Shown piece after piece: positions 1-64,000 of a stretch of DNA of 64,000 nt (positions within the stretch are counted from its first letter, which is position 1; every line of letters begins with the position of its first letter). The position numbers were made by a program, and so were the translations under genes. Source of the DNA: an uncultured Lachnospiraceae bacterium (GTDB lineage: Bacteria > Bacillota > Clostridia > Lachnospirales > Lachnospiraceae); assembly GCA_947178145.1 (NCBI GenBank), contig CAMWXE010000021.1:1-64000 (forward strand), given 5' to 3'. The notes below the pieces were generated by a model, which had not been told where the DNA came from, ran no database searches, and was given only the letters and a program-made list of their open reading frames with translations.

Positions 1-273
1 GGAGATGAGAAAAACGTGTGCAGTTCATTTGAAAGGATTATTAAAAAGGAAAGAGCGGAAGGTGAGGCTAAAGGCGAGACTAAAGGCGAGGTAAAAGGAA
101 CAGCAAAATGCGTCATAGAGCTGCTCGAGTATATAGGGGAGCCGTCGGAGACACTTAGAAAGATGATTATAAGTCAGACAGATATTGAAAAGCTGCGAGT
201 GTGGCACAGGGCAGCCGCAAGGGCGAAAACGATCGAAGAGTTCGAGCAGGCAATAGGGCTGGTGCAGACATAA
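1..273 (+). pseudogene. C-terminal fragment of an Rpn/PD-(D/E)XK nuclease-type transposase-associated protein, cut by the window edge
   Basis: Protein ends ...EYIGEPSETLRKMIISQTDIEKLRVWHRAAARAKTIEEFEQAIGLVQT, the same C-terminus as the ORF at 518-1273 and close to that at 2055-3062. Confidence 0.6.
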
Positions 274-287
274 GCAGATCCATTAGG
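1..287 (+). repeat. Direct repeat copy A (partner 1025-1287)
   Basis: Near-identical from ggagatgagaaaaacgtg to taagcagatccattagg; copy A has 24 extra bp in the charged GEAKGETK tract. Confidence 0.9.
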
Positions 288-447
288 AGACATATTTAGT
301 GTGGGCAATTAATTTGCTGTCAAAGGGGAAGCCTTGGAACTTCTGTGTGAGTAGATGGATCAAAGGCAAGTCGCCCCAGCTCTGTTGTCGCAAGAGCCTT
401 TTACGCCGCCAACAGGGTGATGAATGCCAAAACACTGATTTCAAGGA

Positions 448-474
448 GAATCACTGGAAACAGTGGTTCCTTTT
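448..474 (+). terminator. Hairpin with GAAA tetraloop followed by a T-rich run
   Basis: GAATCACTG-GAAA-CAGTGGTTC then CTTTTG. Confidence 0.55.
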
Positions 475-517
475 GTTTATATTGTAGCTGGAATTATGCC
501 AGAAAGAGGCGATATAC

Positions 518-1273
518 TTGTTCTTCCTGTTCGAATTCCAGAGTTACAATGATTTTACGATGCCATTTCGTTTGTTGGTGTATATGACAGCGATCTGGTT
601 AGACTATTTTAAGAACAGCGATAAGAACAAGCGAAAACAAAAAGGATACAGGCTGCCAGCGATCATGCCGATCGTCCTGCACAATGGAGAGCGGAGCTGG
701 ACAGCATCACACAGGTTCCGGGAAATGATCAGACAGGAGGATCTGTTTGGTAAGTACGTTGTGGACTTTGAATATGTACTGGTATCAGTGAAGCGTCTTA
801 CAGCTTCTCAGATCAAGAGTTCCAACACTCTTGTAGATAACATTCTTCTTGCGGATAAGAAAAATACAAGAAAGGCATGGAACAGTACAAACAGTATAGA
901 ATTGGTGCGCCGCATCAGGGCGATGGAGAAAAATGACCTGAATGAGTGGATTACATGGTTCTCGAAAGTGGTCAGAGAACTAGGCGAAGAGGAACGAAAG
1001 GAGTTCATACAGCAGCTTAGGGAAGGAGATGAGAAAAACGTGTGCAGTTCATTTGAAAGGATTATTAAAAAGGAAAGAGTGGAAGGCGAGGTAAAAGGAA
1101 CAGCAAAATGCGTCATAGAGCTGCTCGAGTATATAGGGGAGCCGTCGGAGACACTTAGAAAGATGATTATAAGTCAGACAGATATTGAAAAGCTGCGAGT
1201 GTGGCACAGGGCAGCCGCAAGGGCGAAAACGATCGAAGAGTTCGAGCAGGCAATAGGGCTGGTGCAGACATAA
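518..1273 (+). pseudogene. 5'-truncated Rpn/PD-(D/E)XK-type protein
   Basis: Aligns with 2055-3062 from (AI)YLFFLFEFQSYND onward; the N-terminal part containing the upstream acidic motif (ESDLVYRV in the intact copy) is missing. Confidence 0.65.
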
Positions 1274-1287
1274 GCAGATCCATTAGG
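1025..1287 (+). repeat. Direct repeat copy B (partner 1-287)
   Basis: Same sequence as 1-287 minus 24 bp. Confidence 0.9.
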
Positions 1288-1598
1288 CAGGTTAAACTTT
1301 AAAAATAAATTGTTATAAAGAGAAAATTTATAGTTTATTAGCAGCTTTTTCCTCTGTTTTATGACAAAATTAGATACTATAATTGAGCAAAACTAGAAAA
1401 AATCACAAGAAAAAATAAATTATCTTGCTGTGAAGACAGTATAAAAACGTTCATAAGAATATCTTTGTGTGCATTATGCATCTTTCGTGCATATTATTTG
1501 TGCATTTCTCTGTGCTACGGATAAGTATTTGGTAAACTTTTCGAATATGCTCATTTATAGCAGAGTATATACAAAGAAAGGGTAAAAAGGAGATAGGT

Positions 1599-1784
1599 AT
1601 GATGACAGCAGAATGGGACGAAATTGAAGCGAGAGAGGTTGCAAGGGAAGAAGGAAGGGAAGAAGGCATAGGGGCGATGATAGAGGGCTGTAATGAGCTG
1701 GGAGTCGCAAAGGCTGCTGCATGGAAGGGAACCATTGGAAACAGTGGTTCTTTTTGTTTTTATTGCAGCTTAAATTATGCCTGA
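1599..1784 (+). pseudogene. Short remnant with an EEGREEG-type charged tail resembling Rpn-family C-termini
   Basis: MMTAEWDEIEAREVAREEGREEGIGAMIEG...; 3' part is shared with the 448-500 region. Confidence 0.3.
1729..1755 (+). terminator. Hairpin with GAAA tetraloop followed by T-run
   Basis: GAACCATTG-GAAA-CAGTGGTTC then TTTTTG. Confidence 0.6.
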
Positions 1785-2054
1785 AGAAGGGATTTTTTGA
1801 AAAAATAAATAAAAATTCTGAAAAATACTTGAAATTGACAGAAAATATAGTACAATAATAATATATGTAAACCGTTTCAACGGAATGTTTATGCAATGGA
1901 GCTTGTAAAAACTTAGCGGAATCTTCCAGGGGCAGGATGGAGGCAAAAGCTAATCAGATAGGCAGAATATGACGATAATATAAATGACCATTCAGCGATG
2001 CAAGCAATGACGGACAGCGTGTCATGGAAGTAAGAGCTTGACGGGAGTTGATTT

Positions 2055-3062
2055 ATGGAGACACAGGAGAATGCGAAAGAACAGGAGCAAAATGCAGACA
2101 ATCCGCATGACAAGGGTTATAAGAGAATCTTTTCCATAAAAAGGAATTTTCTTGATTTCATTAAAAAGTACATCAGTTTTGACTGGATGATGGAGTTGAC
2201 GGAGGATAATCTGGAACTGATTGACAAGGAATATGTCACGGACCAGTTTGACACGTATGAATCAGATCTGGTCTACAGGGTGAATACAGAGGCGGGAAGT
2301 ATATACCTGTTTTTTCTGTTTGAACTTCAGAGCTACAATGATTTTACGATGCCGTTTCGTCTGTTGGTGTATATGACTGCGATCTGGTTAGACTATTTCA
2401 AGAACAGTGACAGGAACAGGCGCAGACAAAAAGGATACAGGCTGCCGGCAATCATGCCGATCGTCCTGCACAATGGGGAACGTGGCTGGACTGCATCACG
2501 CAGGTTTCGGGAAATGATCGGACAGGAAAGTCTGTTTGGAAAATACGTTGTGGACTTCGAGTATGTCCTGGTTTCCGTTAACAGTCTTGCGGCTTCGAAG
2601 ATCAAGAATTCCAACACCCTTGTAGACAATATTCTTCTTGCGGATAAGAAAAACACGAGGAAAGCATGGGACAGTGAGAGAAACATGGAACTTGTGCGCC
2701 GCATCAGGGCAATGGATAGAAACGACCTGAACGAGTGGATTACATGGTTCTCAAATGTGATCAGAGAACTGGAGGGGGAAGAGAAAAAGGAATTCATACA
2801 GCAGCTTAGGGAAGGGGATGATATAATCGTGTGCAGTTCATTCGAAAGGATCATGAAAAAAGAAAAGGCAGAAGGAAAGGCAGAAGGAAAGGCAGAGGAT
2901 ATTATAGAGCTTCTTGAGGATATCGGGGAACCTTCCGGTACGCTTAAAAAGCATATTATGAATCAGACAGATATGGAAGTGCTGAAAAGATGGCTTAAGG
3001 CAGCAGCAAGAGCGGAATCCATAGAGGATTTCAAGAAGACAATAGGACTGGTGCAGACATGA
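2055..3062 (+). CDS. Rpn family recombination-promoting nuclease/putative transposase, PD-(D/E)XK-like, apparently intact
   Basis: 335 aa; ESDLVYRV...IYLFFLFELQSYND (D...ExQ-type motif) plus a charged GKAEGKAEGKAE C-terminal tract. Confidence 0.7.
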   Translation: METQENAKEQEQNADNPHDKGYKRIFSIKRNFLDFIKKYISFDWMMELTEDNLELIDKEYVTDQFDTYESDLVYRVNTEAGSIYLFFLFELQSYNDFTMPFRLLVYMTAIWLDYFKNSDRNRRRQKGYRLPAIMPIVLHNGERGWTASRRFREMIGQESLFGKYVVDFEYVLVSVNSLAASKIKNSNTLVDNILLADKKNTRKAWDSERNMELVRRIRAMDRNDLNEWITWFSNVIRELEGEEKKEFIQQLREGDDIIVCSSFERIMKKEKAEGKAEGKAEDIIELLEDIGEPSGTLKKHIMNQTDMEVLKRWLKAAARAESIEDFKKTIGLVQT

Positions 3063-3288
3063 AGGGCTTTCTTAGGAACACAGACCGAAACAGGAAGTGC
3101 GGCCGTGAGGTTTGCAGTGTGAGGATATAGCAGGAAATCGTTTTTCATGATGAAATCAATTGGGACTAAGGAGTTGTGCAACATCATTTCCAGTATATGA
3201 GAGCTGGAATATGATTTCATTATATATGTGGCAACAGGTAATACAGGCAATAAAAGGGAATATCAATAACAAAGTGGGGAGAAACAAG

Positions 3289-6200
3289 ATGGCAAAGAGT
3301 AGGAAGAAAAAGAACAATAAGCTAAGAAGGAGGGTCATGCGGACGGTCGCGGCACTCACTATGATTATGGCGATTGTCGTGGCTGCGATACCGGTGGAGA
3401 ATTTGGATATCGTACGGGCTGATTATGCCAATACATTAACTATTAACTATGCTAGTGACGTTGCTGGTGCGAATAATAATAGTGATTTATATACTGCCAA
3501 TTCATATGAAAACTCGTATGGTGGTGACCAACTGCGTATACAGCGTATAGAAGGCAGCATGATTACCGAACTGTTTACGGTACAGAAGTCAGGGACGAAT
3601 GCTGATACTGCAATGATAACTGGAAGTTTATTGGCCTCTGGAACAAATTCTCTGGATATAAGAAATGAGGAATACTATCAATACATTCAGTTTGATAATA
3701 CATTTGTCAGCCCTTTTAGAGCTGCTGTTGGAAGCCTTGCATATACGTATACCTATCAAGCAACTCCTCAAACATTTAATGGTGGTACAGACAGTACTGG
3801 AAATAATGTAAGTGGTTCAATTACAATCAATATATTGAGTACTGCTTCACCTACAGGAAACTCAAATAATGCCGGTACAGGTTCAATTACTGCCACTACG
3901 GATGATGGAGGTTATACAAGTTATAATTTATCAAATCTCACAGCGGATACTGTGTATACATCTAGTTACACTTCCAATATCAGAACTGCACAAGAGAATT
4001 TGATAAGAACTTATAATACAATGGCACAACAAGATATTGCAACCCTTCAGGCAATACAAAATAAAGTATCATCCAGTGGCAATGGAAGTGGAAAATTAAC
4101 AGATACTGATAGAAATAATTGGGCTAACCTCCAAGCTAAGTATGCAAGCGGTCAGGGAGCTTCTGATTATAGTGCTGCACGTACGTTAAATGTAAGCTTT
4201 AGTAATCTTGGCGGGACTGGAACAGCTTCTCTCACCAATTTTGAAAAAGACCTTATCTGTAAATGCTTTTACAATTCGTCAAACAATAGCCTTACTTTAG
4301 ACAGATATGAACTAATCGAAATTTCAAAGGGACAATCCAGTGTTTATGTTCCTAGATTGACAGGCAGTAATGCAGCGCTTACTGGGCAGTCTGTTGATAC
4401 AAACAAATATCTTGTTTCAGGAAGAGCCAGGATTGATGGAATCAAAAGTAATGCATTCGTGGGTGCAGGAATAAACACGCTGAATATTGCATCTAATATC
4501 AGGTTTATAGGAGCAGAAGCATTTGCAGGCTCTCCTTTGCGGACAGTAACGATTGATATGACGAACTGTGAAATCATTGGCGACAGGGCTTTTAAGGGCT
4601 GTACAAATCTGACGAATGTATCATTTACAGGTACATATACAGGTACAGCATCAAAGCTGCAGGAAATCGGAAAAGAGGCGTTTGCAGATACAGCTCTTTC
4701 AGCTATTACAATACCTAATAGCGTTGGAACGATCGGCGCAGGTGGGTTTGCCAATAATGCACAACTTTCAAGAGTGGAATTTGCCAGTGGCGGTACCAAC
4801 ACTGCAATGACGATGCAGCCATATGCATTTTTTAATGCTACAAATCTTTCCAGCGTTGTATTTCCCAGTGGGACGAACAACAGGCAATTCCAGATAATGA
4901 AATTTGGATTTGCGCTTGATACAGGTACAAATGGCGGAAGCCTTAGTGATTTTACGTTTCCGGCAGCTAATAATAGTGTAAATTATGGCAGTGAGGCGGA
5001 TTATGATTACATCCTGGCAAACAGAAGCAGACTGCAGACAGTGACATGGCCAGGTTTATTACAGAATAAAATACCTGACAATACATTGTGGGGATGTGAA
5101 GAACTTTCATATACACGTTTTCCTGATGGTGCTGCCCGCGCGGACTATACTGCTGATGCCCTGTTCCAAGGCGTACAAAATACAGATTTCTATGTTGAGG
5201 GTCCGGCGAATATAAATGCGCAGACTGTAGCGACGCCGAGAAAAACTACATGGACAGCAAAGGCCGGGTATGATAATGGTAATGGAATCATACCATACAA
5301 ATTTACGGACAGCACCGGCACACATTTTGAGATTGGTGTAAAAGAGAATCCTGCGGATACGGAGCCAAAATATATTGCAACAATCGATGTTACAAATGAA
5401 GCTGCAAAAGAGGCTACATTATCGAAATATACTGCTTATACGACTCCCAACGCGAACGACAGGTTCTCAATTGTGATACCTGACAAGGTGGGTGAATATA
5501 CAGTTGTGGCAATCGGACCAAACTGTTTTGACGATGATATCAAAAACAAAATTTATGAGTTGATCATTAAGGATGGATCCGTCAGGCAGATTGCTGCGGA
5601 AGCTTTTAAAGGTTCAGAAAATCTGCAGTGGGTTGAGATCGGAGATGCAGTGGCATCTATTGGAAGAGAAGCGTTTGCAGATTGCCCTAAGCTTGAAAAT
5701 GTAGTATTTAGCCAGACACAGACGGCAGGATTTTATGGACAGGATGCTTACTGGAAGGATCAGCATGTGTTAGGAACGGATGCATTCAAAACAGGTTCCA
5801 CGTATCTTACTTTCCATGGTGCAATTCATCCTGATTATGCACCGTTTGCACTTGCGATGTCAGCTGACAGCAAGAATATGACAAGTACAAGATCGGAGTG
5901 TCAGATATGCTACAAGACAGATGCCCCGCTTAACCTGACAGTGATTAGGGATGCGGACGGAAAGGCGACATTGATAGATTACCCTCATTATGAGGAAGTC
6001 GATTATATAAATGAAGGCCTCATAGATGAATACAAAACAGAAACAAATGACCCTGATTTTAGCATTAAAGACAGATTTGAGTTAGTAAACGAGATAGGCA
6101 ATAATACAAATGATGACAATAAAGCAGTACCAACCTGGGCAAGAGATATCGTATTGCAGACGCTCAACATGAACCTGCCCAAAGGGATAGAAAACATTGA

Positions 6201-9057
6201 CTCTGCAAAATATTTTAAGGATAGTAAGAATTCTGCCGACTTTGTGTATTTTAATAGGATATATAAAAAGAATGATCCGCCATATAGCACTACTAATCCA
6301 CCATATGAAGAGGATACACAACCGAGGTATGTTAATACTTTTGGGAAAGCCGGAAATGAAAGCGTCAATAGCCTATATTCAAGCTATCAGTATACACCTA
6401 ATGATGCACCAGATGATTATGTAGAGACGGTACCTGGATTATTCAGCGGATTCTTTGATGAATCGGATCTTGACAAACCAGATACTAATAATGGTAATCT
6501 GATGTGGAATGCATATGATGGCCATTCTTACACGGAGAACAATGAGAGAGGAAATGACTATCTGACAAGTGTTCAGATGCCAACTGTTGAGGAGTTTCCA
6601 GACTATGCGTTTGATAGTGCTGAGAACTTAAAGTCTCTCACCATAGGCAGTGCGTTGGATAAAGTTGGCATACAGCCGTTTAGGGATTGCAAGAGCCTGT
6701 TTGAGATTAATACAGGAGACAGTACAAAGTATGCTTATGACGGCAATATGCTGTTCTATGAAAATGAAGGCGATAGTACCCAGCCAAGTTACAAGATTAT
6801 ACAGTGTCTGGAAGGACGTGGCAGGAGAGATGCTGCAGATGGAAATTATGGTTCAACAGAGATTAGTTCCAAAACCAATCCATGGCTTTCACAGGTATCA
6901 AGTATCGCCGATTATGCATTTGCAAATTGTGAGGAAATCTACACAGTGGATTTGTCTGATACATCGGTAAGAACGATTTCGGAAGGAGCATTTAATGGAT
7001 GTAGTAAGCTGGAATCGGTGACATTGCCCGCAACGGTGAATATGGTTCAAAGGGATGCATTTGTTGGTGTAACAGATAGAAATTTCAGGCTTGAAGTACC
7101 TAATCCGAATTGTTATATCAATCCCGAAGCATTTGATCTTGGACCAGGCAGAACAGAGACTTTGTATATAAGTGGTATTCAGTATGTAGATGAAAAGACA
7201 GAAGAAACAAGTACCTGCTATAATGCCTATCTGGAGCTGCTGAAAAAATATCCAGGTCAGGTCGAATTTAATGAGATAGGAACTACCTATACGGTTCGAT
7301 TTTATGACGAGGATCGCAACCAGCTTGGATCTAACTATGAGATTGCAAGGGGAGAGGATGTTTTGAATCCTCCTATAGAGGCAGCAAGAGCAGCAGCAAA
7401 GACTGGACGCAGATTCGATACCTGGTTATGCCTGCTTGACAATGGTGAGATATTGAGAGGTGAAGAGGCCTATAAGAATGTAACTGAGAACAGAAGAGTA
7501 GAGGCGATCTATGTAGATGATCCGAGTTCCGTAGTTCCAGACGGAAACAATTATACCTTGACTGTTCAAAATGGAACTGCATTAGTCAATAATAATCCAG
7601 TAACAATTCCAGCGACAGTTCACGGTGGTGATACGATAACGATAATAGCAACGGACTCCGCAAACTTTAGAGTATGGACAGTTACACCAAATAACTATAC
7701 ATCTTTATTATTGGGTGCAAACAATCCTGTGACTACATTCACCATGCCAAATGCGAACATAACAGTCACAGCAAATTCGGCAATTGATGGCAGCGGTGCG
7801 AACCCCGACGGAACCTACACGGTAACCGTCAACAACGGTACAGGCGGCGGAAACTATCGTCCGGGCGCGACAGTCACCATCACAGCAAACACACCCAATA
7901 CCGGAGCGTCCTTTGTGAACTGGACAACAACAACCTCAGGAGTGACATTTGCAAATGCAACATCCGCCTCCACGACATTCGTGATGCCATCTTCCAATGT
8001 ATCTGTAACAGCAAACTTCAGTGATGGTACAGGCGGACAGCCCGGTGGCAATACCCCTGGTGGTGACAACACAACAAAGTACAAAGTAACCGTAAACTAC
8101 GGTTCCGGAAGCGGCGAGTATGCGGCAGGTGAGACTGTCAATATCACAGCGAATGCACCAGAGTCATCAAACAGAGTATTCTCCAGATGGACGACCAGCA
8201 ATTCCGGTCTTGGATTTGCCAATGCAAACGCTGTATCGACCTCGTTTGTGATGCCGGCGACAGATGTTACAGTCACGGCGAATTACAAGACAAGAACAAG
8301 TGATGACGATGACGACGATGATGACGACAGCAGTTCATCAAGAAGACCGGGCACAAATACAAGCACCAATACAGTGACCAACACTCCCGGAAGCTCGACA
8401 AATACAACAGGGACAACAGGTACAGTCAACAATCCATCGAACGAATCAGGCAGCACGGCAGGAACAAACAATACGAATGGCAATCGAATATATATCACGA
8501 AGAACGGTATTTCCAACACGGATGTGGCATCTTTGGCAGTAAGCGGTTCTACAGACAATTTTATTGTCAGAATCACAGAGTCAGCGGAGGCGACAGCGGC
8601 AGTAGAACAGGCACTTACGAACACCTATGGTTCGCTGAGTGGATTGGCATACCTGCCAATGGATATCTCACTTTATGACTCGACAGGTCAAAATAAGATT
8701 ACAGATACCACAGGATTGAATATCACAGTGACAATGCCAATACCGGATGTACTGATTCAGTATGGCGGAAATGCGCGTGTTGCAGCGGCAGATAACGGAA
8801 ATCTTGTACAGCTTACGCCGCGGTTCACGACAATTGATGGCATTGCATGTATTTCTTTCGTACCGCCCCATTTTTCACCGTATGTGATCTATGTGGATAC
8901 GAACAATTTGATAGCGGGTCAGATGCTTGACTCCACACCGGCGACAGGCGACCCAATTCACCCGAAGTGGTTTGCGGCAATCGGCATGGCATGTGTATCG
9001 ATTCTGCTGTTTGTCACAAGTGACGGACGGAAACGCAAAAAATTCAGGGCAGCATAA
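3289..9057 (+). CDS. Large BspA-type leucine-rich-repeat surface protein with C-terminal repeat domains and a membrane anchor
   Basis: ATG 3289 after ggggaga (ORF track begins at 3160); signal peptide MAKSRKKKNNKLRRRVMRTVAALTMIMAIVVAAIP; LRR_5-like units; three VTV..GxG-type InlB/Bacterial-repeat-like modules; C-terminal TPATGD + TM + RKRKK. Confidence 0.85.
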   Translation: MAKSRKKKNNKLRRRVMRTVAALTMIMAIVVAAIPVENLDIVRADYANTLTINYASDVAGANNNSDLYTANSYENSYGGDQLRIQRIEGSMITELFTVQKSGTNADTAMITGSLLASGTNSLDIRNEEYYQYIQFDNTFVSPFRAAVGSLAYTYTYQATPQTFNGGTDSTGNNVSGSITINILSTASPTGNSNNAGTGSITATTDDGGYTSYNLSNLTADTVYTSSYTSNIRTAQENLIRTYNTMAQQDIATLQAIQNKVSSSGNGSGKLTDTDRNNWANLQAKYASGQGASDYSAARTLNVSFSNLGGTGTASLTNFEKDLICKCFYNSSNNSLTLDRYELIEISKGQSSVYVPRLTGSNAALTGQSVDTNKYLVSGRARIDGIKSNAFVGAGINTLNIASNIRFIGAEAFAGSPLRTVTIDMTNCEIIGDRAFKGCTNLTNVSFTGTYTGTASKLQEIGKEAFADTALSAITIPNSVGTIGAGGFANNAQLSRVEFASGGTNTAMTMQPYAFFNATNLSSVVFPSGTNNRQFQIMKFGFALDTGTNGGSLSDFTFPAANNSVNYGSEADYDYILANRSRLQTVTWPGLLQNKIPDNTLWGCEELSYTRFPDGAARADYTADALFQGVQNTDFYVEGPANINAQTVATPRKTTWTAKAGYDNGNGIIPYKFTDSTGTHFEIGVKENPADTEPKYIATIDVTNEAAKEATLSKYTAYTTPNANDRFSIVIPDKVGEYTVVAIGPNCFDDDIKNKIYELIIKDGSVRQIAAEAFKGSENLQWVEIGDAVASIGREAFADCPKLENVVFSQTQTAGFYGQDAYWKDQHVLGTDAFKTGSTYLTFHGAIHPDYAPFALAMSADSKNMTSTRSECQICYKTDAPLNLTVIRDADGKATLIDYPHYEEVDYINEGLIDEYKTETNDPDFSIKDRFELVNEIGNNTNDDNKAVPTWARDIVLQTLNMNLPKGIENIDSAKYFKDSKNSADFVYFNRIYKKNDPPYSTTNPPYEEDTQPRYVNTFGKAGNESVNSLYSSYQYTPNDAPDDYVETVPGLFSGFFDESDLDKPDTNNGNLMWNAYDGHSYTENNERGNDYLTSVQMPTVEEFPDYAFDSAENLKSLTIGSALDKVGIQPFRDCKSLFEINTGDSTKYAYDGNMLFYENEGDSTQPSYKIIQCLEGRGRRDAADGNYGSTEISSKTNPWLSQVSSIADYAFANCEEIYTVDLSDTSVRTISEGAFNGCSKLESVTLPATVNMVQRDAFVGVTDRNFRLEVPNPNCYINPEAFDLGPGRTETLYISGIQYVDEKTEETSTCYNAYLELLKKYPGQVEFNEIGTTYTVRFYDEDRNQLGSNYEIARGEDVLNPPIEAARAAAKTGRRFDTWLCLLDNGEILRGEEAYKNVTENRRVEAIYVDDPSSVVPDGNNYTLTVQNGTALVNNNPVTIPATVHGGDTITIIATDSANFRVWTVTPNNYTSLLLGANNPVTTFTMPNANITVTANSAIDGSGANPDGTYTVTVNNGTGGGNYRPGATVTITANTPNTGASFVNWTTTTSGVTFANATSASTTFVMPSSNVSVTANFSDGTGGQPGGNTPGGDNTTKYKVTVNYGSGSGEYAAGETVNITANAPESSNRVFSRWTTSNSGLGFANANAVSTSFVMPATDVTVTANYKTRTSDDDDDDDDDSSSSRRPGTNTSTNTVTNTPGSSTNTTGTTGTVNNPSNESGSTAGTNNTNGNRIYITKNGISNTDVASLAVSGSTDNFIVRITESAEATAAVEQALTNTYGSLSGLAYLPMDISLYDSTGQNKITDTTGLNITVTMPIPDVLIQYGGNARVAAADNGNLVQLTPRFTTIDGIACISFVPPHFSPYVIYVDTNNLIAGQMLDSTPATGDPIHPKWFAAIGMACVSILLFVTSDGRKRKKFRAA

Positions 9058-9072
9058 ACATAATACAAGGAA

Positions 9073-9096
9073 GGGAACTGTCGCAAGGCAGTTCCC
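9073..9096 (+). other. Intercistronic hairpin between two LRR genes
   Basis: GGGAACTG tcgcaagg CAGTTCCC. Confidence 0.6.
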
Positions 9097-9113
9097 GGTC
9101 AAAGGAGACCAAT

Positions 9114-11030
9114 ATGAAAAGAATACACATGGTAAGATTTACCATCGCGATTGCGAGCTTGGCAGTACTGGGAATCCTTGCGCTTGTGATTGTTGCCAGG
9201 GGAATCGGCGGCGGTGTGACAGCCGCAGAGGATGACAGATTCCGTATCAATGGAACGACATTGACCAAGTATCTGGGAACGGACACGTATGTTAGTCTCC
9301 CGGATACGATAACGACAATCGGTGATGAGGCTTTTTCAGGAAACGAGACATTGACAAGTCTCACGATTCCTGATTCTGTCACCCAGATCTCTTATAATGC
9401 ATTTAAAAATTGTACGGCGCTCACGCAAGTGATCCTTCCAGACAGTGTAGTGAAGGTAGGCCCTGGGGCATTTGAGGGCTGCACAGAACTCACCTCTGTC
9501 GAGATTGGAGAGAATGTAAGTTCGTGGGGTTCCGGCGTGTTCGCGAATTGCAATAGCCTTGCGACAGTAACGATTGACCAGGATAACGAATATCTTACAT
9601 ATTATAATGGCGCGATATACAATGGCAACATGACAATGCTGTATCAGGTGCTTCCGGCACGTGAGGGCGACAATTACGTGATGCCGGAAACAGTGGAGAC
9701 GATTGACACCTATGCATTCTGGAATTTGCAGAACACAAAAAATGTGATGGTTTCCAGCAATGTCGCGGCGATTCCCAGGCAGGCGATGTCGAGCATGGGG
9801 AGTGTGGAGGATGTTGTGATCCAGAATCCGACAGCCAGTATCGGCGAGAGGGCAATGGCGAACAATGCAAATCTAAAGCAGGTCGTGATCCCTTCATCGG
9901 TAGTGAATATTGACAGAAGAGCATTTTCGGGCAGCCCGGATATGAAGATTTACACAAGCAGGTCCAGCACCGCAGATACATTTGGAAACAGCAACAATAT
10001 TCCGGTAATCTATGAGGCCGAGTATCCGACTGATTTTATGGATAGCAATGCAGGACTTGAGGAAAAACCAAATGTTGGCGATAGTCCTGATGAGAGTACA
10101 ACAACGACGACTACCACGACAACGACAGGCGACCAGAATCAGACAACGACAGATAGCAATGAAAGCGACACAGATCAAGGCAATACAGGGGGTGCGCAGC
10201 AGACGACACAGAATCCCTCCGAATTCGAGAGTACAGAGGGATATATTCATCCGCTCGATGTTCCCGAGAAAGACAATGTGATTGGAAAGACTGTGATTGT
10301 GGCAGGCAGGGCAGTGGTATTGATGGATAATCATAGGGGACAGGTGTATGGAATTCCGAACAGTGTGGAGGCGGATGTCGTCACAGAGGATTCTTCCGAT
10401 GTGACGCTGTCAGGTTCCCAGGAGGAAGAACATACTTCGATCACTGTCAATGTTGAGCAGAATAACACAGCAGAGGAAGACAGCATTGCGCAGAGGAAGT
10501 ATTATAAACAGAAAGATTTGACAAGTTTTGATATTGGTGAGAATATTGAGCAGATAGGACGGCTGGCATTTGCAGAGAGCGGTCTGCGGTCGATTGTGAT
10601 TCCAGATCATGTCACCGAGATTGCATATGGGGCATTTATGTCCTGCACAAATCTTGCAGATGTAACGATACCGGATACCGTTTCTGACATTGGCACGAAA
10701 GCGTTTGAGGGGACAGCGTGGCTGAATAACTGGAAAAATGACAACGCTGACGACAGCGATTTTCTGATTGTAGGAGATGGTATTCTGCTGGCTTACAAGG
10801 GAAATGCGGAGCATGTGGAGATACCTGACGGCGTGAAGCAGATTGGAGCGGAGGCTTTTAAGGGACATACCGAGATATTAGATGTGGCAGTTCCAGCCTC
10901 TGTGGAGAAGATTTGCGCTGAGGCATTTCGCAATTGCAGTTCATTGACGGGCCTGACAGGCTGCGAAGGCTTGAAGACAGTGGTTCGCGGTGCGTTCTAT
11001 GGCACGCAGATATCAGAGGAAGATTTTTAG
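9114..11030 (+). CDS. BspA-type leucine-rich-repeat secreted protein
   Basis: N-terminal TM/signal; repeats such as PDTITTIGDEAFSGNETLTSLTIPDSVTQISYNAFKNC; Thr-rich linker. Confidence 0.85.
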   Translation: MKRIHMVRFTIAIASLAVLGILALVIVARGIGGGVTAAEDDRFRINGTTLTKYLGTDTYVSLPDTITTIGDEAFSGNETLTSLTIPDSVTQISYNAFKNCTALTQVILPDSVVKVGPGAFEGCTELTSVEIGENVSSWGSGVFANCNSLATVTIDQDNEYLTYYNGAIYNGNMTMLYQVLPAREGDNYVMPETVETIDTYAFWNLQNTKNVMVSSNVAAIPRQAMSSMGSVEDVVIQNPTASIGERAMANNANLKQVVIPSSVVNIDRRAFSGSPDMKIYTSRSSTADTFGNSNNIPVIYEAEYPTDFMDSNAGLEEKPNVGDSPDESTTTTTTTTTTGDQNQTTTDSNESDTDQGNTGGAQQTTQNPSEFESTEGYIHPLDVPEKDNVIGKTVIVAGRAVVLMDNHRGQVYGIPNSVEADVVTEDSSDVTLSGSQEEEHTSITVNVEQNNTAEEDSIAQRKYYKQKDLTSFDIGENIEQIGRLAFAESGLRSIVIPDHVTEIAYGAFMSCTNLADVTIPDTVSDIGTKAFEGTAWLNNWKNDNADDSDFLIVGDGILLAYKGNAEHVEIPDGVKQIGAEAFKGHTEILDVAVPASVEKICAEAFRNCSSLTGLTGCEGLKTVVRGAFYGTQISEEDF

Positions 11031-11058
11031 AAATAAGTTTTAAACCGGAGATGACAGA

Positions 11059-12450
11059 ATGGAAAAACTTTTTTGGGGAATGGTAGGTGGGTGCACTGCT
11101 GCATTTGCCATTCTGCTGGGGATGTATCTGAATAAGACAGGTGTGATTGGCGCGGAGCCAGAGACCTCGACAGAGATTGTCTCGGAGATCGAGACAACTA
11201 CAGAGACAGAAGAGGAATTGCTGGCAGAAGACGGCGAGTTCCCTTCTGACATACAATCCATGATCGAGGATTCACAGAGAAATTACTCACAGGCGATGCA
11301 AGTGTTTGAAGACGAGTCATTGGCTGTGGCTTCGAGAGAGGCGGAGGAGGCAAGGCAAACGACATCAGGCGCGACAACATCGACAGGTACATCGGGCAGT
11401 GGCACGAAGACAAATGGATCGGTCGATGGAAACAGGAACGATAACCACGACTATTTCCTCGAAAGTCCCTCAGAGGAGGAATCAGAGATAGAGGAGTCAA
11501 GTAGTACAGAGTCGGAAAAACCGGAGGAAAAGAAGAACAGCGAGTATGAGTATACACTGTACACAGATCATGTAGTCCTCAAAAAATATGTTGGAAGTGC
11601 AGCATCACTCGATATCCCGGAGACGATAGATGGTCAGCCGGTAACAGAGATATCGGATTCCGCGTTTGCTAGTTCCAAGACGCTTGTGCGCATATCGCTT
11701 CCAAATACAGTTACGAAGCTCGGGAAAAATGTATTTAAGAGCAGTGAGCTTCTGGTCGATATCACTTTGTCAGACAGTCTGACAGAGATAGGAGAGGGTG
11801 TATTTGACAGTTGCTCGAGACTTACGCGGATTACGATACCAGATGGTGTGACCAATATTGGCAAAAAGGCCTTTAATGAATGTACAGACCTTCGAACTGT
11901 CAAACTGACAGATAATATTGAGACAATCGGGGAACAGGCATTTTACAATTGTGGCAAGATGGAGATGACAAAGCTTCCCTCCTCATTGAAGAGCGTGGAG
12001 AAGGAAGCGTTTGCAGACTGTGCAGCGATGGCGCTGACGAAGTGGCCGGGCGAACTGGAGTTTATCGGTGAGAGTGCCTTTGAGGGCTGTACGGCAATTA
12101 CAAGTGTAAAGCTTCCTAGTACCATGCAGAGACTGACAACCAATGCTTTTCAGGGCTGTTCTGGCATTGAGACACTTGAGATCAAATCGGGGATTGAGGC
12201 GATACCAGAGTCGGCGTTTGCAGACTGTACAGGGATTACAGACGTGTCATTTCCAAAATCTGTGATCAGTATTGGCGACAGCGCTTTTTCTGGATGTACA
12301 GCGCTGGAGAATGTATCGATACCAAAGAATACGCTCAGTGTTGGTTCCTCTGCATTTGCGGGCAGTGCGATTACATCTGTAACGATTAATGCGAGGTGTT
12401 CTTATCAGAAAGACTCGTTTCCTGGAAGTACGGAGATTGAGAATTATTGA
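11059..12450 (+). CDS. BspA-type leucine-rich-repeat secreted protein
   Basis: N-terminal hydrophobic segment, Ser/Glu-rich linker, multiple IxxxAFxxCxxLxxVxLPxxV repeats. Confidence 0.85.
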   Translation: MEKLFWGMVGGCTAAFAILLGMYLNKTGVIGAEPETSTEIVSEIETTTETEEELLAEDGEFPSDIQSMIEDSQRNYSQAMQVFEDESLAVASREAEEARQTTSGATTSTGTSGSGTKTNGSVDGNRNDNHDYFLESPSEEESEIEESSSTESEKPEEKKNSEYEYTLYTDHVVLKKYVGSAASLDIPETIDGQPVTEISDSAFASSKTLVRISLPNTVTKLGKNVFKSSELLVDITLSDSLTEIGEGVFDSCSRLTRITIPDGVTNIGKKAFNECTDLRTVKLTDNIETIGEQAFYNCGKMEMTKLPSSLKSVEKEAFADCAAMALTKWPGELEFIGESAFEGCTAITSVKLPSTMQRLTTNAFQGCSGIETLEIKSGIEAIPESAFADCTGITDVSFPKSVISIGDSAFSGCTALENVSIPKNTLSVGSSAFAGSAITSVTINARCSYQKDSFPGSTEIENY

Positions 12451-12467
12451 TGACAGGAGGATATGAG

Positions 12468-13412
12468 ATGCGAAAAAAGTTAAAGAATATAGTCGCCGCA
12501 ATATTGATGGCTGCTGCAGTTTGTGTTACTCCTGTGAGTGCGGATATGGTGTCATACGCGAAGGGGCCTGCCTATACGGCAATGCAGGATGTATATTACA
12601 CGAAGGATAACTGTGTGGTATATGCGGAACCGACTTATACATCGACTGTTCTTACGACACTTAGCGCCAATATTCCAGTGAGGGTAATCGGCGCATACTC
12701 GAACGGGTGGTATCGAATTGATATCGGTGTGATCTGTTATGTCAAGATGGATTCTGTCACTTCCGCGGGGGCAATCGGTATTAAGAACAATGAAGACAGA
12801 CAGATTGCAGACGCGCAAAGAACCGCAGCAGAGCTGGGATATGAATTTGTGTATCTGTCATTGAATAAGGAGAAGATAATCAAGAAAGATATCTACAATA
12901 GTTATGTAGGGCAAAAGGTGATTCTCTATGCCAAGATCAACGATGAACTTGGCGTATCCTTTAAGATGCTTTATGAGGATAAAGTAAAAAGTGACATTGA
13001 TCTCAAGGTGACCAAGAATGAATTCGTCGATGATTCAGGTGCCAGAACATTGCAGTATTTATTTGACAGCAATGTTGAATTAAACGGACAGCTTGCAATT
13101 TTCCAGTTTAAGTCAGGGTACGATAAAGCGGTTGACATTTATCCTTCTGACGTGGATACAGGCAATTTTGTGTTGATGAATACATACTACACAGAGTTTA
13201 GTGAGTTTGCTTATGCCCCGATTACACAGGTTGCGGATATTATGATTGTGGAGACAGAGATTCCCAACTCTCTGACAGATAATCAAAGGAAGATCATGGC
13301 AGATCTCAGAAAAGGCATCAAATATAAGAGTGACGACACCAGCGAGTACAGAAATGAAGTTGTCCACGGCAAACTCCGCAAGGACACAGAGTATGTGGAT
13401 TATGAATATTAG
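12468..13412 (+). CDS. Secreted protein with SH3-like domain
   Basis: ATG 12468 preceded by aggagg; signal peptide; NCVVYAEPTYTSTVLTTLSANIPVRVIGAYSNGWYRIDIG. Confidence 0.6.
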   Translation: MRKKLKNIVAAILMAAAVCVTPVSADMVSYAKGPAYTAMQDVYYTKDNCVVYAEPTYTSTVLTTLSANIPVRVIGAYSNGWYRIDIGVICYVKMDSVTSAGAIGIKNNEDRQIADAQRTAAELGYEFVYLSLNKEKIIKKDIYNSYVGQKVILYAKINDELGVSFKMLYEDKVKSDIDLKVTKNEFVDDSGARTLQYLFDSNVELNGQLAIFQFKSGYDKAVDIYPSDVDTGNFVLMNTYYTEFSEFAYAPITQVADIMIVETEIPNSLTDNQRKIMADLRKGIKYKSDDTSEYRNEVVHGKLRKDTEYVDYEY

Positions 13413-13432
13413 AAACTTAATTTAAGCAAAAA

Positions 13433-13469
13433 GAAAGGATAAGATTAAGCAATCTTATCCTCTCTTTTT
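13433..13469 (+). terminator. Rho-independent terminator
   Basis: AGGATAAGATT aagc AATCTTATCCT followed by ctcttttta. Confidence 0.8.
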
Positions 13470-13480
13470 ACATATACAGG

Positions 13481-13509
13481 TTGCAACTTTGTACCATGTG
13501 TGCTATGAT
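13481..13509 (+). promoter_or_regulatory. Putative sigma-A promoter for the ABC module
   Basis: TTGCAA - 17 nt - TATGAT. Confidence 0.5.
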
Positions 13510-13627
13510 TTCAATGGAAAGTGTGTGAACTGTATTAATCCAAACGATACAGTTGAGAATGAAAGGAGGAATTGTTATAGTTTGTCAAGGCGGAACTGTA
13601 ACGGGAAATTGAAATAGGGAGGTCGAA

Positions 13628-14428
13628 ATGTCAGATACAGTGATTGAGCAATCGAAAAAGGGAAAATCCAAACCAGTCATTATCGTGAAGGATTTATATA
13701 AAGTGTACCGCATCGGTGAGAACAGGGTGCGCGCACTGAACGGGGTGAGTTTCAGTATCAACCGCGGTGAGTTCTGCGCCATAGTAGGTACTTCTGGTTC
13801 GGGGAAATCAACACTTTTAAATATGCTTGCAGGTTTGGAAAAACCGACAAAGGGTGAGATTGTAATCATCGGCGAACATATGGAGGCGAAGAGTGAGAAT
13901 CAACTTGTCCGTTTTCGGCGGGAACACATTGGCTTTATTTTCCAGTCCTTTAATCTCATGGGTACAATGAACGCGGTGGAAAATGTCGCACTTCCATTGA
14001 CTTTTCAGGGTGTATCTAAGAGAGAGCGCACGAAGCGGGCCAGGAAGATGGTGCATTTGGTAGGACTTGACAAATATTGGGATCACCGGCCAAACCAGAT
14101 GTCAGGAGGACAGCAGCAGCGTGTCGGCGTGGCAAGGGCGCTGGTAGTCAATCCAGAGATTATCTTTGCAGATGAGCCAACTGGAAATCTCGACTCCAAC
14201 ACATCGAGAGAGATTATGAATCTGATGCAGAAAGTCGTGCGGGAACAGAAGCGAACGCTGATCATGGTAACGCATGACAACACGTTGGCAAGTTTTGCGG
14301 ACAAGATTATTCGTATTGTGGATGGCAAGATTGTGGATATGGTTGACAATACGGGGAATGTGAATGCCGTAACTGCAGAAGCGGTCAGTGGAAGCAGTGA
14401 CAAGAGCAGCCAGGAAAAAGGGGAGTAA
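13628..14428 (+). CDS. ABC transporter ATP-binding protein, MacB/LolD-like
   Basis: GTSGSGKSTLL Walker A, LSGGQ-like MSGGQQQRVGVARAL, Walker B IIFADEPTGNLD. Confidence 0.92.
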   Translation: MSDTVIEQSKKGKSKPVIIVKDLYKVYRIGENRVRALNGVSFSINRGEFCAIVGTSGSGKSTLLNMLAGLEKPTKGEIVIIGEHMEAKSENQLVRFRREHIGFIFQSFNLMGTMNAVENVALPLTFQGVSKRERTKRARKMVHLVGLDKYWDHRPNQMSGGQQQRVGVARALVVNPEIIFADEPTGNLDSNTSREIMNLMQKVVREQKRTLIMVTHDNTLASFADKIIRIVDGKIVDMVDNTGNVNAVTAEAVSGSSDKSSQEKGE

Positions 14429-14452
14429 AGTACTCGGGAATGGAGGAAGAAT

Positions 14453-16168
14453 ATGAAAAAATTGAAAAAGATATTGATACTGATGCTGATGACCGTGTTC
14501 TTATGTGGAAATACGTTGACTGTATTTGCAGATGAGGATGATCAGGATACAGACAGTTCCTATGATGAACCTAGTGATCAGTATGCATCGGATGCGTGGA
14601 AGGATCAGATCAGGGGAGAGCTGAACCGGCATTACAGTGATCTGAAGATGCGCTTCAAATTGACGGAAGACCAGATCAGGCGCATGGACAAAATTTACAA
14701 CAGCGCCATGTCTTACATGAAGAATGCAGGGCTCACAATGTCAGAGCTCACGAGCTATAAGGCTGAGGTGCAGGGATATCTGGATGAGATTGCCAATGAG
14801 ACTCCGCCGTCAGGGACAGAGAAGTTTCTGATGCTTTCCAACGAGGTTCCGATTACGAGCGCGAACTATGGAGAGCAGACCTTTGTCGTATTGTCGCTGA
14901 TTAATCTGGGAAAGTCGGACGTCAAGGATGTCGTCGTGACCCCCACGATATCAAATGATAAGACAAAGTGGCCGTTTGATATCGGACAGCCATACGATGC
15001 ACAGATAATACAAATGATACAGGCAGCAAGTGATTTGGCAGATGCATATACCAAGCGAATGGATATTGGCTGGAATTTCATTGTCAGAAGCGATGTGCTT
15101 ACAGGTTGTTATCCGCTGCCTTTTCATGTGACTTATTATGAAAATGGCACATTGGTGGAGACGGATATTACGACCTATATCAATATCAAGGGTGCCAATC
15201 CTGAGAAGACACTGATCAAGTATCCTGACGACGAGGAAGAGGAGGATAAGCGAACAGCAAATCCGCGTATTATTGTAACAGGCTATCGGACCGATCCTGA
15301 GGAGGTTTATGCCGGCTCCACTTTTAATTTGACAGTGAGTGTCAAGAATACATCCAGAGAGACTGCGGTTGAGAATGTGCTCTTCAATATGGAAGCGACA
15401 GTAGAGGGCAAAGATGCAGATGCCACCTATGCGGCCTTTTTGCCGACATCTGGTTCAAGCTCTGTCTACAAAGACAGAATTGCGCCGGGAGAGACATACG
15501 ATATGAGTATCGAGATGGAGGCCAAGTCGGATCTTTCGCAGAAGCCTTACGTACTTACAGTAAACATGAAGTATGATACAGAGGATCAGGTAAATCTGTC
15601 CGATGCTGCAAAGGTTTCCGTACCAATCAAGCAGGAGGCAAAGCTTGATACGGGTTCCGCGGAGATTATGCCGGAATCGATTGCGGTAGGGGATCAGTCC
15701 AATGTCATGTTTAGTATCTTTAACACGGGAAAGACAACATTGTATAATGTAAAAGTCACTTATGAAGGTGGTACCGTAGACAGCGGAATCACGTATCTTG
15801 GAAATATCTCGCCGGGAAACACAGGGAATGTGGATTCCATGTTGACGGGCATTGCACCAGATACAGGGGAAGGTATCGTCAAGGCTGTTGTCACCTATGA
15901 GGACGAGGCAGGAAATGAGACGCGCTATGAGAAAGATCTGAACCTCTATGTATATGAGATGACGTTTGAGGATGACATGATGGATCCTTTTCCCATGGAG
16001 CCAATAGAGGAGGAACCGACCCAAAGCGGTATTCCGCTCATCGCGATTATCGGTATCGCAGCGGCAGTGATTGCAGTGATTGTGATCATCGTAGTGATTA
16101 TATCAAAGAAGAGAAAGGCAAAGAAACATCAGGAAGATATGGATTTGCTGGATGGGGATGATGAATAA
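14453..16168 (+). CDS. Membrane-anchored extracellular protein of the MacB-like module (CARDB/COG1361-like)
   Basis: Signal peptide, beta-rich VxN...G modules, C-terminal TM and basic tail; 1-nt overlap with the permease. Confidence 0.6.
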   Translation: MKKLKKILILMLMTVFLCGNTLTVFADEDDQDTDSSYDEPSDQYASDAWKDQIRGELNRHYSDLKMRFKLTEDQIRRMDKIYNSAMSYMKNAGLTMSELTSYKAEVQGYLDEIANETPPSGTEKFLMLSNEVPITSANYGEQTFVVLSLINLGKSDVKDVVVTPTISNDKTKWPFDIGQPYDAQIIQMIQAASDLADAYTKRMDIGWNFIVRSDVLTGCYPLPFHVTYYENGTLVETDITTYINIKGANPEKTLIKYPDDEEEEDKRTANPRIIVTGYRTDPEEVYAGSTFNLTVSVKNTSRETAVENVLFNMEATVEGKDADATYAAFLPTSGSSSVYKDRIAPGETYDMSIEMEAKSDLSQKPYVLTVNMKYDTEDQVNLSDAAKVSVPIKQEAKLDTGSAEIMPESIAVGDQSNVMFSIFNTGKTTLYNVKVTYEGGTVDSGITYLGNISPGNTGNVDSMLTGIAPDTGEGIVKAVVTYEDEAGNETRYEKDLNLYVYEMTFEDDMMDPFPMEPIEEEPTQSGIPLIAIIGIAAAVIAVIVIIVVIISKKRKAKKHQEDMDLLDGDDE

Positions 16169-17553
16169 TGAAATTCTTTGACTTATTGCGCATGAGTATC
16201 TCCAATCTATGGAAGCGCAAACTCCGTACGGTGCTTACGGTGTTAGGTGTGGTGATCGGTGTGACCTCGATTGTCGTTATGGTAGCGCTTGGAAATGGAC
16301 TCAGGCAGTCTATGCTGGACAGCTATTCTGACTATGCTTCCATGACGCAGATTGAGATTAGTTCAGGGGGGTACTTTTACGTATCAAGTGATGGCAGCAG
16401 CGGACAGCAGGAGGAAAAACAGCTGGACGAGACGTTTGTAGAACAGCTCAGGGCGATGGAACATGTCAGTGATGTTTATCCAAGGCTGAATGTTTCTGCG
16501 ATTGCAAAGGTTGGAAAATATGCAGGTTATCTTAACATATACGGCATTACAAAGGGTGAGTTTGAGACGATGAACATTCCCATCGCACAAGGCACTCTGC
16601 CGGATTCAGACACAGAGCTTAAGTTTTTCTATGGAAATAATGTTCTGATGAACTTTTATGTGGAAAAAACGCATACATACCCCTTTTGGGATAACAACGA
16701 GGCGCCGGATATTGACTTGATGAATGATCCGATTTTTACGATTTTTGACACAGATGCGTATTATGAAGCAATGTACGGAAATTCTTCCGAGGGAGGAGCA
16801 CCTGTCAAGCAGCCAAAAAAATATATTATAGAGGCGTGCGGCTTGATGGCGGGTGAACTTGGCGATTGGAGTAACAATAATAATCAGTACGTTCTCTGCG
16901 ATATCGATGCACTGAAGACAGAACTAAAGCGTATCTTTCGAAAGAATCCAATTCCCGGGCAGCCTACCCGAAAAAATGGCAAGCCCTACAATGAGCTGTT
17001 TTATTCACAGATTATTGTGCAAGTCGATGACATGGAAAACGTGACACCCCTGACGAATGCGCTCAGGGATATGGGATATGATGCATGGAGTTCTGCAGAG
17101 TGGATTCAGCAGCAGATTGATACCATGAATACAATCCAGGCAGTGCTTGGTGCAATCGGCGCAGTTGCCATGTTGGTTGCGGCAATCAGTATTACCAACA
17201 CGATGATGATGTCCATCTATGAAAGGACGAAGGAAATCGGTGTCATGAAGGTACTTGGCTGTGACATTCGCAATATACAGGGACTTTTTCTGATGGAGGC
17301 TGGATTTATCGGATTTATCGGCGGCGTGGTCGGAGTTGGATTCAGCTATGCGATGAGTTTGGCGATCAATGGACTGGTGGCGGGAAGCGAGGCAGGTGCG
17401 AATATGGGCATCACAGGTGCAATCTGCCGGATTCCGATATGGCTGAGTCCGCTCGCGATTGTGTTTGCGATTGTAATTGGTATGATTGCCGGCTTTATTC
17501 CATCGCTCCGGGCGATGCGGCTGAGTCCGCTCGCGGCGATTCGAAATGAATAG
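16168..17553 (+). CDS. ABC transporter permease, MacB/FtsX-like
   Basis: N-terminal NLWKRKLRTVLTVLGVVIGV; MMMSIYERTKEIGVMKVLGC; C-terminal SLRAMRLSPLAAIRNE. Confidence 0.92.
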   Translation: MKFFDLLRMSISNLWKRKLRTVLTVLGVVIGVTSIVVMVALGNGLRQSMLDSYSDYASMTQIEISSGGYFYVSSDGSSGQQEEKQLDETFVEQLRAMEHVSDVYPRLNVSAIAKVGKYAGYLNIYGITKGEFETMNIPIAQGTLPDSDTELKFFYGNNVLMNFYVEKTHTYPFWDNNEAPDIDLMNDPIFTIFDTDAYYEAMYGNSSEGGAPVKQPKKYIIEACGLMAGELGDWSNNNNQYVLCDIDALKTELKRIFRKNPIPGQPTRKNGKPYNELFYSQIIVQVDDMENVTPLTNALRDMGYDAWSSAEWIQQQIDTMNTIQAVLGAIGAVAMLVAAISITNTMMMSIYERTKEIGVMKVLGCDIRNIQGLFLMEAGFIGFIGGVVGVGFSYAMSLAINGLVAGSEAGANMGITGAICRIPIWLSPLAIVFAIVIGMIAGFIPSLRAMRLSPLAAIRNE

Positions 17554-17588
17554 GGACAGACGAAAGAAAGCGATCACAGATACTTCGA

Positions 17589-17617
17589 AAGGCTTCTCAA
17601 AACGAGGAGCCTTTTTG
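17589..17617 (+). terminator. Rho-independent terminator
   Basis: AGGCTTCTC aaaac GAGGAGCCTTTTTG. Confidence 0.75.
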
Positions 17618-17697
17618 TGTACTTTGAAGCATTTCCATCATATATTAATGTGAAGATACAACGTAATGATTCCGATATCGGGATCTTTACAGAGGGA

Positions 17698-18645
17698 ATG
17701 AAAATGAATAGAGTACGCGGAATGATCGGCTGTGATCATAGAGAAGTAGCGCCTTACACAGGCAGGGGTGTCTATGTGGCGGTTCTGGACAGCGGAGTGG
17801 CAGCACATCCGGATTTGAGGGGGAGAGTCGTAGCATTTCAGGATTTTATATCAAATAAGAAGATGTATTATGATGATAACGGACATGGAACACATGTGTC
17901 TGGAATTCTGGGCGGGAGTGGATTTATGTCAAGGGGCAGGTATCGGGGAATCGCGCCGGAGTGTACGCTGATTTGTGGCAAAGTATTGGACAAAAAAGGT
18001 GGAGGAAGTTTGAAAAATCTCACCAATGGCCTGATATGGATTTCAGAACTAATTCAGAAATACCCCATAAGGATTCTTAACATATCAATTGAGATGGAAT
18101 CGGAGGATGGGATTGACCCCAGGGACTGGGAGCAGTTTCGAAAATATATACGATATCTGTGGGACAGAAATATTATGATCGTGGCAGCTGCGGGAAATAA
18201 GGGACCAAATCCCATGACATTATCACCGATTGGGGAGTGTGGGGGATGTGTCTGCGTCGGCTGTCACGATGGCAATTATAAGGGAAATGGCGGGAGGCTT
18301 TGCAATGAATATTCGAGCAGAGGCCCTGGAAGGGACCTGACAATTTCGAACCTGCTGAATCCCTTGAAAAAGCCGGACATTGTGGCGCCAGGGACTGATA
18401 TTGTATCCTGCAACTATCACTATGGGACAAAACTGTATATTGCCAAGAGCGGGACCTCAATGTCAGCGCCGATTGTGAGCGGTGCCTGTGCGCTGTGTCT
18501 GCAGAAGTACCCACAGCTTACGAACAAAGAGCTTCGGCGGCTTTTGCTGGGTTCCGCAGCAGATTTGGGGCAGAGTTGGAGTGTGCAGGGCGCTGGAATG
18601 CTCCAGATTGACCGACTTTTCGCACAGGCGGAGCTGTTGTATTAA
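17698..18645 (+). CDS. S8 family serine peptidase (subtilisin-like), no obvious signal peptide
   Basis: Catalytic triad motifs VAVLDSGV, NGHGTHVSGIL, SGTSMSAPIVSG; start ambiguous (17617 GTG, 17698 or 17704 ATG). Confidence 0.9.
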   Translation: MKMNRVRGMIGCDHREVAPYTGRGVYVAVLDSGVAAHPDLRGRVVAFQDFISNKKMYYDDNGHGTHVSGILGGSGFMSRGRYRGIAPECTLICGKVLDKKGGGSLKNLTNGLIWISELIQKYPIRILNISIEMESEDGIDPRDWEQFRKYIRYLWDRNIMIVAAAGNKGPNPMTLSPIGECGGCVCVGCHDGNYKGNGGRLCNEYSSRGPGRDLTISNLLNPLKKPDIVAPGTDIVSCNYHYGTKLYIAKSGTSMSAPIVSGACALCLQKYPQLTNKELRRLLLGSAADLGQSWSVQGAGMLQIDRLFAQAELLY

Positions 18646-18693
18646 GTACCGATATTTATTTGGAGATTGAATTAATTTTCATGACATTTCATA

Positions 18694-18722
18694 TTGACAA
18701 GAACTGTATATTTGTATACAAT
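18694..18722 (+). promoter_or_regulatory. Putative sigma-A promoter
   Basis: TTGACA - 17 nt - TACAAT. Confidence 0.6.
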
Positions 18723-18744
18723 GATACACGAATACAAAATCATA

Positions 18745-18811
18745 CTCTGTTCAGCGCTGACAAAGGATGTGTTTCATATCATGATGGAGCAGTGTAGCGC
18801 TCTGAACAGAG
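18745..18811 (+). promoter_or_regulatory. Leader stem-loop upstream of the Re-citrate-synthase-like gene
   Basis: CTCTGTTCAG ... CTGAACAGAG outer stem with inner AGCGCT/AGCGCT pairing possibilities. Confidence 0.45.
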
Positions 18812-18835
18812 AAGATGAGAACGGAGGAGAAAAGA

Positions 18836-20254
18836 ATGGCAAACAACAGTGCGTATTTTGAAAACCGGCCGGTTACCATGAACGATAAGAATAATCTTTT
18901 GCAGATTGAAGAACATATGTATCAGCTGCAGGATGTGGAGAAACCCAACGCATTCCGCAACATGTTCCCGTACGATGAGATACCAAAGATTCCGTTTAAT
19001 GACAGGGTTGTACCCCATAATATGCCCAGGGAGATCTGGATTACAGACACGACATTCAGAGATGGTCAGCAGTCAAGAGCGCCTTACAGCACAGAGCAGA
19101 TTGTCACAATCTTTGACTATCTGCACAGACTCGGCGGACCAAACGGCATGATCCGGCAGAGCGAGTTCTTCCTGTACAGTCAGAAAGACAGAGATGCAGT
19201 CTACCAATGTATGGAGCGCGGTTATCAGTTTCCGGAGGTGACTTCGTGGATTCGCGCGAGCAGGGAAGACTTTAAGCTGGTGAAGGAAATCGGCATGAAG
19301 CAGACAGGGATTCTCGTCAGCTGCTCGGATTATCATATTTTTATGAAGCTCAAGATGACAAGGCGTCAGGCGATGGAGCACTATCTGTCTGTCGTGAGAG
19401 ACTGCCTCGAGGAGGGCATCAGTGTGCGGTGCCATCTGGAGGATATCACGAGAGCTGATATTTACGGCTATGTTGTACCATTTTGCCAGGAGCTCATGAA
19501 GTTGTCCGAACAGTATCAACTTCCGATAGTGGTGCGCGCTTGCGATACGATGGGATATGGTGTGAATTATGCGGGCGCTGTTATTCCGAGAAGCGTACAG
19601 GGGATTATATACGCGCTTTACACGCATGCTGGGGTGCCCCACGAGTGGATTGAGTGGCATGGACACAACGATTTCTACAAAGCGGTCACGAACTCGACGA
19701 CGGCCTGGCTGTACGGCTGTTCTGGTGTCAATACCTCCCTTTTTGGTATTGGGGAGCGCACTGGCAATACACCACTTGAGGCAATGATCTTTGAGTATGC
19801 GCAGTTAAAAGGCACGCTAAATGGCATGGACACGACTGTGATCACAGAGCTTGCAGAATATTATGAGAAAGAGATAGGCTATCACATTCCAGAGAGGACG
19901 CCTTTTGTCGGCAGGAATTTCAATGTCACAAGGGCAGGAATTCATGCGGATGGTCTGCTTAAAAATGAAGAGATTTACAATATTTTTGACACTGAGAAAT
20001 TTCTAAACAGACCCGTTCTGTGCGCCGTGTCCAACACATCAGGACTTGCGGGAATTGCACACTGGATGAATACTTACTACAGGCTTAAGGACGATGAGAA
20101 GATTAGCAAGTCTTCGGAGCTTGTGGCATATGTGAAAGCCTGGGTGGATGCAGAGTATGAGAGTGGCAGAGTTACGGTCCTTACGGATGACGAATTGCTT
20201 GCGGTCATCGCAGAGGGCTGTCAGACGCTCGGAGTGCGTATTGGAAAGGATTGA
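18836..20254 (+). CDS. DRE-TIM metallolyase (2-isopropylmalate/homocitrate synthase-like); candidate Re-citrate synthase
   Basis: ITDTTFRDGQQSRAPYSTEQI, HLEDITRADIYG, WHGHNDFYKAVTNSTTAWLYG; adjacent to isocitrate dehydrogenase. Confidence 0.75.
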   Translation: MANNSAYFENRPVTMNDKNNLLQIEEHMYQLQDVEKPNAFRNMFPYDEIPKIPFNDRVVPHNMPREIWITDTTFRDGQQSRAPYSTEQIVTIFDYLHRLGGPNGMIRQSEFFLYSQKDRDAVYQCMERGYQFPEVTSWIRASREDFKLVKEIGMKQTGILVSCSDYHIFMKLKMTRRQAMEHYLSVVRDCLEEGISVRCHLEDITRADIYGYVVPFCQELMKLSEQYQLPIVVRACDTMGYGVNYAGAVIPRSVQGIIYALYTHAGVPHEWIEWHGHNDFYKAVTNSTTAWLYGCSGVNTSLFGIGERTGNTPLEAMIFEYAQLKGTLNGMDTTVITELAEYYEKEIGYHIPERTPFVGRNFNVTRAGIHADGLLKNEEIYNIFDTEKFLNRPVLCAVSNTSGLAGIAHWMNTYYRLKDDEKISKSSELVAYVKAWVDAEYESGRVTVLTDDELLAVIAEGCQTLGVRIGKD

Positions 20255-20263
20255 TGACAGGAG

Positions 20264-20944
20264 ATGAGCGAGTATGATGTAAATCATGAGGCATCGGACA
20301 AGTATTCGTTGCGGGGCAGAGTTTTTCGAAAGCTTAGAGAGGATATACTGAATGGAAAATATCAGGAAAACGATGAACTCAAGGAGGCGGCAATCGCGGA
20401 GGAACTTGGTGTTAGTAGAACGCCTGTTCGAGAGGCTTTTCGACAGCTTGAACTGGAGGGATTGATTCGGATTGTGCCAAATAAAGGAGCGTATGTTACG
20501 GGAATTTCTGCATCGGATGTGGCGGATATCTATGAGATTCGTTCTCTTTTGGAAGGTCTGTGTGCGAGATGGGCGACGAATAAGATCACCAGGGAGAAGG
20601 TTGAGGAGCTTGAGGAAATTATTCTTCTGAGTGAATTTCACTTGAAAAAGGCGCACTATGATCAGCTGATCGAGTTGGACAACCGTTTCCATATGAATTT
20701 GTATGAGGCGTGTGAGAGCAAGATGTTGATTCATCTCTTGAAGGATTTTCATCAGTATGTGCAGAAACAGCGGCAGCAGACGCTCTCAAATCATGAGAGG
20801 AGCGCAGCGGCTGTGGCGGAGCACAAGAGTATTATGGAAGCGATACGCGACGGGAATGCCCCCCTCGCAGAAAAACTTGCCGACGAACATATTTGTAATG
20901 CGTACAAAAATATGGTAAAATGTGGTTTGGGCATAAAACACTAA
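20264..20944 (+). CDS. GntR family transcriptional regulator, FadR/FCD subfamily
   Basis: VFRKLREDILNGKYQENDELKEAAIAEELGVSRTPVREAFRQLELEGLIRIVPNKGAYV. Confidence 0.92.
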   Translation: MSEYDVNHEASDKYSLRGRVFRKLREDILNGKYQENDELKEAAIAEELGVSRTPVREAFRQLELEGLIRIVPNKGAYVTGISASDVADIYEIRSLLEGLCARWATNKITREKVEELEEIILLSEFHLKKAHYDQLIELDNRFHMNLYEACESKMLIHLLKDFHQYVQKQRQQTLSNHERSAAAVAEHKSIMEAIRDGNAPLAEKLADEHICNAYKNMVKCGLGIKH

Positions 20945-21020
20945 GCGACTCTAAGGCTGTAAAGGACACAGCCTAAGATTTGCTTAGTGTTTGGAAGAAC
21001 GCCAGAGGGCGGCGTTCTTC
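20936..21020 (+). repeat. Two-hairpin intercistronic element, copy 1
   Basis: AAACACTAAGC...GCTTAGTGTTT enclosing TCTAAGGCTGT/ACAGCCTAAGA, then GAAGAACGCC agagggc GGCGTTCTTC; same architecture at 59322-59409. Confidence 0.75.
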
Positions 21021-21060
21021 GCGTGGTTATGATTAAAATAAGAGAAACAGGAGGAGAAAT

Positions 21061-22273
21061 GATGACAAAGATTCAGATGACAACACCGTTGGTGGAGATG
21101 GATGGGGATGAGATGACTCGAATCCTTTGGAAGATGATCAAGGACGAGCTGATTCTTCCATACATAGACTTAAAGACAGAGTATTACGATCTTGGTTTGG
21201 AGCATCGCAATGAGACGAACGATCAGGTGACGGCAGATTCCGCAGAGGCAACAAAAAAGTATGGTGTAGCAGTCAAGTGTGCGACCATCACGCCGAACGC
21301 TGCGCGAATGACAGAGTACAATCTCAAGGAAATGTGGAAGAGTCCGAACGGAACAATCAGGGCCATGCTTGATGGTACGGTATTTCGGGCACCCATTTTG
21401 ATCAAGGGCATTGTTCCGTATGTGAAGAATTGGACGAAGCCAATCACAATTGCCCGTCATGCATACGGTGATGTATACAAGAACACGGAGATCAAAGTTC
21501 CGGGAAAAGGAAAAGCGGAGCTGGTCTTTACCGCAGAGGATGGGACGGAGACAAGAGAGCTGATTCACAATTTTGAGGGGGCTGGGATTATCCAGGGGAT
21601 TCATAATACCAAAGAGTCGATTTCCAGCTTTGCAAGAGCGTGCTTTGGCTATGCGATTGATACAAAGCAGGATTTGTGGTTTGCCACCAAGGATACCATC
21701 TCTAAGAAATATGACCATACGTTTAAGGATATTTTTCAGGAAATTTATGATACAGAGTACAAAGAGAAATTCGAAAAGGCGGGAATTGAGTATTTTTATA
21801 CGCTGATTGACGATGCGGTTGCACGTGTGATTCGCTCTGAAGGCGGCTTTATATGGGCGTGCAAAAACTATGACGGTGATGTGATGTCTGATATGGTGGC
21901 GACAGCATATGGAGATTTGTCTATGATGACTTCTGTCCTGGTCTCACCGAGCGGCGTCTATGAATACGAGGCAGCACATGGTACCGTGCAGCGTCATTAC
22001 TATAAGCACTTGAAAGGAGAGGAGACTTCCACCAACTCCATTGCGACGATTTTTGCATGGACAGGTGCGCTGCGCAAACGCGGTGAATTGGATGGAATCC
22101 AGGAACTTCAGGATTTTGCTGACAAGCTGGACAGGGCCTGCATCAAGACTGTTGAGGACGGAAAAATGACAAAAAGCCTTTCCATGATATCAACCTGTGA
22201 GAATCCGGTGATTTTGAACAGTCTGGACTTTATCAGGGCGATCAGGAAGACCTTTGAGACTTTACAAGATTGA
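21061..22273 (+). CDS. icd: NADP-dependent isocitrate dehydrogenase
   Basis: [37 protein letters not shown]...[13 protein letters not shown]...[15 protein letters not shown] 20987-22273, ATG near 21061/21064 after aggagg. Confidence 0.92.
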
Positions 22274-22333
22274 ATTCGTTTGTTATGATAATAATGTAAT
22301 GATCAGAATAGATTCGAAAAGGATGGTGATGAT

Positions 22334-22516
22334 ATGTCTGAAAAGGAAATGCTCAAAACATCAGTTGAAGAATTTTCGAGATTGCAGGATTATATGCTGG
22401 AATGTGATAAGGATTCAGGAGTATATAAAAAAATGAAAAGGCGATACATTGAGTTGAAAGTTATTTTAACAGCTTCAGGGATTAACATTACAGAATTAGA
22501 TATGATAAAAGAATAA
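22334..22516 (+). CDS. Small hypothetical protein (60 aa)
   Basis: MSEKEMLKTSVEEFSRLQDYMLECDKDSGVYKKMKRRYIELKVILTASGINITELDMIKE; purine-rich upstream site. Confidence 0.5.
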   Translation: MSEKEMLKTSVEEFSRLQDYMLECDKDSGVYKKMKRRYIELKVILTASGINITELDMIKE

Positions 22517-22524
22517 ACAGATTC

Positions 22525-22578
22525 ATTGCAGCGGCGCATAGGATAGGTGGAAAGCATTATTCTATGCGCCGCTGCAAT
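22525..22578. terminator. Convergent/bidirectional terminator hairpin
   Basis: ATTGCAGCGGCGCATAG ... CTATGCGCCGCTGCAAT between convergent genes. Confidence 0.75.
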
Positions 22579-22584
22579 TTAGAG

Positions 22585-23625
22585 TTACAATTTCAATTCT
22601 GCGATCAGACTAAGCATTTCATATTGCCTGAGTTCTTCCTTTAGGACAGCCTTGTCAATCTTCAGCTGAAAGTCTTCCAAGGACAGCGTGATGGGAATAT
22701 CATCTTTCATCTTGGCAAGCTGGTAGCTCAGGTATACGGTTTCTTTATTTTCCTTTAAGGCATTTAAGGGACTCCGGCCGATACCAAGGCTGCTTTTCCA
22801 GAAATCGGACAGCGCTTTTTCCTTTTTCTTGTTGCCCTCACAGTCCTCAATCGCTGCATAGATGGCATCGAGGGAGCCGTATTCGTTCACAAGCGGGGCC
22901 GCTGCCGAAGAGACACCCTTACAACCGGGGATGCCATCTCCGGGGTCGCCGGTGATGGAGAGCAGTGTCACAATATTTTCAGGGTACACGCCCTCCTCGG
23001 AATAGACGAGATCGGAAGTATATTCAAAGATTCCGGCTGGAAGGGAGGTGTAACCTTTCCTGTCAGCGTAGAGTCCATACCGCTGCTGCAGATCCTTTAC
23101 CTTTTCCTTGTCGGTGACGCGCCACAGTCTGGTGTAATCGCTTACCAGCTGGAAATAGTCGTGATCTTTTGTGAGAAGATAGGTTTCGAGTTCTGGTGAT
23201 TCAAATTTTCTGACAAGAGAGGCTGCAAAATCATCAGCCTCATAGTCCTTGTCCATAAGCACCTGGCAGCCTATCTTCTGTAACAGGTTTTCCATGGCAA
23301 TAAATTGTTCCTTTAAGGGCTCTGGGGCCTCTTTTCTGTTTGCCTTGTAGGAATCTGCGCCCAACACAGTGCGCCGGAAGGTGTCGCGCGACACGTCAAA
23401 AGCGACAGCCACATAATCTGGTTTCGTCTTCTTGTAGAGAGAAATCAGCGTTCGAAGCATTGTGAAGAGCGCATTTGTATACGCGCCCCTGGAGGTCTGC
23501 AGGATTTCGGAGTAGTGCTTTTCTTTTTCCTCGTCTGTCTTGGCATAGAGGACAGACTTTGGAAGATTGCCGTAATACGAGGTGCTTAGCATTGAGGAAC
23601 CGTCAATTATTAAGAATTTTTTCAT
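22585..23625 (-). CDS. 5'-3' exonuclease domain protein (PolA N-terminal-like)
   Basis: FLIIDGSSMLSTSYYG...PDYVAVAFDVSRDTFRR...DKDYEADDFAASL...LLSITGDPGDGIPGCKGVS. Confidence 0.88.
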   Translation of the reverse strand: MKKFLIIDGSSMLSTSYYGNLPKSVLYAKTDEEKEKHYSEILQTSRGAYTNALFTMLRTLISLYKKTKPDYVAVAFDVSRDTFRRTVLGADSYKANRKEAPEPLKEQFIAMENLLQKIGCQVLMDKDYEADDFAASLVRKFESPELETYLLTKDHDYFQLVSDYTRLWRVTDKEKVKDLQQRYGLYADRKGYTSLPAGIFEYTSDLVYSEEGVYPENIVTLLSITGDPGDGIPGCKGVSSAAAPLVNEYGSLDAIYAAIEDCEGNKKKEKALSDFWKSSLGIGRSPLNALKENKETVYLSYQLAKMKDDIPITLSLEDFQLKIDKAVLKEELRQYEMLSLIAELKL

Positions 23626-23671
23626 GATTTATCTCTCCTATACAATATATTTTAGAGGAAAACTTCACTTG

Positions 23672-25582
23672 CTACACTGTCTCAGATAGTTCTTCCCATT
23701 TGGCGTAGAGCGTCTCAAGCTCCGCCTCAATGGCCGCTTTTACGGTCGCAATTTCCTGTAGCTTTGCTGAGTTTGTGGCAATTTCTGGTCTGGTCATCTC
23801 CTCGTCGAGTGCAGCGCTTTTTGTTTCAAGCGCCTCGATTTTCTCTTCGCACTTTTTCAGGTCATTCTCTCTCTTGCGAATCAGTGCCTGATTTTCCTTC
23901 TGCTGCTTCCAGTCAAGCTTCTGCGCGGAAGGTTCTTCGGCAGATGCGGAGGAGACTGTCTCTGGCACAGGCGTCAGAATTTCTTTCTTTTCAAGATAAT
24001 AGTCGTAGTTTCCGATATAGTTGACAAACGTCTGGTGCGTGAGCTCAAGGATGCGGCTTGCTGTCTTGTTGATGAAATACCGGTCATGTGAGACATAAAG
24101 GACCGTTCCTTCATAAGCGTTCAGCGCTGTCTCAAGGATTTCCTTGGAAGTGATGTCAAGGTGGTTTGTCGGCTCGTCGAGGATGAGAAAGTTTGCCTCG
24201 GACAGCATAAGCTTTGCGAGGCAAACTCGTCCGCGCTCACCGCCGCTCAGCGCACTGATCTTTTTAAAGACATCTTCGCCTGTGAACAGGAAGGCAGCAA
24301 GGGTGTTTCGAATCTCTGTGTTGGTCAGGTAAGGATAATCGTCGCTGATTTCTTCAAACAGTGTCTTATCCATATGAAGTACATGGTGTTCCTGATCATA
24401 GTATCCTATTTCCACATTTGCCCCCAGCTTAATCGTACCACTGTCCATGGGAACAAGCTCATTGATAATTTTTAAGAGCGTGGTTTTTCCTGTTCCATTG
24501 TCTCCGATGATGGCGACATGCTCACCGCGCTTCATCTCAAAAGAGACATTCTCAAACAGCTGGTTGCTGTCGAATTTCTTGGAGAGCCCTTCAATCTGCA
24601 TGACATCATTGCCGCTCGTCCGGTATGGCGTGAGCGTCAGCTTCATATCAGCCCTGACCTCGACAGGCTTTTCAAGGCGCTCGATCTTGTCCAGCATTTT
24701 CTCGCGGCTCTCGGCGCGTTTTATGGACTTTTCGCGGTTAAACTGTTTAAGCTTGTCGATTACTTCTTCATGGTGCTTGATTTCACGCTGCTGGTTCAGG
24801 TATGCGTTCATCTGCTCGGCGCGAAGGTGTTCTTTCTGAATGGCATAGTCCGAATAGTTTCCGTTAAAGGAGGATACTACGCCATTGTCAATCTCAATAA
24901 TTTTCGTGGCGATTTTATCCAGAAAATATCGGTCATGTGAGACGATTATAACAGCGCCTTTGTAATTCAGCAGATACGTTTCAAGCCATGCGATGGAGTT
25001 GAGGTCAAGATGGTTGGTCGGCTCGTCGAGCATGATGAGATCCGGCTTTTGCAGCAGCATCTTGCCAAGAGCCACACGCGTCTTTTGACCGCCGGAGAGT
25101 GTGGCCACTTTCTTGTCAAACTCGTCCTCCTGAAAGCCTAGTCCTTTTAAGATACCAGTGATCTCACTCTTGCAGGCGTAGCCGTTGATCTCCTCAAAAC
25201 GGTGTGTCAGGTTTGCGTATTTTTTGAGAAGAAGATCCAGTTCCCCGCCGGCAGCGTTCTTCATATCGGCCTCGGTCTGGCGAATGGAGGCCTCCAGGTC
25301 GAGAACTTCCTGTTTGACCGTGAGCAGCTCGTCAAAGATTGTGTTTTCACTGTCCACAGCCTGGTGCTGGGCGAGATAGCCGAAGCTCTTATCCTTTGCA
25401 AAGGTTACGAGACCAGCGTCGGCGGGAAGCCTGCCTGTAATGATTTTGAGCAGGGTGGACTTACCTGCACCATTGATGCCGACAATGGCAGCCTTTTCGT
25501 AATCCTCTATATGAAAAGAGGCATTTTTGATGACGTGATTGTCAACAAAAGTCTTGTCTATGTTACTGCATGATAGAATCAT
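23672..25582 (-). CDS. ABC-F family ATP-binding protein
   Basis: Two ABC domains (GINGAGKSTLL, GDNGTGKTTLL; two LSGG signatures) and DEPTNHLD twice. Confidence 0.93.
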   Translation of the reverse strand: MILSCSNIDKTFVDNHVIKNASFHIEDYEKAAIVGINGAGKSTLLKIITGRLPADAGLVTFAKDKSFGYLAQHQAVDSENTIFDELLTVKQEVLDLEASIRQTEADMKNAAGGELDLLLKKYANLTHRFEEINGYACKSEITGILKGLGFQEDEFDKKVATLSGGQKTRVALGKMLLQKPDLIMLDEPTNHLDLNSIAWLETYLLNYKGAVIIVSHDRYFLDKIATKIIEIDNGVVSSFNGNYSDYAIQKEHLRAEQMNAYLNQQREIKHHEEVIDKLKQFNREKSIKRAESREKMLDKIERLEKPVEVRADMKLTLTPYRTSGNDVMQIEGLSKKFDSNQLFENVSFEMKRGEHVAIIGDNGTGKTTLLKIINELVPMDSGTIKLGANVEIGYYDQEHHVLHMDKTLFEEISDDYPYLTNTEIRNTLAAFLFTGEDVFKKISALSGGERGRVCLAKLMLSEANFLILDEPTNHLDITSKEILETALNAYEGTVLYVSHDRYFINKTASRILELTHQTFVNYIGNYDYYLEKKEILTPVPETVSSASAEEPSAQKLDWKQQKENQALIRKRENDLKKCEEKIEALETKSAALDEEMTRPEIATNSAKLQEIATVKAAIEAELETLYAKWEELSETV

Positions 25583-25676
25583 GGGAATTTCCTCCTCGCG
25601 TATAAAATCTATTTACCTATTATAAAAGAGAATGAAAATAAAAGCAATCGGAATCGATACCGCATTACAAAAAGAA

Positions 25677-25705
25677 TTGACAATCATTTAACAGGATTGT
25701 ATAAT
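25677..25705 (+). promoter_or_regulatory. Putative sigma-A promoter for rex
   Basis: TTGACA - 17 nt - TATAAT. Confidence 0.7.
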
Positions 25706-25795
25706 ATATAATACATATTTTTATTATTTTTTTGGCATATTGCATACGAATGGTGCGGGGCTGAAAAAGTCATTGTCATGTGGAGGTTAAGAATC

Positions 25796-26422
25796 GTGGA
25801 TGATAAGAATATATCACAGGCGGTTGTCGCGAGACTTCCCAGATATTACAGATATCTGGGAGATTTGAAGGATAGCGGTATCGAGAGGATATCATCTCAG
25901 GATTTAAGCAAACTGATGAAGGTCACTGCATCGCAGATTCGGCAGGATTTTAATAATTTCGGGGGCTTTGGGCAGCAAGGATACGGGTACAATGTGGAGT
26001 ATTTGTACGATGAGATAGCAAAGATACTTGGATTAAACAAAACACACAATCTTGTTATCATAGGAGCCGGGAATCTTGGGCAGGCGCTTGCCAACTATAT
26101 GAACTTTGAGCGCAGGGGATTTATTGTGAGAGGCATTTTCGACAAGAATCCTGTGTTATACGGAAAAGAGCTGAGAGGGATAGCAGTGCAGCCTGTGGAG
26201 AAAATTGAACGGTTTATCCGGGAAAATGATATTGATATTGCGGTGCTCACAATGCCAAAGGATGGCGCAGTAAAGACTGCAGAGCTGCTTGTTCGGTGCA
26301 ATATTAAGGCTATTTGGAATTTTGCACATGTGGACCTGAATGTGCCGGAAAGTGTTGTCGTTGAAAATGTACATCTTTCCGATAGTCTCATGAGATTATC
26401 ATACGGAATTGTAAATCAATAA
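25796..26422 (+). CDS. rex: Redox-sensing transcriptional repressor Rex
   Basis: GTG start after tggagg; QAVVARLPRYYRYLGDL...QIRQDFNNFGGFGQQGYGYNV...VIIGAGNLGQALANY. Confidence 0.95.
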   Translation: MDDKNISQAVVARLPRYYRYLGDLKDSGIERISSQDLSKLMKVTASQIRQDFNNFGGFGQQGYGYNVEYLYDEIAKILGLNKTHNLVIIGAGNLGQALANYMNFERRGFIVRGIFDKNPVLYGKELRGIAVQPVEKIERFIRENDIDIAVLTMPKDGAVKTAELLVRCNIKAIWNFAHVDLNVPESVVVENVHLSDSLMRLSYGIVNQ

Positions 26423-26460
26423 ATAAGAGAAGTTTGTGGGGGAAAATGGGGGTTGAAGAT

Positions 26461-27102
26461 ATGGAACCGGAGGAAGAGGCCTTTCGAGAGGCATTAATAG
26501 GGAAAAAGATACCGATTTTGACATTGGATAATCAGTGGCATAAGCTCTTCACACAGGCAGGGGCAAATGAGGAAATACAGAGGCTCGAGGACAATCTCAA
26601 TGAGATTTTGAAAAGGCAGGGAAAACTGAACACAGAATTGAAGAGTCTTGTCTCTTTTAAAAAGAAGCTCATGCAGGAGATCGTGTCAATTATGGAACTT
26701 CCTGACAGCCCGGCAAAGGAAAAGAGGATGTCTGACAACAAGCGCATGATTGAGGAGTCCAACCAGAAGATTGAGGATTACAACGACGAGCTGATGGAGA
26801 TGCCAAGGCAGATCGACGAGGCGAATCTGGAGTTGATGCTTGCAAGTATGCGGATTTGTTACGGCAGGATTCAGCAGAATGTCCAGGAAATCAACGAGAT
26901 CAACAAGTGGGTATCTGACTTCAAAGTGCAGCTCAAGAGAAAGATTATCTTAAAGCAGCAGAAAGAGATCTGGAACGATGAGATGTATAATTATATGCAT
27001 TCCATTTTCGGTCCTGATGTGATTGATATGTTTGACATGAAATACAACCCTCAAAATGTATTGAACAAGGAAAAAGATTTGATCGGCAAAAAAACTCCCT
27101 GA
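26461..27102 (+). CDS. Conserved hypothetical coiled-coil protein
   Basis: Open frame 26434-27102, Glu/Lys-rich heptad-like sequence; no family recognised. Confidence 0.65.
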   Translation: MEPEEEAFREALIGKKIPILTLDNQWHKLFTQAGANEEIQRLEDNLNEILKRQGKLNTELKSLVSFKKKLMQEIVSIMELPDSPAKEKRMSDNKRMIEESNQKIEDYNDELMEMPRQIDEANLELMLASMRICYGRIQQNVQEINEINKWVSDFKVQLKRKIILKQQKEIWNDEMYNYMHSIFGPDVIDMFDMKYNPQNVLNKEKDLIGKKTP

Positions 27103-27130
27103 CAGGAATAACTGTTTCGGAGTTTTTTTC
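27088..27130 (+). terminator. Rho-independent terminator overlapping the upstream CDS end
   Basis: AAAAAACTCC ctgacaggaataactgtttc GGAGTTTTTTT. Confidence 0.7.
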
Positions 27131-27173
27131 AGGAACGAGTGTACTGGAACCAATAACAGGGGAAAGGTTGGTA

Positions 27174-28727
27174 ATGCGTATGGAATATGTGCTGACGGCA
27201 GCAGAGATGAAGGCTGGTGACAAGGCAGCGATTGAGGAGTATGGCATCGAATCGCTCGTCTTGATGGAGCGCGCTGCGCTGCAGACCGCCAAGGTGATTT
27301 TGGATAAATTTGGCTCAGATATCTATGTGGGCATTATGGCAGGAAGTGGCAATAATGGTGGTGATGGGATTGCCATAGCGCGGATTCTTCAGGAGGAGGG
27401 AATTCGCGTGGAAATCAATATGATTGGGGAATCGTCAAAGTTGTCAACCGAGGCTGCTGTCCAGCTTGAAACTGCAAAAAAGCTCAACATTCCCATTCAT
27501 TACGGTGTGGAACAGACACTGTATGATGTGATTGTCGATGCCGTATTTGGTATCGGTATCACTCGCAATGTCGAGGGAAAATACAGGAAAGCAATTGAGG
27601 CGATGAATGCGTCGAAGGCAAAAATTGTGGCGGTAGATATCCCGTCAGGCGTCAATACAGACGATGGAAGTATTATGGGCTGTGCGGTCAAAGCAGACAT
27701 CACGGTCACGTTTGCATACAGAAAATTAGGGTTGATGTTGTATCCAGGCGCTTCGTGTGCCGGGGAGGTAGTCTGTGTGCCCATCGGGATTCCGAAGGCG
27801 GTGACAGCGAAGAAAAGAACGGGGGTTGTCACCTTCACGGACAGGAAAAAAGACCTGCATTTTCCTGAGAGAAGTCCGTCAGGAAATAAAGGAACATTTG
27901 GGAAAATTCTTTTGATTGCCGGGAGCAGAAATATGGGTGGCGCCTGTTTGCTGTCTGCCCTGAGTGCCTATCGAGTGGGCGCTGGTATGGTGCGGATATT
28001 TACCGCATCGCAAAATCGGGAAAGTCTGTTAAAGAAGCTTCCGGAGGCGATTGTCGATACGTATCATGATGAAAATGCAGATCATGGAGTGTCAACAGTC
28101 ACACAACAAGAGTCCGAAGCACTGTCGTCCGGGCTGGAGTGGGCGGATATTGTGGCTGTTGGCCCTGGAATTTCCATGTCAGAAAAGGCTGAGGAAATCC
28201 TGAAAATGACCCTCGCGCAGTGTGATAAACCGATGGTGATTGACGCGGATGCACTGAATATATTGTCACAGAACGAAGCTCTTTTGCAGTCTTTTGAGTA
28301 TGGGTGCCGGAAAAGTGACAGTGATATCATATTTACGCCGCATCTTGGCGAATTTTCCAGATTGACGAAATGTCCTGTCGCAGAGATCAAGAAGGACATG
28401 ATAGCCAGCTGCAAAGCCTTTACAAAAAAATATGATGTATCCCTGGTGTGCAAGGATGCCAGAACGCTTGTGTCAAAAAGGGGAAAACTGACCTATCTGA
28501 ATGCCAGTGGAAATGACGGGATGGCGACAGCCGGATCAGGTGATGTGCTCACAGGAATCATAGCGGGGTTGCTGGCACAGGGTTACAGTGGGTTCGAGGC
28601 TGCCGTGATGGGAACCTATGCGCATGGCCTGGCAGGTGATATCGCGAGAAAGAAAACGTCTGCGTACTATATCATGGCACAGGATATTATCAAGTCTCTG
28701 GGGATGCTGGAGGAGGATTCATTATGA
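27174..28727 (+). CDS. nnr: Bifunctional NAD(P)H-hydrate epimerase / ADP-dependent dehydratase
   Basis: N-terminal YjeF_N (GSGNNGGDGIAIARIL), C-terminal carbohydrate-kinase-like (GSRNMGGACLLSALSAYRVGAGMV, TAGSGDVLTGIIAGLLAQG). Confidence 0.93.
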   Translation: MRMEYVLTAAEMKAGDKAAIEEYGIESLVLMERAALQTAKVILDKFGSDIYVGIMAGSGNNGGDGIAIARILQEEGIRVEINMIGESSKLSTEAAVQLETAKKLNIPIHYGVEQTLYDVIVDAVFGIGITRNVEGKYRKAIEAMNASKAKIVAVDIPSGVNTDDGSIMGCAVKADITVTFAYRKLGLMLYPGASCAGEVVCVPIGIPKAVTAKKRTGVVTFTDRKKDLHFPERSPSGNKGTFGKILLIAGSRNMGGACLLSALSAYRVGAGMVRIFTASQNRESLLKKLPEAIVDTYHDENADHGVSTVTQQESEALSSGLEWADIVAVGPGISMSEKAEEILKMTLAQCDKPMVIDADALNILSQNEALLQSFEYGCRKSDSDIIFTPHLGEFSRLTKCPVAEIKKDMIASCKAFTKKYDVSLVCKDARTLVSKRGKLTYLNASGNDGMATAGSGDVLTGIIAGLLAQGYSGFEAAVMGTYAHGLAGDIARKKTSAYYIMAQDIIKSLGMLEEDSL

Positions 28728-29884
28728 AGCATTATGACAGGGCATGGGCAGAGATTGATCTCGATGCTCTGCAGTATAATATAGAAAGTATTAAGAAAAG
28801 CATTGCGAAAGAGACCAGGATCATCGCAGTCATCAAGACGGACGGCTATGGCCATGGCGCCAGCCACATTGCGCGGATTCTTGAAGCGGAGGAACAGGTG
28901 TGGGGATTTGCGGTTGCCACGGCGGAGGAAGCGTTTTCTCTGCGGGAGGATAACATACAAAAACCAATCCTGATACTGGGATATACATTTCCATACAGCT
29001 ATGAGCAGATGATTGCACAAAATGTACGAGCAACAATATTTACCTATGAGACGGCCAAAGAGCTGTCAGATATTGCCACAGCGAGGAACCAGACAAGTAA
29101 GATTCATATTAAAATTGATACTGGAATGACTCGAATCGGGATCCATCCTGACGATGATGGAGTGGCACTGATCAGGCAGATTGCAGCGCTGCCCGGGTTG
29201 GAGATGGAGGGGATTTTTACCCATTTTGCGACAGCGGACGAGGCCGACAAGACAAAGACCTATCATCAGATGAGATGCTTCAAGGAGTATGTCCATCAGG
29301 TTGAGCATGCATTGGCGATAAAGATTCCGATGAAGCACTGTTCAAACAGTGCCGGCATTGTCGAGATGCCGGAGGCGAATATGGATGCAGTGCGGGCGGG
29401 AATTATCTTGTATGGCCTGTGGCCGTCGGATGAGGTGCAGGCAGATGGAAGGATACAGTTAAAACCAATGCTGACGCTAAAATCAAGAGTTGTGTATGTC
29501 AAGACAGTCCCACAAGGACAGGAGATCAGCTATGGCGGCACCTATACGACAACAAGGGAAACGCGCGTTGCGACGATCTGTATTGGTTATGGCGATGGAT
29601 ATCCAAGAAGCCTCTCCAACATCGGGCATGTACTCATAAAAGGTCAGAGAGCATCGATACTTGGGCGTGTATGTATGGATCAGTTTATGATCGATGTCAC
29701 AGATATCAGTTCTCCAGTGCGCGTGGGCGATACGGTAACGCTCATTGGAAGGGATGGCAGCGCATGCATTACAATGGAGGAGCTGGGAGCGCTGTCAGGC
29801 AGGTTTAACTATGAACTGGCCTGTGATATCGGAAAGCGGATTCCAAGAATCTATAAACTGGATGACACACTGCTTTATAAATAA
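28724..29884 (+). CDS. alr: Alanine racemase
   Basis: RAWAEIDLDALQYNI, AVIKTDGYGHGA, VCMDQFMIDVT; 4-nt overlap with nnr. Confidence 0.95.
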   Translation: MKHYDRAWAEIDLDALQYNIESIKKSIAKETRIIAVIKTDGYGHGASHIARILEAEEQVWGFAVATAEEAFSLREDNIQKPILILGYTFPYSYEQMIAQNVRATIFTYETAKELSDIATARNQTSKIHIKIDTGMTRIGIHPDDDGVALIRQIAALPGLEMEGIFTHFATADEADKTKTYHQMRCFKEYVHQVEHALAIKIPMKHCSNSAGIVEMPEANMDAVRAGIILYGLWPSDEVQADGRIQLKPMLTLKSRVVYVKTVPQGQEISYGGTYTTTRETRVATICIGYGDGYPRSLSNIGHVLIKGQRASILGRVCMDQFMIDVTDISSPVRVGDTVTLIGRDGSACITMEELGALSGRFNYELACDIGKRIPRIYKLDDTLLYK

Positions 29885-29983
29885 TTCATTTTTAATTGCA
29901 TGACAGCTGTATAAAAATTTCTCCACTGGAAAAAATAGTATCATACAGAGATAGAATTTGTTTTATTTAATTGACAGAGGTGT

Positions 29984-30331
29984 ATGATAATGAGAAGAGG
30001 AGATATTTATTATGCGGATCTAAGACCCGTTGTGGGATCGGAACAAGGAGGCGTCAGACCAGTGCTGATCATACAGAATGATGTGGGCAATAAGCACAGT
30101 CCAACGGTGATTTGTGCGGCGATTACCTCCAAGATGAACAAGGCGAATCTGCCGACGCACATCGCGTTGAATGCAGGAAATTACGACATGGTGAAGGACT
30201 CGGTGATATTGCTCGAGCAGCTGAGAACGATTGATAAAAAGCGTCTGAAGGATAAGGTGTGCCATCTGGATTCTCCGATTATGCAGAGAGTCAACAGAGC
30301 CTTGCAAATCAGTCTTGAGCTTGATACATAA
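29984..30331 (+). CDS. mazF: Type II toxin-antitoxin PemK/MazF family toxin
   Basis: [48 protein letters not shown]. Confidence 0.93.
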
Positions 30332-30381
30332 GGCTTGTAAGGTTGGATATTGACGTTTTTCAATAGTAATGTTATATTAGA

Positions 30382-30414
30382 GAGGTGTAGCCCGCAAAAT
30401 GTGGGTTACACCTC
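30382..30414 (+). other. Hairpin (possible terminator) after mazF
   Basis: GAGGTGTAGCCCGC aaaat GTGGGTTACACCTC. Confidence 0.5.
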
Positions 30415-30449
30415 ATTAAGATATCAAAAATAAAGGAGAGAAATAAGAG

Positions 30450-31799
30450 ATGGACGATGGAGGGTCTTCGGCCTGTAGTATGATATTGTTTTTGGTAATG
30501 CTCTTTGTAGAGGCTGTGATTGTCGGATTTAACAGAGCCATAAACCTGATGAATGAGAAGGAGATTGAGCGCAGGGCGGAGGAGGATCAGGACAAAAAAT
30601 CGATTTTGCTGAGTCGAATCATTGAGCGCTCCACGGTGTATGTCAATTCCATTCAGATGATAACGACGCTGATTGAGTTGGTGATGGGGTACTTTTTCCT
30701 GCCGCGATGGACCGTTTCTATAAGGAGGGTGCTTGTCCGATTCCCTTTTTTCAATGAGGTGAATGATCTGGTGCTGGGCTGGATTGCCTTGCTTCTTGCG
30801 GCGTTTCTGCTCATGTATGTGCTGCTCACATTTGGAATCCTGCTGCCGAAAAAGATTGCTCAGAAATATCCGGATGCGTGGGCGTACTGCTTTATACGTC
30901 AGATACAGTTTCTCAGGACAGCGCTCTATCCACTGACGAAAATTGTCGCAGTCTCCGCAAATGGTCTGCTGCAGATTTTTGGTCTTAGAAATACGGATGA
31001 GCAGGCAGATGTCACGGAGGAGGAGATCATTTCGATGGTAAATGAGGGGCATGAACTCGGTGTTCTCGAGGCCGGTGAGGTGGAGATGATCACGAACATT
31101 TTTGAGTTTGGCGACAAGGAAGCAAGTGACATCATGACCCATAGAAACAATATTATGGCGATTGACAGTACGACACCGTTTAAGGACGCGCTCGGTTTTA
31201 TGCTGAAGGAGAGCAACAGCAGATATCCTGTCTATGAGGAGAATCTCGACCATGTGATTGGTGTGCTGTACTTGAAGGATGCCATGAGGATACATACTTC
31301 TGATGAGAGTCTCAACCAGCCTGTCGGAACGGTGGAAGGGCTTGTCAGGGAGGCGGTATTTGTGCCTGAGACCAAGAACATTGACGACCTGTTCCGAAGC
31401 ATGCAGTCTGAAAAAAATCAGATGGTGATTGTCATGGATGAGTACGGACAGACAGCAGGACTTGTGACCATGGAGGACATTCTGGAGGAGATCGTCGGAA
31501 ATATCATGGACGAGTACGATCCGGAAGAGAATCATATTGAAGAAAAAGGCGAGAATGAGTATATGATAGAGGGAATGACAAAGCTCGAAGATCTGGAGGA
31601 GCGCTTTGACATTTCCTTTGGCGAGACAGAGTTTGAGACGCTGAACGGATATCTCATATCGAAACTTGACCGGATACCAGACGAGGACGAAAACTCGGAG
31701 GTGGAGATTGATGGTTATACATTTCAGATTGTAAAGGTAGAAAAAAATGTGATACAATCAGTGTTGGTAAGGAATTGTGCCAGGATAACAGACGCATGA
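30450..31799 (+). CDS. Hemolysin-family CNNM/CorC-like CBS-domain membrane protein
   Basis: N-terminal DUF21-like TM region, CBS pair (DIMTHRNNIMAID..., TAGLVTMEDILEEIVG), CorC_HlyC C-term. Confidence 0.92.
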   Translation: MDDGGSSACSMILFLVMLFVEAVIVGFNRAINLMNEKEIERRAEEDQDKKSILLSRIIERSTVYVNSIQMITTLIELVMGYFFLPRWTVSIRRVLVRFPFFNEVNDLVLGWIALLLAAFLLMYVLLTFGILLPKKIAQKYPDAWAYCFIRQIQFLRTALYPLTKIVAVSANGLLQIFGLRNTDEQADVTEEEIISMVNEGHELGVLEAGEVEMITNIFEFGDKEASDIMTHRNNIMAIDSTTPFKDALGFMLKESNSRYPVYEENLDHVIGVLYLKDAMRIHTSDESLNQPVGTVEGLVREAVFVPETKNIDDLFRSMQSEKNQMVIVMDEYGQTAGLVTMEDILEEIVGNIMDEYDPEENHIEEKGENEYMIEGMTKLEDLEERFDISFGETEFETLNGYLISKLDRIPDEDENSEVEIDGYTFQIVKVEKNVIQSVLVRNCARITDA

Positions 31800-31900
31800 G
31801 CTTCCCGGCAAGGCGGAACAGGAAGATTAGCTGGAATTGAAGCGCGAGGAAGGTGCCTCTGAAGAATCATAAAGCAATAAGGATAAAGGAGAAATAAAAT

Positions 31901-32629
31901 ATGTCAGGACATTCAAAATTTGCAAACATTAAACACAAAAAGGAAAAGAATGATGCGGCGAAGGGAAAAATCTTTACGATTATCGGACGCGAGATTGCAG
32001 TTGCAGTAAAGGAGGGCGGACCAGATCCGGCCAACAACTTCAAGCTCGCACAGGTGATTGCAAAGGCAAAGGCAAACAATATGCCAAACGATACGATTGA
32101 CCGCGGGATTAAGAAGGCAGCGGGAGATGGGAATGCAGTAAATTATGAACATGTTACATATGAAGGCTATGGTCCCAGCGGTATTGCAATTATTGTCGAG
32201 GCGTTGACAGATAACAAGAACAGAACAGCGGCAAACGTCAGAAGTGCATTTACGAAGGGCAATGGCAGCATTGGAACACAAGGCTGTGTCTCTTTTATGT
32301 TTGACGAGAAGGGACAGATTATCATTGACAAGGAAGCATGTGAGATGAGCGCGGACGACCTTATGATGATTGCGCTTGACGCAGGTGCCGAGGATTTTTC
32401 AGAGGAGGAAGACAGCTTCGAGATTCTGACTGCACCGGAAGATTTTGATGCAGTTTACAAGACAATGCAGGAAAATAAGATCGAGATGGCGAGCGCTGAG
32501 GTCACAATGATACCACAGAATTATGTTACGCTCACAGACGAGAATGCAGTTAAGAATTTGAACAGAACACTTGATATGCTCGACGAGGATGATGATGTGC
32601 AGGCGGTATATCACAATTGGGATGAATAA
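31901..32629 (+). CDS. yebC: YebC/PmpR family protein
   Basis: MSGHSKFANIKHKKEKNDAAKGKIFTIIGREI...NMPNDTIDRGIKKAAG...YEGYGPSGIAIIVEALTDNKNRT. Confidence 0.95.
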   Translation: MSGHSKFANIKHKKEKNDAAKGKIFTIIGREIAVAVKEGGPDPANNFKLAQVIAKAKANNMPNDTIDRGIKKAAGDGNAVNYEHVTYEGYGPSGIAIIVEALTDNKNRTAANVRSAFTKGNGSIGTQGCVSFMFDEKGQIIIDKEACEMSADDLMMIALDAGAEDFSEEEDSFEILTAPEDFDAVYKTMQENKIEMASAEVTMIPQNYVTLTDENAVKNLNRTLDMLDEDDDVQAVYHNWDE

Positions 32630-32646
32630 TCATACTGAAAAGAAAA

Positions 32647-32675
32647 AAGTCTGTCCGAAAGGACAGGCTTTTTCT
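32647..32675. terminator. Terminator hairpin between convergent genes
   Basis: AAGTCTGTCC gaaa GGACAGGCTT TTTC. Confidence 0.75.
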
Positions 32676-32685
32676 GAATAGTTCT

Positions 32686-33654
32686 TTAATTCTGACTGCG
32701 CTTTTCAATGACACCGGAACCAAAATCAGTTGTTTCGCAGGTCATGCCTTCCGATTCAAATCCGGATACGGTAGCTTTAAGGCTGATGGTAGCAGAGCGG
32801 TCTGTGCTGTCGACGATACCAATTCTGTTCAGGGTAAAATTGCTGGCATCGTCATAATTGATGTACATATATTCGCCGATGTAATTGTCACCGTGCAAGA
32901 TGCCGGATGCGATACCATCATCATTTACCAGTTCATTGCTGAGATCAGCTTCCAGGTCCCGATACTCCTCCTCTGTCAAATCATAACCTTCCAGAGACAG
33001 GTAATAATAATCAGTAGAATAGTGGACAGTATCACCGTTGGCAACCATATAGTACTCAGATTCGTTCGCAGCATCAATGCAAGTTGTCATGGTACAGCCC
33101 AGATACGGATAAGCGCCGGCGGTCAAAGCTTCCAGAAACTCGTGATTGGAAAGCATGCTGAATCCTTTCATATCGGGATTGCGTGTGCTGAAAGTGACTG
33201 TTATTTCTTTGTCCACCGCGTTGTCGAGTCCCTTTAATAACCAGCTGGGCATATCGGCGAAGGCTTCCGGACCTTCTGCAGCCGCTTCCATCATTGCTGC
33301 CTCAATTGCCTCTGAGGCATCTTTGGTCTTGATGGTGACAGGCATATCATAGGTATCTGTTTCCGTGCAGCTGATCTCGACATTCTGCGTAAGCTCATGC
33401 ACCTTCTGATACACTGCGTTCATGCCTTCTGTATTGTTGGAACTGATGGACTCAAAATAGCATTCGAGACCTGTGGCAGCTACAGCATCGCTTTCCATTT
33501 TCTTGAAAAATGTCTTGGAGTCTGCTGACTTGTAGGCGTCTACAATTGACTGCACCTTGGCGTCATCCTCCATCATCAGGTCACAGCCTGACACGAGAAA
33601 GGTCAGACAGACTGACGCGAGTACAGTTATGATTGGTTTCTGTTTGATTTTCAT
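32686..33654 (-). CDS. Lipoprotein of unknown function
   Basis: MKIKQKPIITVLASVCLTFLVSGCDLM lipobox. Confidence 0.75.
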   Translation of the reverse strand: MKIKQKPIITVLASVCLTFLVSGCDLMMEDDAKVQSIVDAYKSADSKTFFKKMESDAVAATGLECYFESISSNNTEGMNAVYQKVHELTQNVEISCTETDTYDMPVTIKTKDASEAIEAAMMEAAAEGPEAFADMPSWLLKGLDNAVDKEITVTFSTRNPDMKGFSMLSNHEFLEALTAGAYPYLGCTMTTCIDAANESEYYMVANGDTVHYSTDYYYLSLEGYDLTEEEYRDLEADLSNELVNDDGIASGILHGDNYIGEYMYINYDDASNFTLNRIGIVDSTDRSATISLKATVSGFESEGMTCETTDFGSGVIEKRSQN

Positions 33655-33864
33655 TTGAAATCCCCCTTGACTCATTTGTTTCTTCGTATTATTATAAAAT
33701 AGAATAATACATAAAAAATTTTATATAACAAAGCGGAGAAAGTCAAGCCCCTTTGCATAAAAATATTTGCAAACAATTGTTTATGAAGATTGCTTTTTAT
33801 TCGGCATCAAAGTGGATAAAAATGGTGTCAAACAGGATTCTATAGATACATATGGAGAAGAATT

Positions 33865-34692
33865 ATGGTTACAGTACAGAACGAAAACTTTTCTGCGCTG
33901 CAGATTTGTATGTCAGGGCAGTGTTTTCGAATGGATAGGTGTGGTGAAAATAAGTATCGCCTTGTTGCAGCCGGAAAGTATCTTGAAATAACGCAGCAGG
34001 AGGACAAGATCTCTTTTGACTGTACACAGGAGGAATACGATAATCTATGGAATGTATACTTTGACATGGAAACAGACTACGCCAGAATCATTGCCAGTAT
34101 TGATCGCGAGGATTCTTATCTGATGGCAGCTGCCGCGCATGGAAAAGGGATTCGGATATTACATCAGGATTTGTGGGAAATGATCATATCCTTTATTATC
34201 TCGCAGCAGAATAACATCAAGAGAATCCGTAAATGTATTGAACAGTTATGCGAAAGATACGGTGAGAAAAAAATATCTGACAAAGGTGTGGCGTATTTTG
34301 CTTTTCCGACACCAAAGGCACTGGCAAACGCTTCAGTGGATGATCTGTATGCCTGCGGTATGGGCTATCGGAGCAAGTACATCTATCAGACTGCAAACAG
34401 TATCTATCACGGTGAATTTGATCTGGAAAAGCTTGGCGCGAAGGAGTACGATGCGGCGAAGAGGGATCTGCTGCAATTGTATGGCGTCGGTGGGAAGGTC
34501 GCTGATTGTATTTGTCTGTTTGCCTTGCATAAGACAGATGCATTCCCGCGTGATACGCATATCAACAAAGTGATGAAAGCACAGTACCCAAACGGATTTC
34601 CCTTCGAAAGATATGGGGAGAACAGTGGGATTTTGCAGCAATACATCTTTTATTATGACCTTGAAAATAAAAAATATAGGAATAATATTTGA
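33865..34692 (+). CDS. OGG1-like HhH-GPD DNA glycosylase
   Basis: ISQQNNIKRIRKCIEQLCERYG; LLQLYGVGGKVADCICLFALHKTDAFPRDTHI (HhH-GPD with K and D). Confidence 0.88.
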   Translation: MVTVQNENFSALQICMSGQCFRMDRCGENKYRLVAAGKYLEITQQEDKISFDCTQEEYDNLWNVYFDMETDYARIIASIDREDSYLMAAAAHGKGIRILHQDLWEMIISFIISQQNNIKRIRKCIEQLCERYGEKKISDKGVAYFAFPTPKALANASVDDLYACGMGYRSKYIYQTANSIYHGEFDLEKLGAKEYDAAKRDLLQLYGVGGKVADCICLFALHKTDAFPRDTHINKVMKAQYPNGFPFERYGENSGILQQYIFYYDLENKKYRNNI

Positions 34693-34700
34693 AAAAACTA

Positions 34701-34728
34701 TTGACGTGTGGCTGATTTGTGTTATAAT
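34701..34728 (+). promoter_or_regulatory. Putative sigma-A promoter for rpsU
   Basis: TTGACG - 16 nt - TATAAT. Confidence 0.55.
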
Positions 34729-34804
34729 CGAAATGTGCAATTAAGTATACCCGAACAGTCTGGCACACAATAATAGGGGCTGGAGGGAGGTTAGGTGTGA
34801 TAGC

Positions 34805-34981
34805 ATGTCAAATGTAATCGTTAAAGAAAACGAGACTTTGGATAGCGCTTTACGCAGATTTAAGAGAAGTTGCGCTAAAGCCGGAATTCAGCAGGAAATC
34901 CGTAAAAGAGAGCATTATGAAAAGCCAAGCGTAAAACGTAAGAAAAAGTCTGAAGCAGCTAGAAAGCGTAAATATAATTAA
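34805..34981 (+). CDS. rpsU: 30S ribosomal protein S21 (58 aa, not in the supplied ORF track)
   Basis: Translated by hand: [58 protein letters not shown]. Confidence 0.96.
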
Positions 34982-35002
34982 TTTGTAATTAATTGAATCA
35001 AG

Positions 35003-35031
35003 ATCCTTGGCTGTTTACGCCAAGGATTTTT
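35003..35031 (+). terminator. Rho-independent terminator after rpsU
   Basis: ATCCTTGGC tgtttac GCCAAGGAT TTTTG. Confidence 0.85.
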
Positions 35032-35075
35032 GCGTCTGTCAGAGCATATTTTACCAATATGTTCTGGAATAAGGA

Positions 35076-35705
35076 GTGAGGGAGTTGGAGAAAATATCTT
35101 TGTGGATGAGCAGATATCACTTTGCTGGATATGATTTATATCATCTGGTAGCCTGCTTTTTCCTGTTTAGTGTTATTGGCTGGATGGTTGAGTCGATTTA
35201 TATTTCACTTTGTAACAAAAAACTTACGAACAGAGGATTTATGACAGGGCCGTTTTGTCCGATCTATGGGGTCGGAGCGACACTGGGATACATTATTTTG
35301 CATCCCTTTGCCCATAATATCGTTGTATTGTACATAGTCGGAGCACTGCTTGCGACAGCGTTTGAGTATCTGGTGGCGCAGCTTATGATGAAGCTTTTTG
35401 GCGAAGTATGGTGGGATTACAATAACAAGTTCTGCAATTACAAGGGTGTGATCTGTCTGGAGAGCACGCTGGCGTGGGGCCTGTATGCAGTGATTATTAT
35501 CACGTTCCTGTTTGATAAGGTTATCAGTTTTGTGGACCGATATCCCATGATGTGGGGAATCAGGACAATTGCGTTGGTTTTTGCGATGGGGATTATTGAT
35601 TTTAGTTATCACTTTGCCAGGTCTATTGACGAGGAGATCAGGAAAGACTTGAGCGAAAAGAAGGGAGAATTCGTTGATTTCTGCCATCGGCTAATCGGAA
35701 GATAA
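35076..35705 (+). CDS. Putative ABC transporter permease (CmpB/PF06541-like)
   Basis: FFLFSVIGWMVESIYISLCNKKLTNRGFMTGPFCPIYGVGA; start uncertain (GTG 35076 or TTG 35085). Confidence 0.75.
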   Translation: MRELEKISLWMSRYHFAGYDLYHLVACFFLFSVIGWMVESIYISLCNKKLTNRGFMTGPFCPIYGVGATLGYIILHPFAHNIVVLYIVGALLATAFEYLVAQLMMKLFGEVWWDYNNKFCNYKGVICLESTLAWGLYAVIIITFLFDKVISFVDRYPMMWGIRTIALVFAMGIIDFSYHFARSIDEEIRKDLSEKKGEFVDFCHRLIGR

Positions 35706-35924
35706 TTTGGTGAGAGGTGAGAAAGAATATCGTTATGCGATATTCTTTCTTTATGCATATGCTGATTCACACGCTGATGCAAAGGATATTACCATTGGAG
35801 TGATGCATCGGCCGTGCATAAAAAGCAAATGGGAGTCTCGTTTCATTGAAGAAATGAACGAAAAAGTCATATAATAAGGCAGATGGGCATAGATTTCATA
35901 TAAGTAAGGTATGAGGTCTGCTTT

Positions 35925-37127
35925 ATGAAATTTTTCAGAGGAAGAATAGATAGAATTGTGGCAGTGGTGATGCTGATTGTCCTTTTGGGACAAAACACAG
36001 TGTTTGCTGAGGAGGCGGCGCAGAACAGCACGGTTAATTCCACGGCAGTGAGCCTGACGTCGCCTTCCGCGATACTGATGGAGGCGTCGACGGGTACCAT
36101 ACTGTTTGAGAAAAATCCGGATGAGATTCGAAGTCCGGCGAGTATTACGAAGATTATGACATTGCTTCTGGTATTTGAAGCGCTGGAAAAAGGCCGGATT
36201 CGATTGGAGGACGAGGTAATCACAAGCGCCTATGCCAAGTCGATGGGAGGTTCGCAGGTGTATCTGGACGAGGGAGAGGTACAGACTGTTGAAACGCTGA
36301 TCAAGTGCATCACAGTGGCAAGTGGCAATGATGCATCTGTGGCAATCGCAGAGTATATTGCGGGGAGTGAGTCAGAGTTTGTCAATATGATGAATGAGAA
36401 GGCAGCTGAGCTTGGTATGGCAAATACACATTTCCTTGACTGCTGTGGACTAAGTTCAGACAGCGCGCACCATACAACTGCAAGAGATGTGGCGATTATG
36501 TCGAGGGAGCTGATCACAAGATATCCGCAGATTTATAATTACACAAGAATCTGGATGGAAGACATCACCCATGTGACCAGCCGGGGCAGCCAGCCTTTCA
36601 CGCTGTCGAGCACTAACAAGCTGCTTAAGCAGTACCAGTGGACGACAGGATTGAAAACGGGTTCGACAAGTGTGGCAAAATACTGCTTCAGTGCCACGGC
36701 CAATAAGAATGGGATTGATCTGGTTGCTGTCATCATGGGTGCGCCAGACCCTAAGGTGCGTTTTTCGGAGGCGCAGACGCTGTTGGAATATGGTTTTGCA
36801 GTGACCAGACTGTATGTGGATGAGAACAAACAGGCATTGGGAGATATACCAGTGGCTGGAGGGAAAGCGGAGCGGCTTGCAGTGGAGCCTAAGGGAGCAT
36901 TTCGCTATCTTGATGTCACAGGTGCGGATTTCAATAGAATTGAGAAGCAGTATCAGTATGTAGATATTGTAGTGGCGCCTGTGGAGAGAGGGACAGAGGT
37001 CGGCTATATCAGTTACAGCCTCGATGGCAGGGAGCTTGGCAGAATGCCTATCATTGCCGCAGAGCCGGTGGAAAAGGCATTTTTCGTTGACTATCTAAAA
37101 AGGATACTGATCAAATATTTAATATAG
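35925..37127 (+). CDS. D-alanyl-D-alanine carboxypeptidase
   Basis: SPASITKIM (SxxK), ASGNDASVAI, LKTGST; signal peptide. Confidence 0.93.
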   Translation: MKFFRGRIDRIVAVVMLIVLLGQNTVFAEEAAQNSTVNSTAVSLTSPSAILMEASTGTILFEKNPDEIRSPASITKIMTLLLVFEALEKGRIRLEDEVITSAYAKSMGGSQVYLDEGEVQTVETLIKCITVASGNDASVAIAEYIAGSESEFVNMMNEKAAELGMANTHFLDCCGLSSDSAHHTTARDVAIMSRELITRYPQIYNYTRIWMEDITHVTSRGSQPFTLSSTNKLLKQYQWTTGLKTGSTSVAKYCFSATANKNGIDLVAVIMGAPDPKVRFSEAQTLLEYGFAVTRLYVDENKQALGDIPVAGGKAERLAVEPKGAFRYLDVTGADFNRIEKQYQYVDIVVAPVERGTEVGYISYSLDGRELGRMPIIAAEPVEKAFFVDYLKRILIKYLI

Positions 37128-37172
37128 CAACAGGGAACTTTTGGTTCGCCAGAGCGGGAGAAAACAAGAAAT

Positions 37173-38033
37173 ATGCAGAGTGTGTTTGGAACGATTTTTC
37201 TGATTGCGATGATATTGGCCGTGGCGCTTTTGGCGGTGGGAATCATTGACGGGAATCGGTTTGTGACAGTCCGGGAGGAGTTTGTGCTTCCTGCATTGTC
37301 AAAGGAGTGCAGATTTGTGATGATATCCGATTTGCACAATAAGGTATATGGCAATAAGAATGATAAGGTGTTCAATGCCATTCGAAAAATAAATCCAGAT
37401 TTTATCATACTGGCAGGAGACCTCGTCACATCGCAGGTCAGCGAGGACATGACACCAGCAATCGAACTGGTGAATGCACTCAGCCGAAAGTATAAGATTT
37501 ATTATGCTCTGGGAAATCATGAGTCCAAGATTCAGCAAGAGACAGATCGCTTTGGCGACCAATTCGAACGACTAATGAAAGCAATTTCCAATGAGAATGT
37601 GCGTATCCTGCAGAATGACGCTGTGAATTTGCCGGAATATAATATCAGAATGACTGGACTTGATCTCGATTTGGATTATTTTGCTCATTTCAAGATAAGG
37701 AAAATGAAAGATAACTATCTGCAGGAGACATTGCCAGGATATGACAGCAGCAAATGTAATATTTTGATTGCGCACAATCCGGATTATTTTGAAGATTATG
37801 CCAGATGGGGGGCGCAGCTGGTATTGTCAGGCCATGTGCATGGCGGTATCATGCGCCTGCCGCTTTTGGGCGGCGTGATTGCTCCATCCTACACGATTTT
37901 TCCAAAGTATGACGGCGGTGTATTCCGGCACGGGAGAGCAGTTATGCTTTTGGGAAGAGGAATGGGTTCCCACACACTGCCATTTCGATTTTTTAATCCG
38001 GCAGAACTTTATGAGGTGGTTCTAAGACCGTAA
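37173..38033 (+). CDS. Metallophosphoesterase, membrane-anchored
   Basis: MISDLHNKVYG, IILAGDLVT, ALGNHES, VLSGHVHGG. Confidence 0.92.
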   Translation: MQSVFGTIFLIAMILAVALLAVGIIDGNRFVTVREEFVLPALSKECRFVMISDLHNKVYGNKNDKVFNAIRKINPDFIILAGDLVTSQVSEDMTPAIELVNALSRKYKIYYALGNHESKIQQETDRFGDQFERLMKAISNENVRILQNDAVNLPEYNIRMTGLDLDLDYFAHFKIRKMKDNYLQETLPGYDSSKCNILIAHNPDYFEDYARWGAQLVLSGHVHGGIMRLPLLGGVIAPSYTIFPKYDGGVFRHGRAVMLLGRGMGSHTLPFRFFNPAELYEVVLRP

Positions 38034-38125
38034 AAATTACAAACAACAGTTCGCATTGCATTTTCCCTGAATTCTTTGTAAAATATACATGACGGAATGT
38101 ATACAAAGAATTTGGGGGTTTTTGT

Positions 38126-38875
38126 ATGGGATTGTCTGTGACGCTTACGGTGTTTGAAGGACCGTTGGATTTGCTGCTCTATCTAATCGAAAAAAATAAG
38201 ATTGACATCTATGATATACCAATCGTGGTCATAACAGAACAATATCTTGACTATATCCGAAATATGCAGACAGAGGACATGAATATTATGAGCGAATTTC
38301 TTGTGATGGCGGCGACGCTTCTTGACATCAAGTGCAGAATGCTCCTGCCCAAAGAAATCAATGAGGAGGGCGAGGAGGAGGATCCGAGAGCGGAGCTTGT
38401 ACAGAAACTGCTTGAGTACAAGATGTACAAGTATATGGCTTTCGAGCTGCGGGACAAGCAGGTGGATGCGGCGAAAACCTGGTACAAAAAGCCCATGCTG
38501 CCCAAGGAAGTTGCAGATTATCAGTATCCTATAGACTATGAGGCGCTTGCGGGGGATGTTACGCTGACGAAGCTTCATGAGATTTTCAAATCGATCATGC
38601 GGCGTCAGGAGGACAAGATCGATCCGATTAGAAGCCAGTTTGGCAAGATTGAGAAGGATGAGATCAACCTGGAGGAGAAACAAAGTTACATAGAATCATA
38701 CGTGAAGAATCACAGAAGATTTTGTTTTCGGAGTCTTTTGGAGAAGCAAGGGAGCAAGATGGAAGTGATCGTCACTTTTATGGCGGTGCTGGAAATGATG
38801 AAGCAGGGGATTATCTCGATTGAGCAGGAGGATACTTTTGCGGATATCATTATTACGTCAAGCCTTGCAGCGTAA
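38126..38875 (+). CDS. scpA: Segregation and condensation protein A
   Basis: VFEGPLDLLLYLIEKNKIDIYDIPI; followed by scpB. Confidence 0.95.
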   Translation: MGLSVTLTVFEGPLDLLLYLIEKNKIDIYDIPIVVITEQYLDYIRNMQTEDMNIMSEFLVMAATLLDIKCRMLLPKEINEEGEEEDPRAELVQKLLEYKMYKYMAFELRDKQVDAAKTWYKKPMLPKEVADYQYPIDYEALAGDVTLTKLHEIFKSIMRRQEDKIDPIRSQFGKIEKDEINLEEKQSYIESYVKNHRRFCFRSLLEKQGSKMEVIVTFMAVLEMMKQGIISIEQEDTFADIIITSSLAA

Positions 38876-38901
38876 TACAATGTGTTGAGGATGTATTTAT
38901 A

Positions 38902-39483
38902 ATGGAAGAAAAGAAGATAATGGCAGTGATTGAGGCTGTGCTCTTTGCGATGGGGGATTCCGTTGAGCTTTCCAAGTTAAATCATGTGCTGGAGATACCA
39001 GAGGACAGAATACGCGAAGTGATTGCCAAAATGAATGATAAATACAAGAAGGCAGACAGAGGAATCTACATTGCGGAGCTTGAGGATGCAGTGCAGTTGT
39101 GTACGAAACCGGAGCTGTATGAGTATCTGATCAAGGTGGCGAAGGCGCCGCGGAAATATGTCTTGACAGATACATTGCTGGAGACGCTTTCAATTATCGC
39201 ATACAAGCAGCCAGTGACGAGGCTTGAGGTTGAGAAGATACGGGGAGTAAGCTGTGATCATGCGGTGAACAAATTGCTTGAATATCATCTGATTCAGGAG
39301 CTTGGCCGGCTTGATGCGCCAGGGCGTCCATTGCTGTTTGGCACGACGGAGGAATTTCTGAGGACTTTCGGAGTGAAGTCATTGGGGGATCTTCCGATGC
39401 TGAATCCAGATCAGATGGAGGATTTTAGAAGGGAGGCCGAGGAGGAAATCGAACAAAAAGCGGAATTAACGGTAGAGATATAG
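38902..39483 (+). CDS. scpB: Segregation and condensation protein B
   Basis: LETLSIIAYKQPVTRLEVEKIRGVSCDHAVNKLLEYHLIQELGRLDAPGRPLLFGTTEEFLRTFG. Confidence 0.95.
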   Translation: MEEKKIMAVIEAVLFAMGDSVELSKLNHVLEIPEDRIREVIAKMNDKYKKADRGIYIAELEDAVQLCTKPELYEYLIKVAKAPRKYVLTDTLLETLSIIAYKQPVTRLEVEKIRGVSCDHAVNKLLEYHLIQELGRLDAPGRPLLFGTTEEFLRTFGVKSLGDLPMLNPDQMEDFRREAEEEIEQKAELTVEI

Positions 39484-39499
39484 ATGGGGGAATGTTATA

Positions 39500-40447
39500 G
39501 TGTACGGGGAAGATGAAACACAAAACAGGGAGATGCTCATTGACGATAATGTTGGAAGGAAGATTCTTGATACTGCGATTGATATCATCAATCGGGAAGG
39601 ATATGAGAGTCTCACAATCCGCAGAGTGGCAAAGGAAAGCGGTTGCTCCAACTCGGCGATTTATCAGCGGTTTGGGGATAAGAATGCTCTGGCGGAAGCG
39701 ATTGCGGCATTGCAGGCGAAACCGTTTCTTGTCATAATGGAGGAAAATTACTCAAAAGATGTGGATTTGTTTACGAACATGAACCGAATTACCAAAAAAC
39801 TGTTGGAAAAAATTTATTCTTTTGAGTTGGAGGCGATCTACATGCAGATGATCTACCAGGGACGGCTGGAAATGGATTCTAATCCATTGATTCTGCGGAT
39901 AGAGGGTTATCTCAAAAATGCGGTGGCGCATGGGGAAACAAATATTGTAAATACAAGAGAAACTGCCTTTTTGTTGTCATCGGCTTTTTTGGGATTTGTG
40001 CAGATGATACGTGCAAACAAGAATAATGACTTAAAAAAGGCAAAAAAACTTTTGGAGGTACAAAATTGTATCATATACAGAGGAATCATCAGTTCGCGGA
40101 GGGATGGCGATTCTCTGTGGGACATGCTCAGAGGCAGGGGAGTTGATGTAGACAAGGCGCTTGCGCGTATGAAGGGAAATAAAGACACCTATAAAAATTT
40201 TCTGATTGAGTTCTTTGGGGATCCTGATTTTGAGGCTCTGGAGACTGCGATTAAGACAGGAAATGCCCAGAATGCCTTTGAGTACGCACATGGGTTAAAA
40301 GGTATGGCGGCGAACCTTGGACTTGATGAGGTGCGCAGTAAGCTCGGTGTGCTCGTGGAAATCCTGCGTCCTGGAAAACTTGACGGTGCATCGACAGCAT
40401 ACGACGATGTGATGAACGCGTGTGAGTTGGTCACGGTATTGCTATAG
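39500..40447 (+). CDS. TetR-type HTH protein with C-terminal Hpt (histidine phosphotransfer) domain
   Basis: N-term AIDIINREGYESLTIRRVAKESGCSNSAIYQRFGDKNALAEAI; C-term GVDVDKALARMKGNKDTYKNFLIEFFGD...FEYAHGLKGMAANLGLDEVRSKLGVLVEILRPGK. Confidence 0.85.
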   Translation: MYGEDETQNREMLIDDNVGRKILDTAIDIINREGYESLTIRRVAKESGCSNSAIYQRFGDKNALAEAIAALQAKPFLVIMEENYSKDVDLFTNMNRITKKLLEKIYSFELEAIYMQMIYQGRLEMDSNPLILRIEGYLKNAVAHGETNIVNTRETAFLLSSAFLGFVQMIRANKNNDLKKAKKLLEVQNCIIYRGIISSRRDGDSLWDMLRGRGVDVDKALARMKGNKDTYKNFLIEFFGDPDFEALETAIKTGNAQNAFEYAHGLKGMAANLGLDEVRSKLGVLVEILRPGKLDGASTAYDDVMNACELVTVLL

Positions 40448-40517
40448 TTTTTCTTCCACGGACAGTGGAGAGGCGTTTTGGCGTTTCTGTGTAAAAAGGG
40501 AATGGGGTTATCAAAAG

Positions 40518-40928
40518 GTGGAGACGAAAAACAAAATACTTGTAGTAGATGACAAGGGAATCAACCGGTATATGTTAGGGAATATATTCCGGGAGGAATA
40601 CGAGATTGTCGAGGCATCAGGCGGGCAGATGGCGATTGACATTATGGAAGTGGATGCCAGAAATTTTGCGGTTGTGATGCTGGATATTATCATGCCTATG
40701 ATCAATGGTTTTGGCGTGCTCGAATACATGAAGGATAAGAAATTGCTGGACAAATTACCAGTGGTGATCGTTACGGATGATGACTCGGAGGAGACAAGCG
40801 ACAGGGCGTTTGAATACAAGGTGGCAGATCTTGTGATCAAACCGTTCGAGCCCAAAATCATCAAGCGGCGTGTGCAGAATATTATTGAGTTATATGCGTA
40901 TCGGGAGAAATATGGGAATAACACTTGA
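40518..40928 (+). CDS. Stand-alone response-regulator receiver (CheY-like)
   Basis: ILVVDDKGINRYML, VVMLDIIMP, IVTDDDSEET, VIKPFEP; GTG start inferred. Confidence 0.88.
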   Translation: METKNKILVVDDKGINRYMLGNIFREEYEIVEASGGQMAIDIMEVDARNFAVVMLDIIMPMINGFGVLEYMKDKKLLDKLPVVIVTDDDSEETSDRAFEYKVADLVIKPFEPKIIKRRVQNIIELYAYREKYGNNT

Positions 40929-40939
40929 CAAAGAAAATC

Positions 40940-40968
40940 AAAAAATGCTGTGCGTACAGCATTTTTTT
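40940..40968 (+). terminator. Rho-independent terminator
   Basis: AAAAATGCTGT gcgt ACAGCATTTTTTT. Confidence 0.85.
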
Positions 40969-41138
40969 GTATCTGCTAAGTTGTAAATAAGTGACATCAA
41001 TTTATAAATGTACAAAGGCTGAGAAGAAATTTGATGAAATTAGGCAAAAGTATCATAAGAGTAATCTGAAAAGGGATAATTTGCAGAGATCAGCACATAT
41101 ATTTTTATGGAACCTTTGTAAAAAGGAAATGAAAATAT

Positions 41139-42386
41139 ATGAAAAAGTATGTAAAAAATAAAAGAATTGTGCTGATAACTGTAATCATAATAATTGCGGT
41201 TTTGGTGCAACAGCCAATGTATGTTCAGGCGGATGAGACAAATATTCGGTTATATGCAAAGGCAGCAGTGCTGATGGATGCGGATTCGGGAAGGGTGCTG
41301 TACGATCACTGTGGTGATGAACAGCTTGCCATGGCGAGCACGACGAAGATAATGACGTTGATTGTCACTCTGGAAAATGCAGATTTGGATGATACCGTGG
41401 AAGTGTCCGCTTACGCAGCGTCTATGCCGCCGGTACACCTAGGGATGCGCAGCGGCGAGCAGTACAGACTGCGCGATCTGACACTTTCCCTGATGCTGGA
41501 ATCCCACAATGACTCGGCGGTGGCGATTGCCGAGCATGTAGGCGGCAGTGTGGAACAGTTCGCGGCGCTTATGAATCAGAAGGCGGCTGCGATCGGCTGC
41601 GAGAATACTTATTACATCACGCCAAATGGATTGGATGCCGTCCAAGGAGATAAATTTCACTCGACAACAGCAAGAGATTTGGCGCTTGTCATGTCCTATT
41701 GCATAACGAAATCGCCTCAGAAGGAGACTTTTTTGGAGATTACAAGGACACCCAGCCATACCTTTACAGATATATCCGGTGGGCGAAGCTTTTCCTGCGT
41801 CAATCACAATGCATTTCTAAGCATGATGACAGGGGCATTGTCAGGAAAAACAGGTTTTACCAACAAAGCAGGGTATTGTTATGTGGGGGCGCTCCAGCGT
41901 GATGGAAAGACTTTTGTCGTGGCACTCCTGGCGTGCGGCTGGCCCAATCACAAGACATACAAATGGAGCGATACGAGAGCGCTTATGGAATACGGGCTTG
42001 CGCACTATAATTATCGCAGCTTTGACGAGGTGGAGATTCCGAAGGAAGCGACAGAGGGTATTGTTGTGAGTAAAGGTCAAAGCGATAGTATTGGCGGGCG
42101 GGTGTATCTGCCCGTGGAGATTGCCGCAGATGAGACCGAGATGGGAGTGCAGGGGCTTTTGATGCATGAGGATGAGAAGGTGACGATCACGCTGCAGAAA
42201 GTGAAAGAGCTGTCTGCGCCAGTCAGGGAAGGGCAGGTAATCGGCTATATCAGCTATGAGGTTGGAAATCAGGAGTGGAAGCGCATGAGATTGGTAGCGA
42301 CAGGAGAAATAAAGGCAATTGATCTCAAGTGGTGCGTTCGCAGAGTGTTTGAAAGGTGGCTGATTTCGGACAATCGTTTGTGGTGA
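41139..42386 (+). CDS. D-alanyl-D-alanine carboxypeptidase (second in window)
   Basis: MASTTKIM (SxxK), ESHNDSAVAIAEH, SGKTGFT; signal peptide. Confidence 0.92.
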   Translation: MKKYVKNKRIVLITVIIIIAVLVQQPMYVQADETNIRLYAKAAVLMDADSGRVLYDHCGDEQLAMASTTKIMTLIVTLENADLDDTVEVSAYAASMPPVHLGMRSGEQYRLRDLTLSLMLESHNDSAVAIAEHVGGSVEQFAALMNQKAAAIGCENTYYITPNGLDAVQGDKFHSTTARDLALVMSYCITKSPQKETFLEITRTPSHTFTDISGGRSFSCVNHNAFLSMMTGALSGKTGFTNKAGYCYVGALQRDGKTFVVALLACGWPNHKTYKWSDTRALMEYGLAHYNYRSFDEVEIPKEATEGIVVSKGQSDSIGGRVYLPVEIAADETEMGVQGLLMHEDEKVTITLQKVKELSAPVREGQVIGYISYEVGNQEWKRMRLVATGEIKAIDLKWCVRRVFERWLISDNRLW

Positions 42387-42647
42387 GGCTGCTGTTTGGA
42401 TCTTGTTGCTGTTTGCGCCTTCGATGAACAGAATTGTGACAGAATCGGATGGGTGTGAACAGCAACATGGTGAGAAAAAAAGATAGCAAAAAGTGAAAAA
42501 TTTACTAGGCGAATAGAATAATATATGTTATACTAAAATGGACGCAATTTTTATGTTGGTTTATTTTGTAATATCTACTAACAAATTAGAAAATGCGCAT
42601 AAAATGTTATTTTATGAAATTAAAAATATAAAAATGGAGGTCACAAA

Positions 42648-44081
42648 ATGAGTACTACTTCAAGTTTGGCAAGTAAAAGAATTGAATCTTTACTTGATGA
42701 AAACAGTTTCGTTGAAATTGGTGCCCTTGTCACAGCAAGAGCGACAGATTTCAATCTGAAACAGACTGAGACTCCCTCAGACGGTGTTGTCACCGGATAT
42801 GGAGTGATCAATGGCAATCTGGTGTATGTGTACAGCCAGGATGCATCCGTACTGAACGGTTCCGTCGGTGAGATGCATGCCAAAAAAATCACAAACCTCT
42901 ACGACCTTGCGATGAAGACAGGCGCACCTGTCATCGGTCTGATTGACTCCGCAGGTCTCAGGCTTCAGGAGGCGACAGATGCACTCAATGCTTTTGGTGA
43001 GATTTACTTAAAGCAGACACTTGCATCAGGGGTCATTCCACAGATTACAGCCGTATTTGGAAGCTGTGGAGGCGGTCTTGCGCTGATTCCGACACTGACA
43101 GACTTTACTTTCATGGAGAAATCAAAAGCAAAGCTCTTTGTAAATGCCCCTAATGCACTTGACGGGAACAATGTATCAAAGTGTGATTCTGCTTCGGCAG
43201 ATTTCCAGAGCAGCGAGAGCGGTATCGTGGATGTCGTTGCCGATGAGGACACAATCTATGCAAAGATTCGGGATCTGGTGTCAATTCTTCCTGCTAACAA
43301 TGAGGATGATGCCTCTTACGAGGAGTGTACGGACGACCTGAACAGGGTTTGTGCAGACCTTGCCAACTGTGTGGGTGATACATCTATCGCGCTCTCTGCA
43401 ATTGCGGACAACAATGTGTTCTTTGAGGTAAAGGAAAATTATGCAAAGGATATGGTGACAGGCTTTATCCGGTTAAACGGCACGACAGTCGGATGTGTTG
43501 CAAACCGCACAGAGGTATACAGCCCAGAGGGTGAAGTCACTGACAAGTATGATGCTGTGTTATCGGCAAAAGGATGCGAGAAGGCGGCGGACTTTATCAA
43601 TTTCTGTGATGCTTTTGATATCCCTGTGCTGTCCCTTACGAATGTCAAGGGCTATGAGGCGACAATGTGCAGTGAGAAACGGATCGCAAAGGCAGTGGCG
43701 AAGCTTACATATGCTTTCGCAAATGCCACAGTGCCCAAGGTAAATGTAGTTATTGGAAAGGCACTTGGAAGCGCATATGTTGCAATGAATTCCAAATCAA
43801 TTGGTGCAGATCTTACGATTGCATGGCCCGATGCAGAGATCGGTTCTATGGATGCAAAGCTTGCAGCCAAGATTATGTATGAAGGCCAGGGGGCAGATGT
43901 CATCGAGGAGAAGGCAGCAGAGTATGCAGCGCTTCAGACGAGCGCTACAGGGGCGGCCAGAAGGGGATATGTAGACCAGATTATCGATGCGGCTGATACT
44001 AGAAAATATGTGATCGGCGCCTTTGAAATGCTATATACAAAGAGAGAGGATCGTCCGTCAAAGAAGCATGGTACGGTCTAA
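42648..44081 (+). CDS. Acyl-CoA carboxylase/decarboxylase carboxyltransferase subunit-like protein
   Basis: SVGEMHAKKITNLYDLAMKTGAPVIGLIDSAGLRLQEATDAL; IGKALGSAYVAMNSKSIGADLTIAWPDAEIGSMDAK. Confidence 0.82.
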   Translation: MSTTSSLASKRIESLLDENSFVEIGALVTARATDFNLKQTETPSDGVVTGYGVINGNLVYVYSQDASVLNGSVGEMHAKKITNLYDLAMKTGAPVIGLIDSAGLRLQEATDALNAFGEIYLKQTLASGVIPQITAVFGSCGGGLALIPTLTDFTFMEKSKAKLFVNAPNALDGNNVSKCDSASADFQSSESGIVDVVADEDTIYAKIRDLVSILPANNEDDASYEECTDDLNRVCADLANCVGDTSIALSAIADNNVFFEVKENYAKDMVTGFIRLNGTTVGCVANRTEVYSPEGEVTDKYDAVLSAKGCEKAADFINFCDAFDIPVLSLTNVKGYEATMCSEKRIAKAVAKLTYAFANATVPKVNVVIGKALGSAYVAMNSKSIGADLTIAWPDAEIGSMDAKLAAKIMYEGQGADVIEEKAAEYAALQTSATGAARRGYVDQIIDAADTRKYVIGAFEMLYTKREDRPSKKHGTV

Positions 44082-44099
44082 GAAAGGGTGAACGTTAAT

Positions 44100-44918
44100 A
44101 TGAAAAAATTTGTGAGATTATTATTAATGCTTACCTGCGTTTTCGTTTTAACAGCGTGCGGTTCGGACGAGACTCCAAACCGTATTCAGGAGATGAAAGA
44201 AACTCTGGCGAGGAGCAAGGCGGAACAGGTTGTCAGGCTCACAGAAGTATTTGTTTCATCAGACAATGTGGATGAGATGCTTGAGAGTTATAATAATGTG
44301 GAATTGGGTGATATATTCGCATCCAACTTTGCACAGTATTATAACGATAGTTCTTTCCTGTGTGAAGGCAAGGCAGTGAACAGTGCGCTTACATCCTTCA
44401 AGACAGGTATCGAGAGCATGGGAAGTATCACAGAGTATGGCACTCCGACATCCGTTATTGATGGGGATACGATCATTGTTACGATTCCGGCTACAGGTGA
44501 GAATGGAAACGGTTCGGTAGAATTAATTTTTACGAATGATATCTATCTGCAGATGACATCCTGCACACTGAATCTTGATCAGACGAAAGGACAGCTGATG
44601 ACAAGAGCTGCTCTCAACACATTGCTTGGTATGGGAACTGTGTTTGTGGTGCTGATTCTGATCAGCCTTATCATTTCAGCGTTTAATTTGATTCCGAAGA
44701 TTCAGGCTTCTCTTGCGCCGAAGAAAGCGGAGATTGAACCTGTGGAAGCGCCAGAGCCGGCAGCGCCTGTTGTGGAGGAAGAAGAAGACCTCTCGGATGA
44801 TATGGAACTTGTGGCAGTCATAGCGGCAGCAATTGCATCATATGAGGGAACGAGCGTGGAAGGATTCCAGGTAAGAAGCATTAAGAGAGCAGGCAGAAAA
44901 AATTGGAAAAATGCATAA
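44100..44918 (+). CDS. Lipoprotein fused to an OadG-like Na+-pump decarboxylase gamma domain
   Basis: MKKFVRLLLMLTCVFVLTACGSDE lipobox; C-terminal TM VFVVLILISLIISAFNLIPKIQ + acidic/Pro linker + ELVAVIAAAIASYEGTSVEGFQVRSIKRA. Confidence 0.75.
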   Translation: MKKFVRLLLMLTCVFVLTACGSDETPNRIQEMKETLARSKAEQVVRLTEVFVSSDNVDEMLESYNNVELGDIFASNFAQYYNDSSFLCEGKAVNSALTSFKTGIESMGSITEYGTPTSVIDGDTIIVTIPATGENGNGSVELIFTNDIYLQMTSCTLNLDQTKGQLMTRAALNTLLGMGTVFVVLILISLIISAFNLIPKIQASLAPKKAEIEPVEAPEPAAPVVEEEEDLSDDMELVAVIAAAIASYEGTSVEGFQVRSIKRAGRKNWKNA

Positions 44919-44965
44919 AATGAACTAAATCGAACCATGTATAGAATATTTAGGAGGATTTCAAA

Positions 44966-45343
44966 ATGAAAAATTATACAATTACCGTCAACGGCAACGT
45001 ATATGATGTCGTAGTAGAAGAAGGCGCAGGTTCTGGCGCAGCTCCGGCTGCTGCAGCAGCTCCCAAGGCGGCACCGAAGGCAGCTCCCAAGGCAGCAGCG
45101 GCACCGAAGGCAAGCGCAGGTGCAGCAGGCAGCATCAGGATTGAGGCTGGCGCGGCAGGTAAGGTGTTCAAGCTTGAGAAGAGTGTTGGACAGGCTGTAA
45201 AGAAGGGTGACGCAGTCGTGATTCTCGAGGCTATGAAGATGGAAATTCCTGTAGTAGCACCTCAGGATGGTACAGTGGCAAGCGTTGACGTGGCAGTTGG
45301 CGATTCTGTAGAAGCAGGTGCGTTACTTGCTACTTTAAATTAA
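44966..45343 (+). CDS. Biotin carboxyl carrier protein
   Basis: Ala/Pro linker and VVILEAMKMEIPVVAP biotinylation motif. Confidence 0.95.
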   Translation: MKNYTITVNGNVYDVVVEEGAGSGAAPAAAAAPKAAPKAAPKAAAAPKASAGAAGSIRIEAGAAGKVFKLEKSVGQAVKKGDAVVILEAMKMEIPVVAPQDGTVASVDVAVGDSVEAGALLATLN

Positions 45344-45345
45344 AC

Positions 45346-45425
45346 AACTGTCTGAGACAGTTTGCTGCCGCAAGGCAGTCCTTTACCACCGCGATGTCGG
45401 TGGAACAGGGTGATGATATGCCCTG
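45346..45425 (+). other. Array of four consecutive hairpins in the intergenic region
   Basis: AACTGTC tga GACAGTT; CTGCC gcaa GGCAG; CCACCG cgatgt CGGTGG; CAGGG ... CCCTG. Confidence 0.7.
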
Positions 45426-45449
45426 AAAATAAAATAGGAGGTCAACAAA

Positions 45450-46598
45450 ATGTCATATATAGCAGATACATTGAACAATCTGATACATCAAACTGCATTT
45501 TTAAATATCGATTACAAAAATGTTATCATGATTGTTATTGCTTGCGGATTTCTATATCTTGCTATCGCGAAGCAGTACGAACCGCTTCTGTTAACACCGA
45601 TAGCATTTGGTATGCTGCTGGTTAATATTTATCCCGACATTATCGCGCCGATTGGCGCGGATGGCACACCCGGCGGTTTACTTTATTATTTCTATTTACT
45701 GGATGAGTGGGCAATCCTTCCATCTCTGATATTCCTTGGCGTGGGCGCGATGACGGACTTTGGACCGCTGATTGCGAACCCCAAGAGTTTTCTGCTTGGT
45801 GCGGCTGCCCAGTTTGGTATTTTTGCCGCTTACTTTGGTGCGATTTGGCTTGGATTTAACGATAAGGCAGCGGCGGCAGTATCCATCATTGGTGGTGCTG
45901 ACGGCCCTACATCCATTTTCCTCGCAGGCAAGTTGGGGCAGACAGCCCTTCTTGGACCGATTGCAGTGGCAGCGTATTCCTACATGTCACTGGTGCCTAT
46001 TATTCAGCCGCCAATTATGAAGCTGCTGACAACAGAGGAGGAAAGAAAGATCAAGATGGCGCAGCTGCGTCCGGTTTCCAAACTTGAGAAGATTCTTTTC
46101 CCAATCATTGTTACAATCGTTGTATGTCTGATTCTTCCTACCACTGCACCACTTGTTGGTATGCTGATGCTGGGTAATCTGTTCAGGGAGTCAGGCGTGG
46201 TAAGACAGCTCCAGGAGACAGCGTCTAATGCGTTGATGTACATTGTTGTTATCTTACTTGGTACTTCCGTAGGTGCTACGACAAGTGCAGAGGCATTTTT
46301 GAACTGGGATACAATTAAGATCGTTGTATTAGGTCTGGTAGCGTTTATGTTTGGTACAGCAGCGGGGGTTCTCTTTGGCAAGCTGATGTGCAAGCTGACA
46401 AACGGCAAGGTAAATCCGCTGATCGGATCGGCAGGTGTTTCCGCTGTTCCTATGGCTGCGCGTGTCTCGCAGAAAGTCGGCGCAGAGGCAGATCCGACAA
46501 ACTTCCTGCTCATGCATGCGATGGGACCGAATGTTGCCGGTGTTATCGGTACAGCAGTGGCGGCCGGAACCTTCATGGCGATTTTCGGTGTATTTTAA
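45450..46598 (+). CDS. Na+-transporting decarboxylase beta subunit (OadB/MmdB/GcdB type)
   Basis: Polytopic membrane protein; SIIGGADGPTSIFLAGKLG; GAEADPTNFLLMHAMGPNVAGVIGTAVAAG. Confidence 0.93.
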   Translation: MSYIADTLNNLIHQTAFLNIDYKNVIMIVIACGFLYLAIAKQYEPLLLTPIAFGMLLVNIYPDIIAPIGADGTPGGLLYYFYLLDEWAILPSLIFLGVGAMTDFGPLIANPKSFLLGAAAQFGIFAAYFGAIWLGFNDKAAAAVSIIGGADGPTSIFLAGKLGQTALLGPIAVAAYSYMSLVPIIQPPIMKLLTTEEERKIKMAQLRPVSKLEKILFPIIVTIVVCLILPTTAPLVGMLMLGNLFRESGVVRQLQETASNALMYIVVILLGTSVGATTSAEAFLNWDTIKIVVLGLVAFMFGTAAGVLFGKLMCKLTNGKVNPLIGSAGVSAVPMAARVSQKVGAEADPTNFLLMHAMGPNVAGVIGTAVAAGTFMAIFGVF

Positions 46599-46700
46599 GC
46601 TGCACAGCTTATGTTAAATGATAAGATATAAATAGGAGGAAAATCCCTCTGCTCGCTAAGAGTAGCTCACATTTTCTTCGAAAAACAAGGAGGAATAGAA

Positions 46701-48137
46701 ATGTCAGAAATAGAAAAGAAACCGATCAAGATTACTGAGACAGTCCTTCGTGATTCGCATCAGTCTTTGATCGCTACAAGAATGCCGACGGAGTTTATGC
46801 TCCCTATTCTTGAGACAATGGACCAGGTCGGATATCATTCCTTAGAGTGCTGGGGCGGTGCTACATTTGATGCATCCCTTCGTTTTCTGAAAGAGGATCC
46901 ATGGGAGAGACTCAGGAAGATAAGAGACGGTGTTAAGAATACAAAGCTTCAGATGCTTTTCAGAGGTCAGAATATTCTGGGATACCGTCATTATGCAGAC
47001 GATGTTGTTACAGAGTTTGTTGAGAAGTCCATTGCAAACGGTATTGATATCATTCGTATCTTCGACTGCTTCAATGACCTGAGAAATCTGCAGTGTGCCG
47101 TAAATGCGGCCAATGCTGTCAAGAAGAGAGAGGGGCGCGGCGAGGCACAGATTGCACTCTCTTACACATTAGGTGACGCATATACACTTGAGTACTGGAT
47201 GAAGATGGCTAAGGATATTGAGGAGATGGGGGCTGATTCCATCTGTATCAAGGATATGGCCGGACTCCTGGTACCTTATAAGGCTGAGGAGCTGATCAAG
47301 GCTATGAAGTCTGCGACAAAGCTTCCGATTCAGCTGCATACACATTATACATCAGGTGTCGCTTCTATGACATACTTGAAGGCTGTCGAGGCTGGAGTTG
47401 ATGTGATTGACTGTGCGATTTCTCCGTTTGCACTTGGCACATCGCAGCCGGCTACAGAAGTTATGGTAGAGACTTTCAAGGGGACACCTTACGACACCGG
47501 ATTTGACCAGAATCTGCTGGCAAAGATTGCAGATTACTTCAGACCATACAGAGAGGAGTGCCTCAAGAGCGGATTGCTCAATCCGAAGGTTCTCGGCGTT
47601 GACATCAAGACGTTGATGTATCAGGTTCCAGGAGGTATGTTATCCAACATGGTTAGCCAGCTGAAGGAGCAGAATGCAGAGGATAAATATTATGACGTGC
47701 TTCAGGAGATTCCAAGGGTGCGTAAAGACTTGGGTGAGCCGCCTCTTGTTACGCCATCTTCACAGATTGTCGGTACACAGGCTGTATTTAATGTGCTGAT
47801 GGGTGAGCGGTATAAGATGGCTACGAAGGAGACAAAAGCTGTTCTCCACGGTGAGTATGGCCAGACTGTCAAGCCATTCAATAAGGAAGTTCAGGATAAG
47901 GTGCTTTCAGCAGAGGAGAAGGAGACAATCATTACCTGTCGTCCGGCTGATAAGCTTCCGAATGAGTTAAAGAAGATCGAAGAGGAAATGAAAGAATGGA
48001 AACAGCAGGATGAGGATGTATTGTCTTATGCACTGTTTCCTCAGGTTGCTATTGATTTCTTTAAGTATCGTCAGGCTCAGCAGGAAAAGGTTGATATGAC
48101 GCAGGCTGACACAAAGAACGGTGCATATCCTGTATAA
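46701..48137 (+). CDS. Oxaloacetate decarboxylase alpha / pyruvate carboxylase subunit B-like, no biotin domain
   Basis: ITETVLRDSHQSLIATRMPTEFMLPI, FDCFNDLRNLQCAVNA, LHTHYTSGVASM. Confidence 0.92.
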   Translation: MSEIEKKPIKITETVLRDSHQSLIATRMPTEFMLPILETMDQVGYHSLECWGGATFDASLRFLKEDPWERLRKIRDGVKNTKLQMLFRGQNILGYRHYADDVVTEFVEKSIANGIDIIRIFDCFNDLRNLQCAVNAANAVKKREGRGEAQIALSYTLGDAYTLEYWMKMAKDIEEMGADSICIKDMAGLLVPYKAEELIKAMKSATKLPIQLHTHYTSGVASMTYLKAVEAGVDVIDCAISPFALGTSQPATEVMVETFKGTPYDTGFDQNLLAKIADYFRPYREECLKSGLLNPKVLGVDIKTLMYQVPGGMLSNMVSQLKEQNAEDKYYDVLQEIPRVRKDLGEPPLVTPSSQIVGTQAVFNVLMGERYKMATKETKAVLHGEYGQTVKPFNKEVQDKVLSAEEKETIITCRPADKLPNELKKIEEEMKEWKQQDEDVLSYALFPQVAIDFFKYRQAQQEKVDMTQADTKNGAYPV

Positions 48138-48231
48138 TTGTGCTATACACTATGATGTTGATCGGTATCGGGTTAAAGATATTTAATCCGGTACCGTTAC
48201 TTTCGTGGTTCCTGATACCTGAGAGAAAGGC

Positions 48232-48789
48232 ATGGATGATGAAATGGCAAGGAAAGAATTGATTACAAAAGATAAAATCGCAGAGACAGCTTTTGCGCTG
48301 GCAAGGGCAGAAGGCATAGAAAATGTTACGGCCAGGAAACTGGCAGCACAGATCGGATGTTCGACACAGCCAATATTCAGAGTTTATGAAAATATGGGTG
48401 AACTCTATTTGGAGATATATCAGAAAGCGATCGACGCTTTCGGAGATTACTATGGAAATTACAAGTCGGAGGTGCATACTCCATTCATACACCTTGGACT
48501 TGCTTACATAAATTATGCAAAGGAAGAGAGAAAACTGTTTCAGCTCCTTTTTCAGTCGGAGTACCGCGGGAACAGAGGACTCTTTGAACTCTTAAACGGC
48601 AAATCAGGAGTGGTAAGCAGGGAAATTAACAAAGCTGCTGAAGCAGGCTGTAAAAATCCAAGCGAATTGTTTATGAAAATGTGGATTTTCATACATGGAT
48701 GCGCCTGTATGGTTCTCACCGGGGATTATGATCTCACAGAGAAAGAAACGATTGAATTACTGCAGGATATTTATACGAACTGTTCCTGA
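48232..48789 (+). CDS. TetR/AcrR family transcriptional regulator
   Basis: KIAETAFALARAEGIENVTARKLAAQIGCSTQPIFRVYENMGELY. Confidence 0.9.
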   Translation: MDDEMARKELITKDKIAETAFALARAEGIENVTARKLAAQIGCSTQPIFRVYENMGELYLEIYQKAIDAFGDYYGNYKSEVHTPFIHLGLAYINYAKEERKLFQLLFQSEYRGNRGLFELLNGKSGVVSREINKAAEAGCKNPSELFMKMWIFIHGCACMVLTGDYDLTEKETIELLQDIYTNCS

Positions 48790-48817
48790 ATAGAGATGCT
48801 GAGGATGAGGATTTTTG

Positions 48818-49753
48818 ATGGATGTAAAACGGGATACTATATCAAGAATAAATGAGAAGTTTCATAAGATGAGCAAGAGCCACAAAAAGTTGGCTACTTT
48901 TGTCATTGACCATTATGAGCAGGCTGCTTTTATGACGGCCGCAAAGCTTGGAAAAGCAGTAGGTATCAGTGAGGCTACTGTTGTGCGGTTTGCGTATGCA
49001 CTGGAATATGAAGGCTATCCTGAATTTCAGGAAGCGTTGGCTGAATGGGTCAAGAAGAGGCTGAACACGGTACAGTCAATTGGCGCGAAATATGGGGCAA
49101 GTACACAGGCAGAGATATTGACTTCGGTTTTGAGTTCTGATATTGTGAAAATTGAAGACACTATGGAACACATTGATGCGCAGGCGTTTGAGACGGCAGT
49201 TGACATTATTTTGGCCGCAAAGCACATATATATTATCGGACTGCGAAGCTGTAAGCCGCTTGCACAGTTTCTCCATTTCTATCTCAATATGATTCGGGGA
49301 GATGTTTATCTGCTTGATTCGACCAGCACCTCAGAAACCTTTGAGCAGATGTTAAGAATTAATGAGAAGGATGTTGTGATTGGAATCAGTTTTCCGAGAT
49401 ATTCGATGAGGACACTCAAGGCTATGGAGATGGCAAATGATAAAAATGCAAAGGTGATCACGTTAACAGATACGATTCATTCACCAATGTGTCTCTATTC
49501 GTCCTGTAATCTGTTGGCGAGAAGCGATATGGTGTCAATTGTGGATTCACTTGTCGCGCCGTTGAGCCTGATCAATGCGCTGGTGGTGGCGCTGTGCCTG
49601 CGAAGACCTGACGACGTGAAGAAGAGTTTGGAATCTCTTGAGTATGCGTGGGATAATTATCAGGTATATTTGAAGGATGAGATAAATTTTATTGATGAAG
49701 AAATGCTGAATACGCCATTGCATGTTCAGATGGTGCAGCGGAGAAAGAGATAA
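48818..49753 (+). CDS. MurR/RpiR family transcriptional regulator
   Basis: LGKAVGISEATVVRFAYALEYEGYPEFQEAL plus SIS domain (IYIIGLRSCKPLAQFLHFYLN). Confidence 0.93.
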   Translation: MDVKRDTISRINEKFHKMSKSHKKLATFVIDHYEQAAFMTAAKLGKAVGISEATVVRFAYALEYEGYPEFQEALAEWVKKRLNTVQSIGAKYGASTQAEILTSVLSSDIVKIEDTMEHIDAQAFETAVDIILAAKHIYIIGLRSCKPLAQFLHFYLNMIRGDVYLLDSTSTSETFEQMLRINEKDVVIGISFPRYSMRTLKAMEMANDKNAKVITLTDTIHSPMCLYSSCNLLARSDMVSIVDSLVAPLSLINALVVALCLRRPDDVKKSLESLEYAWDNYQVYLKDEINFIDEEMLNTPLHVQMVQRRKR

Positions 49754-49761
49754 GAAAAAAT

Positions 49762-51147
49762 ATGGCAGATATCGTAATCGTAGGCGGCGGCGCAGCGGGG
49801 ATGATGGCGGCAATTGCTGCGGCAGGCGCAGAGAATAGCGGCAGAAACAGCGTTTTTTTGATTGAAAAAAATGAAAAACTGGGAAAAAAATTGTTTATCA
49901 CAGGAAAGGGCAGATGCAATGTGACAAATGCCTGTGCGGTTGAGGATTTTTTTCCAAATGTGATGGAGCACGCAAAGTTCCTGTACAGTGCAGTGTATGG
50001 TTTTGACAATCAGGCTGTTATGGATTTTTTTGAGAGTGCGGGCTGTCCGTTGAAAATCGAGAGAGGGCAGAGAGTGTTTCCAAAATCCGACCATAGCTCG
50101 GATATTATAAAAGCATTGGAACACGAGCTGAAAAGGCTTAATGTGCAGGTGCTGCTGAACACCGAGGTGAGAAGGATAACAACAATCCCGCACGAGGCCG
50201 AAGCAAAGAATCATGTTATCAATATGGAAACCGGGAAGAATCAATATAGTAAGAAAAAGCAGAGCAGCAAGAAAAAGCAAAAGTGCTGTGCTGCGATTGC
50301 TAAGATTGAGTTATTTGACAAAAGGAGCAAAAAGAAGTCAGAGAAAAATGTGGATCAGCTGATTATTGCGACAGGAGGATGTTCCTATATTTTGACTGGT
50401 TCGACAGGTGATGGATATCGATTTGCCGAGGGATGCGGACACAGTATCACACCTACGATGCCGGCGCTTGTGCCGTTTTCGATAGAGGAGGATTGGTGCA
50501 GTAAGCTGCAGGGACTCTCACTGAAAAATGTACAGGCAAGCGTGGAGGTGGATGGCAGGCAGATATATTCCGATTTCGGAGAAATGCTCTTTGCACATTA
50601 TGGGGTCAGTGGCCCTTTGATTTTGAGTGCAAGCAGTCATTATGTCCACAAAGCATGCAAAGACGGAAGAAAAGATAAGAAGCAGGCAAAACTTTTTATT
50701 GATTTGAAACCAGCACTTACAAAGGAACAGCTGGATAAGCGTATTCTGAGGGAGTTTGACGACAACAAAAACAAACAGTTCAAAAATGTGATAAACAGTC
50801 TCTTTCCCGCAAAGCTCATGCCAGTCATGCCAATGCTTTCTGGTATTGACCCCGATAAGCGTGTCAATGAGATCACAAAGGAGGAGCGGGAACGTTTCGT
50901 GCAGGCAATGAAACGGATGGAGCTTACAATAACAGGTGTGCGGGATTACGATGAGGCGGTAATCACAAAAGGCGGCGTATCGACAAGCGAGGTTTCGCCC
51001 TCAACGATGGAGTCGAAACTTGTGAAAGGGCTGTATTTTGCAGGGGAAGTGCTTGACCTGGACGCGCTTACAGGCGGATTTAACCTCCAGATCGCATGGT
51101 CTACGGGATATTTGGCAGGAATAAGTGCGGCGTCTGGCACAACATAA
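49762..51147 (+). CDS. HI0933/BaiN-like NAD(P)/FAD-dependent oxidoreductase
   Basis: DIVIVGGGAAGMMAAIAAA, LFITGKGRCNVTNA, LYFAGEVLDLDALTGGFNLQIAWSTGYLAG. Confidence 0.92.
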   Translation: MADIVIVGGGAAGMMAAIAAAGAENSGRNSVFLIEKNEKLGKKLFITGKGRCNVTNACAVEDFFPNVMEHAKFLYSAVYGFDNQAVMDFFESAGCPLKIERGQRVFPKSDHSSDIIKALEHELKRLNVQVLLNTEVRRITTIPHEAEAKNHVINMETGKNQYSKKKQSSKKKQKCCAAIAKIELFDKRSKKKSEKNVDQLIIATGGCSYILTGSTGDGYRFAEGCGHSITPTMPALVPFSIEEDWCSKLQGLSLKNVQASVEVDGRQIYSDFGEMLFAHYGVSGPLILSASSHYVHKACKDGRKDKKQAKLFIDLKPALTKEQLDKRILREFDDNKNKQFKNVINSLFPAKLMPVMPMLSGIDPDKRVNEITKEERERFVQAMKRMELTITGVRDYDEAVITKGGVSTSEVSPSTMESKLVKGLYFAGEVLDLDALTGGFNLQIAWSTGYLAGISAASGTT

Positions 51148-51201
51148 CGATGGGATGCGGAATCGTTACATAATTTTAGAAATGATAGGAGAAAATATTA
51201 G

Positions 51202-51876
51202 ATGAGTCATAATATTGCTATTGCAATTGATGGACCTGCCGGAGCAGGTAAAAGCACGATCGCGAGGTTGATCGCAAAGAGAAAAGGATATATTTATGTG
51301 GATACAGGGGCAATGTACCGTGCCATGGCGTTGTATTTCATTGAACAGGGAATCGGTGCTGACGAGCAGGATCGGATCAGCGAGGCGGCGTCAGATGTGG
51401 ATGTGACGATCACTTATGAGAATGGTGAACAGGTCGTGTGGCTCAATGGCAGAAATGTGAATGGTCTTATCCGCACAGAAGAGGTGGGAAAAATGGCGTC
51501 TTCTGGCAGTGTGAATAAAGAAGTAAGGAAAAAGCTTGTGGAATTGCAACAGGCACTTGCCCGGAAGGAAAGTGTTGTCATGGACGGCAGGGATATTGGA
51601 ACCTGTGTACTGCCAGATGCCAGTGTAAAAGTATATCTGACCGCGGACAGCCATGTGAGAGCGGTGAGGCGCTATGAGGAGCTAAAGGCAAAAGGACAGG
51701 AATGTGACCTTGATGTAATAGAGAAAGACATTATAGACCGCGATTACCAGGATATGCACAGAGAACTTTCGCCGCTAAAGCAGGCCGAGGACGCAGTGCT
51801 TGTTGACTCGTCAGACATGACAATTGAGCAGGTGGCAGAGGCTATCATCAATCTGTGTGATAAAGGAGCCAGGTAA
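51202..51876 (+). CDS. cmk: Cytidylate kinase
   Basis: IAIDGPAGAGKSTIARLIA, YVDTGAMYRAMAL, VMDGRDIGTCVLPDASVKVYLTA. Confidence 0.95.
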   Translation: MSHNIAIAIDGPAGAGKSTIARLIAKRKGYIYVDTGAMYRAMALYFIEQGIGADEQDRISEAASDVDVTITYENGEQVVWLNGRNVNGLIRTEEVGKMASSGSVNKEVRKKLVELQQALARKESVVMDGRDIGTCVLPDASVKVYLTADSHVRAVRRYEELKAKGQECDLDVIEKDIIDRDYQDMHRELSPLKQAEDAVLVDSSDMTIEQVAEAIINLCDKGAR

Positions 51877-52724
51877 TGGAAGTGGTATTGGCAAAGTCGT
51901 CAGGTTTTTGCTTTGGCGTCAGGCGTGCGGTTGACACAGTATATGAGCAGGCAGACAAAACGGATGCTATTTATACGTATGGCCCGATTATTCACAATGA
52001 AGAAGTCGTCAGGGATTTAGAAAAAAAAGGCGTAAAGGTGCTGAACAGCAAAGAAGAGCTGGAAGCTCTTGAGAGTGGAAGTGTTATCATTCGCTCCCAC
52101 GGCGTGTCAAAAGACATCTGTGAATTAATTGAGGACAAAGGACTTGCGTGTATCGATGCAACCTGTCCGTTTGTCAAGCGAATCCACAAGATTGTTGAAA
52201 AAGAGTCCGGAAACGGAAGGCGGATTGTCATCATCGGAAATGATGGTCATCCAGAGGTAGAAGGGATTAAAGGGTGGTCAAAGTCACCAACTGTCGTGAT
52301 TGAATCGCAGGAAGAGGCACAGAATTTCACGGCGAAAAACAACGAAAAACTATGTATTGTGTCACAAACGACATTTAACTACAAGAAATTTCAAGATTTA
52401 GTTGAAATTTTTCGAAAAAAAGGTTATGATATAATTGTTGCGAATACTATATGTAATGCAACGGAGGAACGTCAAAGGGAAGCGGTTGAATTGGCTGCCA
52501 GAGCTGACGTTATGATTGTGATAGGTGGTACTCACAGTTCCAACACACGGAAGCTTTACGAACTATGCCGAAGTGAATGTGAGAATACTTACTATATACA
52601 AACACTGGAAGACCTGCAATTAGAGTTACCTAATTCTGTAGAACTGGTGGGCATCACAGCGGGGGCTTCTACCCCAAACAAAATAATTGAGGAGGTTCAA
52701 AATTATGTCAGAATTAACTTTTGA
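51876..52724 (+). CDS. ispH: 4-hydroxy-3-methylbut-2-enyl diphosphate reductase
   Basis: SSGFCFGVRRAVDTVYE, YTYGPIIHNEEVV, DATCPFVKRIH, GITAGASTPNKIIEEV. Confidence 0.96.
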   Translation: MEVVLAKSSGFCFGVRRAVDTVYEQADKTDAIYTYGPIIHNEEVVRDLEKKGVKVLNSKEELEALESGSVIIRSHGVSKDICELIEDKGLACIDATCPFVKRIHKIVEKESGNGRRIVIIGNDGHPEVEGIKGWSKSPTVVIESQEEAQNFTAKNNEKLCIVSQTTFNYKKFQDLVEIFRKKGYDIIVANTICNATEERQREAVELAARADVMIVIGGTHSSNTRKLYELCRSECENTYYIQTLEDLQLELPNSVELVGITAGASTPNKIIEEVQNYVRINF

Positions 52725-53862
52725 ACAAATGTTAGAAGAATCATTAAAAACTATTCATACAGGAGAGGTAATTGAAGGTACAATCATCGATGTCAAGCCA
52801 GATGAAGCAATCCTTAACATCGGTTACAAGTCAGATGGTATTCTTACACGTAACGAGTACACCAATGAACCCAACGTTGACCTTACAACACTCCTGAATC
52901 CTGGTGACAAGATGGAAGTTAAGGTTCTCAAAGTAAACGATGGCGAGGGACAGGTTCTCCTGACCTACAAGAGACTTGCAGCCGACAGAGGCAACAAGAG
53001 AATTGAAGAAGCATTTAACAACAGGGAAGTATTGTCAGCAAAAGTATCACAGGTATTGGATGGCGGCTTGAGCGTAGTGGTAGATGAGGTTCGCATCTTT
53101 ATCCCGGCAAGCCTTGTATCAGATGTGTATGAGAAAGATCTGAATAAATATGCCGGACAAGACATAGAATTTGTGATTAGTGAATATAATCCTAAGAGAA
53201 GAAGATACATCGGTGACCGCAAGCAGCTGATCGTTGCGAAGAAGGCTGAGATGCAGAAAGAATTATTCGCAAGAATCAGTGCTGGTGATGTCGTGGAAGG
53301 TACTGTTAAGAATGTTACAGATTTCGGTGCATTTATTGACCTTGGAGGAGTGGACGGACTGCTTCACATCTCAGAAATGTCATGGGGACGCGTTGAGAAT
53401 CCTAAGAAAGTATTCAAGGTTGGTGAGACACTGAAAGTGTTGATCAAGGATATTGACGGAAGTAAGGTAGCATTATCATTGAAGTTTGACGATTCCAATC
53501 CCTGGAAGAATGCATCCACAAAGTATGCTGTTGGAAATGAGGTGACAGGTAAGGTTGCCAGAATGACTGATTTCGGCGCTTTTGTGGAACTTGAGCCGGG
53601 TATTGATGCATTGCTGCATGTCTCTCAGATTGCAAAAGAGCATATCGAGAAGCCGTCTGATGTGTTATCTGTAGGACAGGAAGTGACAGCAAAGGTGGTT
53701 GACTTTAATGAGGAAGGCAAGAAGATTAGCCTTAGCATCAAGGCATTGCTTGTTCCAGAGGCAAAGGAAGCTCCAGCGGCAGCGAAGGAAGATGATTCCG
53801 ATGTAGTATCGGTGGATATCGACGCTGTGATTGCAAAGCAGGAAGCAGAGGATGCTCAATAG
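52705..53862 (+). CDS. rpsA: 30S ribosomal protein S1 homolog
   Basis: Several S1 domains (GDVVEGTVKNVTDFGAFIDLGGVDGLLHISEMSWGRV; GNEVTGKVARMTDFGAFVELEPGIDALLHVSQI); ATG 52705 after gaggaggt. Confidence 0.95.
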   Translation: MSELTFEQMLEESLKTIHTGEVIEGTIIDVKPDEAILNIGYKSDGILTRNEYTNEPNVDLTTLLNPGDKMEVKVLKVNDGEGQVLLTYKRLAADRGNKRIEEAFNNREVLSAKVSQVLDGGLSVVVDEVRIFIPASLVSDVYEKDLNKYAGQDIEFVISEYNPKRRRYIGDRKQLIVAKKAEMQKELFARISAGDVVEGTVKNVTDFGAFIDLGGVDGLLHISEMSWGRVENPKKVFKVGETLKVLIKDIDGSKVALSLKFDDSNPWKNASTKYAVGNEVTGKVARMTDFGAFVELEPGIDALLHVSQIAKEHIEKPSDVLSVGQEVTAKVVDFNEEGKKISLSIKALLVPEAKEAPAAAKEDDSDVVSVDIDAVIAKQEAEDAQ

Positions 53863-53879
53863 ATTTTAGAATTGTATCA

Positions 53880-53920
53880 CAAATATAATATCAGAGCAGT
53901 GTGCTCTGATATTATATTTG
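53880..53920 (+). terminator. Hairpin after rpsA with a ~19-bp stem
   Basis: CAAATATAATATCAGAGCA gtg TGCTCTGATATTATATTTG. Confidence 0.75.
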
Positions 53921-54029
53921 TTCATGTTACAGGAAGCTGCAGCTTTGATGCAAATCATACTCTACTCGATTTTTGAGGTGCTAAGCGGGAGTGTGCAAGG
54001 GAAATATAGAAAAGGAAAGGGGAATACTC

Positions 54030-54809
54030 ATGGTTTATGATTATGAATATTTCAAAAAAGAAGTTTTTGCACTGACTAAAATTGATTTGAATGCATACAA
54101 GGAAAAACAGATGAAGCGTCGAATCGATACTCTGATTGCAAAGCATAAGGTAATAGGTTATGATAAATTTGTGGCAAAGCTTCGAGATGATAAAACTGTT
54201 TTCGATGATTTTGTGAATTATCTCACGATTAATGTATCGGAGTTTTATAGAAATCCTGAGCAGTGGAAACTGATGGATCAACAGATTATACCAGAACTGA
54301 TTGGCAGATTTGGCAAAAGCCTGAAAGTGTGGAGTGCAGCGTGTTCCACAGGAGATGAGCCATATTCACTTGTCATGGCATTTTCGAGACATATTCCGCT
54401 CAACCAGATTAATATTATAGCGACCGATATTGACAAGCAGGTTATTGAAAAGGCAAAAATCGGTCTGTACAATGAAAAAAGTATTGCTGCAGTGCCGGAC
54501 GATCTGAAGAAGAAATACTTTACAAAAGTGGGACCGTCTTATCAGATATCGAATGAGATTAAGGCGCGCGTGCAGTTTAAGCAGCACAATCTGTTGAAAG
54601 ACACATATCCTGACAAGTGTGATTTAATTGTGTGCAGAAATGTACTGATTTATTTTACAGAGGAGGCAAAGGATGAAGTGTTCCGCAAGTTCAACACTTC
54701 GTTGAAGCCGGAGGGAATTTTGTTTATCGGAAGCACTGAGCAGATTATGAATTACAAAGAGATCAATTATGAGAGAAAGAATTCGTTCTTTTACATTAAA
54801 AACAAGTAG
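54030..54809 (+). CDS. cheR: CheR-type protein-glutamate O-methyltransferase
   Basis: LTINVSEFYRNPEQW, VWSAACSTGDEPYSLVMAF, IIATDIDKQVIEKAK, CRNVLIYF; ATG 54030 after aaagggg. Confidence 0.93.
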   Translation: MVYDYEYFKKEVFALTKIDLNAYKEKQMKRRIDTLIAKHKVIGYDKFVAKLRDDKTVFDDFVNYLTINVSEFYRNPEQWKLMDQQIIPELIGRFGKSLKVWSAACSTGDEPYSLVMAFSRHIPLNQINIIATDIDKQVIEKAKIGLYNEKSIAAVPDDLKKKYFTKVGPSYQISNEIKARVQFKQHNLLKDTYPDKCDLIVCRNVLIYFTEEAKDEVFRKFNTSLKPEGILFIGSTEQIMNYKEINYERKNSFFYIKNK

Positions 54810-54821
54810 ATTTAACAAGAT

Positions 54822-54857
54822 AAAATCCCAGATGATTAATCAGTCTGGGATTTTTTA
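54822..54857. terminator. Bidirectional terminator between convergent genes
   Basis: AAAATCCCAGA tgattaatcag TCTGGGATTTTTT. Confidence 0.8.
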
Positions 54858-55990
54858 CGATAGGAACCCATCATTTCAAAGACATGGTGCGCATACAGGT
54901 TAAAAGCGTCGCGTTGTGTCTTCAATTCGTCTGTCAGTTCAAAAAATAAATCCTTATCGTCATAGTCCTTTTTAAAAAATGGAGTGAACAGGACTTCCCA
55001 TTGGGGGAGATAGGAGGAACTTTTTCGAGTGTAACAATTTCTTGCAGTGGCTTGTCTGCGGTAATTCTTGTCGACGAAGGATGCCACAGATTTGTGGATT
55101 GCTGTGTCTTCTTTGGGGAGATAGTAGTAATCCTTGTAATTGGAGTAGAAATACTTCAATTCTCCCTCATAAATCGGAATGCGTAGTTTTCCATCTTCTC
55201 CACAGCCTGTAAAATAACAGTTGTTTGCTCCATACGATATATCTATGGGAAGGGCAGTGGGAAGTTTTAAGTTCATGATGATTTCAGAGCACTGTTTTTG
55301 GTTCACATCCTTGTAGTAGTTGGCCTGAACTTTTGTAACCTTGACCGGCAGGTGGAACAGGTCTGGAATTGCAAGGGCTGCGACGATCTCAAGCATTCCC
55401 CTGACATCTTCCTCGTTGTGGAGCAGGAGAAAGTGCTCTTTTTCCGCATCATGGTTCAGGACATATTCATGGTAAATGTCGATCAGCTCACCGCCTGTGT
55501 ATTGGTCTTCACGGACTGTGGCAGTGACAAAATTTTCAATTGTCTTTTGTTTGCAGTTCGGAAGCTTTAAGAAGGTCTTGTAAGGCGACAGGCGTCTGTA
55601 AATATCAATTCCCTCAAAATCATCAAAATTGAAATGGATATTGTATTGCTGCAGTTTGTTCTGCAGATAGGGGATATCGAACTGGTTCCCGTTAAAGTGA
55701 ATCAGATAGCGGTATGGTTTGGCAAATGTGGCAAAAGCGTTTAATACATTGACTTCATCCTCGTAGTTGGTTGCAAGCCACTGAATGGTGTGCCAGCAGG
55801 CGGCTTTGCCAGTATCCTCGTCAAGAAAGGCGCAGCCAATCATATAGAGAGTGGAACTTCGCACATATAGTCCGGTTGTCTCGATATCAATAAATAACGT
55901 ATGTTTTGGTACACAGAAATTTTCAATTGGATATTTTGGGGACAAAATCCCCAGGTTTTTCTGAATGCATTTCATAATTGTATTTTGCAC
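54836..55990 (-). CDS. Ribonuclease H-like / YprB-like 3'-5' exonuclease domain protein
   Basis: TLFIDIETTGLYVRSSTLYMIGC, LIHFNGNQFDIPYLQNKL, HNEEDVRGMLEI. Confidence 0.82.
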   Translation of the reverse strand: MQNTIMKCIQKNLGILSPKYPIENFCVPKHTLFIDIETTGLYVRSSTLYMIGCAFLDEDTGKAACWHTIQWLATNYEDEVNVLNAFATFAKPYRYLIHFNGNQFDIPYLQNKLQQYNIHFNFDDFEGIDIYRRLSPYKTFLKLPNCKQKTIENFVTATVREDQYTGGELIDIYHEYVLNHDAEKEHFLLLHNEEDVRGMLEIVAALAIPDLFHLPVKVTKVQANYYKDVNQKQCSEIIMNLKLPTALPIDISYGANNCYFTGCGEDGKLRIPIYEGELKYFYSNYKDYYYLPKEDTAIHKSVASFVDKNYRRQATARNCYTRKSSSYLPQWEVLFTPFFKKDYDDKDLFFELTDELKTQRDAFNLYAHHVFEMMGSYRKKSQTD

Positions 55991-56205
55991 ATTCCTTTCC
56001 TGTTTGTCTGTTTTGAAATCCTGTACAGATATAACTTACCATATGGTTTGATTTGTGTCAAAATATTTGTGCCATTTTTCCTGGGTTTTCTGTTTAATGA
56101 TTTTACTGTTTGCATCATAGTTCTTCCATGGACAATGTTCGGAAAATGTGTTGAAACGTTGTCCATGGAAGATGAGATACTGCTTTTAAACAGTCGTACA
56201 GTTTC

Positions 56206-57321
56206 TTAAGAAACAGGGATCACAAGTGTCTGATTGGCAAAGATCGTGTAATTTTTCCCGATAATATCCTTATTCGCATCATAGATTTTTCTCCACTGTG
56301 TCCGGTCTCCGTAGACTTTCTCCGCAATCCTGGAGAGATTGTCGCCGCGCTGCACAACGTATGTGTCAGAGGCGGAGGGCTGCTCTGGAAATGCGGGAGT
56401 TGTCGGTGTGGGTGTTGTGGTCTCGGGTGTCGGAACATCAGGAGTTGGAGTCTCGGGAGTGGCAGGTGTTGTTTCCGGGGCTGGAACCGCAGCTGCATTG
56501 CCCAGAAAGACGCTGCTAAATGTTTCTGATATGTCGTTTTTTCCCCACCAGTGTCCAGAGATTCCATCAGGCGTCATTCCCACAGCAGTCAGATTAACAT
56601 CCTGGTCTAAGGTAAAGTAGATCCCATCACCAGCAGACGAATTGTAAAAATAATATTCCTGAAAATCTTCATATGTATAGTATTCATCCAGTTCCCATCC
56701 ACCGCCGATGGAAGCGAAATGACTGTTTGTATAGGTAATTGGCAGGCTGCTTGAATACGAAATGCCATCTTCAAGCCAGATGGCATTGACTTGATACGTT
56801 CCGTCCACCTGCATCCCCTGGAAAGTTCCTGACAGATCATATCCGCTGCCATCATTATACCAGTGTATTGAGTAGGTTCCGCTTCCGCCTGGAAAATCAG
56901 CGTCATAGGTTCCTGTAAAGAGTTCATAATAATTGCTGTTCAACAGAAGCGTCGTTCCGGTTCCCTGACGCAGATTGTTCACCATTTGGCCAAAATACCA
57001 CCAATATCCGCCGTCAGCCGATACATACAGCATGGCTTTTGTGTTGTCATCAAGGCTGATGACATATCTGTCCGCTCCGCTGTTCTTAACAAACTCTGCA
57101 TAAGTTCTGGTCATGTCGTTTGCATCCAACGCATACATGGATGCAAAATCTCCGCTCTGATAAAGCAGATACATCTGCTGCAGAATATCGTCGAGGGCGG
57201 TCATCTGTGTCTCTTCTGCCTGTACGACCATGGACGGTCCGCTTACAGGTACGCCTGACAGCGCGACTGCCGCTGATACGGCGGCAATGCACAGTACATT
57301 TTTTACATTTCGTAGTCTCAT
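56206..57321 (-). CDS. Secreted LysM-domain protein
   Basis: Signal peptide; Pro/Thr-rich linker; DTYVVQRGDNLSRIAEKVYGDRTQWRKIYDANKDIIGKNYTIFANQTLVIP. Confidence 0.88.
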   Translation of the reverse strand: MRLRNVKNVLCIAAVSAAVALSGVPVSGPSMVVQAEETQMTALDDILQQMYLLYQSGDFASMYALDANDMTRTYAEFVKNSGADRYVISLDDNTKAMLYVSADGGYWWYFGQMVNNLRQGTGTTLLLNSNYYELFTGTYDADFPGGSGTYSIHWYNDGSGYDLSGTFQGMQVDGTYQVNAIWLEDGISYSSSLPITYTNSHFASIGGGWELDEYYTYEDFQEYYFYNSSAGDGIYFTLDQDVNLTAVGMTPDGISGHWWGKNDISETFSSVFLGNAAAVPAPETTPATPETPTPDVPTPETTTPTPTTPAFPEQPSASDTYVVQRGDNLSRIAEKVYGDRTQWRKIYDANKDIIGKNYTIFANQTLVIPVS

Positions 57322-57446
57322 TTTTTATCCTCCATTTGTGATTTAGATTAGGAATATCTGCTGCCGTATGTGCAGCACTGTACTATAGGCAAACGCTTTC
57401 GGAATTCAGTAACAGATTTTGCCAACAGAGCCGCATATTTTTACTT

Positions 57447-57507
57447 TGTCTTATGACAGGACACAATATTCCAGAAAGTATTATATCATTCATTTTGTCC
57501 TATGACA
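57447..57507 (+). promoter_or_regulatory. Two copies of a TGTC-N-TAT-GACA palindrome-like box
   Basis: TTTGTCTTATGACAGGACA at 57445-57463 and TTTGTCCTATGACAAGACA at 57494-57512, directly upstream of the XRE gene. Confidence 0.6.
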
Positions 57508-57533
57508 AGACATTTTTGGGAGGAGAAGAAGCA

Positions 57534-57788
57534 ATGGCAAGAATTATTGATACAGAGGCAAAAAACATGGTGGGCAAAAAAGTGAAGTATTACAGGAAGG
57601 CTGCAAAGATGAGTCAACAGGAATTATCCGACAAATTGGAGGTTCTGGCTATCTATATCTGCCGCGGTTCCATCTCGAGGATTGAGGACCAGACAAGAAC
57701 GGTGACGGACATAGAACTGTGGGGGCTGTCACAGGTGTTAAAGGTTTCAATTGATATTTTTTTTGAGGATAAATCAGGCGAACAGTGA
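57534..57788 (+). CDS. XRE family HTH transcriptional regulator
   Basis: MARIIDTEAKNMVGKKVKYYRKAAKMSQQELSDKLEVLAIYICRGSISRIEDQTRTVTDIELWGLSQVLKVSIDIFF; ATG 57534 after gggaggag. Confidence 0.88.
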   Translation: MARIIDTEAKNMVGKKVKYYRKAAKMSQQELSDKLEVLAIYICRGSISRIEDQTRTVTDIELWGLSQVLKVSIDIFFEDKSGEQ

Positions 57789-57999
57789 TGGCAGCAATAA
57801 CGGGCAATGTATATATTTTTTAAAAAATTATGATAATTAGTGAAATTTATCGGAATAAATAGTATAATATTTATAAAGATATTGAACAAGCATCAGCATA
57901 TATCTCTTTTGCAGAATCCGCTATGCACAGCATTCGGTTTTGGGAAATGAATTGCACATAGCTGAACACTGCAAATAAAAAGGAAAGAAGGAGCGAAAG

Positions 58000-59316
58000 A
58001 TGGCAAAACTTACATTTCGAGGCGGCGTACATCCCTATGATGGCAAGGATTTGTCGAAAGATAAGCCCATGAAGACCATTGTGCCTAAGGGTGAGATGGT
58101 GTATCCGCTCAGCCAGCACATTGGAGCACCGGCAGTGGCAACGGTGAAAAAAGGTGACAAAGTGCTTGCCGGTCAAAAAATTGCGGAGGCAGGGGGATTT
58201 GTGTCCGCCCCAATCTATGCAACGGTGTCCGGCACGGTCAAGGCGATAGAGCCCAGACGTGTTGTTACGGGGGATATGGTCAACTCCATTATCATTGACA
58301 ATGACGGATTGTTTGAGGAGGTTGCGTACACGCCGCATGACCCTGAAAAACTGAATAAGGACGAAATATTGAATTTGATCAAGGAGGCAGGCGTAGTCGG
58401 CATGGGAGGCGCAGGCTTTCCGACCCATGTGAAGCTCTCGCCCAAAGAGCCGGACAAGATTGAATATGTGATAGCAAACTGTGCGGAGTGTGAGCCATAT
58501 CTGACCTCAGATTACCGGAGAATGTTGGAAGAACCACAGAAATTGATCGATGGCGTGAAGATTATTCTTCGTCTGTTTGACAATGCGCAGGGGATACTGG
58601 CAGTGGAGGACAATAAGCAGGACTGTATCGAACTGTTGACGCGGCTGACGGAGCAGGAGAGTAAGATAACAGTCAAGGCATTGAAAACAAAGTATCCGCA
58701 GGGGGCAGAGAGACAGCTAATCTATGCGGCAACAGGAAGGGAGATCAATTCTTCCATGCTTCCGGCAGACGCAGGCTGTGTGGTGGACAACGTGGATACG
58801 ATTGTGGCTGTATACCATGCAGTTGCAGAAGGAAAACCGCTCATGAACAGGATTGTTACTGTCACAGGTGATGCAGTCAATGACCCGCGGAATTTCTATG
58901 TCCGTATCGGCATGAATTATCATGATTTAATCGAGGAAGCGGGCGGTTTTAAGACGGAGCCGGAGAAGGTGGTCTCAGGCGGACCGATGATGGGATTTGC
59001 CCTGTTTGACCTGAATGTACCTACAACAAAGACGGCATCTGCGCTTCTGTGTATGACGAAGGATGAAGTATCTGCCATGGAGCCTAGTCCCTGTATCAAT
59101 TGCGGGCGGTGTGTGGATGCGTGTCCGGGAAGAATCGTTCCGAGAAAGCTTGCGGTTCTTGCACAGCACGGCGACGAGGAGGCGTTTGTTGCAAATGACG
59201 GGATGGAGTGCTGCGAGTGTGGCTGCTGCAGTTTTGTCTGTCCGGCGAAGCGCCAGCTGACACAGTCCATCAAATCCATGAGAAAAACGATTTTGGGCAA
59301 AAAGAAAAAAGCATGA
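58000..59316 (+). CDS. rnfC: Rnf complex subunit C
   Basis: FRGGVHPYDGKDLS, GVVGMGGAGFPTHVKL, CINCGRCVDACPGRIVP, CCECGCCSFVCPAKR. Confidence 0.96.
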   Translation: MAKLTFRGGVHPYDGKDLSKDKPMKTIVPKGEMVYPLSQHIGAPAVATVKKGDKVLAGQKIAEAGGFVSAPIYATVSGTVKAIEPRRVVTGDMVNSIIIDNDGLFEEVAYTPHDPEKLNKDEILNLIKEAGVVGMGGAGFPTHVKLSPKEPDKIEYVIANCAECEPYLTSDYRRMLEEPQKLIDGVKIILRLFDNAQGILAVEDNKQDCIELLTRLTEQESKITVKALKTKYPQGAERQLIYAATGREINSSMLPADAGCVVDNVDTIVAVYHAVAEGKPLMNRIVTVTGDAVNDPRNFYVRIGMNYHDLIEEAGGFKTEPEKVVSGGPMMGFALFDLNVPTTKTASALLCMTKDEVSAMEPSPCINCGRCVDACPGRIVPRKLAVLAQHGDEEAFVANDGMECCECGCCSFVCPAKRQLTQSIKSMRKTILGKKKKA

Positions 59317-59321
59317 AGAGA

Positions 59322-59409
59322 GCATGAAGAGAATTTCTAAGTCTGTAAAAGACACAGACTAAGAAATTCTAAAGCTTCATGCCGGAAGAACGCAGGGGCA
59401 GCGTTCTTC
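59322..59409 (+). repeat. Two-hairpin intercistronic element, copy 2
   Basis: GCATGAAG...CTTCATGC enclosing AGAATTTCTAAGTCTGT/ACAGACTAAGAAATTCT, then GAAGAACGC aggggca GCGTTCTTC. Confidence 0.75.
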
Positions 59410-59435
59410 TAAATTAAATCATAAGGAGAAAGAGT

Positions 59436-60362
59436 ATGTTTAAGGTATCATCGAACCCACATATCCGGTCGAAGGACACGACATCCCGCATCATGCAGTA
59501 TGTGGTGATCGCCCTGCTTCCGGCGACAGTATTTGGGGTATTCAATTTCGGTCTGCACGCGCTGCTTCTGGTGCTGGTCACAGTGGCGGCGACTGTGCTG
59601 ACAGAGTACATATATGACAGATGTATGAAAAAGAAGATTTCAATCGGGGATTTTTCCGCTGTTGTCACAGGACTGCTTCTGGCGTTGAATCTGCCGCCAA
59701 AAGCGCCCGTATGGGTCGGCGTAATCGGCGGAGTTTTCGCGATTATTGTGGTCAAGATGCTGTTTGGGGGACTGGGGCAGAATTTTATGAATCCGGCGCT
59801 TGGAGCCAGATGTTTTCTGCTTATCTCATTTACTTCTATCATGACGAATTTTGACTGTGACGCGTATACAGGAGCAACACCGCTTGTAGCAATCAAGGCG
59901 GGAGAGGGTGCGCCGGAGCTTTTGAATATGATCATAGGACGGACCGCGGGTACGATCGGTGAGACAAGCATGATCGCACTGCTGATCGGGGCAGTGTTTC
60001 TGCTGGTGATGAAGGTGATCGATCTTCGCGTGCCGGGTTCCTATATCCTCAGTTTTGCCGTGTTTATTCTGTTGTTTGGCGGACGCGGTCTGGATATCAA
60101 CTATATCTTATCGCAGCTTGCGGGCGGCGGATTGATGCTGGGGGCATTTTTCATGGCCACGGACTATGTCACCAGACCGATCACGAAAAACGGACAGTAT
60201 GTGTTTGGCATCTTTTTAGGCATTATGACAGGTATTTTCCGAATCTTTGGACCGTCTGCAGAAGGGGTATCCTATGCGATTATCCTGGGGAATCTGTTAG
60301 TGCCTTTGATCGAAAAGGTTACAAAGCCTACAGCTTTTGGGAAAAAACGAAAAAGGAGGTAA
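59436..60362 (+). CDS. rnfD: Rnf complex subunit D
   Basis: Polytopic; YTGATPLVAIK FMN-attachment-like motif; operon position. Confidence 0.95.
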   Translation: MFKVSSNPHIRSKDTTSRIMQYVVIALLPATVFGVFNFGLHALLLVLVTVAATVLTEYIYDRCMKKKISIGDFSAVVTGLLLALNLPPKAPVWVGVIGGVFAIIVVKMLFGGLGQNFMNPALGARCFLLISFTSIMTNFDCDAYTGATPLVAIKAGEGAPELLNMIIGRTAGTIGETSMIALLIGAVFLLVMKVIDLRVPGSYILSFAVFILLFGGRGLDINYILSQLAGGGLMLGAFFMATDYVTRPITKNGQYVFGIFLGIMTGIFRIFGPSAEGVSYAIILGNLLVPLIEKVTKPTAFGKKRKRR

Positions 60363-60372
60363 GGTTATTGAT

Positions 60373-61002
60373 ATGGATAACGAGAAGAAATCAATGATAA
60401 AAGATGCGCTGATTCTCTTTGCGATAACACTTGTGGCCGGATTGCTGCTGGGATTTGTGTACGATGTCACGAAAGAGCCGATCGCACAGCAGGAAGCGAA
60501 GGCAAAAGCGGAGGCCTGCAAGAATGTATTTGCGGAGGCAGAGTCTTTTGAGGCTGTGATGAGCGAAGATGGTCCTACGGCTTATTTTGTGGCAGGGAAG
60601 GATTCCAATGTGGATATTGACGAAGTGATGCAGGCGCTTGACAGCTCTGGACAGCTGTTGGGATATGTGATCACGGTTACAGACCATGAAGGTTACGGCG
60701 GCGATATCCAGTTTTCCATGGGTGTGACGCTTGACGGGACGCTGAACGGCATATCGCTTCTGAGCATCTCAGAGACAGCCGGTCTTGGCATGAAAGCAGG
60801 AGATGTGCTCGTCCCGCAGTTTGCAGACAAGAAGGTTGAGCGCTTTACATACACAAAATCAGGTTCGACAAGCGACAGTGAGATCGATGCGATCAGTGGT
60901 GCGACAATCACCACCAACGCGGTAGTCAACGGAGTCAACGGCGGTCTGCTGTTTTTCCAGAATGTGCTTGCGGGAACCGAAGGAGGTGTCATCAATGAGT
61001 GA
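60373..61002 (+). CDS. rnfG: Rnf complex subunit G
   Basis: GYGGDIQFSMGVTLDGTLNGISLLSISETAGLGMKA; DAISGATITTNAVVNGVN covalent-FMN motif. Confidence 0.95.
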   Translation: MDNEKKSMIKDALILFAITLVAGLLLGFVYDVTKEPIAQQEAKAKAEACKNVFAEAESFEAVMSEDGPTAYFVAGKDSNVDIDEVMQALDSSGQLLGYVITVTDHEGYGGDIQFSMGVTLDGTLNGISLLSISETAGLGMKAGDVLVPQFADKKVERFTYTKSGSTSDSEIDAISGATITTNAVVNGVNGGLLFFQNVLAGTEGGVINE

Positions 61003-61795
61003 TATGAACAGTGAGACAAAGCAAAGTTCCATGGAGGTATTTTTCAATGGACTTGTCAAAGAAAATCCTACCTTTGTGCTGACACTCGGAATGTGTCCGA
61101 CGCTCGCGGTGACGACGTCAGCCATCAACGGACTTGGCATGGGGCTGACCACGACAGCAGTGCTGGTGCTCAGCAACGCTATTATTTCCCTGTTAAGGCA
61201 CATTATTCCAAACCGGGTCCGGATCCCGGCGTTTATCGTCATTGTGGCTTCCTTTGTCACGATGGTGGAATTGCTGCTTGAAGGGTTTATCCCCAGTCTT
61301 TACTCGGCGCTGGGGTTATATATTCCGCTGATTGTTGTGAACTGTATTATCCTGGGGCGTGCGGAGTCTTTCGCGTCTAAGAATCCTGTTATCCCGTCCA
61401 TATTTGACGGTATGGGAATGGGGCTCGGATTTTCGGTGGCACTCACGGCAATCGGTGCGGTGAGAGAGCTGTTGGGAGCCGGAGAAATATTTGGAGTGCC
61501 TGTAATCAATAATGTACTTGGCGGTATTTCTTCCCTGCTGGGAAGGGCAGAGCCGATTGAGTATGTGCCAATCAGTATCTTTGTGCTGGCTCCGGGAGCA
61601 TTTTTCGTGCTTGCCGCGCTCACTGCACTGCAGAACCGCGTCAAGAGGAAGATGCAGGAAAAGGGTCAAAATGCGGACAAAATTCAGTCGGGCTGCAGTT
61701 CGGACTGTGCAAACTGCTCTGACAGCGGATGTGCGCGCCGCTTTGTCGATGTAGATGGAGCGCCGGGTTCCGTTGCGGACGCAAAAAAATCATAG
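60995..61795 (+). CDS. rnfE: Rnf complex subunit E
   Basis: NGLVKENPTFVLTLGMCPTLAVTTSAINGLGMG; ATG 60995 after aggaggtg, overlapping rnfG. Confidence 0.95.
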   Translation: MSDMNSETKQSSMEVFFNGLVKENPTFVLTLGMCPTLAVTTSAINGLGMGLTTTAVLVLSNAIISLLRHIIPNRVRIPAFIVIVASFVTMVELLLEGFIPSLYSALGLYIPLIVVNCIILGRAESFASKNPVIPSIFDGMGMGLGFSVALTAIGAVRELLGAGEIFGVPVINNVLGGISSLLGRAEPIEYVPISIFVLAPGAFFVLAALTALQNRVKRKMQEKGQNADKIQSGCSSDCANCSDSGCARRFVDVDGAPGSVADAKKS

Positions 61796-61834
61796 AAAAA
61801 TCTATGCGCAGGAAGGCGCAGAAAGGAAAGAAAG

Positions 61835-62422
61835 ATGCTTGACGTAGTAAAGGATTTATTGATATTGATGATCAGCTCCTCACTTGTGAGCAATGTCGTG
61901 TTGAGCCAGTTTCTGGGGCTGTGCCCGTTTCTCGGCGTTTCCAAGAAGGTTGACACGGCGGCAGGCATGGGCGGCGCGGTTATTTTCGTCATAACCATTG
62001 CGTCCGGTGTGGCGGCTGTCATATACAAGGTGGTATTGGAGCGGTTTGACATCACCTATTTGCGGACGATTGTATTTATCCTGGTGATTGCTGCTTTGGT
62101 GCAGTTTGTGGAAATGTTCCTGAAAAAGTATGTGCCGTCGCTCTACCAGGCGCTTGGCGTATATCTTCCGCTGATCACAACAAACTGTGCAGTGCTCGGT
62201 ATCGCAATCACAAACGTGCAGAAGAAGTATGGAATCGGATTTAGCATTGCAAGCGGATTATTTACGGCTGTCGGATTTATGATTGCGATTGTGATTCTTG
62301 CCGGAATCCGCGAGAAGATGGAGTACAATGACATACCGGAATCTTTCAGGGGCATGCCGATCGTGCTGATCACAGCGGGACTGATGGCGATTGCGTTCTG
62401 CGGATTCTCAGGACTGCTATAG
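61835..62422 (+). CDS. rnfA: Rnf complex subunit A
   Basis: SSLVSNVVLSQFLGLCPFLGVSKKVDTAAGMGGAVIFVIT. Confidence 0.95.
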   Translation: MLDVVKDLLILMISSSLVSNVVLSQFLGLCPFLGVSKKVDTAAGMGGAVIFVITIASGVAAVIYKVVLERFDITYLRTIVFILVIAALVQFVEMFLKKYVPSLYQALGVYLPLITTNCAVLGIAITNVQKKYGIGFSIASGLFTAVGFMIAIVILAGIREKMEYNDIPESFRGMPIVLITAGLMAIAFCGFSGLL

Positions 62423-62428
62423 TTGGAA

Positions 62429-62542
62429 CGAAACGATTATCTAAGGCATTAACAGACGCCGACTAAGGAGCTGTAATGAAAGTTTCATTCATGACAGATC
62501 CTGAGATAATCGATGTTTCGTACAGCAGGTTTGTGGAGCACA
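62429..62542 (+). other. Structured intercistronic region between rnfA and rnfB
   Basis: CGAAACGATTATCT pairs with AGATAATC-gat-GTTTCG; internal CTGTAATGAAA/TTTCATTcatgACAG; then GTTTGTG gag CACAAAC. Confidence 0.55.
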
Positions 62543-62571
62543 AACTTGTGGAATTGGATGGAGGTTAGGTT

Positions 62572-63363
62572 ATGAATATTTCAGCAATAGTGACTGCGGT
62601 TGTGGTCGTGGGCGGAGTCGGTTTATTTCTGGGTATCTTCCTCGGTATAGCAAGTATTGTATTCAAAGTAGAGGTGGATGAGAAGGAGGAGGCTGTCCTG
62701 GGCGTGCTTCCCGGAAATAACTGCGGTGGCTGTGGATATCCCGGCTGTTCGGGACTTGCCGCGGCGATCGCAAAGGGCGAGGCGCCGGTAAATGCCTGCC
62801 CTGTCGGCGGCGAGCCTGTCGGCAAAAAGGTTGCGGCAATCATGGGCGTGGAGGCAGGCGAGTCTGTCAGAATGACAGCTTTTGTGAAGTGCGCGGGCGA
62901 CTGTGAGAGAACCACACAGATTTATGAGTACACAGGAGTGGAAGACTGTGGTATGGTCCGCTATGTGCCGGACGGCGGCGCGAAGTCCTGCGGCCATGGC
63001 TGCCTTGGATATGGTAACTGTGTGAAGGCGTGTCCGTTTGATGCGATTCATATTGTGAATGGCATTGCGAGAGTTGACAAGGAAAAGTGCAAGGCATGTG
63101 GAAAGTGCGTGGCGGCTTGTCCAAAGCAATTGATCGAATTGATACCTTATGAGGCAAAGGCAGCAGTGGCGTGCAGTTCCAAAGACAAAGGTCCTGTCAC
63201 GATGAAAGCCTGTCAGACAGGCTGTATCGGCTGTAGTCTCTGCGTGAAAGTGTGTCCTTCAGGAGCTGTGACAGTGACGGATTTCCATGCACACATTGAC
63301 GAGAGCAAGTGTACCGGCTGCGGCGCGTGCAGGGAGAAGTGCCCGAAGAAGGCGATTGTGTAG
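62572..63363 (+). CDS. rnfB: Rnf complex subunit B
   Basis: NNCGGCGYPGCSGLAAAIAKGEAPVNACPVGG; several CxxCxxCxxxCP ferredoxin motifs. Confidence 0.95.
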   Translation: MNISAIVTAVVVVGGVGLFLGIFLGIASIVFKVEVDEKEEAVLGVLPGNNCGGCGYPGCSGLAAAIAKGEAPVNACPVGGEPVGKKVAAIMGVEAGESVRMTAFVKCAGDCERTTQIYEYTGVEDCGMVRYVPDGGAKSCGHGCLGYGNCVKACPFDAIHIVNGIARVDKEKCKACGKCVAACPKQLIELIPYEAKAAVACSSKDKGPVTMKACQTGCIGCSLCVKVCPSGAVTVTDFHAHIDESKCTGCGACREKCPKKAIV

Positions 63364-63418
63364 TTTGGGGTGAAAATGGGAAACAATTCAATTGAATGAG
63401 ATTTTAGGGGAAAGCGGC

Positions 63419-63840
63419 ATGAGAGCGGTTGAACAAGTGGATGTCTGTTACACAGATGACAATGAGAAGCGCTGTTCAGTTTTTGTGGGTATCTGTCAAT
63501 CGCAGGAGTTATTTGAACAATATTGAAAGAAAGATTACGAACTTCTCAATGACGACTGTATTGGATTTGAGATGGCATTGATTTTGGAATCAATACCTAT
63601 GATGAAGATTTTGCAGTTATGGTATTACAGAAGGAACTGACAAACAAGATTGAAGAGATTGCCAAAGACGCGGAGGTATTTGAAATCGATGCGCTGAAAA
63701 GAAGGTATCCTGATGGATTGGACAGATCTTATAACGCGATCATTATTTTGGATCAGTTAATTTATGACGGATCAGTCAGGGAAGTACAGAATGAAATGTT
63801 TGGTTATTTCAAGTTCCTGGGCGTGTTTGACAGCGACTGA
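63419..63840 (+). pseudogene. Disrupted Imm22-family-like immunity gene
   Basis: MRAVEQVDVCYTDDNEKRCSVFVGICQSQELFEQY* KKDYELLNDDCIGFE [frameshift] DFGINTYDEDFAVMVLQKELTNKIEEIAKDAEVFEIDALKRRYPDGLDRSYNAIIILDQLIYDG...FKFLGVFDSD. Confidence 0.6.
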
Positions 63841-63884
63841 CTGATTCAGATATTGCGGATAATTGAATACTGAAATGATAGCAT

Positions 63885-63919
63885 AAGGGCGTATGGAATG
63901 GTAAACCATATGCCTTTAT
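63885..63919 (+). terminator. Terminator-like hairpin
   Basis: AAGGGCGTATGG aatggtaaa CCATATGCCTTTATT. Confidence 0.6.
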
Positions 63920-64000
63920 TGATCAACGGGAGAACTTGCAGAACAACTGGAATAGAAAACAAAACCTTGACACCTGAAAAAGACTATAACTATGATTTAC

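Follow-up and report, generated by a model that had tools for sequence, protein, structure and literature searches.

Our results support a model in which a TetR-type DNA-binding protein fused to an Hpt domain acts as a phospho-gated repressor of an sRNA sponge encoded beside serA, with a stand-alone receiver as its partner. We regard this as the best explanation of the data and rate it slightly above an even chance. The fusion and receiver genes lie in a stretch of 64,000 nucleotides, analysed as a whole and called the window here, from an uncultured Lachnospiraceae bacterium; its genus consists of uncultured gut-type bacteria. Judging from the conserved residues, DNA binding by TetR-Hpt would probably be gated by phosphate exchanged between His264 of the Hpt domain and Asp56 of the receiver, and a hybrid kinase of the cell may in turn supply the receiver; we infer the phosphotransfer together with its direction and sign. 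The TetR dimer would bind paired palindromic operators just past the −10 box of the serA-side RNA gene and block its transcription, and in four species it would also repress its own promoter. The RNA, in turn, would soak up a C-rich sRNA through a repeated element complementary to the sRNA seed, such that derepression of the sponge would remove the sRNA and free its targets, including the receiver in the window's clade. The most far-reaching form of the model, in which the end point of a phosphorelay is a TetR-fold repressor that responds to phosphorylation of the Hpt domain it carries, the sponge is the main regulon and the sRNA feeds back onto receiver translation, is offered more tentatively, at somewhat less than even odds. 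All of the evidence comes from comparative sequence analysis of draft or metagenome assemblies, many of them fragmented; the window's assembly has an estimated contamination of 6.8%, but independent genomes show the same arrangement.

The sequence-only reading of the window had proposed that one uninterrupted frame encodes both a TetR-like helix-turn-helix and an Hpt-like module with a phospho-His motif, and profile and structure analyses bear this out. The frame contains no stop codon (Table 1), and both domains exceed their curated Pfam cut-offs: TetR_N at residues 22–68 (47 bits versus a cut-off of 24) and Hpt at residues 243–297 (30 bits versus 24.6). Both were also detected in 13 of 13 aligned orthologues, from which an AlphaFold2 model of the full protein was built (mean pLDDT 85.6, pTM 0.56). 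In this model an all-helical TetR fold extends to residue 197 and is followed by an Hpt bundle at residues 205–312, with His264 located within a helix; modelled separately, the Hpt half reached a pLDDT of 96 and a pTM of 0.87. Foldseek matched the whole model to TetR-family chains, the best structural match being QacR (TM 0.80), and the C-terminal half to Hpt proteins, including the Hpt domain of BarA and Pseudomonas aeruginosa HptB (TM 0.79, rmsd 2.0). The C-terminus thus combines an Hpt profile, an Hpt fold and the AHxLKG motif. Mean pairwise identity is highest in the helix-turn-helix (78%), whose recognition region GCSNSAIY is almost invariant among the fusion orthologues, followed by the Hpt domain (69%), the TetR core (47%), which is the fastest-evolving of the domains, and the linker (26%). 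His264, Lys267 and Gly268, with the surrounding AHGLKG, are invariant across species at 48–90% identity, and His264 and AHGLKG are likewise invariant in every stand-alone Hpt relative aligned.

Table 1. Positions of the features discussed; coordinates refer to the window unless a contig or locus is named.
Feature	Position	Strand	Basis or remark
scpA-scpB	38126..39483	+	Pfam; conserved upstream neighbours by synteny, positional context only
TetR-Hpt fusion gene	39500..40447	+	315 aa, GTG start, scpB 16 bp upstream
TetR_N helix-turn-helix, residues 17–68	39548..39703	+	Pfam 47 bits; invariant columns
TetR C-terminal (dimer/ligand) core, residues 84–197	39749..40090	+	structure model
Hpt domain, residues 205–312	40112..40435	+	Pfam 30 bits; AlphaFold2; Foldseek to HptB and BarA Hpt
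Phospho-acceptor His264 codon (AHGLKG)	40289..40291	+	invariant in alignment
Element TGTGTAAAAAGGGAATGGGG, overlapping the receiver Shine-Dalgarno	40488..40507	+	complementary to the C-rich sRNA seed
Stand-alone receiver, 136 aa, GTG start	40518..40928	+	Response_reg 66.4 bits (Pfam)
Receiver phospho-acceptor Asp56 codon (LDIIMP)	40683..40685	+	invariant
Hairpin flanked by A/T runs, 3' of the receiver gene	40940..40967	.	program listing: − strand
serA-side RNA, window's own genome	contig C19 ~12068-12308 (L177:991-1231), outside the window	minus	promoter/operator/terminator anatomy
Candidate TetR-Hpt sites at the serA-side promoter, AAGAACNNNGTTCTT + AACNNNGTT			predicted
C-rich sRNA, window's genome	contig C9 ~59.68-59.79 kb (L147:7685-7790)	minus	conserved stretch
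C-rich sRNA, other loci	L148, L149, L150, L152, L229-L232		
Second stand-alone receiver region	L147 ~6395-6770 = G000:C9:58394-58771		

The neighbouring gene encodes a receiver and nothing else, as had been read from the letters: its active site is complete (acidic pair, Asp56, Thr and Lys108), no output domain is present, and D12, D56 and K108 are invariant in all aligned sequences. Because the phospho-acceptor residues of both the Hpt domain and the receiver are invariant, the phosphorelay chemistry of the pair appears to be intact. The hairpin that follows the receiver gene was assigned to the minus strand by the program, and direct reading of the sequence shows a T run after its stem on the plus strand; it probably ends an scp-tetRhpt-rec transcription unit.

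Conservation across the genus indicates that the fusion is a real gene with a constant partner. An orthologue is present in 14 of 38 genus genomes (49–90% identity), placed directly 3' of scpA-scpB and followed by the receiver wherever the contig permits reading. The presence of the fusion in these 14 genomes, with an invariant AHGLKG and a constant receiver, excludes a frameshift artefact joining two genes. Receiver orthologues occur in exactly the same 14 genomes; elsewhere the best match does not exceed 48%. Five further genomes carry a stand-alone Hpt protein of 58–64% identity at the same post-scpB place without the TetR portion and without the receiver. In a tree of ScpA and ScpB, each of the two branches of the deepest split contains fusion genomes, which makes it probable that the common ancestor of the genus already had the locus. 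The same tree implies loss of the whole locus in some lineages, for example in G251, the sister of G269 (bootstrap 98), and its reduction to Hpt in a single five-species clade (87). The species tree thus favours loss of TetR and receiver in the Hpt-only clade, and the Hpt tree itself does not resolve whether the Hpt-only state is derived or ancestral. Beyond the genus, no match spanning both domains turned up in approximately 1,200 sampled genomes (including 249 from the family, 392 from the order and 398 from the phylum, with the best candidates per genome scored) or in 72,556 plasmids, and literature searches returned no description of a TetR-Hpt fusion.

Comparison of promoter regions provided candidate operators. 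In four species scpB and the fusion gene are separated by 124–198 bp. This gap holds a promoter (TTGACA-17-ATAAT) and, downstream of it, two near-palindromic sites approximately 22 bp apart, GAACRWTGTTAC and a AACAACGTTGTT-like sequence; the promoter and the two sites are its best conserved blocks. A 12-mer from this region, GTAACAWYGTTC, occurs once each in G260, G265 and G270, only at the fusion's promoter gap. When the two-site pattern was searched genome-wide, it reappeared in one shared intergenic region beside serA in G265 and G269, with the same type of promoter upstream, which led us to an RNA gene. Reversed-pattern controls gave scattered matches, a non-trivial background, so the evidence lies in recurrence at one homologous place and not in the raw count. 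The second site forms a perfect palindrome, AAGAAC-N3-GTTCTT, in both copies of G261 and in G252 and G264, with invariant arms and differing centres, and it is still recognisable in most other fusion genomes. The first predicted operator at the serA-side promoter of the window's genome is AACATCGTT and the second is an imperfect palindrome, GAAAACAAGGTTTTT; no operator was found 5' of the fusion gene there, nor any above chance within the window. An MFS transporter considered as a further target was rejected, since the site 5' of this transporter gene in G261 is part of a sponge gene copy transcribed divergently from it.

The unit downstream of serA has the anatomy of an independent RNA gene. 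A sigma-A promoter (TTGACA-17-AATAAT), paired predicted operators directly downstream of its −10 box and an intrinsic terminator delimit an RNA of approximately 240 nt, with approximately 170–260 nt lacking a conserved ORF between operators and terminator. The RNA folds better than shuffled sequences (z = −3.08) and has no relevant match in Rfam. It is present in 16 of 16 informative genomes with an Hpt locus, 11 with the fusion and five Hpt-only. Nine of the 11 have it beside serA, G261 carries two relocated copies and in G258 it lies one gene further on; the fusion genomes G260, G274 and G276 give no information. It is also present in G262, whose assembly lacks the scpB region. In 14 genomes that lack the locus, some with short flanks, a search beside serA yielded no such RNA. 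The association between RNA and locus gives a Fisher value of 2e-7 on a conservative table, not corrected for phylogeny. In the Hpt-only genomes the promoter and RNA are kept, and the conserved palindromes decay where TetR has been lost: the second site is missing in all five, and four also have a damaged first site. These species amount to a natural experiment, linking the operators with TetR and the RNA with the lineage that contains Hpt. The serA-side RNA gene is the probable main target of the TetR-Hpt repressor.

Clues to the function of this RNA come from its G-rich sequence, which repeats the element TGTGTAAAA(N0-2)GGGA. In 1.35 Mb of DNA we count 24 distinct occurrences of this pattern, compared with 0 or 1 for scrambled controls; they lie in the serA-side RNA and its copies, the receiver 5' region in five genomes and one conserved non-coding stretch. 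The other strand of that stretch encodes a C-rich sRNA of approximately 92 nt, with two 5' hairpins, a single-stranded seed (GAAUUCCCCUUUUACACA) and a terminator. Across nine species its seed is identical and its hairpins are almost letter-identical; it has no relevant Rfam match and is absent at the homologous site in G282, G283 and G255, the last two of which are Hpt-only. A conserved CAATATAGTTATAGA box lies upstream of the sRNA promoter. Each serA-side RNA contains 2–5 sites complementary to the seed, beyond the 0.3–0.75 found in shuffles, and more repeated sites are apparent in G261 and G258. The receiver 5' region also pairs strongly with the seed, with a predicted duplex of −19.4 kcal/mol, the strongest of 57 window genes; the fusion gene takes fourth place. 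This strong pairing is conserved only in the window's clade, with values of −9.6 to −17.5 kcal/mol in other species. Since the seed covers the receiver Shine-Dalgarno in that clade, more receiver would be made upon derepression of the sponge, which would complete a feedback loop.

Several other explanations must be weighed against the phospho-gated repressor. The fusion could be a bifunctional scaffold in which a ligand-controlled TetR represses the RNA gene and the Hpt domain separately exchanges phosphate with the receiver, fusion coupling only their dosage and location, with no phospho-gating. Several features fit such a protein: its TetR core is complete and diverges rapidly relative to the Hpt domain, as ligand-binding cores do; five species have kept the Hpt but no TetR; and the low-identity linker and overall pTM of the model allow independent domains. 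However, TetR and the receiver are always retained or lost jointly, a pattern that points to an action of the receiver on TetR output, and we consider the scaffold unlikely, though a serious competitor. Conserved residues bear on a second possibility, that the Hpt domain is a relic of an incidental fusion and the protein an ordinary TetR autoregulator. Although the predicted operators in four species are of an autoregulatory type and Hpt domains are widespread and recombine readily, a relic would hardly keep its His, Lys, Gly and neighbouring residues invariant among such divergent orthologues, or survive where TetR was lost; we think this very improbable.

The RNA might instead be a decoy for CsrA, similar to CsrB or RsmY, which was our initial reading of it. 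csrA is present in 35 of 38 genus genomes, and some elements contain AAAAGGA, like the upstream hairpin of the flagellin leader beside csrA; the CsrA consensus is RUACARGGAUGU (PMC7652899). Motif counts and the seed match weakened this idea: ANGGA is inconsistent, enriched in some RNAs but present once against approximately two expected in G267 and G272, the whole element fits the sRNA seed far beyond GGA, and genomes lacking the RNA have csrA just as often. We now regard a CsrA decoy as improbable. The sequence-only reading had also taken the location near scpAB and a DD-carboxypeptidase as a hint of cell-cycle or envelope control. The position after scpAB is indeed constant, but downstream genes differ among species (udk, dacF, or a YesM kinase/ABC operon), the window yielded no operator and the footprinted, target-like sites lie elsewhere in the genome, making such control scarcely credible. 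That part of the earlier proposal falls away; its other part, phosphate-controlled DNA binding through the neighbouring receiver, survives as the preferred reading, based on the invariant phospho-acceptors and the shared presence of TetR and receiver. In genus members without the locus, udk, dacF or another gene follows scpB.

The proposed system resembles several known ones without matching any of them. Like TetR repressors such as QacR and FadR, the fusion has a helix-turn-helix, a nine-helix fold and, by prediction, palindromic operators over the transcription start; it differs in its C-terminal Hpt domain, its co-inherited receiver and its probable RNA-gene target. It shares the four-helix fold and AHxLKG motif of HptB and the BarA Hpt, which are stand-alone or part of a kinase, whereas here the Hpt domain is joined to a DNA-binding protein. 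In a classical phosphorelay the endpoint is a response regulator phosphorylated on Asp. If our model is correct, a DNA-binding protein would itself carry phospho-His as the switch, a different wiring of two-component signals to DNA and a new class of phosphorelay output. Similar to BarA-UvrY and Gac-Rsm, a phosphorelay would govern a regulatory RNA that titrates, but the output would be a TetR-Hpt repressor rather than a LuxR-type response regulator, and the titrated partner is most likely an sRNA rather than CsrA. The closest RNA parallels are RosA and RsaI of Firmicutes, sponge RNAs whose G-rich regions bind C-rich sRNAs, with RosA repressed by CcpA; sponge RNAs in Gram-positives were first confirmed in B. 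subtilis (PMC8216469). The serA-side RNA likewise appears to be a stand-alone transcript under a repressor, with G-rich regions complementary to a C-rich sRNA. In contrast to RosA and RsaI, it has several repeated sites, no Rfam match, a different C-rich sRNA and a Lachnospiraceae host, and its regulator would be TetR-Hpt rather than CcpA. As it appears to titrate the C-rich sRNA, it would extend sponge RNAs to Lachnospiraceae, under apparent phosphorelay control. Literature searches gave no description of a TetR-Hpt protein and receiver wired to a repeat-rich, putatively sRNA-binding RNA.

No kinase gene lies near the locus in the window, as first noted. Among the signalling proteins of the window's genome are hybrid kinases of the 7TM and PocR types that end in REC-Hpt, as well as CheA proteins and another Hpt beside a REC-HD protein. 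We rejected a YesM-type kinase as the partner: it lies 3' of the receiver in several relatives, but is grouped with its own transporter genes, has an AraC/YesN-type regulator alongside where the region is readable, and also follows Hpt or udk without a receiver. YesM-type sensor kinase and ABC transporter genes adjoin the locus in some species only (L068-L071, L074, L082, L083, L089).

Other features were observed in passing. In several members of the genus, a second stand-alone receiver, 40% identical to the fusion's receiver, is encoded 3' of a sigH-like sigma factor gene. The flagellin leader by fliW-csrA (L217:2230-2340, contig C8 of the window's own genome) carries classical CsrA-type sites in the form of AAGGA loops on two conserved hairpins, and one subclade (G280, G281, G279, G282) has an unusual number of CsrA homologues, 5–8 per genome. 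By eye, the window also contains a methylmalonyl-CoA-decarboxylase-like (mmd) gene cluster 3' of a second DD-carboxypeptidase (42648-46598) and another, ordinary TetR-like gene adjoining an RpiR-like regulator gene (48232-48789).
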